DNA from: Streptomyces sp. WMMC500
Lineage (GTDB): Bacteria > Actinomycetota > Actinomycetes > Streptomycetales > Streptomycetaceae
Assembly: GCF_027497195.1 (NCBI RefSeq)
Contig: NZ_CP114905.1
Span: 6,087,001-6,151,000 of the forward strand
Reading direction: 5' to 3'
DNA length: 64,000 nt
In this document: piece after piece, positions 1 through 64,000 of the stretch
Position numbering within the stretch: position 1 is the stretch's first letter
How the letters are laid out: every line of letters starts with the position of its first letter
The notes under the pieces: generated by a model
Seen by the model: only the letters and a program-made list of their open reading frames with translations
What the model was told of the DNA's origin: nothing
Databases searched by the model: none
Translations under genes and position numbers: made by a program

Positions 1-160
1 GGCGGCGGTGCAGTAGGGCCGTGCGCTAGCGGCACGGGGTCGTGCGAGAGGTGACACCTCGCGGGCCGCCGGGCGCCCAATGCCCGTTATGCGGTGGTTG
101 GGGCGGTACGGTCCGCGGGGAGCCGCGGCGCCACCGATGCCGCGCAGGCAAGGAGCACGT

Positions 161-1711
161 ATGAAGACCTCGGCCCCCTCGACCCGGGCGACGTCCCAGG
201 CCCCGCTGCCTCCCCAGGTCACCATGACCCTCGCCGCGCTCGCCGCCACGGCGGCGACCCCGCGCCCGTCGGGGGAGACGGTGGCGGAGCAGGCCGCGCG
301 CGCCCGGCGCGGCATCGTGCAGCAGTTGGCGAACTCCCCGATCGTCAGCGGGTGGCACCTGCTGTGGCTCGCCCTCAGCCCGGACCACGCCCACCTCGTC
401 TACGTCGCCCACAACACCGACGGCTCGAACCAGATCGCCGTCGTCGTCCGCGGCACCGCCGGCAGCCCGGCCGACATGGTGGAAGACCTCGACGTCGGCA
501 CGCTGGTGGCGTTCGCCCCGGCCGGCGGGGCTGAGCTGCTGCCGGTCTCGGCGGGCGCGATGGCGGCGTTCACGCGGGTGGTCACGGCGCGCGGCGCGAC
601 GGGGCCGGCGGCGGCCACGCCGGCCGGCGGGGACGGCCCGACGCTCACGGAGGAACTCGCCACCTTCCTTGAGAGCGCCCCGACCTCACCGCAGCCGACG
701 GTCTGCGTCATCGGGCACAGCCTCGGCGGCTGCGTCGCCACCATGCTGGCGCCGTACCTCCAGGCGTGGGACTGGCCGGCGAACCCGCCGCGGTTCGGGC
801 TCGTCACGTACGCCGCGCCGACCGCCGGCGGGAAGAGCTTCGCCGACTACGTCGACTCCCTGCCCTGGGTCCCGTACGAGCGTCACGTGAACGCCTACGA
901 CCTGGTCCCGGCGGCCTGGTGCGACCTGCGGACGGCGCTGGACTGGTACCCGGCGCCGGGGCCGCCGGCGACCGACGAGGTGAAGGAGCTGCTCCGCGCG
1001 ATCGACGGTCTCCGCAGGGGCACCGTGTACGTCCAGCCCAGCGCGGACAACCCCCTCACGGTGAACCCCCACTACGAGACGCACGACCCCGCGCTCGTCA
1101 ACAAGACGACGGCGGACTTCCTTCGCCAGGTCGCGTACCAGCACGCCGACGCCACCTATCTGGCCCTGCTCGGCGCCCCGCCCGTCCCCGGCGGCCCGAC
1201 GGTCACCGGCCTGAGCCCCACCACCGGGCAGCGCGGCACGAAGGTCGCCCTCACCGGCAGCGGCTTCGACGCGGACACCACGGTCGACTTCGGCACGGTG
1301 CCCTGCACGGACTTCAGCGTCGACTCCGCCACCGGCATCACGGCGTACGCCCCGGACGGCGCCGGCCTCGCCGACATCCGCGTCACCAACCTCCTCGGCA
1401 CGTCCCCCGCCGCCCCGGCGGCCCGCTTCGCCTACGGCCCCTCGTCCCCGGTGGCGATCACGGCCATCTCCCCGAACCGCGGCGGGGCCGACACCGTGGT
1501 CACCGTCGACGGCACCGGCTTCACCCCGGACGCCAGGGTCCTCTTCAGGAACCACCCCGCGGCACACGTCGACCACGAGTCCTCCACCCGCCTCACCGCC
1601 AGGGCCCCCCGCCACCTCCCGACCGACCCGGCGACGATGGACATCACGATCGCCACCGGCGTCGCCACGTCCCCGACGGGCCCGTACGACGAGTTCACCT
1701 ACGGCGACTGA
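161..1711 (+). CDS. Class 3-type lipase/esterase with two C-terminal IPT/TIG domains
   Basis: The product is about 516 residues. An alpha/beta-hydrolase core carries the nucleophile elbow VIGHSLGG (Ser187), as in fungal class 3 lipases. A later NAYDLVP motif probably supplies the acidic residue, and a His follows near NPHYETHD. Residues from about 346 to the end form two Ig-like TIG repeats, each opening with a 'SP..G' motif and containing 'G.GF..D'; in secreted enzymes these usually mediate surface or polymer binding. No convincing signal peptide is visible, so the location is uncertain. ATG 161 was chosen over in-frame upstream starts because AGGAG lies at 151-155. A role on lipid esters is inferred from the fold; the substrate is unknown. 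Confidence 0.75.
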   Translation: MKTSAPSTRATSQAPLPPQVTMTLAALAATAATPRPSGETVAEQAARARRGIVQQLANSPIVSGWHLLWLALSPDHAHLVYVAHNTDGSNQIAVVVRGTAGSPADMVEDLDVGTLVAFAPAGGAELLPVSAGAMAAFTRVVTARGATGPAAATPAGGDGPTLTEELATFLESAPTSPQPTVCVIGHSLGGCVATMLAPYLQAWDWPANPPRFGLVTYAAPTAGGKSFADYVDSLPWVPYERHVNAYDLVPAAWCDLRTALDWYPAPGPPATDEVKELLRAIDGLRRGTVYVQPSADNPLTVNPHYETHDPALVNKTTADFLRQVAYQHADATYLALLGAPPVPGGPTVTGLSPTTGQRGTKVALTGSGFDADTTVDFGTVPCTDFSVDSATGITAYAPDGAGLADIRVTNLLGTSPAAPAARFAYGPSSPVAITAISPNRGGADTVVTVDGTGFTPDARVLFRNHPAAHVDHESSTRLTARAPRHLPTDPATMDITIATGVATSPTGPYDEFTYGD

Positions 1712-1802
1712 GCCGGCGCGCCGCCGGCCCGGGCGATGAGTTCCGCCGGGCCGGCTGGTCGGTCCGTGGTGAGCACAGAACCCGACGAGAGAGGTACGCG
1801 AC

Positions 1803-2180
1803 ATGAGCCACGACGGGATGAAGGTCGGCATGTACTCCTTCGACTGCGCCGACGCGGCGGCCCTGGCGGGCTTCTGGGCGGCCGTGCTGGAACGCCCGGT
1901 CGACGAGGGCGCGACGGCGGCGTACGCGACGATCGGCTTCGACGACGACGGCCCCACGTGGATGTTCCACCAGCCCGACGGCGACCTCCCCACGGGCGAC
2001 AACCGCCTGATGCTCGACCTCGGCGGCGAAGCCGACTGGTCGCGGCAGGCCGACCGCGTGGAGGCCCTGGGCGCGGAGCGCGTCAGCGACAACGAGGTGA
2101 CCGGCGTCCGCTGGGTCGTCTTCCGCGACCCGGAGGGCAACACCTTCCGCATCTTCGCCCCCCGCCCGCCGGCGGAGTGA
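1803..2180 (+). CDS. VOC (glyoxalase/bleomycin-resistance) family protein
   Basis: This is a 125-residue single-domain protein of the vicinal oxygen chelate fold. It opens with a metal/substrate strand (MKVGMYSFDCAD..AAAGFW-like) and ends with the typical WVVFRDPEGNTFRIF motif. Such proteins act as dioxygenases, isomerases or antibiotic-binding proteins, and the substrate cannot be told from sequence. A GAGAGG ribosome site lies just upstream of the ATG. It stands 90 bp downstream of the lipase on the same strand, but no functional link is evident. Confidence 0.8.
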   Translation: MSHDGMKVGMYSFDCADAAALAGFWAAVLERPVDEGATAAYATIGFDDDGPTWMFHQPDGDLPTGDNRLMLDLGGEADWSRQADRVEALGAERVSDNEVTGVRWVVFRDPEGNTFRIFAPRPPAE

Positions 2181-2300
2181 GAAGCCCGCGCCGGAAAGAG
2201 GCCGGGACCGGTCCCGGGGCCCGGCCGTTAACCTGCGGCGCACGGTGCCCGACCGGGCGGGGCGGTCGGGCCCGGCCGGGCGAGAACGAAAGGGAGAGCC

Positions 2301-2843
2301 ATGCGCCGTGCGCCTTCGCGCCACCTGATCGCCTGGACGGTCCTCGCAGCCGCCGCGGCCCCCCTCCTCACCGGCTGCGGAGACGACGGCGAGAACACCA
2401 CCGACAACGCCGCCCGCAACACACCCCGCTCCTCGCCCCCGGCGACACCGAAGCCGGCCGAATCCCCGTCCCCACCGAAGCCCATCGCGGTCGACGGCGC
2501 CAAACTCGGCGCCATGGACACCGTGCTCGTCTACTGCGGCCCCGGCCTGCCGGGCAGCCCGAGGGAGGGCTGCGACTTGGGCCGCATCGGCACCGGGATC
2601 ACCGATATCACCCGCCCGATCCACAAGAAGATCGCGGCGAGCCAGGACGAGGAGCAGTACGCCGACGTCTCCTCGGCGGCCAAGGGGCTGGAAAAGGCGG
2701 TGAAGACCCTGGAGAACTGCGGTGACTGGTACAGCGGGCGCGGTTCCGGCGGGGAGCGGGACGTGGCATGCGGTGTCGCGTGGAACACCCTCACCCACGA
2801 GTGGGGGGCCCTCAAAACGGCCCTGCCCTGGCCGTCCGCATAA
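2301..2843 (+). CDS. Putative secreted lipoprotein, unknown function
   Basis: The 180-residue product starts with a basic N-terminus (MRRAPSRH), a hydrophobic stretch and the lipobox LLTGC, with the lipid-modified Cys near residue 26. A low-complexity Ser/Pro/Thr linker follows, then a mature domain with four Cys that may pair (YCGPG, GCDLG, ENCGD, VACGV). AAAGGGAG precedes the ATG. The mature domain was not recognised. It is the last ordinary gene before the tRNA-Cys element and lies 31 bp from the left att copy. Confidence 0.7.
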   Translation: MRRAPSRHLIAWTVLAAAAAPLLTGCGDDGENTTDNAARNTPRSSPPATPKPAESPSPPKPIAVDGAKLGAMDTVLVYCGPGLPGSPREGCDLGRIGTGITDITRPIHKKIAASQDEEQYADVSSAAKGLEKAVKTLENCGDWYSGRGSGGERDVACGVAWNTLTHEWGALKTALPWPSA

Positions 2844-2874
2844 CCTCAGCCCTCGTTCACAGGGCCTCCGGCGG

Positions 2875-2917
2875 GAGGCCGTGGCGGGAATCGAACCCGC
2901 GTAACTCGCTTTGCAGG
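2875..2917 (-). repeat. Left attachment site: 3' fragment of tRNA-Cys
   Basis: These 43 bp repeat positions 6035-6077 with one mismatch (2903 A versus 6063 T, in the variable loop). They hold the 3' half of tRNA-Cys from the anticodon loop to the discriminator base. Past 2917 similarity to the tRNA is lost, so it is not a tRNA gene. It fits the att copy distal to the intact tRNA. Confidence 0.85.
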
Positions 2918-3035
2918 TTGGCCCCGCAGGTCAGCCCCATGATCCGCCCCCGTCCGCAACCGTTCAGACCCGTACGAACTCTGCGCTGGCCGGGCCTGAC
3001 CGCACCCCCCTGGACGCCCGCGTACGGGTGCGAAC

Positions 3036-3054
3036 GAGACGGAAGCTGAGACGG
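3036..3054 (+). repeat. Arm-like 19-bp repeat, left copy
   Basis: GAGACGGAAGCTGAGACGG matches 5954-5972 at 17 of 19 positions, in the same orientation. Each copy contains the unit GAGACGG twice, 12 bp apart. The copies lie just inside the two att sites, which suggests integrase arm-binding sites. Only the repeats are seen; the function is inferred. Confidence 0.5.
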
Positions 3055-3073
3055 CACTGGGCCTCGCTGCTAG

Positions 3074-3098
3074 TACTCCAGCCGTAGATCGTGATCTT
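3074..3098 (+). repeat. Outer left terminal inverted repeat of the IS701-like element
   Basis: These 25 bp are the perfect reverse complement of 4989-5013. The flanks are CTAG on the left and TTAG on the right, both fitting the YTAR 4-bp target remembered for IS701-family elements, though they are not identical. Confidence 0.75.
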
Positions 3099-3188
3099 GC
3101 GGGTGGGGCACCGCTGATATGGGCGTGGCCACCGTTGGCCATCTGGACGAGATCGGCCGCGCCATCGGTGGCGTCCGTCGTTCTTCGC

Positions 3189-3521
3189 CTACTCAAGTCC
3201 ACCGAGGCGAAGGGCGTCCTCGATCTCGCCGAGCTTCGCGGACGGCAGGACGCCCACCTGCCCGATCAGGTCTTCCCTGGTCAGGGTGACCAGCCAAGTG
3301 CAAGGGATGAGGCCGGGACGTGGCAGCGCGACTCTGAGGACGCCTTCGAGGGGCAGTCCTTCGGGGGCGCCTACTGTCACCTCAACGGCCACGCCGCTGA
3401 GATCGGTGCCCGCGGGAGCGACGACCTGCATCGCCAGGAAACCGGACGCCTCTTCTCCGGACAGCAGTACGACTGCCCTGCGCTCGTCGAAATCTGCCCA
3501 CCAGACCTCGCCACGTCGCAT
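3189..3521 (-). CDS. MazF/PemK-family toxin, no antitoxin visible
   Basis: The 110-residue product starts MRRGEVWWADFDERRAVVLL, the N-terminal signature of MazF/PemK endoribonucleases: G-E-V-W-W, then a strand leading to a V-V-L core. The middle part (VVAPAGTDLSG) and the GVLRV and Asp/Glu-rich C-terminus also fit. The start at 3521 has a textbook AGGAGG site 5 bp upstream. No MazE-like gene lies before or after it: upstream is an IS end, downstream only 90 bp before the other IS end. It is either an orphan or silenced. The fold is clear; RNase activity is inferred. Confidence 0.75.
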   Translation of the reverse strand: MRRGEVWWADFDERRAVVLLSGEEASGFLAMQVVAPAGTDLSGVAVEVTVGAPEGLPLEGVLRVALPRPGLIPCTWLVTLTREDLIGQVGVLPSAKLGEIEDALRLGGLE

Positions 3522-3573
3522 ATGTCCTCCTGACACGGGACGGCGCGCCTGCATCGCCCCTTCGGTCGCCGCC

Positions 3574-3598
3574 TACTCCAGCCACAGATCGTGAGGTT
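3574..3598 (+). repeat. Inner left terminal repeat of the IS701-like element
   Basis: This copy matches 3074-3098 at 21 of 25 positions, in direct orientation and exactly 500 bp away. It lies 55 bp upstream of the transposase start, the normal place for an IS701 left end. Confidence 0.7.
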
Positions 3599-3652
3599 GG
3601 CTGGTCAGCGCCTGGTGAGGAGACGGCTGCGGCCACTGCTGATCATCGGTGT

Positions 3653-4989
3653 GTGAAGACAGAAGATCATGTGGTGGCCGCAGGTAACAGCGTAGTCCCT
3701 GCTGGCTGGCGGGATGTGTTCGAGGGCCTGATGGGTCGGATCGCGGGCCGGTTCGCCCGGGTCGAACCCCGTTTTCGGGCACGGCAGTTGGTACTGGGGC
3801 TGCTTGCGGACCTGCCGCGCAAGAACTGCTGGACGATCGCCGAGCACGTCGGGGACGCCACTCCGGGCGGGCTGCAGCACCTGCTGGGGCGAGCGAAGTG
3901 GGACGCCGATCTGGTCCGTGACGACCTGCGCGAGTTCGTGCTGGAGCACCTGGCCGACGACGAGGCCGTGCTGGTGGTCGACGAGACCGGTGATCTGAAG
4001 AAGGGCACGCACACCGTGGGCGTCCAGCGCCAGTACACCGGCACCGCGGGCAGGATCGAGAACTCCCAGGTTGCCGTCTACCTCACCTACACCTGCTGCC
4101 ACGGTCACGCGGGCATCGACCGCGCCCTGTACCTGCCGAAGTCCTGGACCGGCGACCGGGACCGCTGCGAGCAGGTCTCTGTTCCGGACGAGGTCGGCTT
4201 CGCGACCAAGCCGCGGCTGGCCCAGCAGATGATCGAACGTGTCCTGGACGCCGGAGCCCCCGCTGCCTGGGCCGCCGGCGACGAGGTCTACGGCGACAAC
4301 CCGAAACTGCGCGCCGCGCTGGAGAAGCGCGGGCTCGGCTACGTGCTCGCGGTCTCGTGCACCCACCGTGTCCTCACCGCGGCCGGTCCCCAGCGCGCCG
4401 ACCACCTGGCCAAACGCGTCCCGCGCCGGGCCTGGCAGAAGCTGTCCGCCGGACGCGGCGCGAAGGGACACCGCTGGTACGACTGGGCGCTGGTCGCCAT
4501 CACCGCAGGTGATCCGGCGGCCATCAGCACCTGATGATCCGCCGCAACCGCACCACCGGTGAACTGGCCTACTACCGCTGCTACTCACCCCGACCCGTGC
4601 CGCTCTCCACGCTGGTCAAGGTCGCGGGAAGCCGCTGGACCGTGGAGGAGACGTTCCAGAGCTCGAAGGGCCTGGCGGGGCTGGACGAGCACCAAGTGCG
4701 CCGCTGGGACTCCTGGCACCGGTGGGTCACGCTGGCCCTGCTCGCGCACGCCTTCCTCGCCGTCACCGCCACCCTCGAACGCCGCGACCAGGTCCCGACA
4801 GACGACGGGACCAGCCCAGGCGGACTCATCCCGCTCACCTGCAACGAGATCCAGCGACTGTTCACCGCCCTGGTCGTCCGGCCCGTCCGCGACACCGCCC
4901 ACCGACTGCGCTGGTCGACCTGGCGCCGACGCCATCAAGCCCGCGCCCGCCACAGCCACTACCGCCGCCAGACCACCCTGCAGCCATGA
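3653..4989 (+). pseudogene. IS701-family DDE transposase, frameshifted
   Basis: The first frame (3653-4534, 293 residues) carries two catalytic Asp motifs, VLVVDETGDLKKG and WAAGDEVYGDN. It runs into TGA just after AITAGDP. The family sequence resumes one frame over as GGHQHLMIRRNRTTGE and continues to 4989, with the third catalytic residue in WTVEETFQSSKGLAGLDEHQ. One base appears to have been lost near 4515-4522. A programmed frameshift is possible but this family normally has one frame, so a dead gene is more likely. The right end follows directly. Confidence 0.8.
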
Positions 4990-5013
4990 AGATCACGATC
5001 TACGGCTGGAGTA
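4989..5013 (-). repeat. Right terminal inverted repeat of the IS701-like element
   Basis: It is the perfect reverse complement of 3074-3098. Its first bases overlap the transposase stop codon, and it abuts the truncated integrase reading frame at 5014. Confidence 0.8.
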
Positions 5014-5955
5014 TTAGGCGCCCATCGGCTCGACAAGCTCAAGCCCGAGCACATCGAGACCTTCTACGCGAAGATGCAGGCCAACGGCAGCAAGCTCGCG
5101 ACCGCTCACCAGGTGCACCGCACGTTCCGGACTGCGCTGAATGAGGCGGTACGCCGCGGGCACCTCGGCAGGAATCCGGTGCAGTTGGCCAAGGCCCCGA
5201 AAGTTGGTGAGTACGAGGTGGAGCCCTACTCCGTGGCGGAGGTTCAGCGGCTACTGAAGGCGGCCGACCGACACCGGAATTCCGCGCGCTGGGCTGTCGC
5301 GCTCGCGCTCGGACTCCGACAAGGGGAAGTGCTTGGACTCCGGTGGGAGGACGTAGACCTTGATGTCGGGTTCCTGGTGGTGCGCCGTAGTCGGCACCGG
5401 CCGCAGTACGCGCACGGGTGCACGGAGCCCTGCGGGCGGAAAGCCGGGTATTGCCCTGAGAGGAGACGAAGCAACCCGGAGACGTCCACCACGAAATCCC
5501 GCGCCGGCCGCCGCGCGGTCGGCCTCCCGCAACAGCTCGTAGACCTCCTCAAGGCTCGCCGAAAGGAGCAGGACGCGGAACGGCAGGCGGCCGGGGATCG
5601 CTGGGAGGAAGGAGGGTGGGTCTTCCCCGACGCACACGGCCGGATCGCCTCCCACCGCCACGACTGGGCCGCATGGAAGGTTCTGCTCACCGACGCGAAA
5701 TTACGTGACGGGCGGCTGCACGACGCGCGCCACACCGCCGCGACGGTGCTTCTCATCCTCGGGGTCCCCGAGCGGGGCCGTCATGGTCCTCATGGGGTGG
5801 TCCACCACCGCCATGGCCGCGCGGTATCAGCACATGGTCGACGCGGTACGGCCGACGTCGCGCGCCAGGTCGACGGGCTGATCTGGAAGGCCGAGGGGAC
5901 GGACCCGCCGGAGGACGACGACGGCGCGGCCGGCGCGCTCGTACCGGCCAACTGA
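5014..5955 (+). pseudogene. Tyrosine integrase, 5'-truncated and internally frameshifted
   Basis: The frame is open from the IS border (LDKLKPEHIETFYAKM), so the arm-binding N-terminus is missing. The core-binding domain, the first catalytic Arg (ALGLRQGEVLGLRWEDVD) and the HDARHTAATVLL box remain. From about 5774 the frame turns to nonsense because a G-run (5774-5777) has one extra base. Read one frame over, it gives VMVLMGWSTTAMAARYQHMV, with the catalytic Tyr. Near 5850 a missing G restores the original frame (ADVARQVDGLIW). The encoded protein lacks the Tyr region and cannot recombine DNA. It reads towards the tRNA-Cys att site. Confidence 0.8.
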
Positions 5956-5972
5956 GACGGGAACTGAGACGG
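5954..5972 (+). repeat. Arm-like 19-bp repeat, right copy
   Basis: GAGACGGGAACTGAGACGG overlaps the integrase stop codon and matches 3036-3054 at 17 of 19 positions. See the left copy for interpretation. Confidence 0.5.
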
Positions 5973-5982
5973 ACGCGCGAAG

Positions 5983-6010
5983 AAGGCGGCACCCGCGAGG
6001 GTGCCGCCTT
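5983..6010 (+). terminator. Rho-independent terminator after the integrase
   Basis: A perfect stem, AAGGCGGCACCC / GGGTGCCGCCTT with loop GCGA, is followed by TTCGTCTTT. It lies 27 bp after the integrase stop and just before the right att copy. It may also protect tRNA-Cys from read-through. Confidence 0.85.
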
Positions 6011-6034
6011 TTCGTCTTTGCTGGTCACCGCATA

Positions 6035-6077
6035 GAGGCCGTGGCGGGAATCGAACCCGCGTTACTCGCTTTGCAGG
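6035..6077 (-). repeat. Right attachment site inside the intact tRNA-Cys
   Basis: This 43-bp stretch covers the 3' half of the functional tRNA and repeats 2875-2917. Integration here leaves the tRNA complete because the element carries the 3' half. Confidence 0.8.
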
Positions 6078-6107
6078 CGAGCCCCTCAGCCACTCGGGCA
6101 CACGGCC
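6036..6107 (-). tRNA. tRNA-Cys (GCA)
   Basis: Read on the minus strand, a 7-bp acceptor stem GGCCGTG/CACGGCC encloses a D arm and an anticodon stem CTCGC/GCGAG with loop CTGCAAA (anticodon GCA). A 4-nt variable loop and a T arm GCGGG-TTCGATT-CCCGC follow. The length is 72 nt, the discriminator base is U, as expected for tRNA-Cys, and the 3' CCA is not encoded. It hosts the integrative element. Confidence 0.93.
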
Positions 6108-6282
6108 TTGGTGCACCGTCGAGCGTAGGCCGGGGGCGGGCGCGGCTCAATGCGGGGCGGGGGGATGTCACACGGTGGCAACGGCGCGTGCACACCGGGG
6201 ACGTGCCGGGCGCGCGGGCGGGTCGGGGAGGCGCGGCCTAGGACCAAGGGACCGGGTGGGGCCCGACCTTCGACAGGGGCAC

Positions 6283-7773
6283 ATGTCGGTGTCGGGCCTT
6301 ACCCTGCTGCTCATGGCCAGCCTCGAATCGCGCGACACCGACGTCGCCCCCGCCGGCGCCCCCGTCGCCCCCGAGGGTGTGCTGCGGCGGCCGTACCGGG
6401 CGCTCAGCATCGGGATCGTCACCGTCGTTCTGCTCATCGCCTTCGAGGCCACCGCCGTGGGTACCGCCATGCCCGTCGCCGCGCACGACCTGGACGGCAT
6501 CGGGCTCTACGCCTACGCCTTCTCCGCGTTCTACACGACCGCGCTCTTCGCCATGGTCTTCTCCGGCCAGTGGTGCGACCGCAGCGGGCCGCTGCGGCCG
6601 CTGACCGCGGGGATCGGCGCGTTCGCCGTGGGGCTGGTCCTGTCCGGGACCGCGCAGGCCATGTGGGCGTTCGTCGCCGGGCGGGCGGTGCAGGGGCTCG
6701 GGGGCGGGCTCGTCATCGTCGCCTTGTACGTGACTGTGAGCCGGGCGTATCCGGAGCGGCTGCGGCCGTCGATCCTCGCCGCGTTCGCCGCGTCCTGGGT
6801 GGTGCCGTCCGTCGTGGGGCCGCTCGCGGCCGGGGGTGTCACCGAGCACCTGGGGTGGCGCTGGGTGTTCCTCGGCATACCGCCGCTGGTCGTCGTACCG
6901 CTGGTCGTCGCCCTCCCCGCGATACGCCGCCGCGCCCGCGGCCCCGTCGACCCCGCCGCGCCGCCCGCCCTCGACCGGCGCCGCATCCGGCTCGCGCTGG
7001 CCATCGCCGCCGGCGGCGGGCTGCTGCAGTACGCGGGGCAGGACCTGCGCTGGGTCTCGCTGCTGCCGGCCCTGGCCGGCGCCGTGCTGCTCGTGCCCGC
7101 GGTGCGCGTGCTGCTGCCGCGCGGTACGTACGTCGCCGCCCGCGGGCTGCCCACCGTCGTGCTGATGCGCGGCATCGCGGCGGGGTCGTTCATCGCCGCG
7201 GAGAGCTTCGTGCCGCTGATGCTCGTCACGCAGCGCGGGCTGTCGGTGACCGAGGCCGGCATGTGTCTGGCGGTCGGCGGCGCGACCTGGGCGCTGGGTT
7301 CCTGGACGCAGGCGCGGCCGCGGCTGGACCCGTACCGGACGCGGCTCGTCCGGATCGGCATGCTGCTGGCGGCCACGGCCATCGCGACCGCGCCGCTGGT
7401 GCTGGTGGAGTCGCTGCCGGTGTGGATCGTCCCCGTCGAGTGGGCCTTCGGGTGCTACGGGATGGGGATGGTCATCTCCGGCACGAGCGTGCTGCTGCTG
7501 AAGCTCTCCGCCCCCGAGGAGGCCGGCACCAACTCCGCCGCCCTGCAACTCTCCGACAGCCTCGCCAATGTCGTCCTCCTGGCTGTCGCCGGCGTCATCT
7601 TCGCCGCCCTCGGCGGCGCGGCCGTCGGCCACGGCGCCCTGGGCGCGGGCGGCGAGGCGCGGCCGGGCGCGTTCGTGGCGGTGCTGCTGCCAATGGCGGC
7701 GGTGGCGCTGGTCGGCGCGGCGGTGGCGGGGCGGCTGCGGACGACGCCGGGGTCTCATCCGGTACCGCATTGA
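6283..7773 (+). CDS. MFS transporter
   Basis: The product is about 496 residues with many hydrophobic helices spread over its length. The first loop holds GQWCDRSGPLRPL, in place of the MFS motif A. Helices such as FVAGRAVQGLGGGLVIVALYV fit drug/proton antiporters. ATG 6283 has AGGGG 4 bp upstream; ATG 6313 (MASLES) is an alternative start. It is probably an efflux pump of the inner membrane, substrate unknown. The stop lies inside the inverted repeat that precedes the toxin-antitoxin pair. Confidence 0.75.
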   Translation: MSVSGLTLLLMASLESRDTDVAPAGAPVAPEGVLRRPYRALSIGIVTVVLLIAFEATAVGTAMPVAAHDLDGIGLYAYAFSAFYTTALFAMVFSGQWCDRSGPLRPLTAGIGAFAVGLVLSGTAQAMWAFVAGRAVQGLGGGLVIVALYVTVSRAYPERLRPSILAAFAASWVVPSVVGPLAAGGVTEHLGWRWVFLGIPPLVVVPLVVALPAIRRRARGPVDPAAPPALDRRRIRLALAIAAGGGLLQYAGQDLRWVSLLPALAGAVLLVPAVRVLLPRGTYVAARGLPTVVLMRGIAAGSFIAAESFVPLMLVTQRGLSVTEAGMCLAVGGATWALGSWTQARPRLDPYRTRLVRIGMLLAATAIATAPLVLVESLPVWIVPVEWAFGCYGMGMVISGTSVLLLKLSAPEEAGTNSAALQLSDSLANVVLLAVAGVIFAALGGAAVGHGALGAGGEARPGAFVAVLLPMAAVALVGAAVAGRLRTTPGSHPVPH

Positions 7774-7789
7774 TACGCCTCGCGGTACC
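7761..7789. promoter_or_regulatory. Inverted repeat, likely autoregulatory operator of the toxin-antitoxin pair
   Basis: GGTACCGC (7761-7768) and GCGGTACC (7782-7789) form a perfect 8-bp inverted repeat with a 13-bp spacer. A related GGTACCA/TGGTATG pair follows up to the antitoxin start. Operators of this shape just ahead of the antitoxin are normal for ribbon-helix-helix antitoxins. Binding is inferred. Confidence 0.55.
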
Positions 7790-7797
7790 ATTCTGGT

Positions 7798-8001
7798 ATG
7801 GCCATGAACCTGAGGCTGCCGGATGACCTCCAGGAGGCGCTGAAGGAGCGCGCCGACGAGGAGGGCCGGAGCATGCACGCCATAGTGCTGGTGGCGGTCG
7901 AGCGGTATCTGACCGAAGAGGCCGACCGGGCCACGGTCCGCAAGCTGGGGGCGAAGTACGCCACGAACCATGCGGATCTGCTCCGGAGGCTGGGGGAGTA
8001 G
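7798..8001 (+). CDS. Ribbon-helix-helix antitoxin of a Doc toxin-antitoxin pair
   Basis: The 67-residue product starts MAMNLRLPDDLQEALKERAD, a typical Arc/CopG-type strand plus helix that dimerises to bind DNA. The remainder (HAIVLVAVERYLTEEAD.. YATNHADLLRRLGE) would wrap the toxin. Only 3 bp separate its stop from the toxin start. ATG 7804 is an alternative start. It neutralises the toxin and represses its own operon, as inferred from family and context. Confidence 0.8.
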   Translation: MAMNLRLPDDLQEALKERADEEGRSMHAIVLVAVERYLTEEADRATVRKLGAKYATNHADLLRRLGE

Positions 8002-8004
8002 CGC

Positions 8005-8433
8005 GTGAAGTACCTGACGGTCCAGGAAGCCCTGGACCTGGCGGAACTTGCCTGCGCCGGACAGCGGGTGGTGGTACGGGATCTGGGGCTGCTCACGTCG
8101 GCGCTGGGCCGGCCGCAGTCGCAGATGTTCGGCATCGAGGCGTATCCCGACCTGGTCGAGAAGGCCGCGGCGCTGCTGCAGTCCCTCACGACCAACCACC
8201 CGCTCGTCGACGGCAACAAGCGCATGGCCTGGATGTGCACGGTCGTCTTCCTCGACATCAACGGGGTGGAGATGCTGGACATCGACCAGGACCGGGCCTT
8301 CGACCTCGTCATCGACATCGCGACCGGCAAGACCGAGGACGTCGCCGTGATCGCGGCGGAGCTCCGGGCCCTGCGCCGGGGCGAGTCGGGCGAGTTGGGC
8401 GAAACGGGCGGCACGCGGCCCGGGTTCGTGTGA
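8005..8433 (+). CDS. doc: Death-on-curing (Doc/Fic) family toxin
   Basis: The 142-residue protein carries the Fic/Doc active-site loop HPLVDGNKR (His65 to Arg73), with catalytic His65. Doc proteins use it to phosphorylate EF-Tu and stop translation. It starts with GTG, 3 bp after the antitoxin stop, so the pair is translationally coupled. The motif appears intact, so the toxin should be active. The last 20 residues are a Gly/Glu-rich tail without family similarity. Confidence 0.85.
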   Translation: MKYLTVQEALDLAELACAGQRVVVRDLGLLTSALGRPQSQMFGIEAYPDLVEKAAALLQSLTTNHPLVDGNKRMAWMCTVVFLDINGVEMLDIDQDRAFDLVIDIATGKTEDVAVIAAELRALRRGESGELGETGGTRPGFV

Positions 8434-8445
8434 GGCTCCTCTCGT

Positions 8446-8478
8446 CCGGTGCGCCGCGGGCGGCGCGCGGCGCACCGG
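8446..8478 (+). terminator. Hairpin terminator after doc
   Basis: A 13-bp perfect stem (CCGGTGCGCCGCG / CGCGGCGCACCGG) with a 7-nt loop lies 13 bp after the doc stop. There is no T-run, as is common in Streptomyces. It also abuts the TAGGCT -10-like sequence of the helicase gene. Confidence 0.6.
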
Positions 8479-8524
8479 TAGGCTGACGCGGTTGCCGACG
8501 ACCGACCGACCCCACCCGGAGACC

Positions 8525-10306
8525 GTGAGCACCACCTCTCATCACCTCTCACCGGCCTTCCCCGGCCGTGCCCCCTGGGGCACCGCCGGCAAGCTGCGTG
8601 CCTGGCAGGAAGCGGCCATGGACCGCTATCTCCAGGCCCAGCCCCGCGACTTCCTCGCCGTCGCCACCCCCGGCGCCGGCAAGACGACCTTCGCGCTCAC
8701 CCTCGCGTCCTGGCTGCTGCACCACCACGTCGTCCAGCAGATCACCGTCGTCGCGCCCACCGAGCACCTCAAGACCCAGTGGGCCGAGGCCGCCGCCCGG
8801 ATCGGCATCCGCCTCGACCCCGAGTACAGCGCCGGACCGGTCGGGAAGAACTACCACGGCGTCGCCGTCACCTACGCCGGCGTCGGCGTCCGGCCCATGC
8901 TGCACCGCAACCGCTGCGAGCAGCGCAAGACGCTCGTCATCCTCGACGAGATCCACCACGCCGGCGACTCCCGCTCCTGGGGCGAGGCGTGCCTGGAGGC
9001 GTTCGAGCCCGCGGCGCGCCGGCTCGCGCTCACCGGCACCCCGTTCCGCTCCGACACCAACCCCATCCCCTTCGTCGTCTACGAAGAGGGCAACGACGGC
9101 ATCCGCCGCTCCTCCGCCGACTACACCTACGGCTACGGCAACGCCCTCGGCGACGGCGTCGTCCGCCCGGTCATCTTCCTCTCCTACAGCGGCAACATGC
9201 GCTGGCGCACCAAGGCCGGCGACGAGATCGCCGCCCGCCTCGGCGAGCCGATGACCAAGGACGCCACCGCCCAGGCCTGGCGCACCGCCCTCGACCCCCG
9301 CGGCGACTGGATGCCCAACGTCCTCACCGCCGCCGACCGCCGCCTCACCGAGGTCCGCCGCGGCATCCCCGACGCCGGCGGCCTCGTCATCGCCTCCGAC
9401 CAGGACTCCGCCCGCGCCTACGCCAAGCTCATCAAGGAGATCACCGGCCACCGCGCCACCGTCGTCCTCTCCGACGACACGGGCTCGTCGAAGCGTATCG
9501 ACGAGTTCACGGAGTCCGAGGACCGCTGGATGGTCGCGGTGCGGATGGTGTCGGAGGGCGTGGACGTGCCGCGGCTGGCGGTCGGGGTGTACGCGACGAC
9601 GATCTCGACGCCGCTGTTCTTCGCGCAGGCGGTGGGCCGGTTCGTACGGTCGCGAAGGCGCGGCGAGACCGCGTCGGTGTTCCTGCCGACGATCCCCGCG
9701 CTGCTCGGCTTCGCCCACGAGATGGAGGTCGAGCGCGACCACGTCCTTGACAAGCCGAAGCCGGACGGCGAGGAGGACCCGTACGCCGAGAGCGAGAAGG
9801 AACTCGCCGAGGCGGAGAAGCAGCAGGACGAGGACACCGGCGACCAGGACGAACTGCCCTTCGAAGCGCTTGAATCGGACGCGGTCTTCGACCGGGTCGT
9901 CTACGAGGGCGCCGAGTTCGGCATGCAGGCCCACCCGGGCAGCGAGGAGGAGCAGGACTACCTCGGCATCCCCGGCCTGCTGGAGCCGGACCAGGTGCAG
10001 ATGCTGCTCCAGAAGCGGCAGGCCCGCCAGATCGCGCACAGCAGGAAGAAGCCGGCGGAGGACGCGGACCTCCTGGAACTCCCCGCCGACCGGCGCCCGG
10101 TGGTCACCCACCGCGAGCTGATGGAGCTGCGCAAGGAGCTGAACTCCCTGGTCGGCGCGTACGTCCACCAGAGCGGCAAGCCGCACGGGGTGATCCACAC
10201 CGAACTGCGCCGCGTCTGCGGCGGCCCGCCGAGCGCGGAGGCGACACCGGGGCAGATCCGGCAGCGGATAGCCAAGGTGCGGGAGTGGGCTACGCGGATG
10301 AAGTGA
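8525..10306 (+). CDS. DEAD/DEAH-box (SF2) helicase
   Basis: The product of about 593 residues has the Walker A motif ATPGAGKTT, the DEIH box VILDEIHHAGD and motif III-like LTGTPFRSD. A C-terminal RecA domain includes RMVSEGVDVPRL and motif VI-like GRFVRSRRRGE. An acidic linker rich in Glu/Asp and an alpha-helical C-terminus follow, the latter resembling DNA-repair-associated UvrB/ERCC3-type helicases. GTG 8525 (VSTTSHHLSPAFPG) is preferred, though a leaderless TTG at 8492 is possible because TAGGCT lies about 8 bp ahead. It unwinds DNA or RNA with ATP; its pathway is unknown. Confidence 0.85.
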   Translation: MSTTSHHLSPAFPGRAPWGTAGKLRAWQEAAMDRYLQAQPRDFLAVATPGAGKTTFALTLASWLLHHHVVQQITVVAPTEHLKTQWAEAAARIGIRLDPEYSAGPVGKNYHGVAVTYAGVGVRPMLHRNRCEQRKTLVILDEIHHAGDSRSWGEACLEAFEPAARRLALTGTPFRSDTNPIPFVVYEEGNDGIRRSSADYTYGYGNALGDGVVRPVIFLSYSGNMRWRTKAGDEIAARLGEPMTKDATAQAWRTALDPRGDWMPNVLTAADRRLTEVRRGIPDAGGLVIASDQDSARAYAKLIKEITGHRATVVLSDDTGSSKRIDEFTESEDRWMVAVRMVSEGVDVPRLAVGVYATTISTPLFFAQAVGRFVRSRRRGETASVFLPTIPALLGFAHEMEVERDHVLDKPKPDGEEDPYAESEKELAEAEKQQDEDTGDQDELPFEALESDAVFDRVVYEGAEFGMQAHPGSEEEQDYLGIPGLLEPDQVQMLLQKRQARQIAHSRKKPAEDADLLELPADRRPVVTHRELMELRKELNSLVGAYVHQSGKPHGVIHTELRRVCGGPPSAEATPGQIRQRIAKVREWATRMK

Positions 10307-10405
10307 GGAGGGGGAGAGGGAGGGGGGCGGGGGCAAGCGCGCGCCGTCGGGCTGTCAGACCCGGCGTCTAGGCTGATCCGGCAGCCGACCTCCCGGGACG
10401 TACAC

Positions 10406-11047
10406 ATGCCCCCTTCAGACAGCAAGTACGACGTCAAGCGCGTGCTCAAGGAGTGCTACGCGCCGAAGAACACCGACTGGGCCCTCGTCGACGTACCGGC
10501 GCAGCGCTTCGTCGCCGTCGACGGCAGGGGCGACCCCAACACCAGCGCCGACTACACGCACGCGGTCGAGGCGCTGTACTCGGTCGCGTACACGATCAAG
10601 TTCGCGAGCAAGCGCACCCTGGGCCGGGACTTCGTCGTCGGACCGCTCGAAGGGCTGTGGTGGGCGGACCGCCCGGAGGTGTTCGTGACGCGGGACAAGG
10701 CCGCGTGGCAGTGGCGCATGCTGATCAGCCTGCCCGAGTGGATCACGGACGAGTTCGTCGAGGAGGCCAGGGCGACGGCGCTGGCGAAGAAGGGCGTCGA
10801 CGCGCTGCCCGCGCTTCCCGCGCTGCGCGTCGAGACGCTGCACGAGGGGACGAGCGCGCAGCTCCTGCACGTGGGCCCGTACGACGACGAGGGACCGGCG
10901 CTGGCCAGGCTCCACGACGAGTACCTGGCCGCGAACGGCCTCCGGATGACCGGGCACCACCACGAGGTCTACCTCAGCGACCCGCGACGCACCCGGCCGG
11001 AGAAGCTGAAGACGGTACTCAGGCAGCCGGTCGCACGGGCCGGGTGA
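10406..11047 (+). CDS. GyrI-like small-molecule-binding domain protein
   Basis: This 213-residue protein has the double SHS2 GyrI-like fold: a first half around WALVDVPAQRFVAVDGRGDPN and a second half with AQLLHVGPYDDEGPALARLHDEY. There is no DNA-binding domain. Related proteins bind or hydrolyse small aromatic ligands. A TAGGCT -10-like box lies about 35 bp upstream. The ligand is unknown. Confidence 0.75.
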   Translation: MPPSDSKYDVKRVLKECYAPKNTDWALVDVPAQRFVAVDGRGDPNTSADYTHAVEALYSVAYTIKFASKRTLGRDFVVGPLEGLWWADRPEVFVTRDKAAWQWRMLISLPEWITDEFVEEARATALAKKGVDALPALPALRVETLHEGTSAQLLHVGPYDDEGPALARLHDEYLAANGLRMTGHHHEVYLSDPRRTRPEKLKTVLRQPVARAG

Positions 11048-11057
11048 GGGTGATCAC

Positions 11058-11867
11058 TCAGGCGTGGCGCAGGAGTGCGGAGGTCCGGCCGGTGACCGGA
11101 TCGTGCTCCAGGACGACGTAGCGGCCGAGGACGGCCAGGGCGACGACGCAGGCGCCCATCTCCAGCCCCTCCTCCACGAGGGTGCCGAGCATGAGCGTGA
11201 GGCTGTGGTCGTTCTTGTGCGCCCAGCCGTTGAACGCCTCGACGACCAGCGCGCCCCCGAGATACACCCCCAGCGAACCCAGCAGCCCGTACCGCAGATC
11301 CCGCGGCAGGCGCCGCGCCCAGACCACGGCGCACACGGTGCCCGCCACGGCGAGGAGCGCCCCGGGCAGCACCCACGCGTGCGACGGCAGCGCGACCCCG
11401 GCGGTGTCCTTCCACGACTTGCCGACCTCGCCGAGGCGTTCGTGGAGGGAGACGGTCTCGTCGATGCTCAGCAGCGCGGTGGCGGCGGAGAACCCGAGCC
11501 ACGACACCCGCCCGGGCCGGGCGCCGGGCCCGGTGAGCAGCGCCGCCGCGAGGGCGACGCCGGCGACGGCGAGGAGGAGGGTGCTGTTCCACCAGGTGGC
11601 GAGGTTGGCTTCGAGGTCGACGTTGAGCATCCGGCGGACGCTGGGTATGTCCTCGTAGGCGTTGATGGCGCGCGAGGTGAGGTCGGCGGCGAGGACGGCC
11701 AGGGTGATGCCCCCGGCTCCCCACAGCACCCACCGCCGGCCGCCGGGGGTGTGGGGTCCGGGCTTGGGCTCGGGTACGGCCGCCGCGGCGGCCGGGGGCG
11801 CGCCGGCCCCGGCGGGTTCGCCATCGGGGCCGTCCGCGTCCGGCCGGTGTGTCTCAAGGTCGGTCAT
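11058..11867 (-). CDS. Multi-pass integral membrane protein, unknown function
   Basis: A Pro/Ala-rich cytoplasmic N-terminus of about 45 residues precedes six or so hydrophobic segments (GGITLAVLAADL, LLLAVAGVALAAALL, LPGALLAVAGTVCAVVW, GLLGSLGVYLGGALVV, GACVVALAVLGRYVVL). Conserved-looking acidic motifs are SIDETVSLHERLGE and LVEEGLEMG, which could line a membrane active site. It is convergent with the GyrI-like gene, 10 bp apart. No family was recognised. Confidence 0.6.
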   Translation of the reverse strand: MTDLETHRPDADGPDGEPAGAGAPPAAAAAVPEPKPGPHTPGGRRWVLWGAGGITLAVLAADLTSRAINAYEDIPSVRRMLNVDLEANLATWWNSTLLLAVAGVALAAALLTGPGARPGRVSWLGFSAATALLSIDETVSLHERLGEVGKSWKDTAGVALPSHAWVLPGALLAVAGTVCAVVWARRLPRDLRYGLLGSLGVYLGGALVVEAFNGWAHKNDHSLTLMLGTLVEEGLEMGACVVALAVLGRYVVLEHDPVTGRTSALLRHA

Positions 11868-12085
11868 AGTCGCGGAGATTAACGGCAGACCGTGGGGGAG
11901 AACTGCCCGGGGTGCCCTTGTATGAAGCAGTTCTCACGTCTCCTTCATGCATGAGGTGAACTTACCCCCGACGGCGGAAAATCAGGCAACCGGCGCCCAT
12001 GCCCGCTTCATCAGCACGTCAGCGGGTGGGGGGCTCGCCGGGGCCGGGAGCCGGGCGGGGGGCGGGGGCCGGGCCCGGGGGTGGC

Positions 12086-13948
12086 TCAGCCGGGCTCGCC
12101 GGCGCCGGTGGCGCCTGGGGCGCCTGGGGCGTCGGCGGTGTCGTGGGCGAGGGCCCGGCGGCAGGCGGCGCGCGCCTCGGCCTCCTCGTCGGCGTCGCCG
12201 TCAGCCCCGCGGGCGTGCAGGATGTCCGCGAACCCGGTCGCCACCCTGACCAGGTTCTTCCGGTGTCTCGGCCGGTCGAGGTCGCGTTCGGCGGCCATGC
12301 GGTACGCCGTGCGCGCGGCGGCCACGGCGTCGTCGTACTCCCGCAGTTCGACGAGCACCGAGGCGAGTTCGTGGGAGGCGTGGAGGGCGTCGGAGATCCC
12401 GCCGGACTCCACGGCCCTGCGGAGCGCCTCGGCGGCGCCGGGCAGGTCGCCCGTGCCCCGTAGGACGGTGGCCTTGTCCCGGTAGGCCCGGCCGACGGCG
12501 GCGGGGTCCTCCTCGCGTTCGGCCAGCCGGTCGTAGAGGAAGACGAGGTCGCGCGGGAGGTACGTGTTCTTGATCATTTTGCGTACGTCGGCGGCCGTCG
12601 GCTCCACGTGCGCCGGCGGCTCGACGGGCGGCCCGGCGCGGTAGATCCGCACCCCGCCCCCGTACCCCTCGTGCCCGGTGATCACGCTGGCCGCGAGCAT
12701 GCTGCCGTCGGGCGACCAGGTCAGGGTGGAGAGGTAACGGCCGCCCGTCCGGCAGCGCATCAGCAGCTCACCGTCGGAGACCCGCCACAGATCGATCAGC
12801 CTGGCCTCCATCCGCGTCGCGGAACTCGGACCGCAGGCCGCGACGTACTCCCCGTCCGGCCGGACGACCGCCGGGCCGCCGGCTACGGCGAGCGTGCCCA
12901 GGGCATGCCCGGTCTCCGGATCCAGGACGTGGACGTCCTTCCCCTGCCGGGCGAACATCCGGGTTTCGTCGCCGGTGAAGCAGACGTCCGAGACGGACCC
13001 CTGGCCTGGCAGAGGCAGGCGCCGCGCCGTACCGGACGAGGTCAGCACCTCGACCCGGTCCCGGGAGCCGTCGACCCGGTACCGGCCGGTGCGCGAGCGG
13101 GCCTCCCGCGGCTGCGGGGGGACGTCGACCTCGGTGCCGGTGTCCACGTCGTAGGCGCGGGTCGGAGCCTCGTCGTCCAGCGTCCCGCCGCCCTCGATGA
13201 CGCGGCCGGTGATCCGGTGGGTGCCGGGCACCCACTGGATGTCCTGGCCCCAGAGGGCGCTGTCCGCGACGCGCGCGTGTTCGCTCCAGTCGTCGGTGCG
13301 GAGCACCACCAGCTCGCACGCCTGGCTGGTCATCGCGAGGTACTGCCCGTCGTCGGAGAAGGCCAGGTCGCTGGGCGTACCGGCATCGGTTTCCCCGCCC
13401 GCGAACACGTCGAGCGTCAGGGCGGGTTCGCGTAGGTCGAGGACCGTGGGGGCGTCGTCCGCCGGTATCTGGTCGGAGTCCGTCGGGTACGAGGTGGTGC
13501 CCCAGCCGTCACCGGGGCGCAGCGACTCCAGCCAGCGGCGGTCGGTCACCTCGACGTCGTAGTCGGCCTGCACGAGGAGGTCCTCGTCTTGCCAGGCGCC
13601 CTTGCGTTCGTAGTAGAAGTCGTGGAGGTCTGCCCATTTTTTAGGGAGTACGGGGTGGTTGCGGGTGGCGACCTGCTTGATGCGGCGGACGTAGCGGTGA
13701 CTGTTCGCGGCCACCCAGTCGGGTTCGAGGACCTGGTCGGTGTCGAGCATGCGCAGCGGGTGGAAGGAGTCGCCGGGGCGCTCGCGGGTGGCTTCCCAGA
13801 GGACGCGGAAGAAGAAACTCGGATCGTGGGGGAGGGGCGCGTGGCTCCGGTCGTGGGTGTCGTAGTAGACGACGAAGACGCGGAGGCGTGCGCTTAGGGC
13901 GTCGGGGGCGATGGAGAGGATGCGGACGCCGTAGAGGTCGGTGGACAT
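12086..13948 (-). CDS. WD40-like repeat protein with C-terminal TPR-like helices
   Basis: This 620-residue protein has three parts. Residues 1-180 form an unrecognised N-terminal domain (VRILSIAPDALSARLRVFVVYYD). Residues about 190-440 form a beta-propeller, with repeats such as DLAFSDDGQYLAM, DVCFTGDETRMFA and TLTWSPDGSMLAAS. The C-terminal helices resemble TPRs (GDLPGAAEALRRAVESGG, HELASVLVELREYDDAVAAARTAYR). It lacks a signal peptide and so should be cytoplasmic, probably a protein-interaction scaffold. It stands alone, and the G-rich stretch lies upstream. Confidence 0.65.
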   Translation of the reverse strand: MSTDLYGVRILSIAPDALSARLRVFVVYYDTHDRSHAPLPHDPSFFFRVLWEATRERPGDSFHPLRMLDTDQVLEPDWVAANSHRYVRRIKQVATRNHPVLPKKWADLHDFYYERKGAWQDEDLLVQADYDVEVTDRRWLESLRPGDGWGTTSYPTDSDQIPADDAPTVLDLREPALTLDVFAGGETDAGTPSDLAFSDDGQYLAMTSQACELVVLRTDDWSEHARVADSALWGQDIQWVPGTHRITGRVIEGGGTLDDEAPTRAYDVDTGTEVDVPPQPREARSRTGRYRVDGSRDRVEVLTSSGTARRLPLPGQGSVSDVCFTGDETRMFARQGKDVHVLDPETGHALGTLAVAGGPAVVRPDGEYVAACGPSSATRMEARLIDLWRVSDGELLMRCRTGGRYLSTLTWSPDGSMLAASVITGHEGYGGGVRIYRAGPPVEPPAHVEPTAADVRKMIKNTYLPRDLVFLYDRLAEREEDPAAVGRAYRDKATVLRGTGDLPGAAEALRRAVESGGISDALHASHELASVLVELREYDDAVAAARTAYRMAAERDLDRPRHRKNLVRVATGFADILHARGADGDADEEAEARAACRRALAHDTADAPGAPGATGAGEPG

Positions 13949-13999
13949 GTGCCCTCCGGGGTGGGGGACTTCGGAAGTGCCCCATGGTCACAGAGAGGT

Positions 14000-14120
14000 C
14001 TGACAGCGGGGTGGGGGGCCTGGGGGATGGGGGCCTGGTGGCCTGGGGAGGAGGGGGCCTGGTGGCCTGGGGGGTGAGGGCCTTGGGGCCTGCGCGGGTG
14101 TGCGGGTGTGCGGGGGAGCT
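14000..14120 (+). repeat. G-rich imperfect repeats upstream of the WD40 gene
   Basis: The units GGGGGCCTGGTGGCCTGGGG recur about three times, followed by GTGTGCGGGTGTGCGGGGG. Runs of four to six G at short spacing could form G-quadruplexes on the plus strand. No reading frame looks real here. The WD40 gene promoter must lie at the left edge. Confidence 0.5.
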
Positions 14121-14207
14121 TGATTCTTGCTCGGGTCACCCTGGCCGCTGCCCGTAGAGCCCCGCGCCTTCGGGCCTTCGGGTCTTCGCGCCCCCGCGCC
14201 CCCGCGC

Positions 14208-14576
14208 CTACTCCCTCCGCCCCGGTTCGCACGCCGCCTCCTGGGCTGCCATCACCTCGTCCCCGTGCGCGAAAGCCCACGCCCCCACCGCGCCGATCGG
14301 CGCCAGCAAGCTCTCCCCCAGCGCGGTCAGCCCGTACTCCACCCGCCCCGCCGCCGGCCCACGTCCCTCCACCCGTTCGACCAGGCCGTTGAACTGCAGC
14401 CGCCGCAGCGTCTCCGTCAGCACCTTCGAACTGATCCCCCCGATCCGTGCCCGCAGGTCGACCGGCCGTCTCGGGCCGTCGCGCAGCGCCCACAGCACCA
14501 CCGCGTTCCAGGTGTTGGAGAGCAGGTCGAAAGCGAGGCGGGCGCGGCAGTCGGCGAGGAAGGCATCTGTCGTCAC
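14208..14576 (-). CDS. HxlR-family transcriptional regulator
   Basis: The product of 122 residues has the HxlR winged helix: CRARLAFDLLSNTWNAVVLW, DLRARIGGISSKVLTETLRRL, then the wing VERVEGRGPAAGRVEYGLTALG. The Cys in FLADCRARL near the N-terminus may be the redox or aldehyde sensor seen in some HxlR proteins. GTG 14576 gives the usual length; the frame stays open further upstream but without family similarity. It is divergent from the NAD(P)-binding protein at 14661. A small palindrome, ACCAAATGGT (14579-14588), touches its start and may be its operator. Confidence 0.8.
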   Translation of the reverse strand: MTTDAFLADCRARLAFDLLSNTWNAVVLWALRDGPRRPVDLRARIGGISSKVLTETLRRLQFNGLVERVEGRGPAAGRVEYGLTALGESLLAPIGAVGAWAFAHGDEVMAAQEAACEPGRRE

Positions 14577-14660
14577 GTACCAAATGGTGCCTGAACAGCC
14601 TTCTAGCGTCGGTGGAAAAGCTCGGGCAGCAAGGCTCGTGCAGCAAGAGAGGAACGACGC

Positions 14661-15356
14661 GTGATGAGAATCGGCGTACTCGGAACCGGCAACATGGCCC
14701 ACGCCCTCGCCACCCACTGGGTGCGCGCCGGCCACCACGTCACCATCGGCGGGCGCGACCCCCGCAAAGCGCAGCACCTCGCCTCACGCCTCGGCGCCGG
14801 TACCACGGCCGGCGGCCTCCGCGCCGCCGCCGAGTCCGGCCAGGACGTCGTGCTTGCCGCCCTCCCCTTCGAGGCAGGCGCCCCCGTCGTACGGGACCTG
14901 CGCGCCGCCCTCGACGGCAAGGTGCTGCTCGACTGTGCCAACCCCGTCGGGCCCGGCTTCCGCCTCCTGACCGACGGCGGCCCCTCGGCCGCGCAGCGCC
15001 TCGCCGCGGCGGCGCCCGGGGCCCACGTGGTCAAAGCCTTCAACCTCTGCCACGAAGACGTGTGGCGCATGCGCCCGCCCGTCTTCGGCGGGCGCCCGCT
15101 GGCCGTGCCGGTCTGCGGCGACGACGAGGCGGCCCTCGCGCCCGTACGCCGGTTGGTACGGGACGTCGGCTGCGTACCCGTCGCCGGCGGCGGGCTCGAA
15201 CGGGCCGGGCTCCTGGAAGCGACCGCCGCCCTGTTCATCTCCCTCTGGGTCGGTGAAGGCGCGGACGCGCAAGCGATTGCGCCACCCCTGGCCTACGCGA
15301 CCGGGCCGGCCGGGCCGACCGGCCACCAGGGAAGCGCGGTCGGCACGACCCCGTAG
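14661..15356 (+). CDS. NADP-binding F420-dependent oxidoreductase-like protein
   Basis: The 231-residue protein starts with a Rossmann motif GVLGTGNMAHALATHW followed by GGRDPRKAQHL, as in F420:NADPH reductases (NpdG/FNO) and the ketol-acid-type fold. DCANPVGPG and HVVKAFN are further family motifs. It would shuttle hydride between NADPH and F420 or a related substrate. GTG 14661 or ATG 14664 starts it, with AGAGAGGA upstream. Divergent arrangement with the HxlR gene implies that HxlR controls it. Confidence 0.75.
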   Translation: MMRIGVLGTGNMAHALATHWVRAGHHVTIGGRDPRKAQHLASRLGAGTTAGGLRAAAESGQDVVLAALPFEAGAPVVRDLRAALDGKVLLDCANPVGPGFRLLTDGGPSAAQRLAAAAPGAHVVKAFNLCHEDVWRMRPPVFGGRPLAVPVCGDDEAALAPVRRLVRDVGCVPVAGGGLERAGLLEATAALFISLWVGEGADAQAIAPPLAYATGPAGPTGHQGSAVGTTP

Positions 15357-15502
15357 CCCCGCGACGGCGCGCCGCCATCTCGGTGAATCTCGACGCACGT
15401 GGCGGTGCCCCCTGGGCCCACGGACTGCCGAGAAGTCTTAAATCAGGCAATCTGCCATTATTCGGCCCACCACCATCGGGCCTCACGAATTGTGGAGCTG
15501 AG

Positions 15503-16081
15503 ATGAGGCGTATCCGCCTGGCCGTCGTGAGCGCGGCCGCGATTGTGATGATGACCGCCGCGAGCGGGTGTTCCAGCGACGACGGAGGTTCCTCGGCCTC
15601 GGCAGAGGCGACCGCCTCGACCAAGGCATCAACCAAGGCAACGAGCAAGGCGTCGAGCGTCGCGGAGGACAGCGACAAGGGCACCGTGAAGACGGCCTCG
15701 GCCGGCAAGCTCGGCACCATCCTGGTCGACGAAGAGGGCAACACCCTCTACCTGTTCGAGAAGGACACGTCCACGACCTCGACCTGCGACGGAGAATGCG
15801 CCAAAGCCTGGCCGCCGCTGGAGACCTCCGGAACCCCCAAGGCCGGCGGCTCGGCGCAGGACAAGATGCTCGACACCTCGAAGCGGTCCGACGGGAAGAC
15901 CCAGGTCACCTACAACGGCCACCCCCTCTACACCTACCAGGGCGACTCCAACCCCGGCGACACCAACGGCCAGGGCCTCGACCAGTTCGGCGCCAAGTGG
16001 TACGTCCTCGACGCCGACGGCAACAAGGTCGTCAAGGGCGACTCGGGGAAGTCGAGTTCGCCGGGCGGGTCGGGTTACTAG
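15503..16081 (+). CDS. COG4315-type lipoprotein with secreted repeats
   Basis: The 192-residue product has the lipobox MTAASGC (Cys about 21), then a Ser/Thr/Ala/Lys linker. Two repeats of the 'secreted repeat of unknown function' follow: LGTILVDEEGNTLYLFEKD..CDGECAKAWPPL and QVTYNGHPLYTYQGDSNPGDTNGQG..WYVLDADG. It is anchored outside the cytoplasmic membrane. ATG 15503 has GGAG upstream. The next gene, 27 bp on, encodes a membrane protein with His-bearing helices, so the pair may handle heme or electrons. That role is inferred. Confidence 0.8.
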   Translation: MRRIRLAVVSAAAIVMMTAASGCSSDDGGSSASAEATASTKASTKATSKASSVAEDSDKGTVKTASAGKLGTILVDEEGNTLYLFEKDTSTTSTCDGECAKAWPPLETSGTPKAGGSAQDKMLDTSKRSDGKTQVTYNGHPLYTYQGDSNPGDTNGQGLDQFGAKWYVLDADGNKVVKGDSGKSSSPGGSGY

Positions 16082-16108
16082 TCACGTCCCGACGAACGGG
16101 CCATCGAC

Positions 16109-16696
16109 GTGACCTCGAAGACCGCTCACCGATCCCACCGCCGGCCCTCACCGGCACGCGGCGCCTTCTTCGTCGTCGGCGCCGCGCTGCCGGTGGCCAC
16201 GGCGGTGGTGATCTGGCTGGTCGCTGAGCACCACACACCCGTCTACACGACGAGCCTCTTCGGCGAAACGGGCGAGGCCGCGGTCACCCTCAAGGCCCGC
16301 CTGGGCACCGCCCTGTTCGGCCTCGCAGTCGTCCAGGTCCTGCTGGCCCTCTGGATGTACGGGCTCCTGCCCGCCCTCTCCGCCGGGTCCCGCCCCGTGC
16401 GCCTCACGCACCGGGTGCTGGGGTGGGGAGCCTTCCTGCTGTCCGTGCCCATCGCCATCCACTGCATCCGCACCTACGGCGTGGAAACCACCAGCACCCG
16501 GGTCCACCTGCACTCCGTCATGGGCTGCGCGCTGTACGGAGCCTTCGTCGCCAAGGTCCTGGTGGTACGCAGCCGCCGTTTGCCCGGCTGGATGCTCCCC
16601 GCGGCGGGCAGCGCGTTGTTCGTCGCGATCGGGGTGATGTGGTACTCGGGAGCCCTGTGGGTCCTGAACGACTTCACCGTTCCCGGTCTGGAGTGA
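16109..16696 (+). CDS. DUF6529-like integral membrane protein, possibly cytochrome b561-like
   Basis: The 195-residue protein has five hydrophobic segments. His residues lie in or near helices: RLTHRVLGWG, IAIHCIRTYG and VHLHSVMGCALYG. This pattern recalls b-type heme ligation in cytochrome b561 or ferric reductase domains. It starts with GTG in an operon with the lipoprotein. Its 3' end overlaps the convergent DUF397 gene by 23 bp. The family name is from memory and heme binding is inferred. Confidence 0.65.
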   Translation: MTSKTAHRSHRRPSPARGAFFVVGAALPVATAVVIWLVAEHHTPVYTTSLFGETGEAAVTLKARLGTALFGLAVVQVLLALWMYGLLPALSAGSRPVRLTHRVLGWGAFLLSVPIAIHCIRTYGVETTSTRVHLHSVMGCALYGAFVAKVLVVRSRRLPGWMLPAAGSALFVAIGVMWYSGALWVLNDFTVPGLE

Positions 16697-16865
16697 CGAC
16701 CAGGGCGATGAACTCGGTCCAGGCTTCGGGGGTGAAGCGGAGTACGGGCCCGTGGGGGTCCTTCGAGTCCCGTACGTGGATGGTGTCGGGGGACGGGGCT
16801 ATCTCGATGCAGTCGCCGCCCTGCACGCTGCTGTAGCTCGACTTGAACCAGGCCAGCTCGTTCAT
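16674..16865 (-). CDS. DUF397 protein
   Basis: The 63-residue product has both DUF397 motifs: WFKSSYSSVQGGDCIEIA and VRDSKDPHGPVLRFTPEAWTEFI. These small proteins pair with DUF5753 XRE regulators, as in the Streptomyces WhiJ-type modules, and appear to antagonise them. Its start overlaps the stop of the XRE gene in an ATGA, so the two are translationally coupled. Confidence 0.9.
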   Translation of the reverse strand: MNELAWFKSSYSSVQGGDCIEIAPSPDTIHVRDSKDPHGPVLRFTPEAWTEFIALVVTPDRER

Positions 16866-17707
16866 AGCTCTCCTGCCACTTGCTCGATCAAGCGCACCGA
16901 CTCCTCGGTGCTGAGGGCGCATGCGCGCATTGAACCGTAACGGAGCCAGAAGGCGCTCGTCTGGTCCCGGCCAACCCGAGACATCACGCAGCCTTGTGCC
17001 TCGACGTAGACGAACTGCTTACCATCGGCCGTTTCCAACAACACCATGTGCCCGTCCAGGCCGACATGCACCGCTCGTGATGAGGGCATGATCTGGACCT
17101 CGACATTCAGCAGCTCCGCGCACTCCAGCAGTCGGCGGAGCTGCACTCGCATCACCTCGCGACCCCCCACCATGCGTTGCAGCGTGGCCTCCTCGATGAG
17201 GAAGGCGAACGTCACCATGGGCTTTCTGCGGGTGAGCAGAGACTGCCGCGCGAGGCGTGCCGTCAACAACTTTTCGACCGTCTCCTCGTCGATGGGTGGG
17301 TATGCGCCGCTCAGCAGTGTCCGCGCGTATTCCTCCGTCTGAAGCAGGCCCGGGATCACCAGCGGATCGTACGAGAACCGGATCACCGCCTCCTTCTCCA
17401 GCACCGCCAAGTCGCGGAAGAATGTGGGTAACTGGGCGAAGTCCACCTCATCCTGCAACTCCGCCAACACGCCCCCCGCCTCCACCACATCCTCCGCCCG
17501 CTCCGTGAACTCCCCCTTCGCCGGCCGCCGCCCCTGCTCCACCGACGCGCAGTGATCCGGCGAATACCCCATCCGGTCGGCCAACTCCTCCTGCGTCAGC
17601 CCCGCCTTCGTGCGGAAGAACTTCAGCAGCTTGCCGTACGCGACCCAGCTCCCCGGCCTGTCGTCGTCGTTGATGCGCTTTCCCCGGCGGCGGTTGTTGT
17701 TCCCCAT
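16862..17707 (-). CDS. XRE-family regulator with DUF5753 domain
   Basis: An N-terminal helix-turn-helix (LLKFFRTKAGLTQEELADRMGYSPDHCASVEQGRRPAK) is followed by a DUF5753 domain with DPLVIPGLLQTEEYART and EVQIMPSSRAVHVGLDGHMVLLE. The start at 17707 (MGNNNRRRGKR) is chosen because it fits the family; the frame is open to 17761. It is the DNA-binding member of a DUF397 pair, and is divergent from a HATPase gene, the third classical component of this module. Confidence 0.85.
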   Translation of the reverse strand: MGNNNRRRGKRINDDDRPGSWVAYGKLLKFFRTKAGLTQEELADRMGYSPDHCASVEQGRRPAKGEFTERAEDVVEAGGVLAELQDEVDFAQLPTFFRDLAVLEKEAVIRFSYDPLVIPGLLQTEEYARTLLSGAYPPIDEETVEKLLTARLARQSLLTRRKPMVTFAFLIEEATLQRMVGGREVMRVQLRRLLECAELLNVEVQIMPSSRAVHVGLDGHMVLLETADGKQFVYVEAQGCVMSRVGRDQTSAFWLRYGSMRACALSTEESVRLIEQVAGEL

Positions 17708-17877
17708 CTGTCCCACGCCCCTGTCTCGTCGTACGCGCGTGCTATCCGGGTACAACGACACGTATCGGCAAGGGTTTCGGTCATGGGCTCGTACAAAGCC
17801 AGCCCCCTCTCGTACGTGATGCTCCTGTCGGCCGGCAACCCTGCCCGCCCCCTCCCACCCCCCGCCACGGTTGCTTC

Positions 17878-18324
17878 ATGCACGCACCAACCGCCGAACC
17901 GGCCCTCCCCGCCCTCCCCGTCCTCTCCGTCCTCTTCAGCCCCACCCCCCGCGGCGCCCGCCGCGCCCGCCTCCTCGCCCTGCACCAGCTCGGCGAGTGG
18001 GGCATCCCCCGCGACAGCTCCACCGCCGAGGCCGTCGCCGTCGTCACCGCCGAGCTGGCCGCCAACGCGGCCGTGCACGGGCGGCTGCGGGGGCGGTACT
18101 TCAGGCTGCGGCTGCATCTGCAGGAGCACGTCGTACGGATCGAGGTCTCCGACGCCCGCCCCGAACGCCCCGTGCCCACCGCCGCGATGGCCGGTACGAC
18201 CCAGACCCACGCGGACAGCGACCACGGGCGCGGGCTCGTCCTCGTCGCCGCGTTCGCGGAACGGTGGGGGTGCTTTCAGCCCCACGTCGCCGTCAAGACC
18301 GTCTGGGCCGAAGTCCGCCGGTAG
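17878..18324 (+). CDS. HATPase anti-sigma-like regulatory ATP-binding protein
   Basis: The 148-residue protein has the GHKL fold of SpoIIAB/RsbW-type kinases: N box AVVTAELAANAAVHG, G1 EVSDARPERP and G2 DHGRGLVLVAAFAERWG. In Streptomyces such genes sit beside XRE-DUF397 pairs. It may bind a sigma factor or act as a Ser kinase; the target is unknown. It is transcribed away from the XRE gene. Confidence 0.85.
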   Translation: MHAPTAEPALPALPVLSVLFSPTPRGARRARLLALHQLGEWGIPRDSSTAEAVAVVTAELAANAAVHGRLRGRYFRLRLHLQEHVVRIEVSDARPERPVPTAAMAGTTQTHADSDHGRGLVLVAAFAERWGCFQPHVAVKTVWAEVRR

Positions 18325-18346
18325 TCCCGGCCCTACTCCCCGCGCC

Positions 18347-19738
18347 TCAGAACAGCTTGCCCGGGTTCATGATGCCCAGCGGGTCGAAGACCGCCTTGAT
18401 CTCCCGCTGCAACTCCAGTCCCACCGGCCCCAGCTCCTTCGCCAGCCACTCCTTCTTCAGCAGCCCCACCCCGTGCTCCCCCGTGATCGTGCCGCCGAGC
18501 TCCAGCCCCAGCGCCATGATCGCGTCGAACGACTTCCGGGCCCGCGCCGACTCGTCTTCGTCGGCCGGGTCGAAGCAGACGTTCGGGTGGGTGTTGCCGT
18601 CGCCGGCGTGGACGCAGGTGCCGATGGTCAGGTCGTACGTCGTGGCGATCTCGGCGACGCCGTCGAGGAAGGCGCCGAGGCGGCTGCGGGGGACGCAGAC
18701 GTCGTCGATCATCGTGGTGCCGGTCATCGCCTCCAGGGCCGGGAGGGCGGCGCGGCGGGCGGCGAGGAGCAGCTCCGACTCGGCGGCGTCCGCGGCCGGG
18801 ACGACCTCCGTGGCGCCGGCCGCCGTGCAGAGGGCGCCCAGGGCGGCGAGGTCGGCGGCCGGGTCGGGGGTGTCGAAGGCGGCGAGGAGGAGGGCCTCGG
18901 TGGTTTCGGGGAGGCCCATCTTCGTGAGGGCGTTGACGGCTCGTACCGTCGTACGGTCCATCAGCTCCAGCAGCGACGGCACGTGTCCGCCCGCCATGAT
19001 GCGGCAGATCGCGTCGCACGCCGCCGCCGCCGACGGGAACTCCGCCGCCAGCGCCAACTGCTGCCCGGGCGCCGGCTTGAGGGCCAGCGTGGCGCCGACC
19101 ACCGCGCCGAGGCTGCCCTCCGACCCGACGAAGAGGCGGGTCAGGTCGTAGCCCGCGACGCCCTTGGCGGTGCGGCGGCCGGTGGTGAGCAGGCGGCCGT
19201 CCGGGAGGACGACGTCGAGGCCGAGGACGTACTCCGCGGTGACGCCGTACTTCACGCAGCACAGGCCGCCGGAGCCGGTGCCGATGTTGCCGCCGATCGT
19301 GCATGACTCCCAGCTCGACGGGTCCGGCGGGTAGAAGAGGCCCTGGTCGGCGACGGCGCGGGAGAGCGCGGCGTTGACGACGCCGGGTTCGACGACGGCG
19401 ATCCGGTTGACCGGGTCGATCTCCACGATGCGGTCCATCTTCAGGAAGGACAGCACGATCGCCCCGTCGTCCGCGTTCGCCGCGCCCGACAGGCCCGTGC
19501 GGGCGCCCTGCGGGACGACGGGGACGCGCATCGACGTCGCCGTCCGCATCACGTGCTGCACCTGCTCGACCGTCTGCGGCAGCACCACCGCCGCGGGCGT
19601 GCCGGAGGGGCAGAACCCGGCCATGTCGCCCGCGTACGACGCGGTGACGTCCGGGTCCGTCAGCACCGCCGCGGCGGGCAGGCCCGTGCGGAGTGCGGTG
19701 ATCAGTGCCTCGTCCCCGACTGCTGCCTGACCGCTCAT
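18347..19738 (-). CDS. FAD-linked oxidase, GlcD/D-lactate dehydrogenase type
   Basis: The product of about 463 residues has the PCMH-type FAD domain (VVPQGARTGLSGAANADDGAIV; DPSSWESCTIGGNIGTGSGG; VGSEGSLGAVVGATL). The C-terminal cap has the HAGDGNTHPN and TGEHGVGLLKK motifs. Enzymes of this type oxidise glycolate, D-lactate or other 2-hydroxy acids to 2-oxo acids. Two equally placed starts exist (19738 and 19753) because a 15-bp stretch including ATGCAGGCTGAA-like sequence is duplicated; 19738 is chosen by fit. Confidence 0.85.
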   Translation of the reverse strand: MSGQAAVGDEALITALRTGLPAAAVLTDPDVTASYAGDMAGFCPSGTPAAVVLPQTVEQVQHVMRTATSMRVPVVPQGARTGLSGAANADDGAIVLSFLKMDRIVEIDPVNRIAVVEPGVVNAALSRAVADQGLFYPPDPSSWESCTIGGNIGTGSGGLCCVKYGVTAEYVLGLDVVLPDGRLLTTGRRTAKGVAGYDLTRLFVGSEGSLGAVVGATLALKPAPGQQLALAAEFPSAAAACDAICRIMAGGHVPSLLELMDRTTVRAVNALTKMGLPETTEALLLAAFDTPDPAADLAALGALCTAAGATEVVPAADAAESELLLAARRAALPALEAMTGTTMIDDVCVPRSRLGAFLDGVAEIATTYDLTIGTCVHAGDGNTHPNVCFDPADEDESARARKSFDAIMALGLELGGTITGEHGVGLLKKEWLAKELGPVGLELQREIKAVFDPLGIMNPGKLF

Positions 19739-19956
19739 CTCTTCAGCCTGCATGTATTCAGCCTGCAACGACTCCGCTTCCGGCGAAACCCCTCACGTCA
19801 CCCTCACGCCACCCGCGGGAGCTGGGCGTCCAGCCAGGGGAGACCCGCGTGGGAGAGCAGGACGAGCCCGAGCGCCACCGCCCGGAGCCCTCCACCTCCA
19901 CGTCGGGGGCGGAACGCCGGGCGGCGGCGCTCGTGCGGCATAGCGAAGCCGGCGGA

Positions 19957-21165
<1,209 letters not shown>

Positions 21166-21227
21166 ACCGGTGTGACGCGGGACGGGCCGGGCTATCTGTG
21201 CAAGCTGACCAGCGAGGAGCGCGCGAA

Positions 21228-21752
21228 ATGATCGATCAGCTCGACGGCCGGCTGCTGGAGCTGCTCGCGAACGAGCCGCGCATAGGCGTGCTGGAGGCCA
21301 GCCGCCGCCTCGGCGTCGCCCGCGGCACCACGCAGGCCCGCCTCGACCGACTGCGCTCCCGGGGCGTCATCCGCGGCTTCGGCCCGGACGTCGACCCGGC
21401 GGCTCTGGGCTACCCGGTGACCGCGTTCGCCACCCTGGAGATCAAGCAGGGCCAGGGCACGGACGTCCGCAGCCACCTCGCGCGGGTGCCGGAGGTGCTG
21501 GAGCTGCACACGATCACGGGCCACGGCGACATGCTGTGCCGGCTGGTGGCGCGGTCGAACGCCGACCTGCAGCGGGTGATCGACCTCGTCGTCGGCTTCG
21601 ACGGCATCGTGCGGGCGTCGACGGCGATCGTGATGGAGAACCCGGTGCCGCTGCGGATCGTCCCGCTGGTGCGCCAGGCGGCTGGGGGCGCACCCGAGGG
21701 GGATCGGAGCGGGGGGAGCACCGGCGGGCCTACGGGCCCGCCGGGGCGGTGA
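21228..21752 (+). CDS. Lrp/AsnC-family regulator, probable hppD regulator
   Basis: The 174-residue product has an N-terminal winged helix (LDGRLLELLANEPRIGVLEASRRLGVARGTTQARLDRLRSRG) and a RAM ligand domain with VLELHTITGHGDMLCRLVA. The C-terminal tail after PLVRQAA is low-complexity. GAGGAG lies upstream of ATG 21228. Divergence from hppD suggests it senses an aromatic amino acid or its derivative. The 3' end overlaps the convergent FBP-domain gene by 23 bp. Confidence 0.88.
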   Translation: MIDQLDGRLLELLANEPRIGVLEASRRLGVARGTTQARLDRLRSRGVIRGFGPDVDPAALGYPVTAFATLEIKQGQGTDVRSHLARVPEVLELHTITGHGDMLCRLVARSNADLQRVIDLVVGFDGIVRASTAIVMENPVPLRIVPLVRQAAGGAPEGDRSGGSTGGPTGPPGR

Positions 21753-22242
21753 CCTTCGTCACGAAGCCCTCAAGGTTGCCCCACATGCGCGCGACGCGCT
21801 CGGCCTCCGTCAGCGACTCCTCCTGGGGCACGGTACGCAGCTTCGGCTGCCGCCTCCCGCGCAGGTAGAGCGAGCAGGCCAGGTCGGCGCAGACGTACAG
21901 GCCGACCGTGTTCCCCTGCCGCCCCCGCGCGCCCGCCAGCGGGGCGGCGAGGAGGCGGACGCCGGAGGAGGAGTGCGCGGTCAGACAGAGCTGGCACATG
22001 CGGGAGCGCACCGCGCTGGCGCGGCCGGCCGCCGGGACGCGCAGGGCTATCCCGAGGGGCCCGTCCGGGCGGGGGACGACGAGGTGGGCGCGGAGCGGGG
22101 CTCCTGGGTCCACCCAGCCGAGGAAGTCCAGGTCCGCCCAGGGCACCGCGGCGAAGTCGAGCGGCAGCCTGAGCCGGGCGGCGTCGCCTTTGGTGCTGTT
22201 CACGAAGGAGGCACGGATCTGTTTCTCACTGAGCGGTTCCAC
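21730..22242 (-). CDS. FBP-domain (fibronectin/EF-G-binding-like) zinc-finger protein
   Basis: This 170-residue protein starts MEPLSEKQIRASFVNSTKG and carries four Cys in a treble-clef array, MCQLC and CADLAC, 32 residues apart. That matches the C-terminal zinc finger of the EF-G-binding/FBP family (FusB-like), which loosens EF-G from stalled ribosomes. In this protein the exact role is inferred. Intact metal ligands suggest it is functional. Confidence 0.75.
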   Translation of the reverse strand: MEPLSEKQIRASFVNSTKGDAARLRLPLDFAAVPWADLDFLGWVDPGAPLRAHLVVPRPDGPLGIALRVPAAGRASAVRSRMCQLCLTAHSSSGVRLLAAPLAGARGRQGNTVGLYVCADLACSLYLRGRRQPKLRTVPQEESLTEAERVARMWGNLEGFVTKVTAPAGP

Positions 22243-22338
22243 GTCGGCCGACCTTACGGAGCGGGCGTACGGACCGCACGCGAATTCCGGCCCGTACGGG
22301 CCCCGCGCCGGTCCGCGCAGCCCCTGCCGGGGCAGGAG

Positions 22339-23106
22339 TCAGCAGCTCGGCACGTCGCCGCCGGACTTCAGCGCCTTCAGCGACGCCACCGCGTCCGACA
22401 GCTCCTCCACCGGCACCAGCCGCAGCCCGTCGGGCAGCTCCGACTCCGCGTCGGCGCACTCCGCCGCCGGCACCAGGAAGACCGTCGCCCCGTCGCGCTT
22501 CGCGGCCTGCGTCTTCAGCGGCACGCCGCCGACCGCGCCGACGGTGCCGTCGCGGGCGATCGTGCCCGTACCGGCGATGACCTCGCCGCCGGTCAGGTCG
22601 TCGGGGCCGAGCTTGTCGATGATCCCGAGGGCGAAGAAGAGCCCGGCACTGGGCCCGCCGACGTCGGTGAGGCGCAGCTCGACGTCCACGCTGCCGGGGT
22701 CGCGGCCGAGGTGGTTCAGGGCGGCGGTGACGGCGGTGTTCTGGGACTCCCGCATCTGCTCAGCGTTGTACTCCCGGATCTCCTTTCGGGAGTCGCCCAC
22801 GGGATAGACGGAGTCCTTGGGCATCACGGCCTCGTCGGTGGCGAACCAGCCGGACGCGATGTCCGCGAGGCGCAGGTCGACCTCCGGTCCGGTCGCGGCG
22901 ATCGTCGTCATCCGCAACTCGCCGTCCGTGGGGTGCTGTTCCGCCCCGGAGACGGAGATGACCGGACTGCCCCGGTGGTCGCCGAGCACGTCGGCTGTCA
23001 TCCCGGGCTTGGCGAGCGAGAACGGCAGCGGGACGAACGCCGCGGCGGCGAGCAGCCCGGCGACGGGCACCGCGGCGAGCGCGAGGGTCACACGGCGAGA
23101 GGGCAC
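22339..23106 (-). CDS. Secreted/membrane-anchored S16 (Lon-like) serine protease, YlbL type
   Basis: The 255-residue protein has an N-terminal signal anchor (VTLALAAVPVAGLLAAAAFV). A Lon-type protease domain follows, with the Ser nucleophile in TDVGGPSAGLFFALGIID and the catalytic Lys in GGVPLKTQAAKRDGA. YlbL proteins usually also hold a PDZ domain, and none is seen here. The protease faces outwards. Substrates are unknown. Confidence 0.8.
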   Translation of the reverse strand: MPSRRVTLALAAVPVAGLLAAAAFVPLPFSLAKPGMTADVLGDHRGSPVISVSGAEQHPTDGELRMTTIAATGPEVDLRLADIASGWFATDEAVMPKDSVYPVGDSRKEIREYNAEQMRESQNTAVTAALNHLGRDPGSVDVELRLTDVGGPSAGLFFALGIIDKLGPDDLTGGEVIAGTGTIARDGTVGAVGGVPLKTQAAKRDGATVFLVPAAECADAESELPDGLRLVPVEELSDAVASLKALKSGGDVPSC

Positions 23107-23308
23107 GGCCCCAATCTACGGTGCCCTCGCCGGGCGGGCGGAGCCGGATCCGCGCGGGGCGGGCCGCGCGGTGCCCTGGCCGGGCGCGCGGTGCCCGCCG
23201 GAGCGGGCTGCGCAGGATGCCGGGTCCGGCGCGCCGTGCCGCGTACGTTCCCGCGCCGGGCAGGCGGCGCCGGGTGGTCCCTCACCGGTCGCACCGCGCT
23301 CCGCGCGG

Positions 23309-23968
23309 CTAGCGCAGCGCCTGGGCCACCTCTCTGGCCGCCGTGACCACCCGCGGGCCCACCTCGCCCGGCACGATCTCGTGCAGCATCACCACGCCCA
23401 CGCTGCCCTCGATGCCCGACACCCCCAGCAGCGGCGCCGCCGCCCCGCTCGCGCCCGCCTCCAGTTCGCCGTGGGTCAGGGCCAGCGCCAGCTCCGCGTC
23501 CGTCTCGCACGCGCCCGGGCCGAGGCCGCGGCCCTTGAGTATCGCCCGTCCCGCCGCGCCCTGGTCCAGGGCGTGCCGGAAGCCGGCGCGGTAGGCGACG
23601 TGGTAGTCGGTCCAGCTCGGCTCGACGACCGCGACGGCCAGCGCCTCGCTGCCGTCGACCAGCGTCAGGTGCGCGGTCGCGCCGACGTCCTCGGCGAGCG
23701 AGCGCAGCGCCGGCAGCGCCGCCTCCCGTACCAGGGGGTGCACCTGCCGGCCCAGCCGCAGCACGCCGAGCCCGACCCGCGCGCGGCCCCCGAGGTCGCG
23801 GCGGACGAGGGCGTGCTGCTCCAGGGTCGCGAGCAGGCGGTACACCACGGTGCGGTTGACGCCGAGCTTGTGCGACAACTCGGTGACGGTCAGGCCGTGG
23901 TCGGTGTCGGCGAGCAGCTTCAGCACGCGGAGTCCACGGTCGAGGGTCTGGGAGGTCTCTGCGGGCAC
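23309..23968 (-). CDS. IclR-family transcriptional regulator
   Basis: The 219-residue protein has a winged helix (SQTLDRGLRVLKLLADTDHGLTVTELSHKLGVNRTVVYRLLATLEQ), and an IclR effector domain with GATAHLTLVDGSEALAV and HALDQGAAGRAILKG. It is shorter than typical IclR proteins (about 250 aa). It is divergent, across 306 bp, from a GlxA-type regulator. Its target and ligand are unknown. Confidence 0.88.
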   Translation of the reverse strand: MPAETSQTLDRGLRVLKLLADTDHGLTVTELSHKLGVNRTVVYRLLATLEQHALVRRDLGGRARVGLGVLRLGRQVHPLVREAALPALRSLAEDVGATAHLTLVDGSEALAVAVVEPSWTDYHVAYRAGFRHALDQGAAGRAILKGRGLGPGACETDAELALALTHGELEAGASGAAAPLLGVSGIEGSVGVVMLHEIVPGEVGPRVVTAAREVAQALR

Positions 23969-24274
23969 GCCGCCTCCTCAAGTGATGTGCGGCCCTTCCC
24001 GCGCCGACGCACCCGTCCCTTGCAGCGCCGGCGCCTGGAGCCGCCGGCCGCACGTGGCGCCGGCTTGTGTCCACGGCGGCTCTGCCGTGGATCTGGGAGC
24101 CCCGCCTCCGCCTGTGCGGCGGGGTGTGCGGAAACCTAGCGAGCGGCACCGCTCAGCGGAAGACCCCGTCCAGAATCCGGTCAGGATCTTCCACGCGGGT
24201 CGCCTTTTGTGATCGTTGCGTGCGGCGCAACGGACTTGAGTGGCCGGATTAACCGCACATGGAAGAATCGTGCC
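23969..24274. other. 306-bp intergenic region between iclR-type and GlxA-type genes
   Basis: No protein-coding frame looks real. The right third holds the palindrome described at 24215-24231 and AT-richer DNA with likely promoter elements for the GlxA-type gene. GC-rich inverted repeats occur around 24090-24120. Confidence 0.5.
24215..24231. promoter_or_regulatory. Palindrome GTTGCG-N5-CGCAAC, candidate IclR operator
   Basis: A perfect 6-bp inverted repeat with a 5-bp spacer lies 44 bp upstream of the GlxA-type start. IclR-family sites often have TTGC/GCAA half-sites, so the adjacent IclR-type regulator is the first suspect. Confidence 0.5.
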
Positions 24275-25312
24275 ATGACCGGCTCCGCAGAGATCGCCCC
24301 CACCGGCCCGCCGCACCGCGTCGCCGTCCTCGTACGGGACGGCGTGATGCCCCTCGAACTCGGCCTCGTCCACCAGATGTTCGGCTCCGCCGAGGCCGCG
24401 GGGCGGCGGCTGTACGAGGTCGTCACCTGCGCGCTGCGGCCGGGCCCGGTGCGTACCGACGCGGACTTCCCGGTGCTCGTCGAGCGCGGCCCGGAGGCGC
24501 TGGACGACGCCGGGACCGTCGTGGTGCCCGCGTCGCACGCCGAGGACGCGATCGAGGGCGCGGCGGAGGGCGCGGGGCAGGGGGAGCCGTCGCCCGCGCT
24601 GCGGGCGGCCCTCGGGCGGGTACGGCCCGACGCGCGCGTCGCGTCCGTCTGCACCGGCGCGTTCGTGCTCGCCGCCGTGGGCCTGCTCGACGGGCGCCTG
24701 GCCACGACGCACTGGAAGTCCGCCGAGCTGTTCCGCCGCCGCTTCCCGGCCGTACGGCTCCGGCCCGACGTGCTCTACACCGAGGACCGCGGCGTCCTCA
24801 CCTCCGCGGGCGAGGCCGCCGGCATCGACCTGTGCCTGCACATGATCAGGTCCGACCACGGCGCCGCCGTCGCCAACGACGTCGCCCGCCGCACCGTCGT
24901 GCCCCCGCACCGCGACGGCGGGCAGGCGCAGTACGTGCCGCGGCCGGTGGCCGAGCCGGAGCTGTCCACCACCGGCCGCGCCCGCGCCTGGGCGCTGGCG
25001 CACCTCGACCGGCCCCTCGCGCTGCGCGACCTGGCCGCGCGGGAGTCGATGAGCGTACGGACCTTCAGCCGCCGGTTCCGCGAGGAGACCGGCGTGACGC
25101 CGCTGCAGTGGCTCACCCGGCAGCGCATCGAGCGGGCCCGGCACCTGCTGGAGGAGACGGACCGGAGCATCGACCGGGTCGCGGCGGACGCGGGGTTCGG
25201 CACGGCGGCGTCGCTGCGGCAGCACATGCAGGCGGCGCTGGGCGTCTCGCCGACCGCGTACCGGGGCACGTTCCGCGGCCCGGGGCAGCTCCCGGCGGGG
25301 ACGGCGGCGTAA
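24275..25312 (+). CDS. GlxA-type regulator: DJ-1/PfpI domain plus AraC HTH
   Basis: The 345-residue protein has a class I glutamine-amidotransferase-like domain, with the nucleophile-elbow Cys in ASVCTGAFVLAAVGLLDGR. An AraC HTH_18 follows, with two helix-turn-helices (LALRDLAARESMSVRTFSRRFREETG and DRSIDRVAADAGFGTAASLRQHM). ATG 24275 has GGAAGAA upstream. Such regulators sense amino-derived or GlcNAc-related ligands; the ligand here is unknown. Confidence 0.88.
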   Translation: MTGSAEIAPTGPPHRVAVLVRDGVMPLELGLVHQMFGSAEAAGRRLYEVVTCALRPGPVRTDADFPVLVERGPEALDDAGTVVVPASHAEDAIEGAAEGAGQGEPSPALRAALGRVRPDARVASVCTGAFVLAAVGLLDGRLATTHWKSAELFRRRFPAVRLRPDVLYTEDRGVLTSAGEAAGIDLCLHMIRSDHGAAVANDVARRTVVPPHRDGGQAQYVPRPVAEPELSTTGRARAWALAHLDRPLALRDLAARESMSVRTFSRRFREETGVTPLQWLTRQRIERARHLLEETDRSIDRVAADAGFGTAASLRQHMQAALGVSPTAYRGTFRGPGQLPAGTAA

Positions 25313-25355
25313 CGGGCGGCGGGACAACGGGCCGCCGGGCAACGGGTCGCGGCGC

Positions 25356-25826
25356 TCACGTGTCGCCGGACTCGTCCGACGGCCACGGGTCGCTCAGCCA
25401 CAACTCGTCCCGCGTCGCGGACCCCAGCAGCTCCCGCAGCCCCTCGTCCAGACCGAGCTGCGTCACCTCCGCACCCGGGGGCACGGCCCGCAGCGTGCGC
25501 TCCAGCCAGGTGGAGACCGCGGCGGCCGGGGCCTCGATCAACGCGTCGCCGTCCGAGGACGTCAGCGCCAGGCAGATGACGCTCCCGGCCGCGGACTTCG
25601 TCGGCCAGACGCGCACGTCCCCGTGGCCGCACGGCCGGAACACCCCCTCCACGAGCAGCTCGCGGGCGAACGACCATCGCACCGGGGCCGCCGAGCCGAT
25701 GTGGAAGCTGATGTGGACGGCGTACGGGTCGGACGACCGGTACGTCAGTCTGGACGGAACCGGAACACTTCTTTCCGGCGACAGGACGAGCCGCAGCTCC
25801 AGTTCGCGTTCCACCACGGTCCGCAT
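25356..25826 (-). CDS. ssgG: SsgA-like sporulation cell-division protein (probably SsgG)
   Basis: The 156-residue SALP family protein has hallmark motifs LVLSPERSVPVPSRLTYRSSDPYAVHISFH and WSFARELLVEGVFRPCGHGDVRVWP. These proteins guide septum placement and spore-wall remodelling in sporulating actinomycetes. Position between a GlxA gene and RDD genes, near hppD, agrees with ssgG of S. coelicolor as I recall it. The symbol rests on that synteny and is less sure than the family. Confidence 0.8.
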   Translation of the reverse strand: MRTVVERELELRLVLSPERSVPVPSRLTYRSSDPYAVHISFHIGSAAPVRWSFARELLVEGVFRPCGHGDVRVWPTKSAAGSVICLALTSSDGDALIEAPAAAVSTWLERTLRAVPPGAEVTQLGLDEGLRELLGSATRDELWLSDPWPSDESGDT

Positions 25827-26010
25827 GGTGTGGCACCTCTCTTGTCGAGCCTCACGCAGGTCCGGCGGGCCTGTGTGAGAAGAGAGGGGCCAACCGCCGT
25901 GCTCTTACGCGACTTCCGCAGAGTTCCCCCGATCGTTCGACAAGTCTCTTAAGGCGGAACGGGGGTGAGGCGGACCCGGCCGTCCGCGGGTTCTGGTAGA
26001 TGTGGTCCCT

Positions 26011-27756
26011 ATGAGCGCCCCGACACCACCCTCCGGCGGCGGGATCCCCGGCCCCGGTTACTACCCCGACCCCTCCATCCCGGGCTACGTCCGGTACTGG
26101 AACGGTGCGGCGTGGGTTCCCGGCACCAGCCGCCGCGCACAGGAGGGCGAGGAGGAGCCGGCCGCGACCGCCGAGGGGCGGGAGAGCGCGGGCGGCACCG
26201 AAGGCCCTGCGGGCACCGGGAGCCCGGAGGGCACGGAGGGTCCCGCGGACGCCCCGCCCGCCGCCGCGTCCGGCCCGTCGCCGAGCGAGACGGGACCGGT
26301 GTTCCTCGACGAGGAGGAGCCGCTCGACGCCCCGCCCGCCCCCCGCGGGCGGCACGCGCGCGGGGGAGCCCAGGACGACGTACGCGACGACGTCCGGGAC
26401 GCGGCCGAGGCCGCGGCCGCCGCCGGGGAGCCGGCGGACGCGCAGGGCGCGTGGCAGGCGGTCGACGTCGTGGACGTGGCGGAACGGGCCGACAGCCGCG
26501 TCGCCTGGGGCGCGCGTGACCCGCAGGAACCGCCGGCGCTCACGGTGCCGGCCGAGCTGGGCGGCGGCGCGCCGGACCCGGCCCGCGCCGAGGAGGAGCC
26601 CCGGGTGCCGGGAGCGCGCCGGGCGGGCGAGAGCGCGGCGGAGCAGGAGGGCGGGCAGGCCGCCCCGGGTGCGTACGACGAGGACCGGCCGGGCGTGCCG
26701 CTCGGCCGCGACCCGCGCGTGGGCGGCGGCTCGTGGGGCGAGCAGGTGCGGCGGCTGGCGGGGCCGGCACCCGTACCGGCGCCCGCGGCTCCCGAGGAGA
26801 CGCGCGAGCCCGGGCCCACGGGGCGGGGTGAAGCAGGCGCCGACTCCGGGTTCGGGGCCGCGGACCCGCGGCAGGCCGCCGGCGGCTACGCGCCGTCGCC
26901 GACCGAGCCCGACGTGCCCCACGCCCTCCCCGCACCGGCCACCCCCGAACCGCCGCAGGCGCGGCCGGCGCCCACGGCCCCCGACGTACCGGTGTCCCCG
27001 CCGCCGTCGCCGGGCACGCCCGAGCTGCCGCAGCCGCGCCCCGCGCAGCCGCAGCTCGCGCCGCAGGGCGGGCACGCCGCGCCGCCGCTGACCCCGGCCG
27101 CGCGCACGGCCCCGCCCGCCGCCCCGCAGCAGCCGCCCGCCGCGCAGCTCCCCGAGCGGGCCGCCCGCGCCGAGCTGCCGCAGGGCGGCGGCGCGGGGGC
27201 GGGCGAACCGCCGGTCGTGCCGTGGCGCCCGCCGACGGAGGACCCCTTCCTCAGCGCCGCGCAGGGCACCGCCCCGCCCGCCGGGCTCGGCCGCCGCCTC
27301 GGCGCCCGGCTCGTGGACGCGCTGCTGGTCGGCGGCGTCGTCGCCGCGGTCGCGGTGCCGCTGGTGAGCAAGTCCGTGGACCACGTGCAGGACAAGATCG
27401 ACGCGGCCGAGGAGTCCGGCAAGACCGTCACGGTCTGGCTCGTCGACGGCACCACGGGTCCGTACCTCGCCCTGGTCCTCGGCCTCTTCCTCGTGCTCGG
27501 CCTGATCGTGGAGGCGCTGCCGACCGCGAAGTGGGGGCGTACGCCCGGGAAGCGCCTCTTCGGCGTGCGGGTGCTGGACATCGAGTCGCAGGACCCGCCG
27601 GCGACCGGCTCGGCGCTGCGCCGGTGGCTGACGTACGCGGTGTTCCTGCTGCTGCCGCTGATCGGGCTGGTGAACGTCATCTGGTGCGCCTTCGACAAGC
27701 CGTGGCGGCAGTGCTGGCACGACAAGGCGGGGCGCACGTACGTGGCGCGCGGCTGA
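26011..27756 (+). CDS. RDD-family membrane protein with N-terminal DUF2510 and long disordered linker
   Basis: The 581-residue protein starts with a DUF2510 motif (PGYYPDPSIPGYVRYWNGAAWVPGT). About 360 residues of Pro/Ala/Glu-rich disordered sequence follow. The C-terminal RDD domain begins GLGRRLGARLVDALLVGG and has RTPGKRLFGVRVLDI and DKPWRQCWHDKAGRT. The RDD part should span the membrane three times; the rest is cytoplasmic. The start has a TAGATG -10-like sequence about 10 bp ahead and no ribosome site, so it may be leaderless. Substrate or partner is unknown. Confidence 0.8.
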   Translation: MSAPTPPSGGGIPGPGYYPDPSIPGYVRYWNGAAWVPGTSRRAQEGEEEPAATAEGRESAGGTEGPAGTGSPEGTEGPADAPPAAASGPSPSETGPVFLDEEEPLDAPPAPRGRHARGGAQDDVRDDVRDAAEAAAAAGEPADAQGAWQAVDVVDVAERADSRVAWGARDPQEPPALTVPAELGGGAPDPARAEEEPRVPGARRAGESAAEQEGGQAAPGAYDEDRPGVPLGRDPRVGGGSWGEQVRRLAGPAPVPAPAAPEETREPGPTGRGEAGADSGFGAADPRQAAGGYAPSPTEPDVPHALPAPATPEPPQARPAPTAPDVPVSPPPSPGTPELPQPRPAQPQLAPQGGHAAPPLTPAARTAPPAAPQQPPAAQLPERAARAELPQGGGAGAGEPPVVPWRPPTEDPFLSAAQGTAPPAGLGRRLGARLVDALLVGGVVAAVAVPLVSKSVDHVQDKIDAAEESGKTVTVWLVDGTTGPYLALVLGLFLVLGLIVEALPTAKWGRTPGKRLFGVRVLDIESQDPPATGSALRRWLTYAVFLLLPLIGLVNVIWCAFDKPWRQCWHDKAGRTYVARG

Positions 27757-27811
27757 GCCGTTCGGCCGCGCCCGGAGTGCGGGCCGGTGGCGCCCGCGGT
27801 CGACTCGGTGC

Positions 27812-28951
27812 ATGACGAGCTCCGACCACGGCGAGGGCGCCGACCCGCACCGCAGGAGGCCCACGCGCGCGCAGCAGCCGGCGGAAGGCGCGCCGTCCGA
27901 CGGCACGCGGCGGCCGGAGGAGGAGGCGGAACCGCCGCCTGGCGACGAGCACGGGGCGCAGGAGTCACACGAGGGGCACGGGCCGCCGGCCCGCGGCAGT
28001 GGTACGACGCGTCCGGTGGGCCGCCCGACGACGTCCGAGCGGCCGGGCGGCGGCCCGGCACAGGGCGCCGCACCCGGTCCCGGCGTCACTCCGCCCACGG
28101 GTCCCGACGCGACCTCGTCCGAGGGCCCCGCCGCCACCCCGCCCACCGGGCCTGAGGCCACGCCGTCCGCCGGTCCTGCCGCCGCCCCGCCCACCGGTCC
28201 CGACGCGGCCTCGCCCGAAGGTCCCGCCGCCACACCGCCCACGGGCCCGGACGCCACGTCGCCGTCCGGTCCCGGCGCACCCCCGTCCCCGGGCGCCGGA
28301 CCCGACTACGGCGGTGCGCCGCCCCCCGGCGCCGGCTCCCCGTACGACCAGCCGCCCGGCGCCATGCCCCCGCCCCCGCCCGCGTACGGCGTCGGCGACC
28401 AGGGCGGCTACGGCAGCCAGCCCGGCCCCGGCAGCCACCCCGGCTACGGCGGCTCCCCGTACGGCGCGCCCGATCCGCGGCTCGCCGGCATGCCGCCGCT
28501 CGGCGGCCTCGGCCGCCGGCTGCTGGCGCGCATCATCGACGCCCTGATCGTCTACATCCCGGTGTCGCTCTTCCTCACCCTCATCGGCCAGATCGACGAC
28601 TTCGCCGACACCGACAACACCGGCTCCCAGTACGGCTGGGGCCTCTTCGGCATCCTCGTCTACCTCGTGTACGAGGGCCTGATGCTCACCCGCAGCGGCC
28701 AGACCGTCGGCAAGAAGCTCATGGGCATCCGCGTCGGCATGCTGGAGAACGGCGCGGTCCCCGCCGGGAATCCGGGCTGGATCCGGGCGGCCGTGTACTC
28801 GCTGCCGGGGCTCGTGCCCTGCATCGGCACCCTGTTCTGGCTCTACAACGTGCTGTCGTGCACCTGGGACAGGCCGTACCGCCAGTGCGTGCACGACAAG
28901 GCGGCCAGGACCGTCGTGGTCTCGACCGAGGGCCAGCGCTTCACCCCCTGA
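27812..28951 (+). CDS. RDD-family membrane protein with repetitive Pro-rich N-terminus
   Basis: The 379-residue protein is a paralogue of the preceding gene, without DUF2510. Four near-identical 16-residue repeats (PPTGPDATSSEGPAAT type) lie in the N-terminal half, then a Gly/Tyr/Pro stretch. The RDD domain starts GGLGRRLLARIIDALIVYIP, with TVGKKLMGIRVGML and DRPYRQCVHDKAART. It is 55 bp downstream and in the same direction, probably one operon with the previous RDD gene. A strong hairpin terminates both. Confidence 0.82.
   Translation: MTSSDHGEGADPHRRRPTRAQQPAEGAPSDGTRRPEEEAEPPPGDEHGAQESHEGHGPPARGSGTTRPVGRPTTSERPGGGPAQGAAPGPGVTPPTGPDATSSEGPAATPPTGPEATPSAGPAAAPPTGPDAASPEGPAATPPTGPDATSPSGPGAPPSPGAGPDYGGAPPPGAGSPYDQPPGAMPPPPPAYGVGDQGGYGSQPGPGSHPGYGGSPYGAPDPRLAGMPPLGGLGRRLLARIIDALIVYIPVSLFLTLIGQIDDFADTDNTGSQYGWGLFGILVYLVYEGLMLTRSGQTVGKKLMGIRVGMLENGAVPAGNPGWIRAAVYSLPGLVPCIGTLFWLYNVLSCTWDRPYRQCVHDKAARTVVVSTEGQRFTP
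28091..28282 (+). repeat. Four tandem 48-bp coding repeats (minisatellite)
   Basis: Units start at 28091, 28139, 28187 and 28235 and encode PPTGP(D/E)A-type 16-residue blocks. Unit number may vary between strains by slippage or recombination; the encoded region is disordered. Confidence 0.8.
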
Positions 28952-28964
28952 CCCGCCGGGCACA

Positions 28965-29004
28965 GCGAAGCGGCCGGCGACCCCTCGGTCGCCGACCGCT
29001 TCGC
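28965..29004. terminator. Bidirectional hairpin terminator between convergent genes
   Basis: An 18-bp stem with one C-A mismatch (GCGAAGCGGCCGGCGACC against GGTCGCCGACCGCTTCGC) and a CCTC loop lies 14 bp after the RDD gene and 61 bp from the convergent small membrane protein gene. There is no T-run. Confidence 0.75.
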
Positions 29005-29064
29005 GTGCTGTCCTGCCTCGGCCCGTCCCCCGTGGGCGCCCGGGCGGGCGCCCCCGTTGCCGTC

Positions 29065-29352
29065 TCAGTGCGGCGCGGACTGCGCGCCGACCGGCCGCCG
29101 GTCCGCCGCGGGTGCGGCGATCCCGTCCGGCCGCGCCACCACGACCGCCTCTTCCGCCGGTAAGGCGGGAGCGCGGCGGGAGCGCGGCACGGGAGCGGTC
29201 AGTGCGACGAGCACCCCGAGCGCCAGGGCGGTGACACAGATCGCCACGAGGGCGATGGCTGCGCCGGCCTGCGAGAGCAGCAGCATGGCTGCGGCTGAGG
29301 CGATGACTGTGGCCGACCCGTACAGGATTTGGGAGAGAGTCGGACGCGGCAT
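29065..29352 (-). CDS. Small two-TM membrane protein
   Basis: The 95-residue protein has two hydrophobic helices (GSATVIASAAAMLLLSQAG and ALVAICVTALALGVLVAL) and a basic, Ala/Pro-rich C-terminal tail. ATG 29352 has AGGGGGG upstream. No family was recognised. It is divergent from the M6 protease gene. Confidence 0.6.
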   Translation of the reverse strand: MPRPTLSQILYGSATVIASAAAMLLLSQAGAAIALVAICVTALALGVLVALTAPVPRSRRAPALPAEEAVVVARPDGIAAPAADRRPVGAQSAPH

Positions 29353-29654
29353 GGCAGCCCCCCTGGTGGGCTCAGCATCGGTACGGACGGGTGAACGTGC
29401 CGAAGGGCGGCCCCGTGCGTGCAGCCGCCCCCCACTACCCAAGCCGTTGCCCGGCCCGGACTGCAAGTAAGCGTGACCTTACCCACTCGGGGGGTGCACG
29501 AGGGGGCGCACGGTGTCATGGCGGGGGCTGCGGCGCGGTGTTCCGGTGCCGTAGTCCTCTGAAGTGTCCAAGTCAAGACTGTCTTTTCTCTGTTCACTCC
29601 GGTCGAATGCAGGCACACCTATTCGTGCGGCGACGCGGGAGGGACAGCTCAAAC
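29353..29654. other. 302-bp divergent promoter region
   Basis: It lies between the small membrane protein gene and the M6 protease gene. From about 29565 the DNA is AT-richer (around AAGTGTCCAAGTCAAGACTG), consistent with the protease promoter. No convincing gene or RNA was seen. Confidence 0.4.
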
Positions 29655-32066
29655 GTGAAGAGCAGGCAAAGAAAGTTGTCAAATACTGCCGTCACCACGG
29701 TGGTTGCAGCCGCACTCGGCGCGGCTCTCCTGCCCCTGGGCCAGGCGGCCGCCGACACCGGCGACGGAGCGGCCCAGCTTGAGCGCCGGGACCCGGCGCA
29801 GGCGCCGAAGCATCAGGAGCACGATCTCGACGGCCCGTTCAGCAAGGAGCAGGAGGCGCGCCAGAAGGCCGCGCTGGAGCAGTTGCTGTCCGGCGAGACC
29901 GAGGCGCTGCCGCGGGCGAAGAAGGACGGCTCGACCGTCGTCAAGCTGGACGACGGCAAGTACGCCGAGCTGGGCCCCGGGACGAAGACCGACAAGATCT
30001 TCACCGTGCTGGTCGAGTTCGGCGACGACGTCGACAACGAGACCATGTACGACCCGGACGGGCCCGAAGGACCCGAGCCGCCCGTCGTGAAGTACGGCGG
30101 CGACCCGGGCCCCGCGCACAACCGGATAGCCGAGCCCGACCGGGCGGTGGACAACTCCACCGACTGGAAGGGCGACTTCAACCGGGAGCACTACCAGGAC
30201 CTCTACTTCTCCAAGGACGCGGACAAGCAGTCCATGGCGAAGTACTACGAGAAGCAGTCCTCCGGAAAGTACACGGTGGACGGCGAGGTCAGCGACTGGG
30301 TCTCGGTGAAGTGGAACGAGGCCCGCTACGGCTCCAACTACTGCGGCGACTCCACCTGCGCCTCCGTCTGGGACCTGGTGCGCGACGCGACCGCGAAGTG
30401 GGCCGAGGACCAGAAGGCCGCCGGGAAGACCGACGCCGAGATCAAGGCGCAGCTCGCCGAGTACGACGCCTGGGACCGCTACGACTTCGACGGCGACGGC
30501 ACCTTCGACGAGCCCGACGGCTACATCGACCACTTCCAGCTCGTGCACGCCGGCGAGGACGAGTCCGCCGGCGGCGGCGTTCAGGGCGAGGACGCCATCT
30601 GGGCGCACCGCTGGTACGCCTACGGCACCGACGCCGGCAGCACGGGCCCCGGCGAGAACAAGGCCGGCGGCACCCAGATCGGCGACACCGGCGTGTGGGT
30701 CGGCGACTACACCGTCCAGCCGGAGAACGGCGGACTCGGCGTCTTCGCCCACGAGTACGGCCACGACCTCGGCCTGCCCGACCTGTACGACACCGCGGGC
30801 GGCGAGAACTCCACCGCCTTCTGGTCGCTGATGTCCTCCGGCTCCTGGCTCGGCCGCGGCAAGGAAGCCATCGGCGACCTGCCCGGCGACATGACCGCCT
30901 GGGACAAGCTGCAACTCGGCTGGCTGGACTACGAGACGGCCAAGGCCGCGACGCGTTCGAAGCACACTCTCGGCCGCGCCGAGGAGCAGAAGGACGGCAG
31001 GCCGCAGGCGCTCGTCGTCGAGCTGCCGGAGAAGGCCGTCACCACGACCATCACCAAGCCCGCCGAGGGCACCAGGCAGTGGTGGAGCGGCATGGGCGAC
31101 GACCTGTCGAACACCCTGACCCGCACGCTCGACCTGACGGGCAGGTCCGCCGCCTCGCTGAGCCTCAAGGGCTGGTGGGACATCGAGGAGGACTACGACT
31201 TCCTCTACGCCGAGGTCTCCACGGACGACGGCGCCACCTTCACCCCGCTCGACGGCACCGCCGACGGCGCGCAGATCCCGCGCGACGGCGGCGACCGGCC
31301 GGCGCTGACCGGCGTCTCCGGCCAGTACCGCGACCTGGCGTACTCCCTCGACGCCTACGCGGGCCAGGAGGTCCAGCTCCGTTTCCGCTACCAGACCGAC
31401 GGCGGGGTGGCGCAGAAGGGCTTCGCCGCCGACGCGTTGACGATCACGGCGGACGGCGAGGAGGTCTTCGCGGACGGCGCCGAGGGCGACGACGCGGGCT
31501 GGACGGCGGACGGGTTCTCGCGCGTCGAGGAGTCGTTCACCAAGGACTACCCGCAGTACTACATCGCCGAGAACCGGCAGTACGTGTCGTACGACAAGAC
31601 GCTCAAGACCGGCCCGTACAACTTCGGCTGGACGACCGACAAGCCCGACTGGGTCGAGCACTTCCCGTACCAGAACGGCCTGGTGGTGTGGCTGTGGGAC
31701 ACCTCGCAGCTCGACAACAACACCAGCGTGCACCCCGGCGAGGGGCTGGTGCTGCCGGTCGACGCGCACGCGAAGCCGGAGAAGTGGGCGGACGGCTCGC
31801 TGATGCGCAACCGCATCCAGTCGTACGACTCCGCCTTCAGCACCCAGCGGACCGACGGCTTCACCCTGCACAAGGACGGGAAGCCGGCGAAGATCAGGTC
31901 GAAGAAGGGCGTCTCGGTCTTCGACGACCGTAAGGGGACGTACTGGTACGAAAGCAACAAGGGCGGCAGCGTGAAGGTGCCCGACACCAACACGAAGATC
32001 TCCATCGTCCAGGAGCCCGGTCATGGCCGGACCATGACGGTCCAGGTGGCGCCCTCGGCTCGGTGA
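29655..32066 (+). CDS. Secreted M6-family (immune inhibitor A) metalloprotease
   Basis: The 803-residue protein has a signal peptide (VKSRQRKLSNTAVTTVVAAALGAALLPLGQAAA), a propeptide to about residue 110 and the catalytic domain. The zinc motif is FAHEYGHDLGLPDLYD (His366, Glu367, His370), with the later MSSGSWLG Met-turn. The C-terminus has an immune-reactive beta-sandwich/MAM-like portion (WWDIEEDYDFLYAEVSTDDGATF). Family members degrade host or extracellular proteins. GTG 29655, with GGGAGGGA upstream, was chosen because it gives a clean signal peptide. Expression during development is likely but not seen. Confidence 0.88.
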   Translation: MKSRQRKLSNTAVTTVVAAALGAALLPLGQAAADTGDGAAQLERRDPAQAPKHQEHDLDGPFSKEQEARQKAALEQLLSGETEALPRAKKDGSTVVKLDDGKYAELGPGTKTDKIFTVLVEFGDDVDNETMYDPDGPEGPEPPVVKYGGDPGPAHNRIAEPDRAVDNSTDWKGDFNREHYQDLYFSKDADKQSMAKYYEKQSSGKYTVDGEVSDWVSVKWNEARYGSNYCGDSTCASVWDLVRDATAKWAEDQKAAGKTDAEIKAQLAEYDAWDRYDFDGDGTFDEPDGYIDHFQLVHAGEDESAGGGVQGEDAIWAHRWYAYGTDAGSTGPGENKAGGTQIGDTGVWVGDYTVQPENGGLGVFAHEYGHDLGLPDLYDTAGGENSTAFWSLMSSGSWLGRGKEAIGDLPGDMTAWDKLQLGWLDYETAKAATRSKHTLGRAEEQKDGRPQALVVELPEKAVTTTITKPAEGTRQWWSGMGDDLSNTLTRTLDLTGRSAASLSLKGWWDIEEDYDFLYAEVSTDDGATFTPLDGTADGAQIPRDGGDRPALTGVSGQYRDLAYSLDAYAGQEVQLRFRYQTDGGVAQKGFAADALTITADGEEVFADGAEGDDAGWTADGFSRVEESFTKDYPQYYIAENRQYVSYDKTLKTGPYNFGWTTDKPDWVEHFPYQNGLVVWLWDTSQLDNNTSVHPGEGLVLPVDAHAKPEKWADGSLMRNRIQSYDSAFSTQRTDGFTLHKDGKPAKIRSKKGVSVFDDRKGTYWYESNKGGSVKVPDTNTKISIVQEPGHGRTMTVQVAPSAR

Positions 32067-32093
32067 TCCGGTAAAACAGCAGGTCAAAGGCGT

Positions 32094-32127
32094 ATCGGCC
32101 GCTGCCCCTGGCGGGGCGGCGGCCGAT
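32094..32127 (+). terminator. Hairpin terminator after the M6 protease gene
   Basis: ATCGGCCGCTGCCCC pairs with GGGGCGGCGGCCGAT across a TGGC loop with one T-G wobble. It starts 28 bp after the stop. Confidence 0.7.
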
Positions 32128-32181
32128 CGCGTAAAGATGGCGTGAGCAGCCGGACCGCAGGACGACCACGTGAGGAGCGCC

Positions 32182-32487
32182 ATGGGCGGTGGAGGATTCA
32201 CCAAGCTGCCGGACGGCAGCATGGTCGTCGCCGTCTCCGTGCCGGGCCCCGTGCCGGGCCGGCGGATACGCGTCCTGGTCCACGCCGCGAACCGCGCCAG
32301 GGCCCTGACGCGGCTGCGCAACCTCGGCCTGCGCTCCGTCTACCTCCGCGGCAACGCGCACCCGCCCACGCCGGACGAGGTGACCGCCGTGCTGTGCCAC
32401 CCCGACGGGCTGGTCTGGCGCGGCTCGCTCGACGACGACACCGAGCCCTGGCACCCGATAGCGGCGCTGTTCCGGCTGGCGACGTAG
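32182..32487 (+). CDS. Small conserved-looking protein, unknown function
   Basis: The 101-residue product (MGGGGFTKLPDGSMVVAVSVPGPVPG...) has no transmembrane segment or signal. It contains a RVLVHAANRARALTRLRNLGLRSVYLRG helix region, and a Trp-rich C-terminus. GAGGAG precedes ATG 32182. It is convergent with pncA, 6 bp apart. Confidence 0.6.
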   Translation: MGGGGFTKLPDGSMVVAVSVPGPVPGRRIRVLVHAANRARALTRLRNLGLRSVYLRGNAHPPTPDEVTAVLCHPDGLVWRGSLDDDTEPWHPIAALFRLAT

Positions 32488-32493
32488 GCGGCG

Positions 32494-33081
32494 TCAGCCG
32501 ACGACCGGCTTGCCCGTCAGCTCCACGCCCGCGTCCGCCAGCTCCCCCAGCGCCCGGTGCGTGGTGTCCTCGGCCACCCCCGCCGTCAGGTCCAGCAGCA
32601 CCTGCGTGCGGAAACCCTCCGCCGCCGCGTCCAGCGCCGTCGCCTTCACGCAGTGGTCGGTGGCGATGCCCACCACGTCGACCTCCGTCACCTCCCGGGC
32701 GCGCAGCCAGTCCGCCAGCGGCACGCCGTTCTCGTCCGCCCCCTGGAAGCCGCTGTACGCCCCCGCGTACGCACCCTTGTCGAAGACCGCCGAGATCGCG
32801 CCGGAGGCGACGGTCGGGGCGAAGTTCGGGTGGAAGCCGACGCCCTCCGTACCGGCCACGCAGTGCCGCGGCCAGGTGTGCTCGAAGTCCGGGTGCGCCG
32901 AGAAGTGGTCGCCCGGCTCGATGTGGTGGTCGCGGGTGGCGACGACGTGCTGGTAGCCGGCGGTGGACCGGCCGATCAGGTCGGTGATCGCGGCGGCGAC
33001 GTCCGCGCCGCCGGTCACCCCCATGCTGCCGCCCTCGCAGAAGTCGTTCTGCACGTCAACGACGATCAGTGCACGATGCAT
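32494..33081 (-). CDS. pncA: Nicotinamidase
   Basis: The 195-residue isochorismatase-fold enzyme hydrolyses nicotinamide to nicotinate in NAD salvage. The catalytic triad is visible as Asp9 (IVVDVQNDF), Lys102 (FDKGAYAGAYSGF) and Cys144 (ATDHCVKATAL). Metal ligands fit Asp51, His53, His59 and His73. It follows pncB on the same strand (93 bp apart), the enzyme that uses its product. Confidence 0.95.
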   Translation of the reverse strand: MHRALIVVDVQNDFCEGGSMGVTGGADVAAAITDLIGRSTAGYQHVVATRDHHIEPGDHFSAHPDFEHTWPRHCVAGTEGVGFHPNFAPTVASGAISAVFDKGAYAGAYSGFQGADENGVPLADWLRAREVTEVDVVGIATDHCVKATALDAAAEGFRTQVLLDLTAGVAEDTTHRALGELADAGVELTGKPVVG

Positions 33082-33174
33082 GGTGCGATGCCCTTCGTGA
33101 GTCGGCGTCGGAAGGACGGAGCGCTGGGGAACGAAGCGCCGCGCGTCCCGGTTCTCTGCCCGCTGGGCCGGGCG

Positions 33175-34509
33175 TCATACGTGTTCCGATAGGTACTCCG
33201 TCGGCAGGACCGGCTCGCCCCTGGAGAGCTGGGTGGCGGACAGCGGCAGCCCGTCCCTGGCCTCGACGTGCCGCGCCCTGGCGTCGTCCATCGGCTCGCG
33301 GCCCACGATCTTCCCGCCGCGCACCAGCGGCACCAGCAGCTCCCGCCCGGCCAGCTCCGCCGGCAGCTCCCCGGTGCCGACGACCTCCGCCTCCGCCACC
33401 CCGTACGCGTCCAGCCGCCGGGCCGCCCACTTCCGTCCGCCGATGGACGTCTTCCCGCCGGTCGACCGCTTCGCCACCGGCACCAGCGGCGCGTTTGGGG
33501 CGTCGGAGGCGGCGCGGGCCACCAGCTTGTAGACCATCGAGCAGGTCGGGTGCCCGCTGCCGGTGACGAGCCGGGTGCCGACCCCGTACGCGTCCACGGG
33601 GGCGGCGGCGAGCGAGGCGATGGCGTACTCGTCGAGGTCGCTGGTGACGATGATCCGGGTCTTCTCCGCGCCCAGCTCGTCGAGCTGCTGGCGCACCCGG
33701 TGCGCGACCAGCAGCAGGTCGCCGGAGTCGATGCGCACGGCGCCCAGCTCCGGACCCGCGACCTCCACGGCGGTACGGACCGCGTCGGCCACGTCGTACG
33801 TGTCGACCAGCAGCGTGGTCCCCACGCCCATGGACTCCACCTGCGCGGTGAACGCCTCGCGCTCGCTGTCGTGCAGCAGCGTGAAGGCGTGCGCGGCGGT
33901 GCCGACGGTGGGGATCGCGTAGCGGAAGCCGGCCGCCAGGTCGGAGGTGGAGGTGAAGCCGCCGACGTACGCGGCCCGCGAGGCGGCCACCGCGGACAGC
34001 TCGTGCGTGCGCCGGGCGCCCATCTCGATCAGCGGCCGGCCGCCGGCGGCGACGGCCATCCGGGACGCGGCGGCGGCGATGGCGGAGTCGTGGTTGAGGA
34101 TCGACAGCACCACGGTCTCCAGCAGCACGCACTCGGCGAAGCCGCCCTCGACGCGCAGCACGGGGGAGCCGGGGAAGTACACCTCGCCCTCGGGGTAGCC
34201 CCAGATGTCGCCGGTGAAGCGGAAGTCCGCGAGCCAGTCCAGGGTCGGGGCGTCGACCACGTCGTGCTCGCGGAGGAAGGCCAGCACCTCGGGCTCGAAG
34301 CGGAAGCTCTCCAGGGCGTCCAGCACGCGGCCGGTGCCGGCCACGACGCCGTAGCGGCGGCCCTCGGGCAGCCGGCGGGTGAAGGTCTCGAAGACCGAGC
34401 GCCGCTCCGCGGTGCCGGCGTGCAGCGCGGCCTGGACCATGGTCAACTCGTAGTGATCGGTGAAGAGGGCCGTCGAGGGGACGGTGACCGGCAGCTTCAG
34501 TTCCGACAT
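33175..34509 (-). CDS. pncB: Nicotinate phosphoribosyltransferase
   Basis: The 444-residue enzyme makes nicotinate mononucleotide from nicotinate and PRPP with ATP. Motifs include FTDHYELTMVQAAL at the N-terminus, the active-site GARRTHE and the phosphate-binding VRIDSGDL and GVGTRLVTGSG. The downstream pncA supplies nicotinate, so the two form a Preiss-Handler salvage unit. Upstream of the start a 15-bp palindrome could regulate the unit. Confidence 0.95.
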   Translation of the reverse strand: MSELKLPVTVPSTALFTDHYELTMVQAALHAGTAERRSVFETFTRRLPEGRRYGVVAGTGRVLDALESFRFEPEVLAFLREHDVVDAPTLDWLADFRFTGDIWGYPEGEVYFPGSPVLRVEGGFAECVLLETVVLSILNHDSAIAAAASRMAVAAGGRPLIEMGARRTHELSAVAASRAAYVGGFTSTSDLAAGFRYAIPTVGTAAHAFTLLHDSEREAFTAQVESMGVGTTLLVDTYDVADAVRTAVEVAGPELGAVRIDSGDLLLVAHRVRQQLDELGAEKTRIIVTSDLDEYAIASLAAAPVDAYGVGTRLVTGSGHPTCSMVYKLVARAASDAPNAPLVPVAKRSTGGKTSIGGRKWAARRLDAYGVAEAEVVGTGELPAELAGRELLVPLVRGGKIVGREPMDDARARHVEARDGLPLSATQLSRGEPVLPTEYLSEHV

Positions 34510-34531
34510 GCACCTGATCCTACGCCCATAC

Positions 34532-34546
34532 TCGTCACACTGACGA
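34532..34546. promoter_or_regulatory. Palindrome TCGTCACACTGACGA between pncB and clpS
   Basis: A perfect 6-bp inverted repeat with a 3-bp spacer lies 22 bp ahead of the pncB start in the 137-bp divergent region. It may be the operator for an NAD-salvage regulator. No regulator gene for it is nearby. Confidence 0.5.
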
Positions 34547-34646
34547 TTTCGGGTGTCCGAATGGCTGCGGCACGGCCTCGGGTGGCAGCATGGGGGGCGT
34601 CAGGGCTGCGGTAGCAGCCGGAGCTAACGAGGAGTTGCCGCCAACC

Positions 34647-34955
34647 GTGAGCGTCGCACCCACGGAGATCGAGCGCCCGGAGACCGTCGAGTCCCAGTCA
34701 CCCGCGGCGGTGCCTGAACCGGACGTCCCCTGGGTGACGATCGTCCACAACGACCCGGTGAACCTCATGAGCTACGTGACGTACGTCTTCCAGGCGTACT
34801 TCGGATATCCCAGGGAGAAGGCACGCAAGCTCATGATGGACGTACACACCAAGGGGAGGGCCATCGTCTCCAGCGGCAGCCGCGAGGAGATGGAGCGGGA
34901 CGTGCAGGCGATGCACGGCTACGGCCTGTGGGCCACCCTCCAGCAGGACCGCTGA
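34647..34955 (+). CDS. clpS: ATP-dependent Clp protease adaptor ClpS
   Basis: The 102-residue adaptor delivers N-degron substrates to ClpA/ClpC-ClpP. Motifs: the tip VPWVTIVHNDPVNLMSYVTYVF with the N-degron pocket residues, and VHTKGRAIVSSGSREEMERDVQAMHGYGLWATL. A GTG start 12 bp after GAGGAG was taken; the frame is open upstream. The stop TGATG overlaps the next start. It is divergent from pncB. Confidence 0.95.
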   Translation: MSVAPTEIERPETVESQSPAAVPEPDVPWVTIVHNDPVNLMSYVTYVFQAYFGYPREKARKLMMDVHTKGRAIVSSGSREEMERDVQAMHGYGLWATLQQDR

Positions 34956-35554
34956 TGGCGGGGCACTTCGAGGCGGTCCCCGGCGGCGGCGCGGCCGTCG
35001 CGCTGGACGAGCTGGAGATCTCCATCCTGCGTACGCTCACCGTGCAGTTGCTGGAGCTGATCGGCCCCGGCGACGAACCCGCGGACGCCCCGCCCGCCGC
35101 CGACCCGCTGGACGCGCTCTTCGCCGAGGGCCCCAGCAAGCCGCCGGCCGACCCGGCGCTGGCGCGGCTCTTCCCCGACGCGTACGGCGAGCCCGGCAAG
35201 GGGCCGGACGACGAGGAGCGGGCCCGCTCCGCGGAGTTCCGCCGCTACACCGAGCCGGAGCTGCGCGAGAGCAAGCGGGAGAACGCCCTGGCGGTCGTCC
35301 GCGGGCTCGACATGCTGACCATGCAGGGCGACGGCGGCGCGGTGCTCAAGATCGGCCCCGAGGAGTCGCGGCAGTGGCTCGCGACGCTCAACGACCTGCG
35401 GCTGGCCATAGGCGCGCGGCTCGACATCCGGGACGACGACGACGGCGAGGTGCTCTTCCGGCTGCCGGACGAGGACGAGCGCAAGCCGATGGTGATGGCG
35501 TACCTGTGGCTGGGCGGGCTCCAGGAGACCCTGATCGAGACGCTGATGGCGTAG
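34955..35554 (+). CDS. DUF2017 protein, ClpS operon partner
   Basis: The 199-residue protein is the constant neighbour of clpS in actinobacteria, with motifs ALDELEISILRTLTVQLLELIG and YLWLGGLQETLIETLM. No catalytic motif is visible. Translation is coupled to clpS by the shared TGATG. A role in adapting ClpS or the Clp protease is only inferred from context. Confidence 0.85.
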   Translation: MAGHFEAVPGGGAAVALDELEISILRTLTVQLLELIGPGDEPADAPPAADPLDALFAEGPSKPPADPALARLFPDAYGEPGKGPDDEERARSAEFRRYTEPELRESKRENALAVVRGLDMLTMQGDGGAVLKIGPEESRQWLATLNDLRLAIGARLDIRDDDDGEVLFRLPDEDERKPMVMAYLWLGGLQETLIETLMA

Positions 35555-35666
35555 GCCCGTGGGCCCCGCCGCGGGACGGCCCGTTCGGGTGAATGTGCAC
35601 ATAATCACCCTTTTTCCGTGGTAAAGCTGCAGTCGGGGGACTGCACGGGAAAGGGCACAACTCCAC

Positions 35667-37106
35667 ATGACCACTGCGAAGGTCCCGGAGGACGGCCGCG
35701 CGGCCAGGGCCTCCGACGAGGGCTACGAGCGCGGGCTCGGCAGCCGCCAGATCCAGATGATAGCCATCGGCGGCGCCATCGGAGTGGGCCTCTTCCTGGG
35801 TGCCGGCAAGATCATCGAGAAGGCCGGGCCCAGCCTCATCCTCCTCTACGCGCTCGCCGGCGTCGTCATCTTCTTCATCATGCGGGCCCTGGGCGAACTG
35901 CTGCTCTACCGGCCGGTCTCGGGCAGCTTCGCCGAGTACGCGCGCGAGTTCCTCGGCCCCTACTTCGGGTACGTCACGGGCTGGACGTACTGGCTGATGT
36001 GGGCCGTCACCGGCATGACCGAGCTGACCGCCGCAGCGATCTACATCAACTACTGGTGGCCCGCCGTCCCGCAGTGGCTCAGCGCGCTCGGCTTCCTTCT
36101 GCTCCTCTTCGGCGTCAACCTGATCTCGGTGAAGATCTTCGGTGAGCTGGAGTTCTGGTTCTCGATGGTCAAGGTCACCGCGATCATCGGCATGATCGTC
36201 ATCGGCGTCGGCGTCCTCACCCTCGGCTTCTCCGCCGCCGGATCCACCGCCACCACCACGAACCTCTGGAGCCACGGCGGCTTCTTCCCCCACGGCGTCG
36301 GCGACAGCCTCATGACCCTCCAGGGCGTGATGTTCGCCTACCTCGCCGTCGAACTCGTCGGCGTCACCGCGGGCGAGAGCGCGCACCCCGAGAAGAGCCT
36401 GCCCAAGGCGATCAACACGCTGCCGTGGCGGATCGTCGTCTTCTACGTCGGCTCGCTGATCGTCATCCTGTCCGTGGTCCGGTGGACGGAGTTCAGCGAC
36501 GGCGTCAGCCCGTTCGTCGCCGCCTTCGGCAGGATCGGCATCCCGCTGGCCGCCGGCATCGTGAACTTCGTCGTGCTCACCGCCGCCCTGTCGTCGTGCA
36601 ACTCCGGCATGTACTCCACCGGCCGCATGCTGCGCGACCTGGCCGCCAACGCCGAGGCGCCGAAGCTCTTCGGCAGACTGAGCCCGCGCCGGGTGCCGGC
36701 CGCGGGCATCGCCATGTCGGTCGTGGTCATGTCCGTCGGCGTGGTGCTCAACTACCTCGTGCCGGAGAAGGCGTTCGGCTACGTCATGTCCGTGGCCACC
36801 GCCGCCGGCATCTGGACGTGGGCGATGATCCTCGTCAGCCACATCCGCTACCGCCGCGCGGTCGTCGCCGGCCGGCTGCCCGCCTCGTCGTTCCCGGCGC
36901 CGGGCGGGGTGGTGTGCAGTTGGCTGGCGTTGGCGTTCCTCGCCTTCGTCACCGTGCTCACCGCGCTGGACGCCGACGCCCGCGTCTCGCTGTACGTGGG
37001 CGCCGGGTGGGCGGTGCTGCTGTCGGGCGGCTGGGCGCTGAGCCGGCGGCGGGCCGCGGCCCGCACGGGGGAGGCGGCGCCGGAGTACGCCGCGGGGGCG
37101 CAGTAG
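35667..37106 (+). CDS. Amino-acid permease (APC superfamily)
   Basis: The 479-residue protein has about 12 helices. Motifs are GLGSRQIQMIAIGGAIGVGLFLGAG at the N-terminus (helix 1), RALGELLLYRPVSGSFAEYA and MFAYLAVELVGVTAGESAHPEKSLPKAIN, all typical of the AAT family. It would import an amino acid with protons; the substrate is uncertain. The upstream region contains TGCAGTCGGGGGACTGCA, an 8-bp inverted repeat. Confidence 0.88.
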   Translation: MTTAKVPEDGRAARASDEGYERGLGSRQIQMIAIGGAIGVGLFLGAGKIIEKAGPSLILLYALAGVVIFFIMRALGELLLYRPVSGSFAEYAREFLGPYFGYVTGWTYWLMWAVTGMTELTAAAIYINYWWPAVPQWLSALGFLLLLFGVNLISVKIFGELEFWFSMVKVTAIIGMIVIGVGVLTLGFSAAGSTATTTNLWSHGGFFPHGVGDSLMTLQGVMFAYLAVELVGVTAGESAHPEKSLPKAINTLPWRIVVFYVGSLIVILSVVRWTEFSDGVSPFVAAFGRIGIPLAAGIVNFVVLTAALSSCNSGMYSTGRMLRDLAANAEAPKLFGRLSPRRVPAAGIAMSVVVMSVGVVLNYLVPEKAFGYVMSVATAAGIWTWAMILVSHIRYRRAVVAGRLPASSFPAPGGVVCSWLALAFLAFVTVLTALDADARVSLYVGAGWAVLLSGGWALSRRRAAARTGEAAPEYAAGAQ

Positions 37107-37164
37107 GCGGCGGGCCCGGCCCCGGGGGTGCCGCGCCCGCCGCCCGGCGCGTAGGGTCCGCGGG

Positions 37165-38639
<1,475 letters not shown>

Positions 38640-38703
38640 GAACTCATCGTATCGATTCCCCGTCCGCGTGCCGGATCGCCGTTTCATGATGCGGACCGGG
38701 TGC

Positions 38704-39156
38704 TCAGCGCGCGGGCGCGTCGTCGTAGGAGGCGACCACGGTGACGTCCTCCTCGGTGATCACACCGTCCACGATGCGGAACGACCGGAAGGAGACGGGC
38801 CCTTCACCGTTGCCGGACTCGGCGGTGGAGACCAGGACGTAGTGCGCGCCGGGCTCGTTGGCGTAGGAGACGTCGGTGCGGGACGGGTACGCCTCGGTGG
38901 CGGTGTGCGAGTGGTAGATCACCACCGGCTCCTCGTCGCGGTCGTCCATCTCCCGGTAGAGCCTGAGCAGGTCCTGCGAGTCGAACTCGTAGAACGTGGG
39001 GGAGCGGGCGGCGTTGAGCATGGGGATGAAGCGCCGCGGCCGGCCGTCGGCGGGTGCGGGGGCCGGGCCCGCGACGACGCCGCACGCCTCGTCGGGGTGG
39101 TCCTTGCGGGCGTGGGCGACGATCTGCTCGTACAGCTCCTCCGAGATGGTCAGCAT
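38704..39156 (-). CDS. mec: JAMM/MPN+ metalloprotease (Mec), CysO processing
   Basis: The 150-residue zinc protease has the JAMM signature HSHTATEAYPSRTD (His82, His84, Ser92, Asp95) and an upstream Glu23. In mycobacteria Mec+ cleaves cysteine from CysO-Cys; here it should also trim the Ser-Val tail of CysO. It lies just upstream of the leader peptide and cysO on the same strand. Confidence 0.9.
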   Translation of the reverse strand: MLTISEELYEQIVAHARKDHPDEACGVVAGPAPAPADGRPRRFIPMLNAARSPTFYEFDSQDLLRLYREMDDRDEEPVVIYHSHTATEAYPSRTDVSYANEPGAHYVLVSTAESGNGEGPVSFRSFRIVDGVITEEDVTVVASYDDAPAR

Positions 39157-39266
39157 GGGCGCAAGGATGACACGGCGGCGGAGGGCGTACCTCGTACGTT
39201 CCGAACGCTGAGACGAATCGGCTCGGATGCCGGGCGGGCGCCGCCGGGCAGGGGTGCCGGGCGGCC

Positions 39267-39722
39267 TCAGGTGTCCGACAGGTGGCGGACCTGGTCCCAC
39301 ACCGCCGGGTCCACCGGGCCGGACCTGCGGCGGAAGTCCCGGAGGTGGATCTCGCGCAACTCGTCCGTCGCCAGGAACCCCGGGCGGCCCCGGGCGTCGT
39401 CGACGGTGGCGGGCGGCAGCGGGATCACGCCGGGCCGCTCGCCGTCCCGCCGGGTGGTGATCCGGGCCACCGTCACGGTGACGCCGGCGGTCTTCACCAC
39501 CAGGCACGGCGCCACGCCGTCGGCGGCGTACCCGTCCTCGTCTCCGTCGTCGTCCCCGTCCGGGACGCGCGCCCACCACACCTCGCCCGGCCGCGGCCCG
39601 GCGCCCCGCTCGCCCTCCGGCCGCCGGTGCGCGCGCCGCACCCGCCCGAAGCTGTCGACCAGCCCGGCGATCACGGCCAGCACCACCACGGCCACGATGG
39701 CCGGCCACCACGAGGTGTCCAT
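39267..39722 (-). CDS. Membrane-anchored PemK/MazF-like protein
   Basis: The 151-residue protein has an N-terminal transmembrane helix (WWPAIVAVVVLAVIAGLVDSF). A SH3-like MazF fold follows, starting GPRPGEVWWARVPDGD and continuing APCLVVKTAGVTVTVARITTRRDG. An Asp-rich insert (DGDDDGDEDGY) replaces the first loop. There is no antitoxin. It may not be an RNase. It is 110 bp upstream of mec. Confidence 0.7.
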   Translation of the reverse strand: MDTSWWPAIVAVVVLAVIAGLVDSFGRVRRAHRRPEGERGAGPRPGEVWWARVPDGDDDGDEDGYAADGVAPCLVVKTAGVTVTVARITTRRDGERPGVIPLPPATVDDARGRPGFLATDELREIHLRDFRRRSGPVDPAVWDQVRHLSDT

Positions 39723-39959
39723 GCGCCGATCCTAGGACCTGCCCCCGTCTCCCGCCCGCGTCGTGACACCGGCGCCCCCGCGTCGTGCCGCGGCCGACGC
39801 CGCGCAGGTGGGCACGCGGACCGTGCCCCGTCGCCATACTGGTGATTCCGCCCACAACCGGGATGGCCGGGGGACCGCTGCGGCCCGTCCCGGCTTACCC
39901 TCGGCAGAGCCGGCGGGGCATCGTCGCCCCGTCCCGACCGTGCCGGAGGTCCCTCCCCG

Positions 39960-40712
39960 ATGAAGCTCACCGTCGTCGGTTGCTCGGGCTCGTTCCCGTC
40001 CGCGGACTCCGCGTGTTCGAGCTACCTGGTCGAGGCGGAGGGCTTTTCGCTCCTGCTCGACATGGGCAACGGCGCGCTGGGGGCACTGCAGCAGCACTGC
40101 GGACTGTACGACCTCGACGCCATCCTGCTGAGCCACCTGCACGCGGACCACTGCATCGACATGTGCGCCTACTTCGTCGCGCGCTACTACCGCCACGACG
40201 GCGGCCCCGCCGAGGTGCTCCCCGTCTACGGCCCCAAGGGCACGGAGCAGCGGCTGACCACGGCATACGCGGACACCCCCTCGGAGACGTCGATGAGCGA
40301 GGTCTTCGACTTCCGGGCGCTGGAGCGCAGCGCGTTCGAGATCGGCCCGTTCACGGTGCACGCGGACCGGGTGAGCCACCCCGTCGAGGCGTACGCCTTC
40401 CGGATCGAGCACGGCGGGCGCAGCCTCGTCTACTCCGGCGACACCGGCCCCTGCGGGGCGCTGACCGAACTGAGCGCGGACGCCGATCTGCTGCTGTGCG
40501 AGGCGGCGTTCACGCACGGCCGCGAGGAGATCCCCGACCTCCACCTCAACGGCCGCGAGGCGGGCGAGGCCGCCGCGGCGGCGGGGGTGGGGCGGCTGGT
40601 GCTGACCCACATCCCGCCGTGGACGGACCCGCAGGTGAACCTGCGGGACGCGAAGGGCGCGTACGAGGGGCCCGTCGAACTGGCGCGCGCGGGCGCGGTG
40701 TACGAGGTCTGA
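39960..40712 (+). CDS. Metallo-beta-lactamase-fold hydrolase
   Basis: The 250-residue protein has the metal motif SHLHADHCID, His in DRVSHPVEAY, YSGDTGPCGAL (Asp) and LTHIPPW (His), as in RNase Z-like phosphodiesterases. GGAGG precedes the ATG. It lies between the PTS locus and the cysteine cluster on a syntenic block near rph. Substrate unknown; an RNA or cyclic nucleotide phosphodiester is plausible. Confidence 0.88.
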   Translation: MKLTVVGCSGSFPSADSACSSYLVEAEGFSLLLDMGNGALGALQQHCGLYDLDAILLSHLHADHCIDMCAYFVARYYRHDGGPAEVLPVYGPKGTEQRLTTAYADTPSETSMSEVFDFRALERSAFEIGPFTVHADRVSHPVEAYAFRIEHGGRSLVYSGDTGPCGALTELSADADLLLCEAAFTHGREEIPDLHLNGREAGEAAAAAGVGRLVLTHIPPWTDPQVNLRDAKGAYEGPVELARAGAVYEV

Positions 40713-40721
40713 GGGTCCCCC

Positions 40722-41479
40722 TCACGCCTTGTACTGGGCCTTCTCCTCCTCCGCTATCTCCTCGTCGGTCTCCCGGCCCGGGGTGGGCAGGTTGAACCTG
40801 ACGATGGCGAAGCGGAAGATCACGTAGTAGACCGCCGCGAAGCACAGCCCCATCAGCGCCAGCCCCCACGGGTTGGTCGCGATGCCGAGGTTGTGCAGGC
40901 CCGTACCGAGGACCGGCCAGATGTAGCCGAAGGCGACGCCGAGGAGCAGGCCCGCGAAGGACCATGCTGCCTATCGCGACGCTGCCTGCCGCCGCGCTGC
41001 TCACCCGGCTCGGCGCCCCCGACATGCTGGGCAAGGAGTCCCTGCCGGACTCCCTCAACAGGATCGGCGAGTTCATGGCCGCGGGCGGCTGCGCGCTGCT
41101 CGACAACATGGCGATCCTCTTCGCCATCGGCATCGCGATCGGCTTCGCGCGCAAGTCCGACGGCTCCACCGCGCTCGCCGCCGTCGTCGGCTACCTGGTC
41201 TTCAGCAACGTCCTCGGCACCTTCCACGACGACAACACCGACGCCCCCGTCGACGCCGGCGTCCTCGGCGTCGTCGTCGTCATCGGCCTCGTCGCCGCGC
41301 TTCTCTACCAGCGGTACAGCCGCACCAAACTCCCCGACTAGCTCGGCTTCTTCGGCGGTCGCCGGCTCGTGCCGATCCTCACAGGCTGCGGCCCAGGCGC
41401 TGGGCGTTGGCCATGATGCGGGACCCGCGGCCCTCTTGCCGGCCTGGTCGGCACCGGCCGATACGGAAGCCGTGGACAT
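40722..41479 (-). pseudogene. nagE: PTS EIIC permease (GlcNAc/glucose type), scrambled by inversion
   Basis: Minus-strand pieces encode MSTASVSAGADQAG... (start 41479) then, in a shifted frame, MANAQRLGRSL. The plus strand (40963-41382) encodes the next part, MLPIATLPAAALLTRLG... to RRLVPILT. The minus strand resumes with SFAGLLLGVAFGYIWPVLG and jumps to ATNPWGLALMGLCFAAVYYVIFRF...PTPGRE. Inverting 40963-41382 back rejoins GRSL+MLPIATLP and LVPILT+SFAGLLL, proving an inversion. A nonsense TAG (41339) replaces a conserved Trp codon, and about 170 residues of the EIIC centre are missing. The gene cannot work. A dre-like site lies upstream. Confidence 0.85.
40963..41382 (+). other. Inverted 0.42-kb segment of the EIIC gene
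   Basis: This block is in the opposite orientation to the rest of the gene. It has its own ATG-opened reading frame of 125 residues, but it is an N-terminal EIIC fragment rather than a separate gene. No long inverted repeats are seen at its ends, so switchable inversion is not supported. Confidence 0.8.
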
Positions 41480-41501
41480 CACACTCCTCCATCGGAACGC
41501 A

Positions 41502-41517
41502 GGTGGTCTACACCTTT
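41502..41517. promoter_or_regulatory. DasR-like dre site upstream of nagE
   Basis: GGTGGTCTACACCTTT matches the dre consensus ACTGGTCTAGACCACT at about 11 of 16 positions, including TGGTCTA and ACC. It is 23 bp upstream of the nagE start. DasR represses GlcNAc uptake genes in Streptomyces. Confidence 0.7.
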
Positions 41518-41651
41518 GAGTGATGTAGGCCTGTTCTCATACGGGGAGTGCGGCTGACGGAATATTCTATTCCGATCGCGGGCGCTGCCGGGGTATTAAG
41601 TCCCGTTTTGCGGATATCGGCGAGGTCGGCGCTTCTCGCCGGCTGGCGCAT

Positions 41652-41667
41652 AGTGGAGTAGACCAGT
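41652..41667. promoter_or_regulatory. DasR-like dre site upstream of EIIB
   Basis: AGTGGAGTAGACCAGT matches the dre consensus at 13 of 16 positions. It is 32 bp ahead of the EIIB start, so DasR should control this gene too. Confidence 0.75.
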
Positions 41668-41698
41668 GCCCTCATGGGAGAAACCTGGAGCGTGTGGC

Positions 41699-41932
41699 AT
41701 GCCCAGCAAGGCTGAGAAGATCGTCGCTGGCCTCGGCGGGATCGGGAACATCGACGAGATTGAGGGCTGCATCACCCGCCTCCGCACGGAGGTCGTGGAC
41801 CCGGCGCTGGTCGACGACGCCGCGCTGAAGGCCGCGGGCGCCCACGGCGTCGTCCACCTGGGCACGGCGGTCCAGGTCGTCGTCGGCACGGACGCGGACC
41901 CCCTGGCCGCGGAGATCGAGGACATGATGTAG
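41699..41932 (+). CDS. nagF: PTS EIIB subunit (glucose/GlcNAc type)
   Basis: The 77-residue EIIB protein has the phosphorylated Cys24 in IEGCITRLR. The fold and length match NagF of the Streptomyces GlcNAc PTS. It is divergent from the dead nagE gene, and its own reading frame is intact, so it is orphaned in this window. ATG 41699 (MPSKAEKIV) has GAGAAACCTGGAG-type upstream sequence. Confidence 0.9.
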   Translation: MPSKAEKIVAGLGGIGNIDEIEGCITRLRTEVVDPALVDDAALKAAGAHGVVHLGTAVQVVVGTDADPLAAEIEDMM

Positions 41933-41934
41933 TC

Positions 41935-41976
41935 GACGGGGACGGGGACGGGGACGGGGACGGGGACGGGGACGGG
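41935..41976 (+). repeat. Microsatellite (GACGGG)7
   Basis: Seven perfect 6-bp copies start 2 bp after the EIIB stop. Runs of GGG every 6 bp on the plus strand could form a G-quadruplex and may act in transcription termination, but that is inferred. Confidence 0.75.
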
Positions 41977-42377
41977 CCGCGGGGCCTCGTCCGGGGGTGG
42001 GGGCTGTGGCGGGGGTCGGGGCGGGGCGCGTTGCGTATCCGTCGACGGAGCGCGTTCGGCGAGGACCGGGTGTCTGCTTCGTCCGACCTGCCTGAGTTTG
42101 CCTCCGGCTTGGTCTCCGAAATCACCAACGATCCGGATGCCTGCGGAACTTTGCCACGCCCTGCGCGTAACCGGAGCGGAGCGTTCGGATATGCCGGTTC
42201 CGGCAACTCTCATCCTGCGGAATGCAGAATGGAATTTCAGTTGCCTGGGTGTGGCGGCAGCGGAACGCACCCCTGCCTCCACGTTATCCACAGGCTCAAA
42301 TCCGGGGTGGTGGAGGCCGCGGCGGCTCCGATAGCGTCGTCTGCCTGACGTATCGTCACCGCTACCGGGAGTTGATC
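41977..42377. other. 401-bp intergenic region, no clear gene
   Basis: This stretch separates the PTS locus from the WXG-type cluster. It is lower in GC than its flanks, from about 42060. No reading frame with Streptomyces codon use was seen. It probably holds the promoter of the following cluster. TTATCCACA (42284-42292) matches a DnaA box, but singly. Confidence 0.5.
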
Positions 42378-43028
42378 GTGTCCCCCCGCGCCCTTTCCGC
42401 CGCCGCGCTGGCGGCTGTTGCCACCCTGAGCCTGCTGCTGACCGCGTGCGGCGGCGACGAGGAAGGTGACCCCCCTTCGGACGACAAGATCCAGGGCGCC
42501 GACAAGGGGGAGGAGTCGCCCTCGCCGAGCGCTCCGGAGGAGGCGGCGGGCAGACCGGAGATCAAGCTTCCTGAGGACATCACGTACCAGTTCGAGTGGT
42601 CCAAGACCGGTGATCCGGACAAGGACGCCGTGCTCCAGGACGGGGAGCAGCTCATCAAGGCGATCGACATGGCGATTGTGGAGCAGGATCCGACCCACGA
42701 GGCGTTGCTGTTCTACACCGAGGGTGATGCAGCGGCGGAAGCTGAGCGGTTCGTCCAGGGCTACGTAGACGACAAGGACCGCACGACAGGGCGTTACCGC
42801 TTCTACAACGAGCAGGTGCAAGTCGCAGGAGACGGCACGGCGACGCTGCTGTATTGCGAAGACCAGTCGAAGGCGTATGCCAAGTCATTGAAGACCGGCA
42901 AGGTTTACGTGACGGATCCTTCCGCAGATGACTACGTCGTCTACAACTCCAAGATGCGCAAAGACGGCAACGGCGTGTGGGTCACCGAGGAGATCTTGGC
43001 GGAGAGGGGGGCCGCACAGTGTCAGTAG
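42378..43028 (+). CDS. Lipoprotein heading the WXG-type cluster
   Basis: The 216-residue product has a signal with lipobox LLLTAC (Cys24), an acidic Ser/Pro linker and a mature domain (ITYQFEWSKTGDPDKDAVLQDGEQLIKAIDMAIVEQD..). The domain pairs with the secreted protein below it. GGGAG lies 6 bp before the GTG. The mature part is found in actinomycete type VII-like clusters as I recall, but the function is unknown. Confidence 0.75.
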   Translation: MSPRALSAAALAAVATLSLLLTACGGDEEGDPPSDDKIQGADKGEESPSPSAPEEAAGRPEIKLPEDITYQFEWSKTGDPDKDAVLQDGEQLIKAIDMAIVEQDPTHEALLFYTEGDAAAEAERFVQGYVDDKDRTTGRYRFYNEQVQVAGDGTATLLYCEDQSKAYAKSLKTGKVYVTDPSADDYVVYNSKMRKDGNGVWVTEEILAERGAAQCQ

Positions 43029-44113
43029 TGCGAATGCTGCGCAGGATCGCCGTTGTGGTCGGTGCTTCGGTGGTCTTAGCAATCACCGCTGCACCGGTTC
43101 ATGCAGGAGATGACAAGGGGGACGGCGACGTTTTCGGTGGTGGCGGCGACGGCGGCGAGTACACCGATGGCGGTGCCGAGGGGCAAGTGCTCGACGCAGG
43201 GTCCGGCGGGATGGTGATCGACGAGTCTGCGAATGGGCCGGGGGCTGGGGGAGGGCCCCGCGGGTCCGGTGGAGCGCTGGATCCGGTGGGAGATTGGTCG
43301 CCGCCGCCGTGCTGGTATGCGCCGAAGTACACGCCCGAGCAACTGAAGAAGGAGCGGGAGCACACCTGGTCGCTGGACTCCACGGGCCATCAGTTCGACA
43401 GTATGGAGCGGGCCAAGTACGTGACGGGCGGTATTGAACCGGGAACGTACAAAGACTTCAACATGGCCAAGTCTGGTAAGGGCTTCTGGTGGGACGGCTA
43501 CGTGCCGGACGGTGGTGAGGGCGTCCCCGGAGCGATGGACTGCGACGAGGGGCCGTTCTGGGTGGACAGGGGCGATCCCCCGCCGGCCCAGTACGAGAAT
43601 GCCGTCACGCCGCAGATTCTCGCGGAGCTCGCTTACGACCGTATTCGCGTGCCGGACACCGAGATCAGCCTCAAGCCCGACGCGGAGAACGCGCAGAAGG
43701 TGAACCTCCCCACCTGGGCCTGGCTGGACGACGCCACCTTCGAACCCGTCTCGGTCACCGCCAGGGTGCCGGTGCTGGGCTTATGGGCCAGAACCACCGC
43801 CACCCCCGTCTCGCTCACCATCGACCCCGGCACCGACGAGGCCGAGTTGCATCCCTCCTCGGGCACCTGCCCCATCAACGACGACGGCTCCATCGGCACC
43901 CCGTACTCACCGGGGTCGGCCGAGGAGACGCCGCCGTGCGGGCTGACCTACCTGCGTGCCACGCCGGACGGTGAGACCTATCCGTTCCGGGCCACGATCA
44001 CCTGGTCCATCGAATGGGAAGGCTCCGGCGACACGGGCGGCGACCTGCCCGACGGTTCCTTCGGCGCGACCACCGAGCTGGAGGTCGACGAGATCCAGTC
44101 CATCGTCCGCTGA
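43019..44113 (+). CDS. Secreted protein of the WXG-type cluster
   Basis: The 364-residue product has a signal peptide (VSVVRMLRRIAVVVGASVVLAITAAPVHA), then a Gly-rich acidic segment and a compact domain (WSPPPCWYAPKYTPEQLKKE, WLDDATFEPVSVTARVPVLGLWARTTATPVSLTIDPG). It overlaps the previous gene by 10 bp, so they are coupled. Databases often call relatives 'enoyl reductase' wrongly; no such motif is present. Function unknown. Confidence 0.75.
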   Translation: MSVVRMLRRIAVVVGASVVLAITAAPVHAGDDKGDGDVFGGGGDGGEYTDGGAEGQVLDAGSGGMVIDESANGPGAGGGPRGSGGALDPVGDWSPPPCWYAPKYTPEQLKKEREHTWSLDSTGHQFDSMERAKYVTGGIEPGTYKDFNMAKSGKGFWWDGYVPDGGEGVPGAMDCDEGPFWVDRGDPPPAQYENAVTPQILAELAYDRIRVPDTEISLKPDAENAQKVNLPTWAWLDDATFEPVSVTARVPVLGLWARTTATPVSLTIDPGTDEAELHPSSGTCPINDDGSIGTPYSPGSAEETPPCGLTYLRATPDGETYPFRATITWSIEWEGSGDTGGDLPDGSFGATTELEVDEIQSIVR

Positions 44114-44131
44114 CGCGCGTGAGGAGGGCAT

Positions 44132-44446
44132 GTGAGCGATCTGTACGTGGACATGGAGACCCTCGACCGGGTCCGGCGCAACATCGAGCGCATATCGGAG
44201 CTGATGAAGCGGCCGGGCCGGGAGATGGAGGAGGTCGACGGCTGGTCCATGGGCGTGGACGCGCTGGCCAGTCGGATGGATGAGTTCGGGGACGAGTGGT
44301 CGTACGGCATCGGGCAGATCGAGAAGTTCTCCGATGCCGCGTCGGAGGCCCTGCTGAAGGTCAAGCAGGAGTTTCAACGGGTGGACGGTGAGCTTGCCGA
44401 CGCCCTCCCGCGATCGCGCTCCCAGGCCGGCGGGGGACGTGCATGA
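44132..44446 (+). CDS. Small WXG100-like helical protein
   Basis: The 104-residue protein (VSDLYVDMETLDRVRRNIERISELMKRPG...) is all-helical with a central W-x-x-G (DGWSMGVDALASR) in a helix-turn-helix, matching ESX/WXG100 substrates. It starts with GTG and ends in an ATGA overlap with the next gene. It is likely a secretion partner of that protein. Confidence 0.75.
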   Translation: MSDLYVDMETLDRVRRNIERISELMKRPGREMEEVDGWSMGVDALASRMDEFGDEWSYGIGQIEKFSDAASEALLKVKQEFQRVDGELADALPRSRSQAGGGRA

Positions 44447-45678
44447 GTGCGTTACAGCCGGCCGACTTCTCCTCCCTCGGGTTCATGCCCTGCCCGGGGG
44501 ACCTGCGCGGGGCCGAGAACGTCGCCGGGGTGGTGCGGCGGACGGCGCGGGCGCTGTCGGAGATATCCCACGTGCTGCACGGCACCGGGCCGGGGGACTG
44601 GAAGGGAAAGGCGGCGGAGGCGTTCCGCGAGAAGTTCGAGGACGACTTCCGGCCCAAGATGGACGAGGCCCGTGACTCGTTCGGCATGGCCGCCACGGCC
44701 CTGGAGGGCTGGGCCGAGTACATGCGTGTCCAGCAGGCGACGGCGCGCCGGCTGGAGCGGGAGGCCGAGGACGCCGAGCGCGAACTGAGCAAGGCGCTGC
44801 GCAAACTGGACTCGGCCACCGATGACGACGAGCCCTCGGACAGCGGCTCCCCGGACCGGTACCGGCAAGCCAGCACGGCAGGGGACAAGCCAGATCGGGC
44901 CCGCGAGGAGGAGCAGCGCCGGGAGGCGCAGGGCGCGGTCGACGACGCCTCCGTGCGGCTGGAAGACGTACGCCGCCGCGCCCGTTCGCTGGCCGACGAC
45001 TACCGGGCGGAAGGACACGCGGTCGCGAACCGCCTCCGCGGCGCGATGGAGATCGCCCCGGACGAGCCCGGACTGTTCGACAAGATCGGCGACACCATCA
45101 GCGATCTGTCCGGCTCGTTCGGCGAGTACCTGGAGACGGTCACCGAGGGCATCGCCAAGCTGGCCGACGACGTCGTCCAGTGGGTGGAGGACCACGCGGC
45201 CAACATCGCTGCGGTCGGGGATGTGTTCGCGGCCGTCAGCGCGGTATTCGGGGCAATCTCTACGGCTCTCTACATCGCTACCGCGGCGACTAAGATTCCC
45301 CACCTCGCATTGGCTGCTGCCGCTTTCGGTAACGTGGCGGAGGGTACGGCAACCCTTGCCTTCGCCGCGCACGGTCTAGCTCGGTTGGCAGGGGCCGATG
45401 TCTCAGATCGCACGTTAGCGCAGGATGCGGCGGGTGCAATCCCCTTCGGAGCTAACGTGCGATTTGTAGGGAACACTGGACGGGCTATTGCGGATAGTCG
45501 ACACGCTGCAGGTGCCTCTATGCTCGGACTGCTCGACTCGTGGGCTGGGCTTAAGGAGAATCCCGAGGTGTTCGGTAATTTCATTCCCCAAAGCAACCGG
45601 CAGAAGGCGCAGATGTTCCTGCCCGGTGGGGGTGGCGTCATGCTCGTCGGGCTGGAGAACGCATGGAAATCGGCCTGA
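44443..45678 (+). CDS. Large WXG-domain protein with hydrophobic C-terminus, putative type VII effector
   Basis: The 411-residue protein has a helical N-terminal WXG-type domain (GDWKGKAAEAFREKFEDDF, W-K-G turn). A long Arg/Glu-rich coiled coil (about 90-210) comes next, then hydrophobic helices at 245-300 (AAVSAVFGAISTALYIATAATKIPHLALAAAAFG). A C-terminal domain ends FIPQSNRQKAQMFLPGGGG. From about 45240 the codons are less GC-rich than the first half, suggesting a swapped C-terminus. No toxin motif is recognised, so effector status is inferred. Confidence 0.7.
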   Translation: MSALQPADFSSLGFMPCPGDLRGAENVAGVVRRTARALSEISHVLHGTGPGDWKGKAAEAFREKFEDDFRPKMDEARDSFGMAATALEGWAEYMRVQQATARRLEREAEDAERELSKALRKLDSATDDDEPSDSGSPDRYRQASTAGDKPDRAREEEQRREAQGAVDDASVRLEDVRRRARSLADDYRAEGHAVANRLRGAMEIAPDEPGLFDKIGDTISDLSGSFGEYLETVTEGIAKLADDVVQWVEDHAANIAAVGDVFAAVSAVFGAISTALYIATAATKIPHLALAAAAFGNVAEGTATLAFAAHGLARLAGADVSDRTLAQDAAGAIPFGANVRFVGNTGRAIADSRHAAGASMLGLLDSWAGLKENPEVFGNFIPQSNRQKAQMFLPGGGGVMLVGLENAWKSA

Positions 45679-45698
45679 TTGTCTGGGAGTGATGTGGG

Positions 45699-46292
45699 AT
45701 GAATGATGGAGAAGTCATCGCCTACTTCGACGGACGGCCGACCGCGGAGATCACGATTCACTCGGCCTGGGACGTCCCGCGGATGGCCGACATGGCCTAT
45801 GAGTTCGGTTATGTGCTTTGCCGGGTCTTTCATTGGCGGAGCACGACACGGCTGGTCTTCGAGCGAGATGACACAGATCACGCACGGCGCAGAGCCGTAT
45901 GGTCCCTGAACTACTATCGAGCGTATGGAAGATGGGGTCGCCAGCAGCCCCAGTTTCAGCTTCCCAGCTATATGGGTCGCCGTGTTGAACCGCTGGATGC
46001 GGCGCGAGCACGCTATGCCTTGGCGCTTTTTCGGAACAAGGTGTGGCACGTGCGCCTGGCCATATCTGGGGCCGCGCTCATCGCCGTCGTCGTTTGGCAC
46101 TACCGAGACAGCGTCGCGGTGGTTGTCCCGGTGGCGCTGGCTGGCGGTTCACTGATGTTGGTCGCGGGCATTTCACCGTGGCTGCCGAGTAAGCGACTGA
46201 GGCGGTATGAGCAGACGGTGAAGACATTCGAGCTGCAGCAGGCGGTTGAGCGGGGGTTCATCCCGCCTCCGCCGCCCAGTAACGGAGACTGA
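45699..46292 (+). CDS. Two-TM membrane protein, candidate immunity or partner protein
   Basis: The 197-residue protein has a soluble N-terminus (IAYFDGRPTAEITIHSAWDVPRMADMAYEFGYVLCRVFHW) and two TM helices (LAISGAALIAVVVWHY, SVAVVVPVALAGGSLMLVAGI). It lies 20 bp behind the putative effector and shares its lower GC. The position suits an immunity protein, but the family is unknown. Confidence 0.6.
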   Translation: MNDGEVIAYFDGRPTAEITIHSAWDVPRMADMAYEFGYVLCRVFHWRSTTRLVFERDDTDHARRRAVWSLNYYRAYGRWGRQQPQFQLPSYMGRRVEPLDAARARYALALFRNKVWHVRLAISGAALIAVVVWHYRDSVAVVVPVALAGGSLMLVAGISPWLPSKRLRRYEQTVKTFELQQAVERGFIPPPPPSNGD

Positions 46293-46303
46293 GGGCGGGC
46301 CTC

Positions 46304-46921
46304 ATGGCATTGGTTACCTTCGAGGTTCCTGCGGGCTATAGCCAGATTCCCGTTGGGGTGACTCTGGCTCAGAGCCGTGAGTTTGTGGCCGGTCCTGCTG
46401 CTGCGTGGGGGGTGGCGGGCGACGAAGCGGAGAACCAAGCGGTCCAACTGCAGCAGTGGTCTACTGCACTGCAAGTGCTCGGTGCCATGTACGCGGGGGC
46501 GTACTGGCAGGGGGAGGGTGATCAGCCGCGGTTCGGGGTTCTGCTCGTGGCTGCTCAGCCGCTCGCCCACGGTGACCCCCACCTCGCCTCGCGGGGACTC
46601 CCGCATGCTCTGCGTGACCCCGAGGACGGTGCGATAGCCGCCAAGCCGTTCGACTTGCCCTGCGGCCCGGCGTCCGTCTTCGTACGACAGGTCGGCCTGC
46701 CCATGGGCGAGGAGCAGTCCGCCGCGGGGGGCGATGCTGTGGTGCCGGTCGGGGAGTTCCAGGCGTTCGTTCCGGTGCCTCGCGATCTGTCGGCCGGGCG
46801 TGAGGAGATGGTCGTCGTCGCCTTCCAGACGCCGGATCTGGACCACTGGGACACGTACGCGCAGCACCTCGTGTCCCTGCTGAAGAGCATCGAGTTCGAC
46901 GAGGAGCCGGGGGACGGCTGA
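46304..46921 (+). CDS. Cytoplasmic protein of the WXG-type cluster
   Basis: The 205-residue protein (MALVTFEVPAGYSQIPVGVTLAQSREFVAGPAAAW) has no signal or TM. A SseB/EspG-like accessory role is possible only by location. It closes the cluster and is followed by a strong hairpin. Confidence 0.6.
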   Translation: MALVTFEVPAGYSQIPVGVTLAQSREFVAGPAAAWGVAGDEAENQAVQLQQWSTALQVLGAMYAGAYWQGEGDQPRFGVLLVAAQPLAHGDPHLASRGLPHALRDPEDGAIAAKPFDLPCGPASVFVRQVGLPMGEEQSAAGGDAVVPVGEFQAFVPVPRDLSAGREEMVVVAFQTPDLDHWDTYAQHLVSLLKSIEFDEEPGDG

Positions 46922-46988
46922 GCGGGACGTCCGTCGGCGCAGTGTCGGGCGATTGAGACAGGCAGACCGTGGCAGATTGACGACGATG

Positions 46989-47047
46989 CGAAGCTCCGGC
47001 GGTTCCAGGCAGCTCGGGAAGGGGTACCTGGGACAACCGGAGCTTCG
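46989..47047. terminator. Long hairpin between the WXG-type cluster and the DUF397 gene
   Basis: CGAAGCTCCGG (46989-46999) pairs perfectly with CCGGAGCTTCG (47037-47047). The 37-nt loop contains CCAGG/CCTGG, a second stem. It probably terminates transcription from both sides of this convergent junction. Confidence 0.65.
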
Positions 47048-47070
47048 TTGCGTGCGAAACGACTTTTGAA

Positions 47071-47298
47071 TCAGCCCTGGTCGGTGGGGAACTCGTTCGC
47101 CTTGACTGCTGTCACGAAGGACCGCCAGGCGTCGCCGGTGAAGACGAGGGCGGGGCCGTGGGGGTCTTTGGAGTCGCGTACGGGGACGGCGGGGTGGCCG
47201 TCGGCGATCTCGATGCAGCTCCCGTTGCTGCCCCCGCTGTAGCTGGACTTACGCCACGTCGTCAACGTTGACGCAACGGCGATGACATGATCACGCAT
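47071..47298 (-). CDS. DUF397 protein (second pair)
   Basis: The 75-residue protein has WRKSSYSGGSNGSCIEIADG and VRDSKDPHGPALVFTGDAWRSFV. The start overlaps the XRE gene by 8 bp. It is the partner of the adjacent regulator. Confidence 0.9.
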   Translation of the reverse strand: MRDHVIAVASTLTTWRKSSYSGGSNGSCIEIADGHPAVPVRDSKDPHGPALVFTGDAWRSFVTAVKANEFPTDQG

Positions 47299-48100
47299 TC
47301 CGGAACTCCTCTGCTGCTGCCTCTAGGAGAGAAATGGACGCACGGTGAGACAGTGCATCACCGAGTGCGAGACCGTAGTACGTGTGGCACGTCGCGACCC
47401 GGCCCGGATCGTCGAGCAACTGCCCCGTGGTCACGCCCTCAACGTACGACACCGGCGCCATGGCGTCGAACGACATAAGGCTCATCATTCCCTCCATCAG
47501 CGAGTGCGCCCCGGCAGAGAAGGGGACCACGTGTAACCGGATGCGCCCGGCGTCAGCGAGGCTCGCGATGTGCTCTACCTGCGCTGCCATGACCTCCGGG
47601 CCTCCGACCGCGCGCCGAATGACGCCCTCGTCAAGGACCGTCCACAGGGCCGGAGACTTCGGATCGTCGAGGATCCGAGCCCGTTCAAGCCGGTTGAGGA
47701 CCCGCCGGTCAAGCTCCTCCCACGTGTGGTTGGGCTGCACCGCCCGGAAGATCGCGCGGGCGTAGTCCGCTGTCTGGAGCAGCCCGGGTACCGCAGAGAC
47801 GGCAAACTCACGAATGACAACGGCCAGTCGCTCCAGCTCTGCTGCCTCCGCGAAGTGGTCGGCGTAGGGGCCCTCAAGGTTCACGAGCCAGCGCGCGAAG
47901 AACCCGTCGGTCCCCAGAGCCTGGTCGATCCGCTGGGCGTCCTCCATCCGAGGCAGCCGCCGCCCGGCCTCGAAGTGGCTGATCAGCGTCGGAGAACACA
48001 CCACCACCTCGGCCAGCGCCTCCTGCGTCATCCCCTTCGCCAGCCGCCGGAGCCTCAGTTCCTCGCCGTACTTCTGGCGCGGGGTCTTGCACGTCTCCAT
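47291..48100 (-). CDS. XRE-family regulator with DUF5753 domain (second pair)
   Basis: The 269-residue protein has a helix-turn-helix (LRLRRLAKGMTQEALAEVVVCSPTLISHFEAGRRLPR) and a DUF5753 domain (SAVPGLLQTADYARAIFRAVQPNHTWEEL; RIRLHVVPFSAGAHSLMEGM). GGGAGG precedes ATG 48100; a GTG 12 bp upstream is possible. It belongs to the same class as the gene at 16862 but is not a close copy. Confidence 0.88.
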   Translation of the reverse strand: METCKTPRQKYGEELRLRRLAKGMTQEALAEVVVCSPTLISHFEAGRRLPRMEDAQRIDQALGTDGFFARWLVNLEGPYADHFAEAAELERLAVVIREFAVSAVPGLLQTADYARAIFRAVQPNHTWEELDRRVLNRLERARILDDPKSPALWTVLDEGVIRRAVGGPEVMAAQVEHIASLADAGRIRLHVVPFSAGAHSLMEGMMSLMSFDAMAPVSYVEGVTTGQLLDDPGRVATCHTYYGLALGDALSHRASISLLEAAAEEFRNA

Positions 48101-48334
48101 GTTGCCTCCCACGTGAACGACGCACCGTCAGCCGAACAACTCTGGTGCAGCGTAGTAGCACCAAGTAATGCTTGATGTACAGAAAGCGATGATTCGACAG
48201 AAGGGGTAAATCCATGGGTGAGGAAGGTCAGTGCGGGGGACGGCGCCCGGGTGGTCGCCCCCCGGTTGCAGTCGCTGGGCGACCCGCGGGGACGGGGGCG
48301 TTGGGCTTCATGGCGGGCGGATAGGGTCGGAGTC

Positions 48335-49108
48335 ATGGCTACCTCTGAGACCCCCGGCGGCTTCGGCCGTGTCGACGGACGTACCCCCGCCGAACTGCGT
48401 CCCGTGGCGCTGGAACGCGGCTGGAGCATGCACGCCGAGGGGTCGGTGCTGGTGTCCTTCGGCGACACCCGGGTGCTGTGCACCGCCAGCTTCACCGAGG
48501 GAGTGCCGCGCTGGCGCAAGGGCAGCGGGGAGGGGTGGGTCACCGCGGAGTACGCGATGCTGCCGCGGTCCACGAACACCCGGGGCGACCGCGAGTCCGT
48601 CCGCGGCAAGATCGGCGGGCGGACGCACGAGATCTCCCGGCTGATCGGCCGGTCGCTGCGCGCCGTCATCGACTTCAAGGCGCTGGGCGAGAACACCGTC
48701 GTGCTCGACTGCGACGTCCTCCAGGCCGACGGCGGCACCCGTACCGCCGCCATCACCGGGGCGTACGTGGCCCTCGCCGACGCCGTCGCGTGGGGCCGGC
48801 GGAACAAGCTGATCAAGTCCAAGGCGACACCGCTGACCGGCACCGTGGCCGCGGTCAGCGTCGGCATCGTCGGCTCCGTGCCGCTGCTCGACCTCTGCTA
48901 CGAGGAGGACGTGCGGGCGGAGACCGACATGAACGTCGTCTGCACCGGCGACGGACGCTTCGTCGAGGTGCAGGGCACCGCCGAGGGCGAGCCGTTCGCC
49001 CGCGCCGAACTCGACGCGCTGCTCGACCTCGCGGTCGGCGGCTGCGCGCAGCTCGACACGCTGCAGCGCAAGGCACTGGAGGGAGACCAGTCAACTACCC
49101 GGCCCTGA
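48335..49108 (+). CDS. rph: RNase PH with an IS-altered C-terminus
   Basis: The product of 257 residues has the RNase PH core ([33 protein letters not shown]; phosphate-binding [40 protein letters not shown]). It trims tRNA 3' ends with phosphate. After KALEG the last residues DQSTTRP come from a TnpB-type IS end, and the TGA stop is inside its hairpin. The original gene probably read DQSKETQ to a TGA that overlapped the next gene start. Activity should be kept. ATG 48335 has GGAG and a TAGGGT -10-like box upstream. Confidence 0.93.
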
Positions 49109-49240
49109 AGGGCCGGGCTTGCAGGCAGAGTGAGACGTGATGCCCCACTGTGGTTCCCTGCGTCCGGTACCGCTAGGCGGTACTGGGGCGGTTGACTGCG
49201 CCCCGCTTCCACACAGCATCGGCCCGGTGGGCGATGTTGC
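49091..49240 (-). ncRNA. Putative TnpB omega RNA at the element's right end
   Basis: In IS605 elements the right end downstream of tnpB encodes a guide RNA that runs across the end into the flank. Here that end contains the hairpin at 49098-49117 ahead of GTTGAC. The guide portion would be the minus-strand sequence just below 49091, complementary to the end of rph. No expression data were seen; the RNA limits are approximate. Confidence 0.5.
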
Positions 49241-50357
49241 GGGAGCCGTTGTGGTCCGCGTGCAGGACGATCCCGCAGGACTTGCACGCGAACCGGGCCT
49301 GGCTGGTCCGGTTGGACCGGTGCGTGTGCCAGCACTCGGAGCACTGGCGGGAGGTGTTGCGCGGGTCCACATGGACCACGGGCACACCTGCCCGCTTGGC
49401 TTTGTACTCGACGAACGCGCCGAGCTGGGCGAATGCCCAGGAGCGCAGTCGTGCCCGCTGGTCTTTCTTGGCCGTGACCCTCTGGCGGATACCGGACAGG
49501 TCTTCCAGTCCGATGCCCCGGGAGGTGCGTTCAGCGGTGGCGACGAGCTTCTTGGCGATGATGTGGTTGCGCTGGGTGGCGTACCGGGATTCCTTGCGCC
49601 GCTGGCGCTTGAGGGCCCGGGCCGTGCTCTTGGTGCGCTTCTTCTGGAGCTTGGTGCGCAGGTCGCGCTTGCGCTGCCGGTACCGGTTGACCTGACGTCC
49701 GGCCATGATCTCGCCGTCGGAGGTGGTGGCGATGTTGACGATGCCGAGATCCACCCCGAGGAAACCGTCAGGCGCGTACGCCTCGGGTTCGGGGGCGTCG
49801 ATGGTGGCGACCAGGAAGAACATGCCGTCCCGCATCACCAGGTCGGATTCTCCCTTGCGGGAGGCCAGGAGCGTCATCGCCTCGGGCGCGCACACGAACG
49901 GGATGCCCTTGATCCGCCCGGCAACCGTCCAGATGGACACGGTCTGGGCGTCCAGGTTCCAGGTCAGGATGCGGTCGTCGTACGGCTGCGCCGCACCCTC
50001 CCGGAAACGGATCGGCTTCGACTCCACCCGCGTACGGCGCTTGGAGCCCTCCGGGCCGTAGTTCCCCGCCCGCAGGTTGCCCTTGAGCGTGGCGTACGCA
50101 TCACACACCTTCTTGACGGTGCGTACAGCAGCCTGCGCCCCGAGATCAAAGTCCGCCTTGATGTGGTGGTACACGGCATCCTGCAACCCGTTCCGGCGCT
50201 TCAGGTCCTTCGCGAACGCCACCTCGGATGCCGCGTTCGCGGCCCGGTTGCAGGCGCGCAAGGTCGCTGCCAGTGCGTCCGCGTCATGAGCGGACGCAGG
50301 CAACAACTTCACCTGCGCGACAATCTTCACGCAGAACACGCTATTACGGTGGATCAT
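49173..50357 (-). CDS. tnpB: TnpB, RNA-guided transposon endonuclease
   Basis: The 394-residue protein has intact RuvC motifs: Asp203 (FLGVDLGIVN), Glu285 (GIGLEDLSGI) and Asp368 (LHADHNGSRN). The zinc finger has Cys339/342 and Cys358/361. The N-terminal Wed/REC region is complete. It is probably active in cutting DNA guided by an omega RNA. GTG 50330 (VKIVAQVKLLP) is an alternative start. Confidence 0.92.
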   Translation of the reverse strand: MIHRNSVFCVKIVAQVKLLPASAHDADALAATLRACNRAANAASEVAFAKDLKRRNGLQDAVYHHIKADFDLGAQAAVRTVKKVCDAYATLKGNLRAGNYGPEGSKRRTRVESKPIRFREGAAQPYDDRILTWNLDAQTVSIWTVAGRIKGIPFVCAPEAMTLLASRKGESDLVMRDGMFFLVATIDAPEPEAYAPDGFLGVDLGIVNIATTSDGEIMAGRQVNRYRQRKRDLRTKLQKKRTKSTARALKRQRRKESRYATQRNHIIAKKLVATAERTSRGIGLEDLSGIRQRVTAKKDQRARLRSWAFAQLGAFVEYKAKRAGVPVVHVDPRNTSRQCSECWHTHRSNRTSQARFACKSCGIVLHADHNGSRNIAHRADAVWKRGAVNRPSTA

Positions 50358-50484
50358 CGGAGGCCAACTTGCCGTACAGGCACGGTCTTTCGCCCTGGCG
50401 GCGAAACCCCGCCCCTAGCCCCGCTACGCGGGAGCTTCGATTCCTCCCCGGCCTGAAGGCCGGGGCATCCTCGAAGGAGACACA

Positions 50485-50874
50485 GTGAAGGGAAAGAAGT
50501 TCTTCGTGCGCGGAGGCGCCGCGCTCGCGGCGGCCGCCGCCGCGGTGACGCTCACCGGCGCGTGTGACGCGGTGAACAAGGCCATCGACTGCGGCCAGCT
50601 CGCCACCGAGATAGCGGCCGACGTCGACCGGTTGCAGGAGGCCGTTTCCGGCGCCGGCGAGAGCCCGCAGGGCGCCGCGAACGCGCTCGACGAGATCGAC
50701 AAGAGCCTCAACGACTTCGGCGACAAGTCCGACGACGCCGACGTCGGCGCCGCCGTCGACGACCTCCAGCAGGCCGTCGACAACGCCCAGCAGGCCGCCG
50801 ACCGCGGCGACGTGCCCGACTTCCGGCCGGTCGGCGACGCCGCCGGCGAGCTGACGAACGTCTGCACCCCGTGA
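50485..50874 (+). CDS. Small lipoprotein between rph and rdgB
   Basis: The 129-residue product has a signal with lipobox TLTGAC (Cys27) and a helical mature part (ATEIAADVDRLQEAVSGAGESPQGAANALDEIDKSL). AAGGAG precedes the GTG. Before the IS insertion its GTG overlapped the rph stop. Its own stop overlaps the GTG of rdgB. Function unknown. Confidence 0.8.
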   Translation: MKGKKFFVRGGAALAAAAAAVTLTGACDAVNKAIDCGQLATEIAADVDRLQEAVSGAGESPQGAANALDEIDKSLNDFGDKSDDADVGAAVDDLQQAVDNAQQAADRGDVPDFRPVGDAAGELTNVCTP

Positions 50875-51482
50875 CCGCGCACCGCCTCGTCCTCGCCACC
50901 CGCAACGCGGGCAAGATCACCGAACTGCGCACCATCCTCGGCGAGGCCGGCGTCGACGCGGAGCTGCTCGGCGCCGACGACTTCCCCGACGCCCCCGACG
51001 TGCCCGAGACCGGCGTCACCTTCGCCGCGAACGCGCTGCTCAAGGCGCACGCGCTGGCGCAGGCCACCGGGCTGCCCGCGGTCGCCGACGACTCCGGGCT
51101 CTGCGTCGACGTGCTCGGCGGCGCGCCCGGCATCTTCTCCGCCCGCTGGGCGGGCCGGCACGGTGACGACGCGGCGAACCTCGCCCTGCTCCTCGCCCAG
51201 CTCTCCGACGTCGGCCCCGAGCACCGCGCCGCGCACTTCGCCTGCGCCGCGGCGCTCGCGCTGCCCGACGGCACGGAGCGCGTCGCGGAGGGGCGGCTGG
51301 AGGGCACGCTGCGGTACGAGCCGGCGGGCACCGGCGGCTTCGGGTACGACCCGATCCTCCAGCCCCTGGGCGAGGACCGTACCTGCGCGGAGCTGACCCC
51401 CGAGGAGAAGAACGCCATCAGCCACCGCGGCAAGGCCTTCCGCGCCCTGGCCCCGTCGGTGCGGGAGCTGCTCAAGGGCTGA
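50871..51482 (+). CDS. rdgB: XTP/dITP pyrophosphatase
   Basis: The 203-residue Ham1 enzyme hydrolyses non-canonical purine nucleoside triphosphates. Motifs are LATRNAGKITELR, ADDSGLCVDVL and GGFGYDPI, and SHRGKAF near the C-terminus. It overlaps the previous gene by GTGA, so the three are an operon. Confidence 0.95.
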   Translation: MTAHRLVLATRNAGKITELRTILGEAGVDAELLGADDFPDAPDVPETGVTFAANALLKAHALAQATGLPAVADDSGLCVDVLGGAPGIFSARWAGRHGDDAANLALLLAQLSDVGPEHRAAHFACAAALALPDGTERVAEGRLEGTLRYEPAGTGGFGYDPILQPLGEDRTCAELTPEEKNAISHRGKAFRALAPSVRELLKG

Positions 51483-51534
51483 GAACCGCCGCCTCGCGTA
51501 CGGGCCGCCCCGCGCCCCCGTACCTGCGCGGAAC

Positions 51535-51564
51535 GGGCGCCGCCGGAACCCTCCGGCGGCGCCC
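51535..51564. terminator. Bidirectional hairpin terminator
   Basis: GGGCGCCGCCGGA pairs perfectly with TCCGGCGGCGCCC across ACCC. It lies between rdgB and the convergent FAH gene. Confidence 0.75.
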
Positions 51565-51581
51565 CTCGCGCGGTTCTGCCG

Positions 51582-52439
51582 CTACGCTGCCTTGATCTCC
51601 TGCCGCTGCCGGCCCAGCCCGTCGACCTCCAGCTCCACCACGTCCCCCGCCTTCAGGTACGGCTTCGGCTCCGCCATCCCGAGCGCGACCCCCGCCGGCG
51701 TACCGGTGTTGATCACATCGCCCGGGTAGAGCGTCATGAACTGGCTGAGATACCGGACCACGTGCGCCACCGGGAAGATCTGGTCGGCCGTCGTGCCGTC
51801 CTGCCGCTTCTCGCCGTTCACCCACAGCCGCAGCCCCAGGGCCTGCGGGTCCGGCACCTCGTCGGCCGTCACCAGCCACGGGCCCAGCGGGTTGAACGTC
51901 TCGCAGTTCTTGCCCTTGTCCCACTGCCCGCCCCGCTCCAACTGGAAGGCGCGCTCGGAGACGTCGTGCGCCACGGCGTAGCCGGCGACGGCGGCCAGCG
52001 CGTCCGCGTCGGACTCCAGGTAGCGGGCCGTACGGCCGATGACCACCGCCAGCTCCACCTCCCAGTCCGTCTTCTCGCTGCCGCGCGGCACGAGGACGGC
52101 GTCCTCGGGGCCCACCACCGTGTCCGGGGCCTTCATGAAGAGGATCGGCTCCGCCGGGATGGCCGCGCCGGTCTCGGCGGCGTGGTCGTGGTAGTTCAGC
52201 CCGATGCACACGATCTTGCCGATCCGGGCCAGCGGCGGGCCCGTCCGCAGGCCCTCGCCGGCCAGCGCCGGCAGCTCGCCGGCCGCGGCGGCGTCCCGTA
52301 CGCGGGCGAGCGCCGCGTCGTCGGACAGCAGCGCTCCGTCCACGTCGGACACGACTCCGGAGAGGTCCCGCAGGGTCCCTCCGTCGTCCAGCAGGGCCGG
52401 GCGCTCGCTCCCCGGCGGTCCGACACGCAGCAGCTTCAT
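51582..52439 (-). CDS. Fumarylacetoacetate hydrolase-family protein
   Basis: The 285-residue protein has the FAH active-site run KIVCIGLNYHDHAAETG, EPILFMKAPDTVVGP, the metal acidics (TDWEVELAVVIG) and HDVSERAFQ. Likely reactions are acylpyruvate or 2-hydroxyhepta-2,4-diene-1,7-dioate hydrolysis; the exact one is unknown. It stands alone. Confidence 0.88.
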   Translation of the reverse strand: MKLLRVGPPGSERPALLDDGGTLRDLSGVVSDVDGALLSDDAALARVRDAAAAGELPALAGEGLRTGPPLARIGKIVCIGLNYHDHAAETGAAIPAEPILFMKAPDTVVGPEDAVLVPRGSEKTDWEVELAVVIGRTARYLESDADALAAVAGYAVAHDVSERAFQLERGGQWDKGKNCETFNPLGPWLVTADEVPDPQALGLRLWVNGEKRQDGTTADQIFPVAHVVRYLSQFMTLYPGDVINTGTPAGVALGMAEPKPYLKAGDVVELEVDGLGRQRQEIKAA

Positions 52440-52506
52440 GTGATGACTCCCCTCTCCGCGGTCGATCGATCATCCGTTGACCGGTGTTCACTCCGCAAGG
52501 CCCCGT

Positions 52507-53313
52507 TCAGCCCGTGGACCCGGTTGGCGGGGCGGGGCGGTAGAGGAGGGTGCGTTCCGCGGCGGTCCAGGCGGTGGTGGTCGCCAGGTAGAGTCCGGCG
52601 GCGAGCGGCACGATCGCGGCCGTGACCAGGGTGCCGAAGGACAGCAGGGGCAGCCAGCGGGTCAGCCCGGCGGCGGGGCCGGGCAGTTGGGCGGGCTCAG
52701 GTGCGGGCTTCCCGCCCTTCTTCCCCTTCCTGCCCGCCGCCTGCCCCGCCTGTGCCGCCTTCTGTACGGCCGCCGCCTCCGCCTTCCGCTCGGCGAGCAT
52801 CCGCCGGCCGCGCCAGAACGTGTACGCGGCCACCGCGGCGATCACCGCGAACAGCCCCGCGTACACCCGCCCGTGCGCGCCGAACACCCCGCCGTCGGCG
52901 AGCGCGTCGGACCACCGCCCGCCCAGCGGGGCGCCGAGCAGGGTGTGGGTGAGCAGGTCGTGGTCGTGGCCGGTGAAGAGCCGGTACATCACCATGAACA
53001 CCGGGATCTGCAGGACCATCGGCCCGCAGCCCGCCAGCGGCGAGGCGCCGGCGTCCGCGTACGTCTCGGTGAGCGCGCGGCGCAGCCGCTCGGGATCGCC
53101 GCGGTGCTTGCGCTGCACCTCGGCCACCTGCGGCGCGAGGTCCCTGCGCACGCGGTCGCCGCGCGCCGCCGCGCGGGCGAGGGGGTGCAGGGCGAGGCGT
53201 ACGCACAGGGTGAAGACGATGATCGCGACGGCGGTGGCGGAGGCGCCGAAGAGGGGGTCGAGGGTGTCTGCGAGCGTGGACAGGAGCGCGGAGAGCGCGC
53301 CGAATACGGACAT
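52507..53313 (-). CDS. YidC/Oxa1-family membrane insertase-like protein
   Basis: The 268-residue protein has the YidC core: AVAIIVFTLCVRLALHPL, VAEVQRKHRGDPERLRRALTETYADAG, PMVLQIPVFMVMYRLF, and two C-terminal helices (LPLLSFGTLVTAAIVPLAAGLYLATTT). It is a second YidC; the essential one is normally at the replication origin locus. A Lys/Ala-rich loop (KAEAAAVQKAAQAGQAAGRKGKKGG) is inserted. Confidence 0.85.
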   Translation of the reverse strand: MSVFGALSALLSTLADTLDPLFGASATAVAIIVFTLCVRLALHPLARAAARGDRVRRDLAPQVAEVQRKHRGDPERLRRALTETYADAGASPLAGCGPMVLQIPVFMVMYRLFTGHDHDLLTHTLLGAPLGGRWSDALADGGVFGAHGRVYAGLFAVIAAVAAYTFWRGRRMLAERKAEAAAVQKAAQAGQAAGRKGKKGGKPAPEPAQLPGPAAGLTRWLPLLSFGTLVTAAIVPLAAGLYLATTTAWTAAERTLLYRPAPPTGSTG

Positions 53314-53450
53314 GGAAGGGCTCCACGGGTCTCGTCGTGCCGGATGAGGGGGCGGCGTGACGAGCCGTGCGGGGCGCCCGGCGGGCGGTGATCGCGGGGT
53401 AACGGGCAGCGCACGGGCTGCGCGCTACGGGCGGGGGTGCGCCGGTGCGC

Positions 53451-53807
53451 CTACACGGCCGTCGACAGGCGACGGCCGGGCGCCCGGGGCCGCGGGCGGC
53501 CCGCGGAGTCGGGGTCCCGCTGGGGCAGGAAGGCGGTGCGCAGCGCCCGTTCGCGCAGCGCGGTGCGGATCTGCGCCTGCGACGGCGGCGGTACGGCGGC
53601 GGCGACGCAGGCCACCGCGGCGAGCAGCGTCAGCGCGGCGGAGGCGGCGGCGCCGGCGAGGCCGGTGGCCACGCCGGTCTCGTCGAGGACGACGTCGGCG
53701 GCGAGGAGCAGCAGGGCGACGGCAAGCGCGCGCGTGCGGGTCATGGCCCCCAGGACGCGCAGCGTCCCGGTGGTCCTCCCCGCGCCGTCCGCCGTCTCGC
53801 CGTGCAT
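53451..53807 (-). CDS. DUF6412-like small membrane protein
   Basis: The 118-residue protein has two TM helices (LAVALLLLAADVVLDETG and AASAALTLLAAVACVAAAV), and ends [23 protein letters not shown]. It lies before the yidC-like gene, 137 bp away, as in related genomes from memory. TACGAT, 6 bp ahead of the ATG, suggests a leaderless start; ATG 53744 is an alternative. Confidence 0.65.
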   Translation of the reverse strand: MHGETADGAGRTTGTLRVLGAMTRTRALAVALLLLAADVVLDETGVATGLAGAAASAALTLLAAVACVAAAVPPPSQAQIRTALRERALRTAFLPQRDPDSAGRPRPRAPGRRLSTAV

Positions 53808-53849
53808 GGGGGCATCGTACGCCGTACGCCCCGGCCCGTGAGCCCGGAC

Positions 53850-55160
53850 TCAGCCCGCGACGGCCCGGTACACGGTGTAGATGACCAGGCCCGCGAGCGA
53901 GCCCACCACCGTGCCGTTGATGCGGATGAACTGCAGGTCCCGGCCGATGTTCGCCTCGATCTTGCGCGACGTCTGGTCCGCGTCCCAGCTCGCGACCGTG
54001 TCCGAGATCAGCGAGGTGATCTGGTGCTGGTACGTCGTCACCACGTGGGTCGCGACGTCCTCCGCCCAGCCGTCGACCTTCGCCTGCAGCCGCTCGTCCG
54101 CCGCCATCCGCTGCCCGAACGACAGCAGCGCCGCCCGCGCCCGCAGCCGCAGCTCGCTGCGCTCGTCCTCCGCCGCGCCGACGATCATGCCGCGCAGCGA
54201 CGTCCACGCCGAGGCGATGAAGTCCTGCACCTCGTCGCGGGCGAGGATCTCGCCCTTGAGCCGCTCGACGCGCGCCCGGGTCGGGGTGTCGCCCTGGAGG
54301 TCGGCGGCGAAGTCGGTGAGGAACCGGTCGAGCGCGCCGCGCGCCGGGTGCTCCGGCGAGTCGCGCATCTCGCCGATGAACCGCAGCAGTTCCTTGTAGA
54401 CGCGCTCGCCGACCCGGCGGTCGACGAACTTCGGGGTCCAGCCGGGCGCGCCCCCGGCGACCGCGCCGACGACCGACGGGCCGTTGAGGATCAGCCACGC
54501 CTCGGCGCGTTCGCAGACCAGGTCGACGACGCGGCGGTGGCCGCCGTCCGCGACGACCTTCTCCAGCAGCTTGCCGAGGCCGGGACCGACCTCCAGGGCG
54601 GCGGCCCGGCGGTTGATGGCCTCGCCGACGATGGCCTGCACGTCGTTGTCCCGCAGGACGGCCAGAGCGCCGCGCAGCACGGTCGACGCCTCGGCGGTGA
54701 CGCGGTCGGCGTTGGCGGGCTCGGCGAGCCAGCCGCCGACGCGGCTGCCGAGGCCGAGAGCGTGCAGCCGGGTGCGGACGACGTCGGCGGAGAGGAAGTT
54801 CTCGCCGACGAAGTCGCCGAGGCTCTGGCCGAGCTGGTCCTTCTTGGTGGGGATGATCGCGGTGTGCGGGATGGGCAGCCCGAGGGGCCGTTTGAAGAGC
54901 GCCGTGACCGCGAACCAGTCGGCCAGCGCGCCGACCATGCCCGCCTCCGCCGCCGCGGCGACGTAGCCGGACCAGGCGCCGGCGCCGTTGTGCTGTGCCC
55001 AGCGGGCGAGCGTGAAGACCGCGGCGGCCAGCAGCAGCAGGCCGGTGGCGATGGTCTTCATGCGGCGCACGCCGCGCCGCTTCTCCGCGTCGGCGTCCGT
55101 GTACGCGAAGCCCCCGGGTCCTTCCGCTGCCGCTCGGTCCATCCCGCTCCGTCCGCTCAC
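53850..55160 (-). CDS. DUF445 membrane-associated protein
   Basis: The 436-residue protein has a TM helix near 34-55, the DUF445 signature GALADWFAVTALFKRPLGLPIPHTAIIPTKKDQLGQSLGDFVGENFL and a C-terminal TM (INGTVVGSLAGLVIYTVYRAVAG). The middle is helical. Function unknown. The start is GTG 55160 or ATG 55142 (MDRAAAEG). Confidence 0.88.
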   Translation of the reverse strand: MSGRSGMDRAAAEGPGGFAYTDADAEKRRGVRRMKTIATGLLLLAAAVFTLARWAQHNGAGAWSGYVAAAAEAGMVGALADWFAVTALFKRPLGLPIPHTAIIPTKKDQLGQSLGDFVGENFLSADVVRTRLHALGLGSRVGGWLAEPANADRVTAEASTVLRGALAVLRDNDVQAIVGEAINRRAAALEVGPGLGKLLEKVVADGGHRRVVDLVCERAEAWLILNGPSVVGAVAGGAPGWTPKFVDRRVGERVYKELLRFIGEMRDSPEHPARGALDRFLTDFAADLQGDTPTRARVERLKGEILARDEVQDFIASAWTSLRGMIVGAAEDERSELRLRARAALLSFGQRMAADERLQAKVDGWAEDVATHVVTTYQHQITSLISDTVASWDADQTSRKIEANIGRDLQFIRINGTVVGSLAGLVIYTVYRAVAG

Positions 55161-55262
55161 GCCGTTTCCTGACGGCCATTGTCCCCGGGCCCGGCACCAT
55201 CTTTCACTTCAGGAACGGTTGGCGGGTTCCCGGTGTCCCGGGCGGGGGCCGGGGCCACGTTC

Positions 55263-55292
55263 GTAACTTTACCTTCCGGATGGTAAAGTTAC
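55263..55292. promoter_or_regulatory. Perfect 11-bp inverted repeat, TetR operator
   Basis: GTAACTTTACC (55263-55273) and GGTAAAGTTAC (55282-55292) are separated by 8 bp. It is unusually AT-rich for this genome and lies 6 bp before the TetR start. Confidence 0.85.
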
Positions 55293-55297
55293 GCTCC

Positions 55298-55846
55298 ATG
55301 CGACCGAGCTCCCGCACCCCCATCCTCGAAGCGGCGGTCCGCGTGGTCGAACGGTCGGGCATCACCGCCCTGACGCTCGACGCCGCCGCGGCCGAGGCCG
55401 GGCTGACCAAGCCCGGGCTGATGTACCACTTCCCCACCCGCGACGCGCTGCTGCTGGCCATCCAGCGGCACCTGACCGAGTTGCTGGACGCCCAGCTCCG
55501 GGCCGAGTTGGGCAAGCCGTTCGAGGAGGCCACCGCCCGCGAGCGCGCCGCCGCCTACGTGCGGTGCTGCGGGCAGGGCGCCGGCGCGGGGACGGCGGAC
55601 TTCGTCTTCATGGTCGCGTCGGCGACCCGGCCGGAGCTGGCGCGGATCTGGGACGAGTTCGCGGACCGCTGGGCGCCGGAGCCGCCCGGTCCCGATCCGG
55701 ATCCGGAGGCGCTCGACCTGTTCCTGGCCCGGGTGGCGGCGGACGGGCTGTGGCTGTACCACGCCACCGCGCACGCCCCGCTCTCCCCCGAGGTGGCGGA
55801 GGCGGTGCGCCGCCGGCTCGCCGCGCTGACCGACCCGGCGCCCTGA
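55298..55846 (+). CDS. TetR-family regulator
   Basis: The 182-residue protein has an N-terminal helix-turn-helix (RTPILEAAVRVVERSGITALTLDAAAAEAGLTKPGLMYHFPTRDALLLAIQRHL) and a helical ligand domain. ATG 55298 is preferred because ATG 55280 lies within the operator. It should repress itself and the following MFS gene, 40 bp downstream. Confidence 0.9.
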   Translation: MRPSSRTPILEAAVRVVERSGITALTLDAAAAEAGLTKPGLMYHFPTRDALLLAIQRHLTELLDAQLRAELGKPFEEATARERAAAYVRCCGQGAGAGTADFVFMVASATRPELARIWDEFADRWAPEPPGPDPDPEALDLFLARVAADGLWLYHATAHAPLSPEVAEAVRRRLAALTDPAP

Positions 55847-55886
55847 CGCCCGCCCCCGTACGCACACGCAGAAAGGAGGGTTCTCC

Positions 55887-57485
55887 GTGATCATGGCGCG
55901 CCGCTGGTGGGTGCTCGCGACCGTCTCGGCGGGGCTGCTGCTCATCTCCCTCGACATGACGATCCTCTACACGGCGCTGCCCACCCTCACCGCCGACCTG
56001 GAGGCCGACGCCTCCGCGAAGCTGTGGATCATCAACGCCTACCCGCTGGTGATGGCCGGGCTGCTGCTGGGCGCCGGCACGCTGGGCGACCGCGTGGGCC
56101 ACAAGCGGATGTTCCTGACCGGGCTCGTCCTCTTCGGCGCCGCGTCCACGGTCGCCGCCTTCGCGCCCTCGTCCGCCGTGCTGATCGGCGCCCGCGCGTT
56201 CCTCGCGGTCGGCGCGGCGGCGATGATGCCCGCGACGCTGGCGCTGGTCCGGCTCACCTTCGACGACGAGCGCGAGCGCGGCATCGCCATCGGCATCTGG
56301 GGCACGATCGCCGTCGTCGGCGCGGCCCTCGGGCCGGTCGCGGGCGGACTGCTGCTCGACCACTTCTGGTGGGGCTCGGTCTTCCTCGTCAACGTCCCCG
56401 TCGTGCTGGTGGCGCTGGTGGCCACCGCGGTGCTCGCGCCCGGCGGCTCCGGCCGCAGGGACCGGCCGTGGGACCCGGTGGCCTCCGTGCAGGTCATGGC
56501 CGGGCTCGTCGGCCTCGTGTACGCGATCAAGGAGGGCTCCCGGCCGGAGCCCGACCCGCTGCACATCGCGGTGGCGCTGCTCGTCTCCGCCGCCGGGTTC
56601 ACCGTCTTCGTACGCCGCCAGCGCACCCGTACGTACCCGCTGATCGACTTCGCGCTCTTCCGCAGCCGGCAGTTGCTCGCCGGCGTGCTCGGCGCCGGTC
56701 TTTCGATGTTCGCCACCGCGGGCATCGAGCTGATCCTCGCCCAGCGGCTCCAGCTCGTGCTCGGCCTCAGCCCGCTGCACGCCGGGCTGCTGGTGGCCAG
56801 TTCGGCCGTCGGCGCGCTCCCGGCGGGCGTCGTCGCCGGGAGCCTGGTCTACCGGGTACCGACGCGGCACCTCATCGGCGGCGGCCTGCTCGTCGGCGCC
56901 CTCGGCGCCGCGCTGGCCCTGCTGCTCACCCCGGGCGTCGGCCTGCCGGCCGCCGGGCACTCCGCGGGCTGGGTGATCCCCGGCACGGTCCTGATGGGCC
57001 TGGGGCTCGGCGCGGCCATGACCGCGGCGTCCGCGGCGATCATCGGCGGCGCGCCGCCGCACCGGGCCGGCATGGCGTCCTCGGTCGAGGAGGTCTCGTT
57101 CGAACTGGGCAGCCTCACCGGCGTCGCCGTCCTGGGCAGCGTCCTGACCGCCGTCTACACCGCCACCGTCGAGCTGCCCGCCGGCGCCCCCGGGGCGGCC
57201 TCCGACAGCCTGGACGAGGCCCGCGCGGTCGCCGGCGAACTCCCGCCGGGCGACGGGCGGTCGCTGCTGGAGGCCGCCGCCTCGGCCTTCGACAACGGCT
57301 ACACGCTCACGCTGGCCGTCACGGTCGCCGTCCTGGCGGTCGGCGGCGTCGTCACCCGCCTCCTCCTCGGCCACCGCACGGCCGGCGCCGCGCCGGAGGA
57401 GCCGGAGGAGCCGGAGGAGAAGGACTCCGGCGACGGCCCGGAGGGCGTCGGGGCCACGACCGGAACGTCCGCCTCCCCTCGCTAA
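55887..57485 (+). CDS. MFS drug-resistance transporter, DHA2 (14-TM) type
   Basis: The 532-residue protein has 14 predicted helices. Motif A is GDRVGHKRMFLTG, and motif C is found in helix 5 (AVVGAALGPVAGGLLLDHFWW). Asp in LISLDMTILYTALP is typical of the family. It is a proton-coupled multidrug pump, probably induced by the ligand of the TetR regulator. AAAGGAGGG precedes the GTG. Confidence 0.9.
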   Translation: MIMARRWWVLATVSAGLLLISLDMTILYTALPTLTADLEADASAKLWIINAYPLVMAGLLLGAGTLGDRVGHKRMFLTGLVLFGAASTVAAFAPSSAVLIGARAFLAVGAAAMMPATLALVRLTFDDERERGIAIGIWGTIAVVGAALGPVAGGLLLDHFWWGSVFLVNVPVVLVALVATAVLAPGGSGRRDRPWDPVASVQVMAGLVGLVYAIKEGSRPEPDPLHIAVALLVSAAGFTVFVRRQRTRTYPLIDFALFRSRQLLAGVLGAGLSMFATAGIELILAQRLQLVLGLSPLHAGLLVASSAVGALPAGVVAGSLVYRVPTRHLIGGGLLVGALGAALALLLTPGVGLPAAGHSAGWVIPGTVLMGLGLGAAMTAASAAIIGGAPPHRAGMASSVEEVSFELGSLTGVAVLGSVLTAVYTATVELPAGAPGAASDSLDEARAVAGELPPGDGRSLLEAAASAFDNGYTLTLAVTVAVLAVGGVVTRLLLGHRTAGAAPEEPEEPEEKDSGDGPEGVGATTGTSASPR

Positions 57486-57538
57486 GATGGCGGACCGCCG
57501 CACACGGCGCGTACGGACGAACGGGGGAGCAGGCTGAC

Positions 57539-58849
57539 GTGACGACCAGGACGGGGTACGCCGTGCTCGCCGCCCTGGTGGCGGTCGTGGCGCTGCTCAC
57601 CTTCGGCGTCCACACCGTCACCGACCGCCCCGACGCGCCCGTGCCCCCCGGCGCCGGCGGCGGCGCGGACCCCGCCGCCCCCGCGTCCGTCGGCGGCTGG
57701 GCCGGCACGTGGGCCGCCGCGCAGGCCGCGGCCGAGCCGGGGACGCGGGACGGTTTCGCGGGGATGTCCGTGCGGAACGTCGTGCACACCTCCATCGGCG
57801 GCGCCCGGGCCCGGATACAGCTCTCCAACGAGTACGGCAGCACCCCGCTGACCCTCACCCGCGCCAGCGTCGCCGTCGCCGCCGGGGCCGGCGCCCCCGC
57901 GGCGCAGCCGGAGACGATGCGCCCGCTGACCTTCGCCGGCACCGGCGCGGTGACGATCCCCGCGGGGCGGACGGTGACCAGCGACCCCGTGCGGCTGCGG
58001 GTGCCCGCCGACACGGACCTGCTGGTGACGACGTACGCGCCCGCGCCGGCCGGCCCCGTCACGTACCACCCGCACGCGCCGCAGACCTCCTACCTCGCCG
58101 CGGGCGACCACACCCGGGACACCGAAGGGGCGGCGTACGACCGGGAGTTCCGGTCCTGGCGCTACGTCACCGCCGTCGACGTCTGGAGCGAGCACGCCAC
58201 CGGCGCCGTCGCCGTCCTCGGCGACTCGCTCACCGACGGCACCTCCTCCACCCCCGGTGCCAACCGCCGCTGGACCGACTACCTCGCCCTGCGCCTGCGC
58301 CAGGAGCCCGGCGCCCCGCGGTACGGGGTGCTCAACCTCGGCCTTTCCGGCAACCGGCTGCTCGCCGACGGCGGCACCCGCTACCCCGGCAACGGCCCCT
58401 CCGGGCTGAACCGCCTGGACCGCGACGTGCTCGCGCGCACCGGCGTCAAGGCCGTCGTCGTGGAGCTGGGCATCAACGACATCCTCAAGTCCCCCCGGAC
58501 CGCCGACCCGGACGCCCTCGTCGCCGGCCTGCGCGAGACCGCCCGGCTCTCCCGCGACCGGGGCCTTCGGGTGCTCGGCGCGACGCTGATGCCGTTCCGG
58601 GGGCACCCGGCGTACACGCCGCGGGCGGAGCGCGTACGGCAGGAGGTCAACGAGCGGATACGCGCGGGCGGCGTCTTCGACGCGGTCGTCGACTTCGACG
58701 CCGCCCTGCGCGACCCGGACCGCCCCCGGCGCCTGCACCCCGCGTACGACGCGGGCGACCACCTGCACCTGACGGACCTGGGCTACCGGGAGATGGCCCG
58801 CACCCTGGACCCCGCGGACCTGGGGCCCCGCGCCCAGGCCGTGCTCTGA
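57539..58849 (+). CDS. Secreted SGNH/GDSL hydrolase
   Basis: The 436-residue protein has an N-terminal signal anchor (YAVLAALVAVVALLTFGVHTV), a beta-sandwich domain at about 50-215 and the SGNH domain. Blocks I to V: VLGDSLTDG (Ser), GLSGNR (Gly), VELGIND (Asn) and DHLHLTD (Asp-His). It should cleave esters outside the cell. TAAGAT (57483-57488) is a likely -10. Confidence 0.88.
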   Translation: MTTRTGYAVLAALVAVVALLTFGVHTVTDRPDAPVPPGAGGGADPAAPASVGGWAGTWAAAQAAAEPGTRDGFAGMSVRNVVHTSIGGARARIQLSNEYGSTPLTLTRASVAVAAGAGAPAAQPETMRPLTFAGTGAVTIPAGRTVTSDPVRLRVPADTDLLVTTYAPAPAGPVTYHPHAPQTSYLAAGDHTRDTEGAAYDREFRSWRYVTAVDVWSEHATGAVAVLGDSLTDGTSSTPGANRRWTDYLALRLRQEPGAPRYGVLNLGLSGNRLLADGGTRYPGNGPSGLNRLDRDVLARTGVKAVVVELGINDILKSPRTADPDALVAGLRETARLSRDRGLRVLGATLMPFRGHPAYTPRAERVRQEVNERIRAGGVFDAVVDFDAALRDPDRPRRLHPAYDAGDHLHLTDLGYREMARTLDPADLGPRAQAVL

Positions 58850-58885
58850 GCGCGCCGCCCGGCACCCCCTAGGGGTACTCCAGCC

Positions 58886-59620
58886 CTACTCCAGCCGCTT
58901 GCGGCGCTCCTCGCGCGCCAGCCGCCGCTCTTCCCTGGCCAGCCGCCGCTGCTCCCTGGCCGCCTCCGCCTCCGCGCGCCGGGCGGCCTTCGTCTTCTTC
59001 CGGCTCGTCCCCACGCCGCCCCAGAAGGCGAAGCCGGTGAGCGTGACGCGCGGGGTGCCGGGGGTGTGGGGGATACCGGTCTGGGAGTGGTCGAAGCCGC
59101 CCATGATGCCGATGCCGCGCACCTCCAGCGCCATGTCCGGCGGCAGGATGACGTTTGCGCCGCCCATGACGCAGAAGCAGCGGATCTCCGCCTCCGCGGC
59201 CTCGAAGTCCGCCTCGCGCAGGTCCAGCTCGCCGCCGCCCCAGAACGAGACCATCGTGAACCGCCGCGGCACGGTCCACCGGCCCTTGCGCTGGAAGCCG
59301 CTCATGATCGCGATGCCCCTGTGCGACGTCGCCTCGCCGCCGATGCGCCCGGCCCAGCCGGACACCGGCCGGGCCGCCGGGGCCGCGGGGGCCGCCGCGC
59401 GCGGCGCGACCGCGGGCGGGGCGGCCCCGGGCGCGGGCAGGTCGCGGGTGAGCGGTTCGAGCTGGGCGTAGGTCTTCGCCCGGTACGTCTCCTCCAGCCG
59501 CTCCTCGAACTCGTCCATCGCGAGCCGGCCCTCCGCCAGCGCGTCACGCAGGATGTCGGCGACCCGCTCCCGGTCGGCGTCCGAGGCACGCAGCTCCGGC
59601 AGATGCTCCTCGCTCGTCAT
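58886..59620 (-). CDS. DUF1707 (SHOCT-like) and LiaF-like cell-envelope protein
   Basis: The 244-residue protein has an N-terminal DUF1707 domain (ELRASDADRERVADILRDALAEGRLAMDEFEERLEETYRAKTYAQLEPL), an Ala/Pro linker and a cell wall-active antibiotic response domain (EATSHRGIAIMSGFQRKGRWTVP; FCVMGGANVILPPDMALEVRGIGIMGGFD). The C-terminus is a Lys/Arg/Glu-rich coiled coil with REERRLAREERR repeats. No TM helix is seen. Confidence 0.85.
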   Translation of the reverse strand: MTSEEHLPELRASDADRERVADILRDALAEGRLAMDEFEERLEETYRAKTYAQLEPLTRDLPAPGAAPPAVAPRAAAPAAPAARPVSGWAGRIGGEATSHRGIAIMSGFQRKGRWTVPRRFTMVSFWGGGELDLREADFEAAEAEIRCFCVMGGANVILPPDMALEVRGIGIMGGFDHSQTGIPHTPGTPRVTLTGFAFWGGVGTSRKKTKAARRAEAEAAREQRRLAREERRLAREERRKRLE

Positions 59621-59630
59621 ACGACCGAGC

Positions 59631-60569
59631 CTAGGCGTACATCCGCGCGATGACGTCCTCGATGTCGGGTTCCCGCACCGAGAGGTCCACCAGCGGCCAC
59701 CGCTCGGCCACCTCGGCGACGAGCGGCGCCGCGCTCGCCCCGGCGGGGAACGCGAGCCACTGCCGCGGGCCCTCCACCTTCACCGTGCGGCAGCCGGCGA
59801 CGTCGATGGGCGGCAGTTCGCGCTCCAGGTCGACGACGAGCATCCGCTCGCTCTCGCCGACCGCGTGCAGCCCGTCGAGGTCGCCGTCGTACATCAGCCG
59901 GCCGTGGTCGATGACCATCACCCGCTTGCAGAGCTGCTCGATGTCGGACAGGTCGTGCGTGGTGAGCAGCACCGTCGTGCCGCGCTCGGCGTTCAGCTCG
60001 CGCAGGAACTCCCGCACCTTCGCCTTGCTCAGCACGTCGAGACCGATCGTCGGCTCGTCCAGATACAGCACGTCGGGGTCGTGCAGCAGGGCCGCCGCGA
60101 TGTCGCCGCGCATCCGCTGGCCGAGCGAGAGCTGCCGCACCGGCACCTCCAGCAGGTCGCCGAGGCCGAGCAGTTCGGTGCAGCGCTCCAGGTTCGCGTG
60201 GTAGCGGTCGTCCGGGATGCGGTACATGCGGCGCATCAGCCGGTACGAGTCGAGCAGCGGCAGGTCCCACCACAGGGTGGTGCGCTGGCCGAAGACGACG
60301 CCGATGCGCCGGGCCAGCCGCGTCCGCTCGCGCGCCGGGTCGATGCCCGCGACGCGCAGCCGGCCGCCGCTGGGGGTGAGGATGCCCGTCAGCATCTTGA
60401 TGGTGGTGGACTTGCCCGCGCCGTTGGGGCCGATGTAGCCGACCATCTCGCCGCGCGGCACGGAGAACCCGATGCCGTCGACCGCGCGCACCTCGTGCCG
60501 CGTCCGGCGCAGCCGGCCCGCCCGGCGGCGTACGACGAAGACCTTCTCCAGGTCCTCGACCTCGATCAC
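59631..60569 (-). CDS. ABC transporter ATPase
   Basis: The 312-residue protein has Walker A GPNGAGKST, Q-loop FGQRTTLWWDLP, signature LSLGQRMRGDIAAALLHDPDVLYLDEPTIGLD and H-loop LTTHDLSD. The drug-type DrrA family exporters are the closest fit. It is the third gene of an operon with two permeases. Confidence 0.92.
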   Translation of the reverse strand: MIEVEDLEKVFVVRRRAGRLRRTRHEVRAVDGIGFSVPRGEMVGYIGPNGAGKSTTIKMLTGILTPSGGRLRVAGIDPARERTRLARRIGVVFGQRTTLWWDLPLLDSYRLMRRMYRIPDDRYHANLERCTELLGLGDLLEVPVRQLSLGQRMRGDIAAALLHDPDVLYLDEPTIGLDVLSKAKVREFLRELNAERGTTVLLTTHDLSDIEQLCKRVMVIDHGRLMYDGDLDGLHAVGESERMLVVDLERELPPIDVAGCRTVKVEGPRQWLAFPAGASAAPLVAEVAERWPLVDLSVREPDIEDVIARMYA

Positions 60570-60620
60570 GTGTTCCTCCCCTTCCTCTTCTTCCTCCTCG
60601 CGCTGCCCGCACCGGCCAGG

Positions 60621-61436
60621 TCAGCTTCCGGTGCTGCGGTACCCGCGCAGCCCCGCGCGCCACGCCAGCCCGGCCAGCGCGCAGCAGGCGGCGGCGACCA
60701 GCGGCGAGGCGAAGTCCACCCAGCCGGGCAGGCCCAGCGGGTCGTCCCGGCCGAGGATGTGCAGGGCCGGCATCCAGTTCACGAACGCCAGCGGCACGAC
60801 GAACGTGACGCCGCGCACCAGCTCCTTGCTGAAGATCGTCGGCGGGTACTGGGTCATCGTGTTCCCGCCGTAGGTGAACGAGTTCTGCACCTCCGCGGCG
60901 TCCGTGGCCCAGAACTGGAACGCCGCGCCGACGGCGAACACCGCCCCGTAGATCGCCGCCCCCGACACCACCATGACCGGGAGCAGCAGCACCGCGACCG
61001 GCGTCCACGCCACGCCGTCCAGCGCCGTCAGCGACCAGACGAGCACGATCAGCCCCTGCAGCACCCGCCCGACCCGGCGCAGCGCGAAGCGGTCGGCGGC
61101 TATCTGCGCGAACACCGGCACCGGCCGGACCAGCAGCGTGTCCATCGTGCCGTCGCGGATCCGCCTGCCGACCCGGTCCAGATTGCCCAGCAGCAGGTCG
61201 GCCAGGCCCAGGGAGGTGGAGGTGGCGCCGTACAGGAGCGCGACCTCGGCGAACGTGAAGCCGCCCAGCACGTCGGTGTGCGAGAACATGATCGCGATCG
61301 CGGCGAAGTCGGCGGCGGTCATCAGCAGATTGCCGAGCGCGGTCATCGCGAACGACATGCGGTACGCCATCGTCGTACGCACCCACATGGCGACGATCAG
61401 CCCGTACCCCCGCGCCCCCGTGGCCAGGTCAGCCAC
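60621..61436 (-). CDS. ABC-2-type permease (DUF990-like)
   Basis: The 271-residue protein has six hydrophobic helices and the conserved RRIRDGTMDTLLVRPVPVFAQIAADRF loop. It forms the export channel with the other permease, and starts inside it by 8 bp. Confidence 0.85.
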   Translation of the reverse strand: MADLATGARGYGLIVAMWVRTTMAYRMSFAMTALGNLLMTAADFAAIAIMFSHTDVLGGFTFAEVALLYGATSTSLGLADLLLGNLDRVGRRIRDGTMDTLLVRPVPVFAQIAADRFALRRVGRVLQGLIVLVWSLTALDGVAWTPVAVLLLPVMVVSGAAIYGAVFAVGAAFQFWATDAAEVQNSFTYGGNTMTQYPPTIFSKELVRGVTFVVPLAFVNWMPALHILGRDDPLGLPGWVDFASPLVAAACCALAGLAWRAGLRGYRSTGS

Positions 61437-62274
61437 CCTGCACCACCACCCTGCGGGTCGCGACCGCCTGCAGCGCCCGCCCGGCGGCCAGCAGCGCCGC
61501 CGCCCAGCCCGCCTGGAACGCCAGCGCCCCGGCGAGACCCGCGCCGGTGTGCCGGCCGAGCAGCACGTCGGCGGGGACCTGGAGCATCGCCGCCCAGGGC
61601 AGCGCCTGGGCGACGTCGCCGAAGACGCCGGGGAAGACGGTCAGCGGCAGCAGGGTGCCGGAAAGGAGCATCGCCACCAGCGAGTTGAGCAGGTTGATCC
61701 CCTGGCCGTCGAGCAGCCAGAACGCGGTCAGCCCGACCAGGTAGCGGAGGGCGAAGCTCACCAGGCAGCCCAGCGTCACGGAGACCAGGAACAGCAGCCA
61801 GGTGTGCGCCGCCGTGGGCAGCGCCAGCTCGAACGCCAGCGCCCCCGCCGCCATCGGGACGACGCCCCGGCCGAGCAACTGGAACGCGGCCCGGCCGAGG
61901 TCGTGGGTGAGCCACCAGAGCTGGAGGTCCGCGGGCCGGTAGAGGTCCACGGCGACGTCGCCGGAGCGGATGCGCTCCTGCAACTCCTCCTGGAAGCCGT
62001 AGCCGAGGAGGGCGGCGGGCGCGAGCAGCGCCTGGCCGACCCAGACGAAGGTGAGCGCCTGCGCCTGGTCGTAGCCGCCGAGCTGCGGGCGCTCGTGCCA
62101 CAGCGCGATGAAGGTGTACGCCAGGATGAAGCCGAAGACCGTGTTGGTGAAGACGCCGGCGGCGGTGGCCGCCCGGTACGTCGCGAACCGGCGGAAGCCG
62201 CCGGCGGCCACCAGCCCGTACAGCCGCAGCGCCTGCACGGCCGGTGCGTCCCCGAGGGCGTCCGTGCCGCGCAT
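61429..62274 (-). CDS. ABC-2-type permease (DUF990-like), second subunit
   Basis: The 281-residue protein has the matching loop (QEELQERIRSGDVAVDLYRPADLQLWWLTHDLGRAAFQL) and six helices. ATG 62274 has GGAGG upstream. It is the first gene of the exporter operon, and its promoter lies in the divergent region with the PBP gene. Confidence 0.85.
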   Translation of the reverse strand: MRGTDALGDAPAVQALRLYGLVAAGGFRRFATYRAATAAGVFTNTVFGFILAYTFIALWHERPQLGGYDQAQALTFVWVGQALLAPAALLGYGFQEELQERIRSGDVAVDLYRPADLQLWWLTHDLGRAAFQLLGRGVVPMAAGALAFELALPTAAHTWLLFLVSVTLGCLVSFALRYLVGLTAFWLLDGQGINLLNSLVAMLLSGTLLPLTVFPGVFGDVAQALPWAAMLQVPADVLLGRHTGAGLAGALAFQAGWAAALLAAGRALQAVATRRVVVQGG

Positions 62275-62459
62275 CCCCCGCCACCTCCGCTTTCTCCGGA
62301 GGGCTCCGCCGGGAGCCCCGCGCACAAAGGCCCCGACTCTAGTCCAGTCGGGTTGAGCCGGGCGACCGGTTATCCACGCGCCGCGGATATCTGCATTCAG
62401 AATGACAAACTGCTCGCAAGTCTCATATCAGGTGACAGATCGAGCCCCACGGACGGCAG

Positions 62460-64000
62460 ATGAGCCACACGGAGATGCGACGGCCCACCCGGAGCTTCGG
62501 CCCCGAGGAGGAACCGGAGGACGCCGACGTCCCGGACGGCGCACCGGCATCCCCGCCCGTCCTGCCCCCGCCCCCGCCCCCGGCCCGGTCCGCGCCGGTC
62601 CGCCGGCGGGGCGCGTACCGCAGGACCTGGTGGAAGGTGCTGCTGGGGGCCGCGATGCTGACGGTGGCGCTGGCCTCCGGGGCGTTCGCCGTGGGCTACC
62701 TGACCGTCGACATCCCGCGGCCCAACGACATGGCGACCGCCCAGAGCAACCACTACTTCTACGCCGACGGCTCCAAACTCGCCGACAAGGGCGAGGTCGA
62801 CCGCGAGAGCGTGCAGCTCCAGCGCGTTCCCGACCACGTGCGCATGGCCGTCCTGGCCGCCGAGGACCGCGCGTTCTACTCCGACTCCGCGGTCAACCCG
62901 ATGGCGATGGTCCGGGCCGGCTTCCACACGCTGACCGGCAAGGGCACCCAGTCGGGCTCGACCATCACCCAGCAGTACGTGAAGAACTACTACCTCGACC
63001 AGGCGCAGACGATCAGCCGCAAGCTCCGCGAGGCGTTCATCGCGATCAAGCTGGACCGCGAGGTCACCAAGGACGACGTCCTGGAGGGCTACCTCAACAC
63101 CAGCTACTTCGGCCGCAACGCCTACGGCGTCCAGGCCGCCGCCCGGGCGTACTACGACAAGGACGTCGAGGAGCTGACCGTCGCCGAGGGCGCGTTCCTC
63201 GCGACGCTGCTGCAGGCCCCGAGCACGTACGACGTGGCCGTGTACCCCGACAACCGGCCCGCCGCCGAGGCCCGCTGGGACTACGTGCTGGACGGCATGG
63301 TCAAGGAGGGCTGGCTCGCGCCCGGCGTCCGCGACAGCCTGAAGTTCCCCGTGCCGGAGCCGTCCCGGCTCGACCCCGGCCTGTCCGGGCAGCGGGGCTA
63401 TCTCGTCGAGGCCATCAACAGCTACCTCATCGAGCACCGCATCATCGACGAGAAGACCCTCGCCGCCGGCGGCTTCCGCATCGTCACGACGCTGCAGCCC
63501 GGCAAGCAGGACGCGTTCGTCGGCGCCGTCGAGGAGCAACTGACGTACTACCTCGACCCGGAGTCCAACCCCGCCGACTCCTACGTGCGCGTCGGCGGTG
63601 CCTCCATCGACGTCGGCAGCGGCGAGGTCGTCGCGCTGTACGGCGGCACGGACTACACCCAGCAGTACGTGAGCAACGCCACCCGCCGCGACTACCAGGC
63701 CGGCTCCACCTTCAAGCCGTTCGTCTTCGCCGCCGCCGTGCAGGAGAAGGCCCACAACTGGGAGGGCAGGCGGATCACGCCGCGGACGATGTACGACGGC
63801 GACAACGACCGCCGGGTGATCGGCAGGAAGGGCAAGCCCCTGCGCTACTCGCCGAGCAACCAGGACGACGTCTCCTACGGCCGCATCAGCGTCGCCGACG
63901 CCACCAACGACTCGGTCAACTCCGTCTACGCGCAGATGGCCCAGGACGTCGGCCCCAAGAAGGTCCGCCGCACCGCCGTCCGCCTCGGGCTGCCGTCCGA
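62460..64000 (+). CDS. Class A penicillin-binding protein, 5' part (window ends inside)
   Basis: The frame is open to the last base (513+ residues). It starts MSHTEMRRPTRSFG, with a Pro-rich cytoplasmic tail, a TM at 58-80, a GT51 glycosyltransferase domain with catalytic Glu135 (AAEDRAFYSD) and GSTITQQYVKNYYL, and the beginning of the transpeptidase with AGSTFKPF (Ser416-x-x-Lys419). It builds peptidoglycan at the membrane. Confidence 0.92.
   Translation, partial: MSHTEMRRPTRSFGPEEEPEDADVPDGAPASPPVLPPPPPPARSAPVRRRGAYRRTWWKVLLGAAMLTVALASGAFAVGYLTVDIPRPNDMATAQSNHYFYADGSKLADKGEVDRESVQLQRVPDHVRMAVLAAEDRAFYSDSAVNPMAMVRAGFHTLTGKGTQSGSTITQQYVKNYYLDQAQTISRKLREAFIAIKLDREVTKDDVLEGYLNTSYFGRNAYGVQAAARAYYDKDVEELTVAEGAFLATLLQAPSTYDVAVYPDNRPAAEARWDYVLDGMVKEGWLAPGVRDSLKFPVPEPSRLDPGLSGQRGYLVEAINSYLIEHRIIDEKTLAAGGFRIVTTLQPGKQDAFVGAVEEQLTYYLDPESNPADSYVRVGGASIDVGSGEVVALYGGTDYTQQYVSNATRRDYQAGSTFKPFVFAAAVQEKAHNWEGRRITPRTMYDGDNDRRVIGRKGKPLRYSPSNQDDVSYGRISVADATNDSVNSVYAQMAQDVGPKKVRRTAVRLGLPS

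Follow-up and report, generated by a model that had tools for sequence, protein, structure and literature searches.

The locus described here lies in a 64-kb stretch of DNA (64,000 nucleotides, hereafter the window) from Streptomyces sp. WMMC500, whose genome (8,614,341 bp, completeness 99.97%) is assembled as a single contig. The locus comprises a PTS EIIC pseudogene of the nagE type (40722..41479, reverse strand; start codon at 41479, stop at 40722-40724), whose full ancestral extent was delimited by piecewise alignment to the intact gene of Streptomyces sp. CNH099. It is flanked by two intact genes, the conserved neighbour with an MBL fold (Lactamase_B_2; 39960..40712, forward strand) and a nagF-type PTS EIIB gene (41699..41932, forward strand) that holds the only PF00367 match of the genome. 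As expected of such an EIIC, the gene lies between the MBL-fold and EIIB genes on the strand opposite to them, and one continuous reading frame of full length, as in CNH099 (about 417 aa), is absent. The reversed part of the gene scores 68.0 bits against PF02378 (cut-off 30.7; profile positions 5-146 of 319), and the genome-wide search returned 87.5 bits over profile positions 5-162, with one TAG inside. In relatives, nagE-type genes likewise have the MBL-fold gene on one side and, diverging from them, the EIIB gene on the other, and we assign the broken gene as a nagE-type GlcNAc permease (PTS EIIC) on the basis of its family, its place and the gene names used in those relatives. No Rfam match (39000-43000) and no tRNA (36000-46000) was found around it. 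Among minor features, a short run of GGGGAC repeats (41935-41976) directly follows the EIIB stop codon, a 151-aa protein (39270-39722, reverse strand) gives a weak PemK/MazF-like match (E 5.5e-8; toxin-antitoxin type fold), and a 411-aa protein (44443-45675, forward strand) carries a putative type VII secretion signal domain (PF21725, E 2.5e-9).

According to the available sections of the respective papers, S. coelicolor imports GlcNAc via NagE2 (PMC6167110), a permease that constitutes the first step of the DasR cascade towards antibiotics (PMC6167110, PMC4398421), and DasR binds boxes near both nagE1 and nagE2 (PMC4398421). NagE1 and NagE2 (SCO2906/SCO2907) share the Pfam family of the present gene and have DasR-box-like sites upstream in the same manner, whereas here a single, broken copy is found, its likeness to them being one of family, place and relatives' gene names. 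Upstream of the EIIB gene, the site at 41652..41667 agrees with 14 of the 16 positions of the DasR box consensus (as given in the available text of PMC4398421), and no other match to the full palindrome with up to 3 mismatches occurs in the 64 kb of the window, where 0.04 matches would be expected. A weaker site (12/16) lies upstream of the EIIC pseudogene at 41502..41517, with identical letters in CNH099, and another (12/16) at 41519..41534. A score of at least 12 is reached in 4 of 225 stretches (280 bp each) taken along the window, those with the DasR-box-like sites being counted, so that the 12-of-16 sites are weak evidence.

Lesions were scored against Streptomyces sp. CNH099 (L083), the closest relative found among the matches listed, which carries the nagE-type gene at the same locus in intact form (417 aa, ancestral orientation), whereas the window gene is broken; the DNA of the two is 86-95% identical by piece. 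Blast resolved the alignment into 40724-40899 (94.9%), 40884-40961 (89.7%), the inverted 40963-41382 (90.0%) and 41383-41939 (85.7%), the last piece extending across the intergenic region and nagF, while the stretch with the MBL gene (39521-40715) is 88.4% identical. The preliminary description of this DNA had proposed an EIIC gene in three pieces of alternating orientation, and both the blastn comparison with relatives and the CNH099 alignment bear this out. Its proposal that reversing 40963-41382 mends both junctions proved right at each of them, with borders precise to one base against CNH099, as only base 40962 matches neither neighbour. The inverted segment (40963..41382, forward strand) measures 420 bp (417 bp in CNH099), its length being unchanged except for a 3-bp insertion (GTC, about 41269-41271) that had previously gone unremarked. 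Read along the gene strand, the order is thus the N-terminal part (41479-41383), 41382-40963 backwards, base 40962, the normally oriented bases from 40961 to about 40894, a deletion, and then the remainder up to the old stop.

The further lesions that had been called from the letters were recovered at nucleotide level. A TAG (41339..41341, forward strand, in the frame of the inverted segment) replaces the Trp codon TGG, and the frameshift before MANAQ corresponds to a 1-bp deletion (41431..41433, reverse strand), GGG standing where CNH099 has GGGG. The deletion first put at about 170 residues exists and amounts to 498 bp (166 codons, in frame), although its two ends, both reported as NLG, fit this reading only roughly (HNFG and LNLG in CNH099). 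Its attribution to recombination at short homology agrees with the direct repeat GTTG[A/T]GCAGG (a 9-of-10-bp match) that the two ends share in CNH099; the junction lies at 40890..40899, with the switch inside the GTTG at 40890-40893. Alignment to relatives showed all inactivating lesions of the window gene to be absent from them.

The orientation itself was surveyed by the alignment with nagE of relatives that had been proposed at the outset, and the segment stands in the ancestral (opposite) orientation in 118/118 relative loci (L037-L056, L065-L162; some genomes being represented more than once). In blastn comparisons (19 loci, then 18) about 40963-41380 aligned to the strand opposite to that of the outer pieces. 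Of the 80 loci listed, 79 come from named Streptomyces and one from a Nocardia; that listing may omit records very close to the window itself. The inversion junction was found in no second genome among the listed matches of 392 genomes, in the 118 loci, or among the protein hits listed (best 120 of 281).

The lesions are known here from the assembly, two of them (in the N-terminal G-run and in crr, described below) are single-base deletions that could be sequencing errors, and the inverted piece might in principle be a misjoin, with the gene intact in the living strain. We regard this as improbable. The assembly rules out the intact second nagE that had been named as a conceivable seed of a chimera: PF02378 is matched once in the genome, by the broken gene, and the 2-kb region is present in full length just once. 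The segment itself bears the TAG, the separate 498-bp deletion also breaks the gene, and neither these two lesions nor the inversion are of the sequencing-error type. Furthermore, the neighbouring MBL and nagF genes and 446 ptsI codons were compared, all of them without missing codons. The inversion is confirmed at the level of the assembly, and we read the locus as genuine recent decay of a nagE-type gene.

Intragenic invertons are phase-variable inversions inside coding sequence, and the present inversion, precise and likewise within coding sequence, resembles them in that respect; in contrast to them it has no inverted repeats at its borders and is accompanied by further inactivating lesions. 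The similarity between the inverted borders was no better than in shuffled sequence, in line with the earlier remark that long inverted repeats are missing at the breakpoints: it reached 18 within 50 bp on either side of the window borders (shuffle mean 17.1; attained by a fraction of 0.375 of 1000 shuffles), 13 in the outer 60 bp (mean 14.4; 0.747 of shuffles) and 19 at the ancestral borders in CNH099 (mean 17.2; 0.253 of shuffles). A repeat finder returned low-identity arms only. Phase switching, already judged doubtful, is indeed unlikely, because border inverted repeats are absent and flipping the segment back leaves the frame closed, as the TAG, the frameshift and the 498-bp deletion persist in either orientation. 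Considering also that no recombinase occurs among the ten neighbouring proteins scanned (35.7-45.7 kb) and that none of the 118 relative loci holds the inverted form, we give a reversible switch inside the permease gene hardly any credence. An imperfect border inverted repeat, suggested by blast extensions past the breakpoint in five genomes (G353, G137, G202, G104, G231), was also considered and rejected, since it did not rise above shuffles in the window or CNH099, the two sequences the test covered.

A paralogous or foreign EIIC fragment inserted backwards would account for the modest likeness of the reversed piece to nagE of many relatives (about 70% identity, with a gap of about 38 bp) and for the almost ungapped match of a second EIIC group encoded elsewhere in some genomes. 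Against such a non-native origin, CNH099 holds the same piece in the same place and in native orientation, 90% identical and with exact borders, by which this candidate was ruled out, and strain ST2-7A (G353; L065, L084) also has the piece there, at 80%; we consider an inserted fragment exceedingly improbable.

The inverted segment contains an open frame of 125 aa (40964..41341, forward strand; PF02378 positions 5-146) whose ATG stands at the border, and one may ask whether the inversion has thereby made a new expressed gene on the forward strand. An AAGGA lies two bases ahead of that ATG, a short spacing for a ribosome site, and despite the PF02378 match the frame is simply the old one and the ATG an old internal Met. 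With the 125-aa query (subject lengths 0.55-1.75 of the query), the best protein hit over the whole query was 67% identical (best 120 of 281 hits), and the top identity among the hits listed was 78%, covering 73% of the query. We find a new gene scarcely credible and read the frame as a remnant of the decayed permease.

Compared with a phase switch, a one-time event (non-homologous or by template switching) is the likelier origin. The ends of the inverted segment are nearly blunt; two breaks may have been misjoined, or a replication template switch may have occurred. One complex event could possibly have produced the deletion as well, given that its junction is about 70 bp away from a border of the inversion. 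Repeat-associated bacterial inversions, as treated in the available text of PMC5372343, exceed 10 kb and are flanked by inverted repeats, whereas the window inversion spans 420 bp and lacks them. Among the matches listed for literature on intragenic or short non-homologous inversions, microinversions, invertons and Streptomyces PTS pseudogenes (including the available parts of PMC2483231 and PMC5372343), this case was not found. Small rearrangements in decaying genes are familiar, and the novelty of the case is modest; the interest of the inversion lies in its being well bounded, repeat-free, sub-kilobase and intragenic, with an intact relative that places it on one branch.

What appears new is that the genome has no PF02378 EIIC match other than the broken gene and that crr (EIIA) also reads as frameshifted. 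In crr (G000:C1:8302168-8302532, L163, adjoining ptsI), two overlapping half matches lie in different frames, and one C missing in comparison with CNH099, where crr is open, accounts for the split. The missing base sits just before the HLGID motif, which holds the phosphorylated histidine of EIIA. Either the PTS carries a further lesion here, or the base was lost through a sequencing error. EI is encoded beside crr by an open frame of 638 residues, and HPr and EIIB have open frames as well, the intact EIIB gene (the sole PF00367 match) speaking against a full dismantling of the PTS. A match of the strength of FruA, common in relatives, was absent from this genome in the PF02378 search. Since the sole EIIC match is broken and crr reads as frameshifted, PTS sugar transport via the PF02378 family has probably been lost in this genome.

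Substitutions were polarised with five outgroups (L084-L088). On the window branch, nagE had accumulated 14 nonsynonymous (13 missense, 1 nonsense) and 15 synonymous changes (248 of 418 codons, 9 unresolved), as compared with 16:52 in MBL, nagF and the 446 ptsI codons taken together (Fisher P = 0.029, uncorrected). The CNH099 branch leaned in the same direction (10:15 in nagE versus 15:43; P = 0.21), and crr gave 9:11 and 10:10 on the two branches, that is, no difference between them. In pairwise comparison, the nagE pieces had a dN/dS of 0.26, MBL one of 0.16 and nagF one of 0.17. These counts lend weak support to relaxed constraint on nagE along the window branch. The loss of nagE, as dated by comparison with the intact gene, came after the lineages of this genome and CNH099 had separated, and it is not old. 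We hold it to be very probable that the locus represents a recently decayed GlcNAc permease, struck by a one-off non-homologous inversion that was tolerated under lost selection on PTS uptake of GlcNAc, with crr decayed too.

A Streptomyces without an intact EIIC match, whose nearest relative retains one, would offer a natural experiment on DasR control without the import route, and it is mainly for GlcNAc/DasR signalling that the case may be useful. The available text of PMC4650096 counts CNH-099 among the marine MAR4 clade, and from its closeness to CNH099 we infer that the present genome belongs there as well. As reported in the accessible part of PMC12680351, CNH-099 and CNQ-509 are two streptomycetes without NagS, which is needed for GlcNAc sensing; this is also a loss in GlcNAc sensing, with the difference that a GlcNAc-6P dehydratase is missing there and a permease here. 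A more speculative reading, which we put forward tentatively and consider rather doubtful, is that this marine lineage is in the course of dismantling the GlcNAc-PTS route into DasR signalling (nagE and crr being broken here, and nagS reportedly missing from the nearest relative), that the nagE wreck arose in a single complex repair or template-switch episode, by which one piece was inverted and another, about 70 bp away, was deleted, and that nagE and crr tend to go missing together in the genus.

The frequency of such losses was assessed in 392 Streptomyces genomes (this one included), which were searched for PF02378 with up to 5 best candidates scored per genome. Nine genomes had no match, and another nine (besides this one) had a weak best match only (E 8.8e-24 to 3.3e-18), while G203 (best 1.5e-40) was scored as having a nagE-type match. 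The loss in this genome is not unique, because 18 of the 391 others are without a nagE-type match. The EIIA (PF00358) match was missing from 7 of these 18 and from 24 of the remaining 373 (Fisher P = 0.0002, kinship and genome incompleteness being ignored); 20 of the 31 genomes without a PF00358 match were identified directly, and G294 was assigned to the other 11, being absent from the genomes with a match. The remaining 11 of the 18 retain an EIIA match, and thus EIIA without that partner. One genome without a nagE-type match (G014:C315:15054-16115) has a nagF EIIB within about 110 bp of the MBL match, and it seems to have lost nagE cleanly while keeping EIIB. A second group of nagE-like EIIC genes, without MBL and EIIB neighbours, was noted at G012:C1:5650964-5651887 and also in G098, G344, G307, G299, G327, G301 and G107; its members align to the window's segment almost without gaps, and several of these genomes carry an extra, higher-scoring EIIA match in a long frame.
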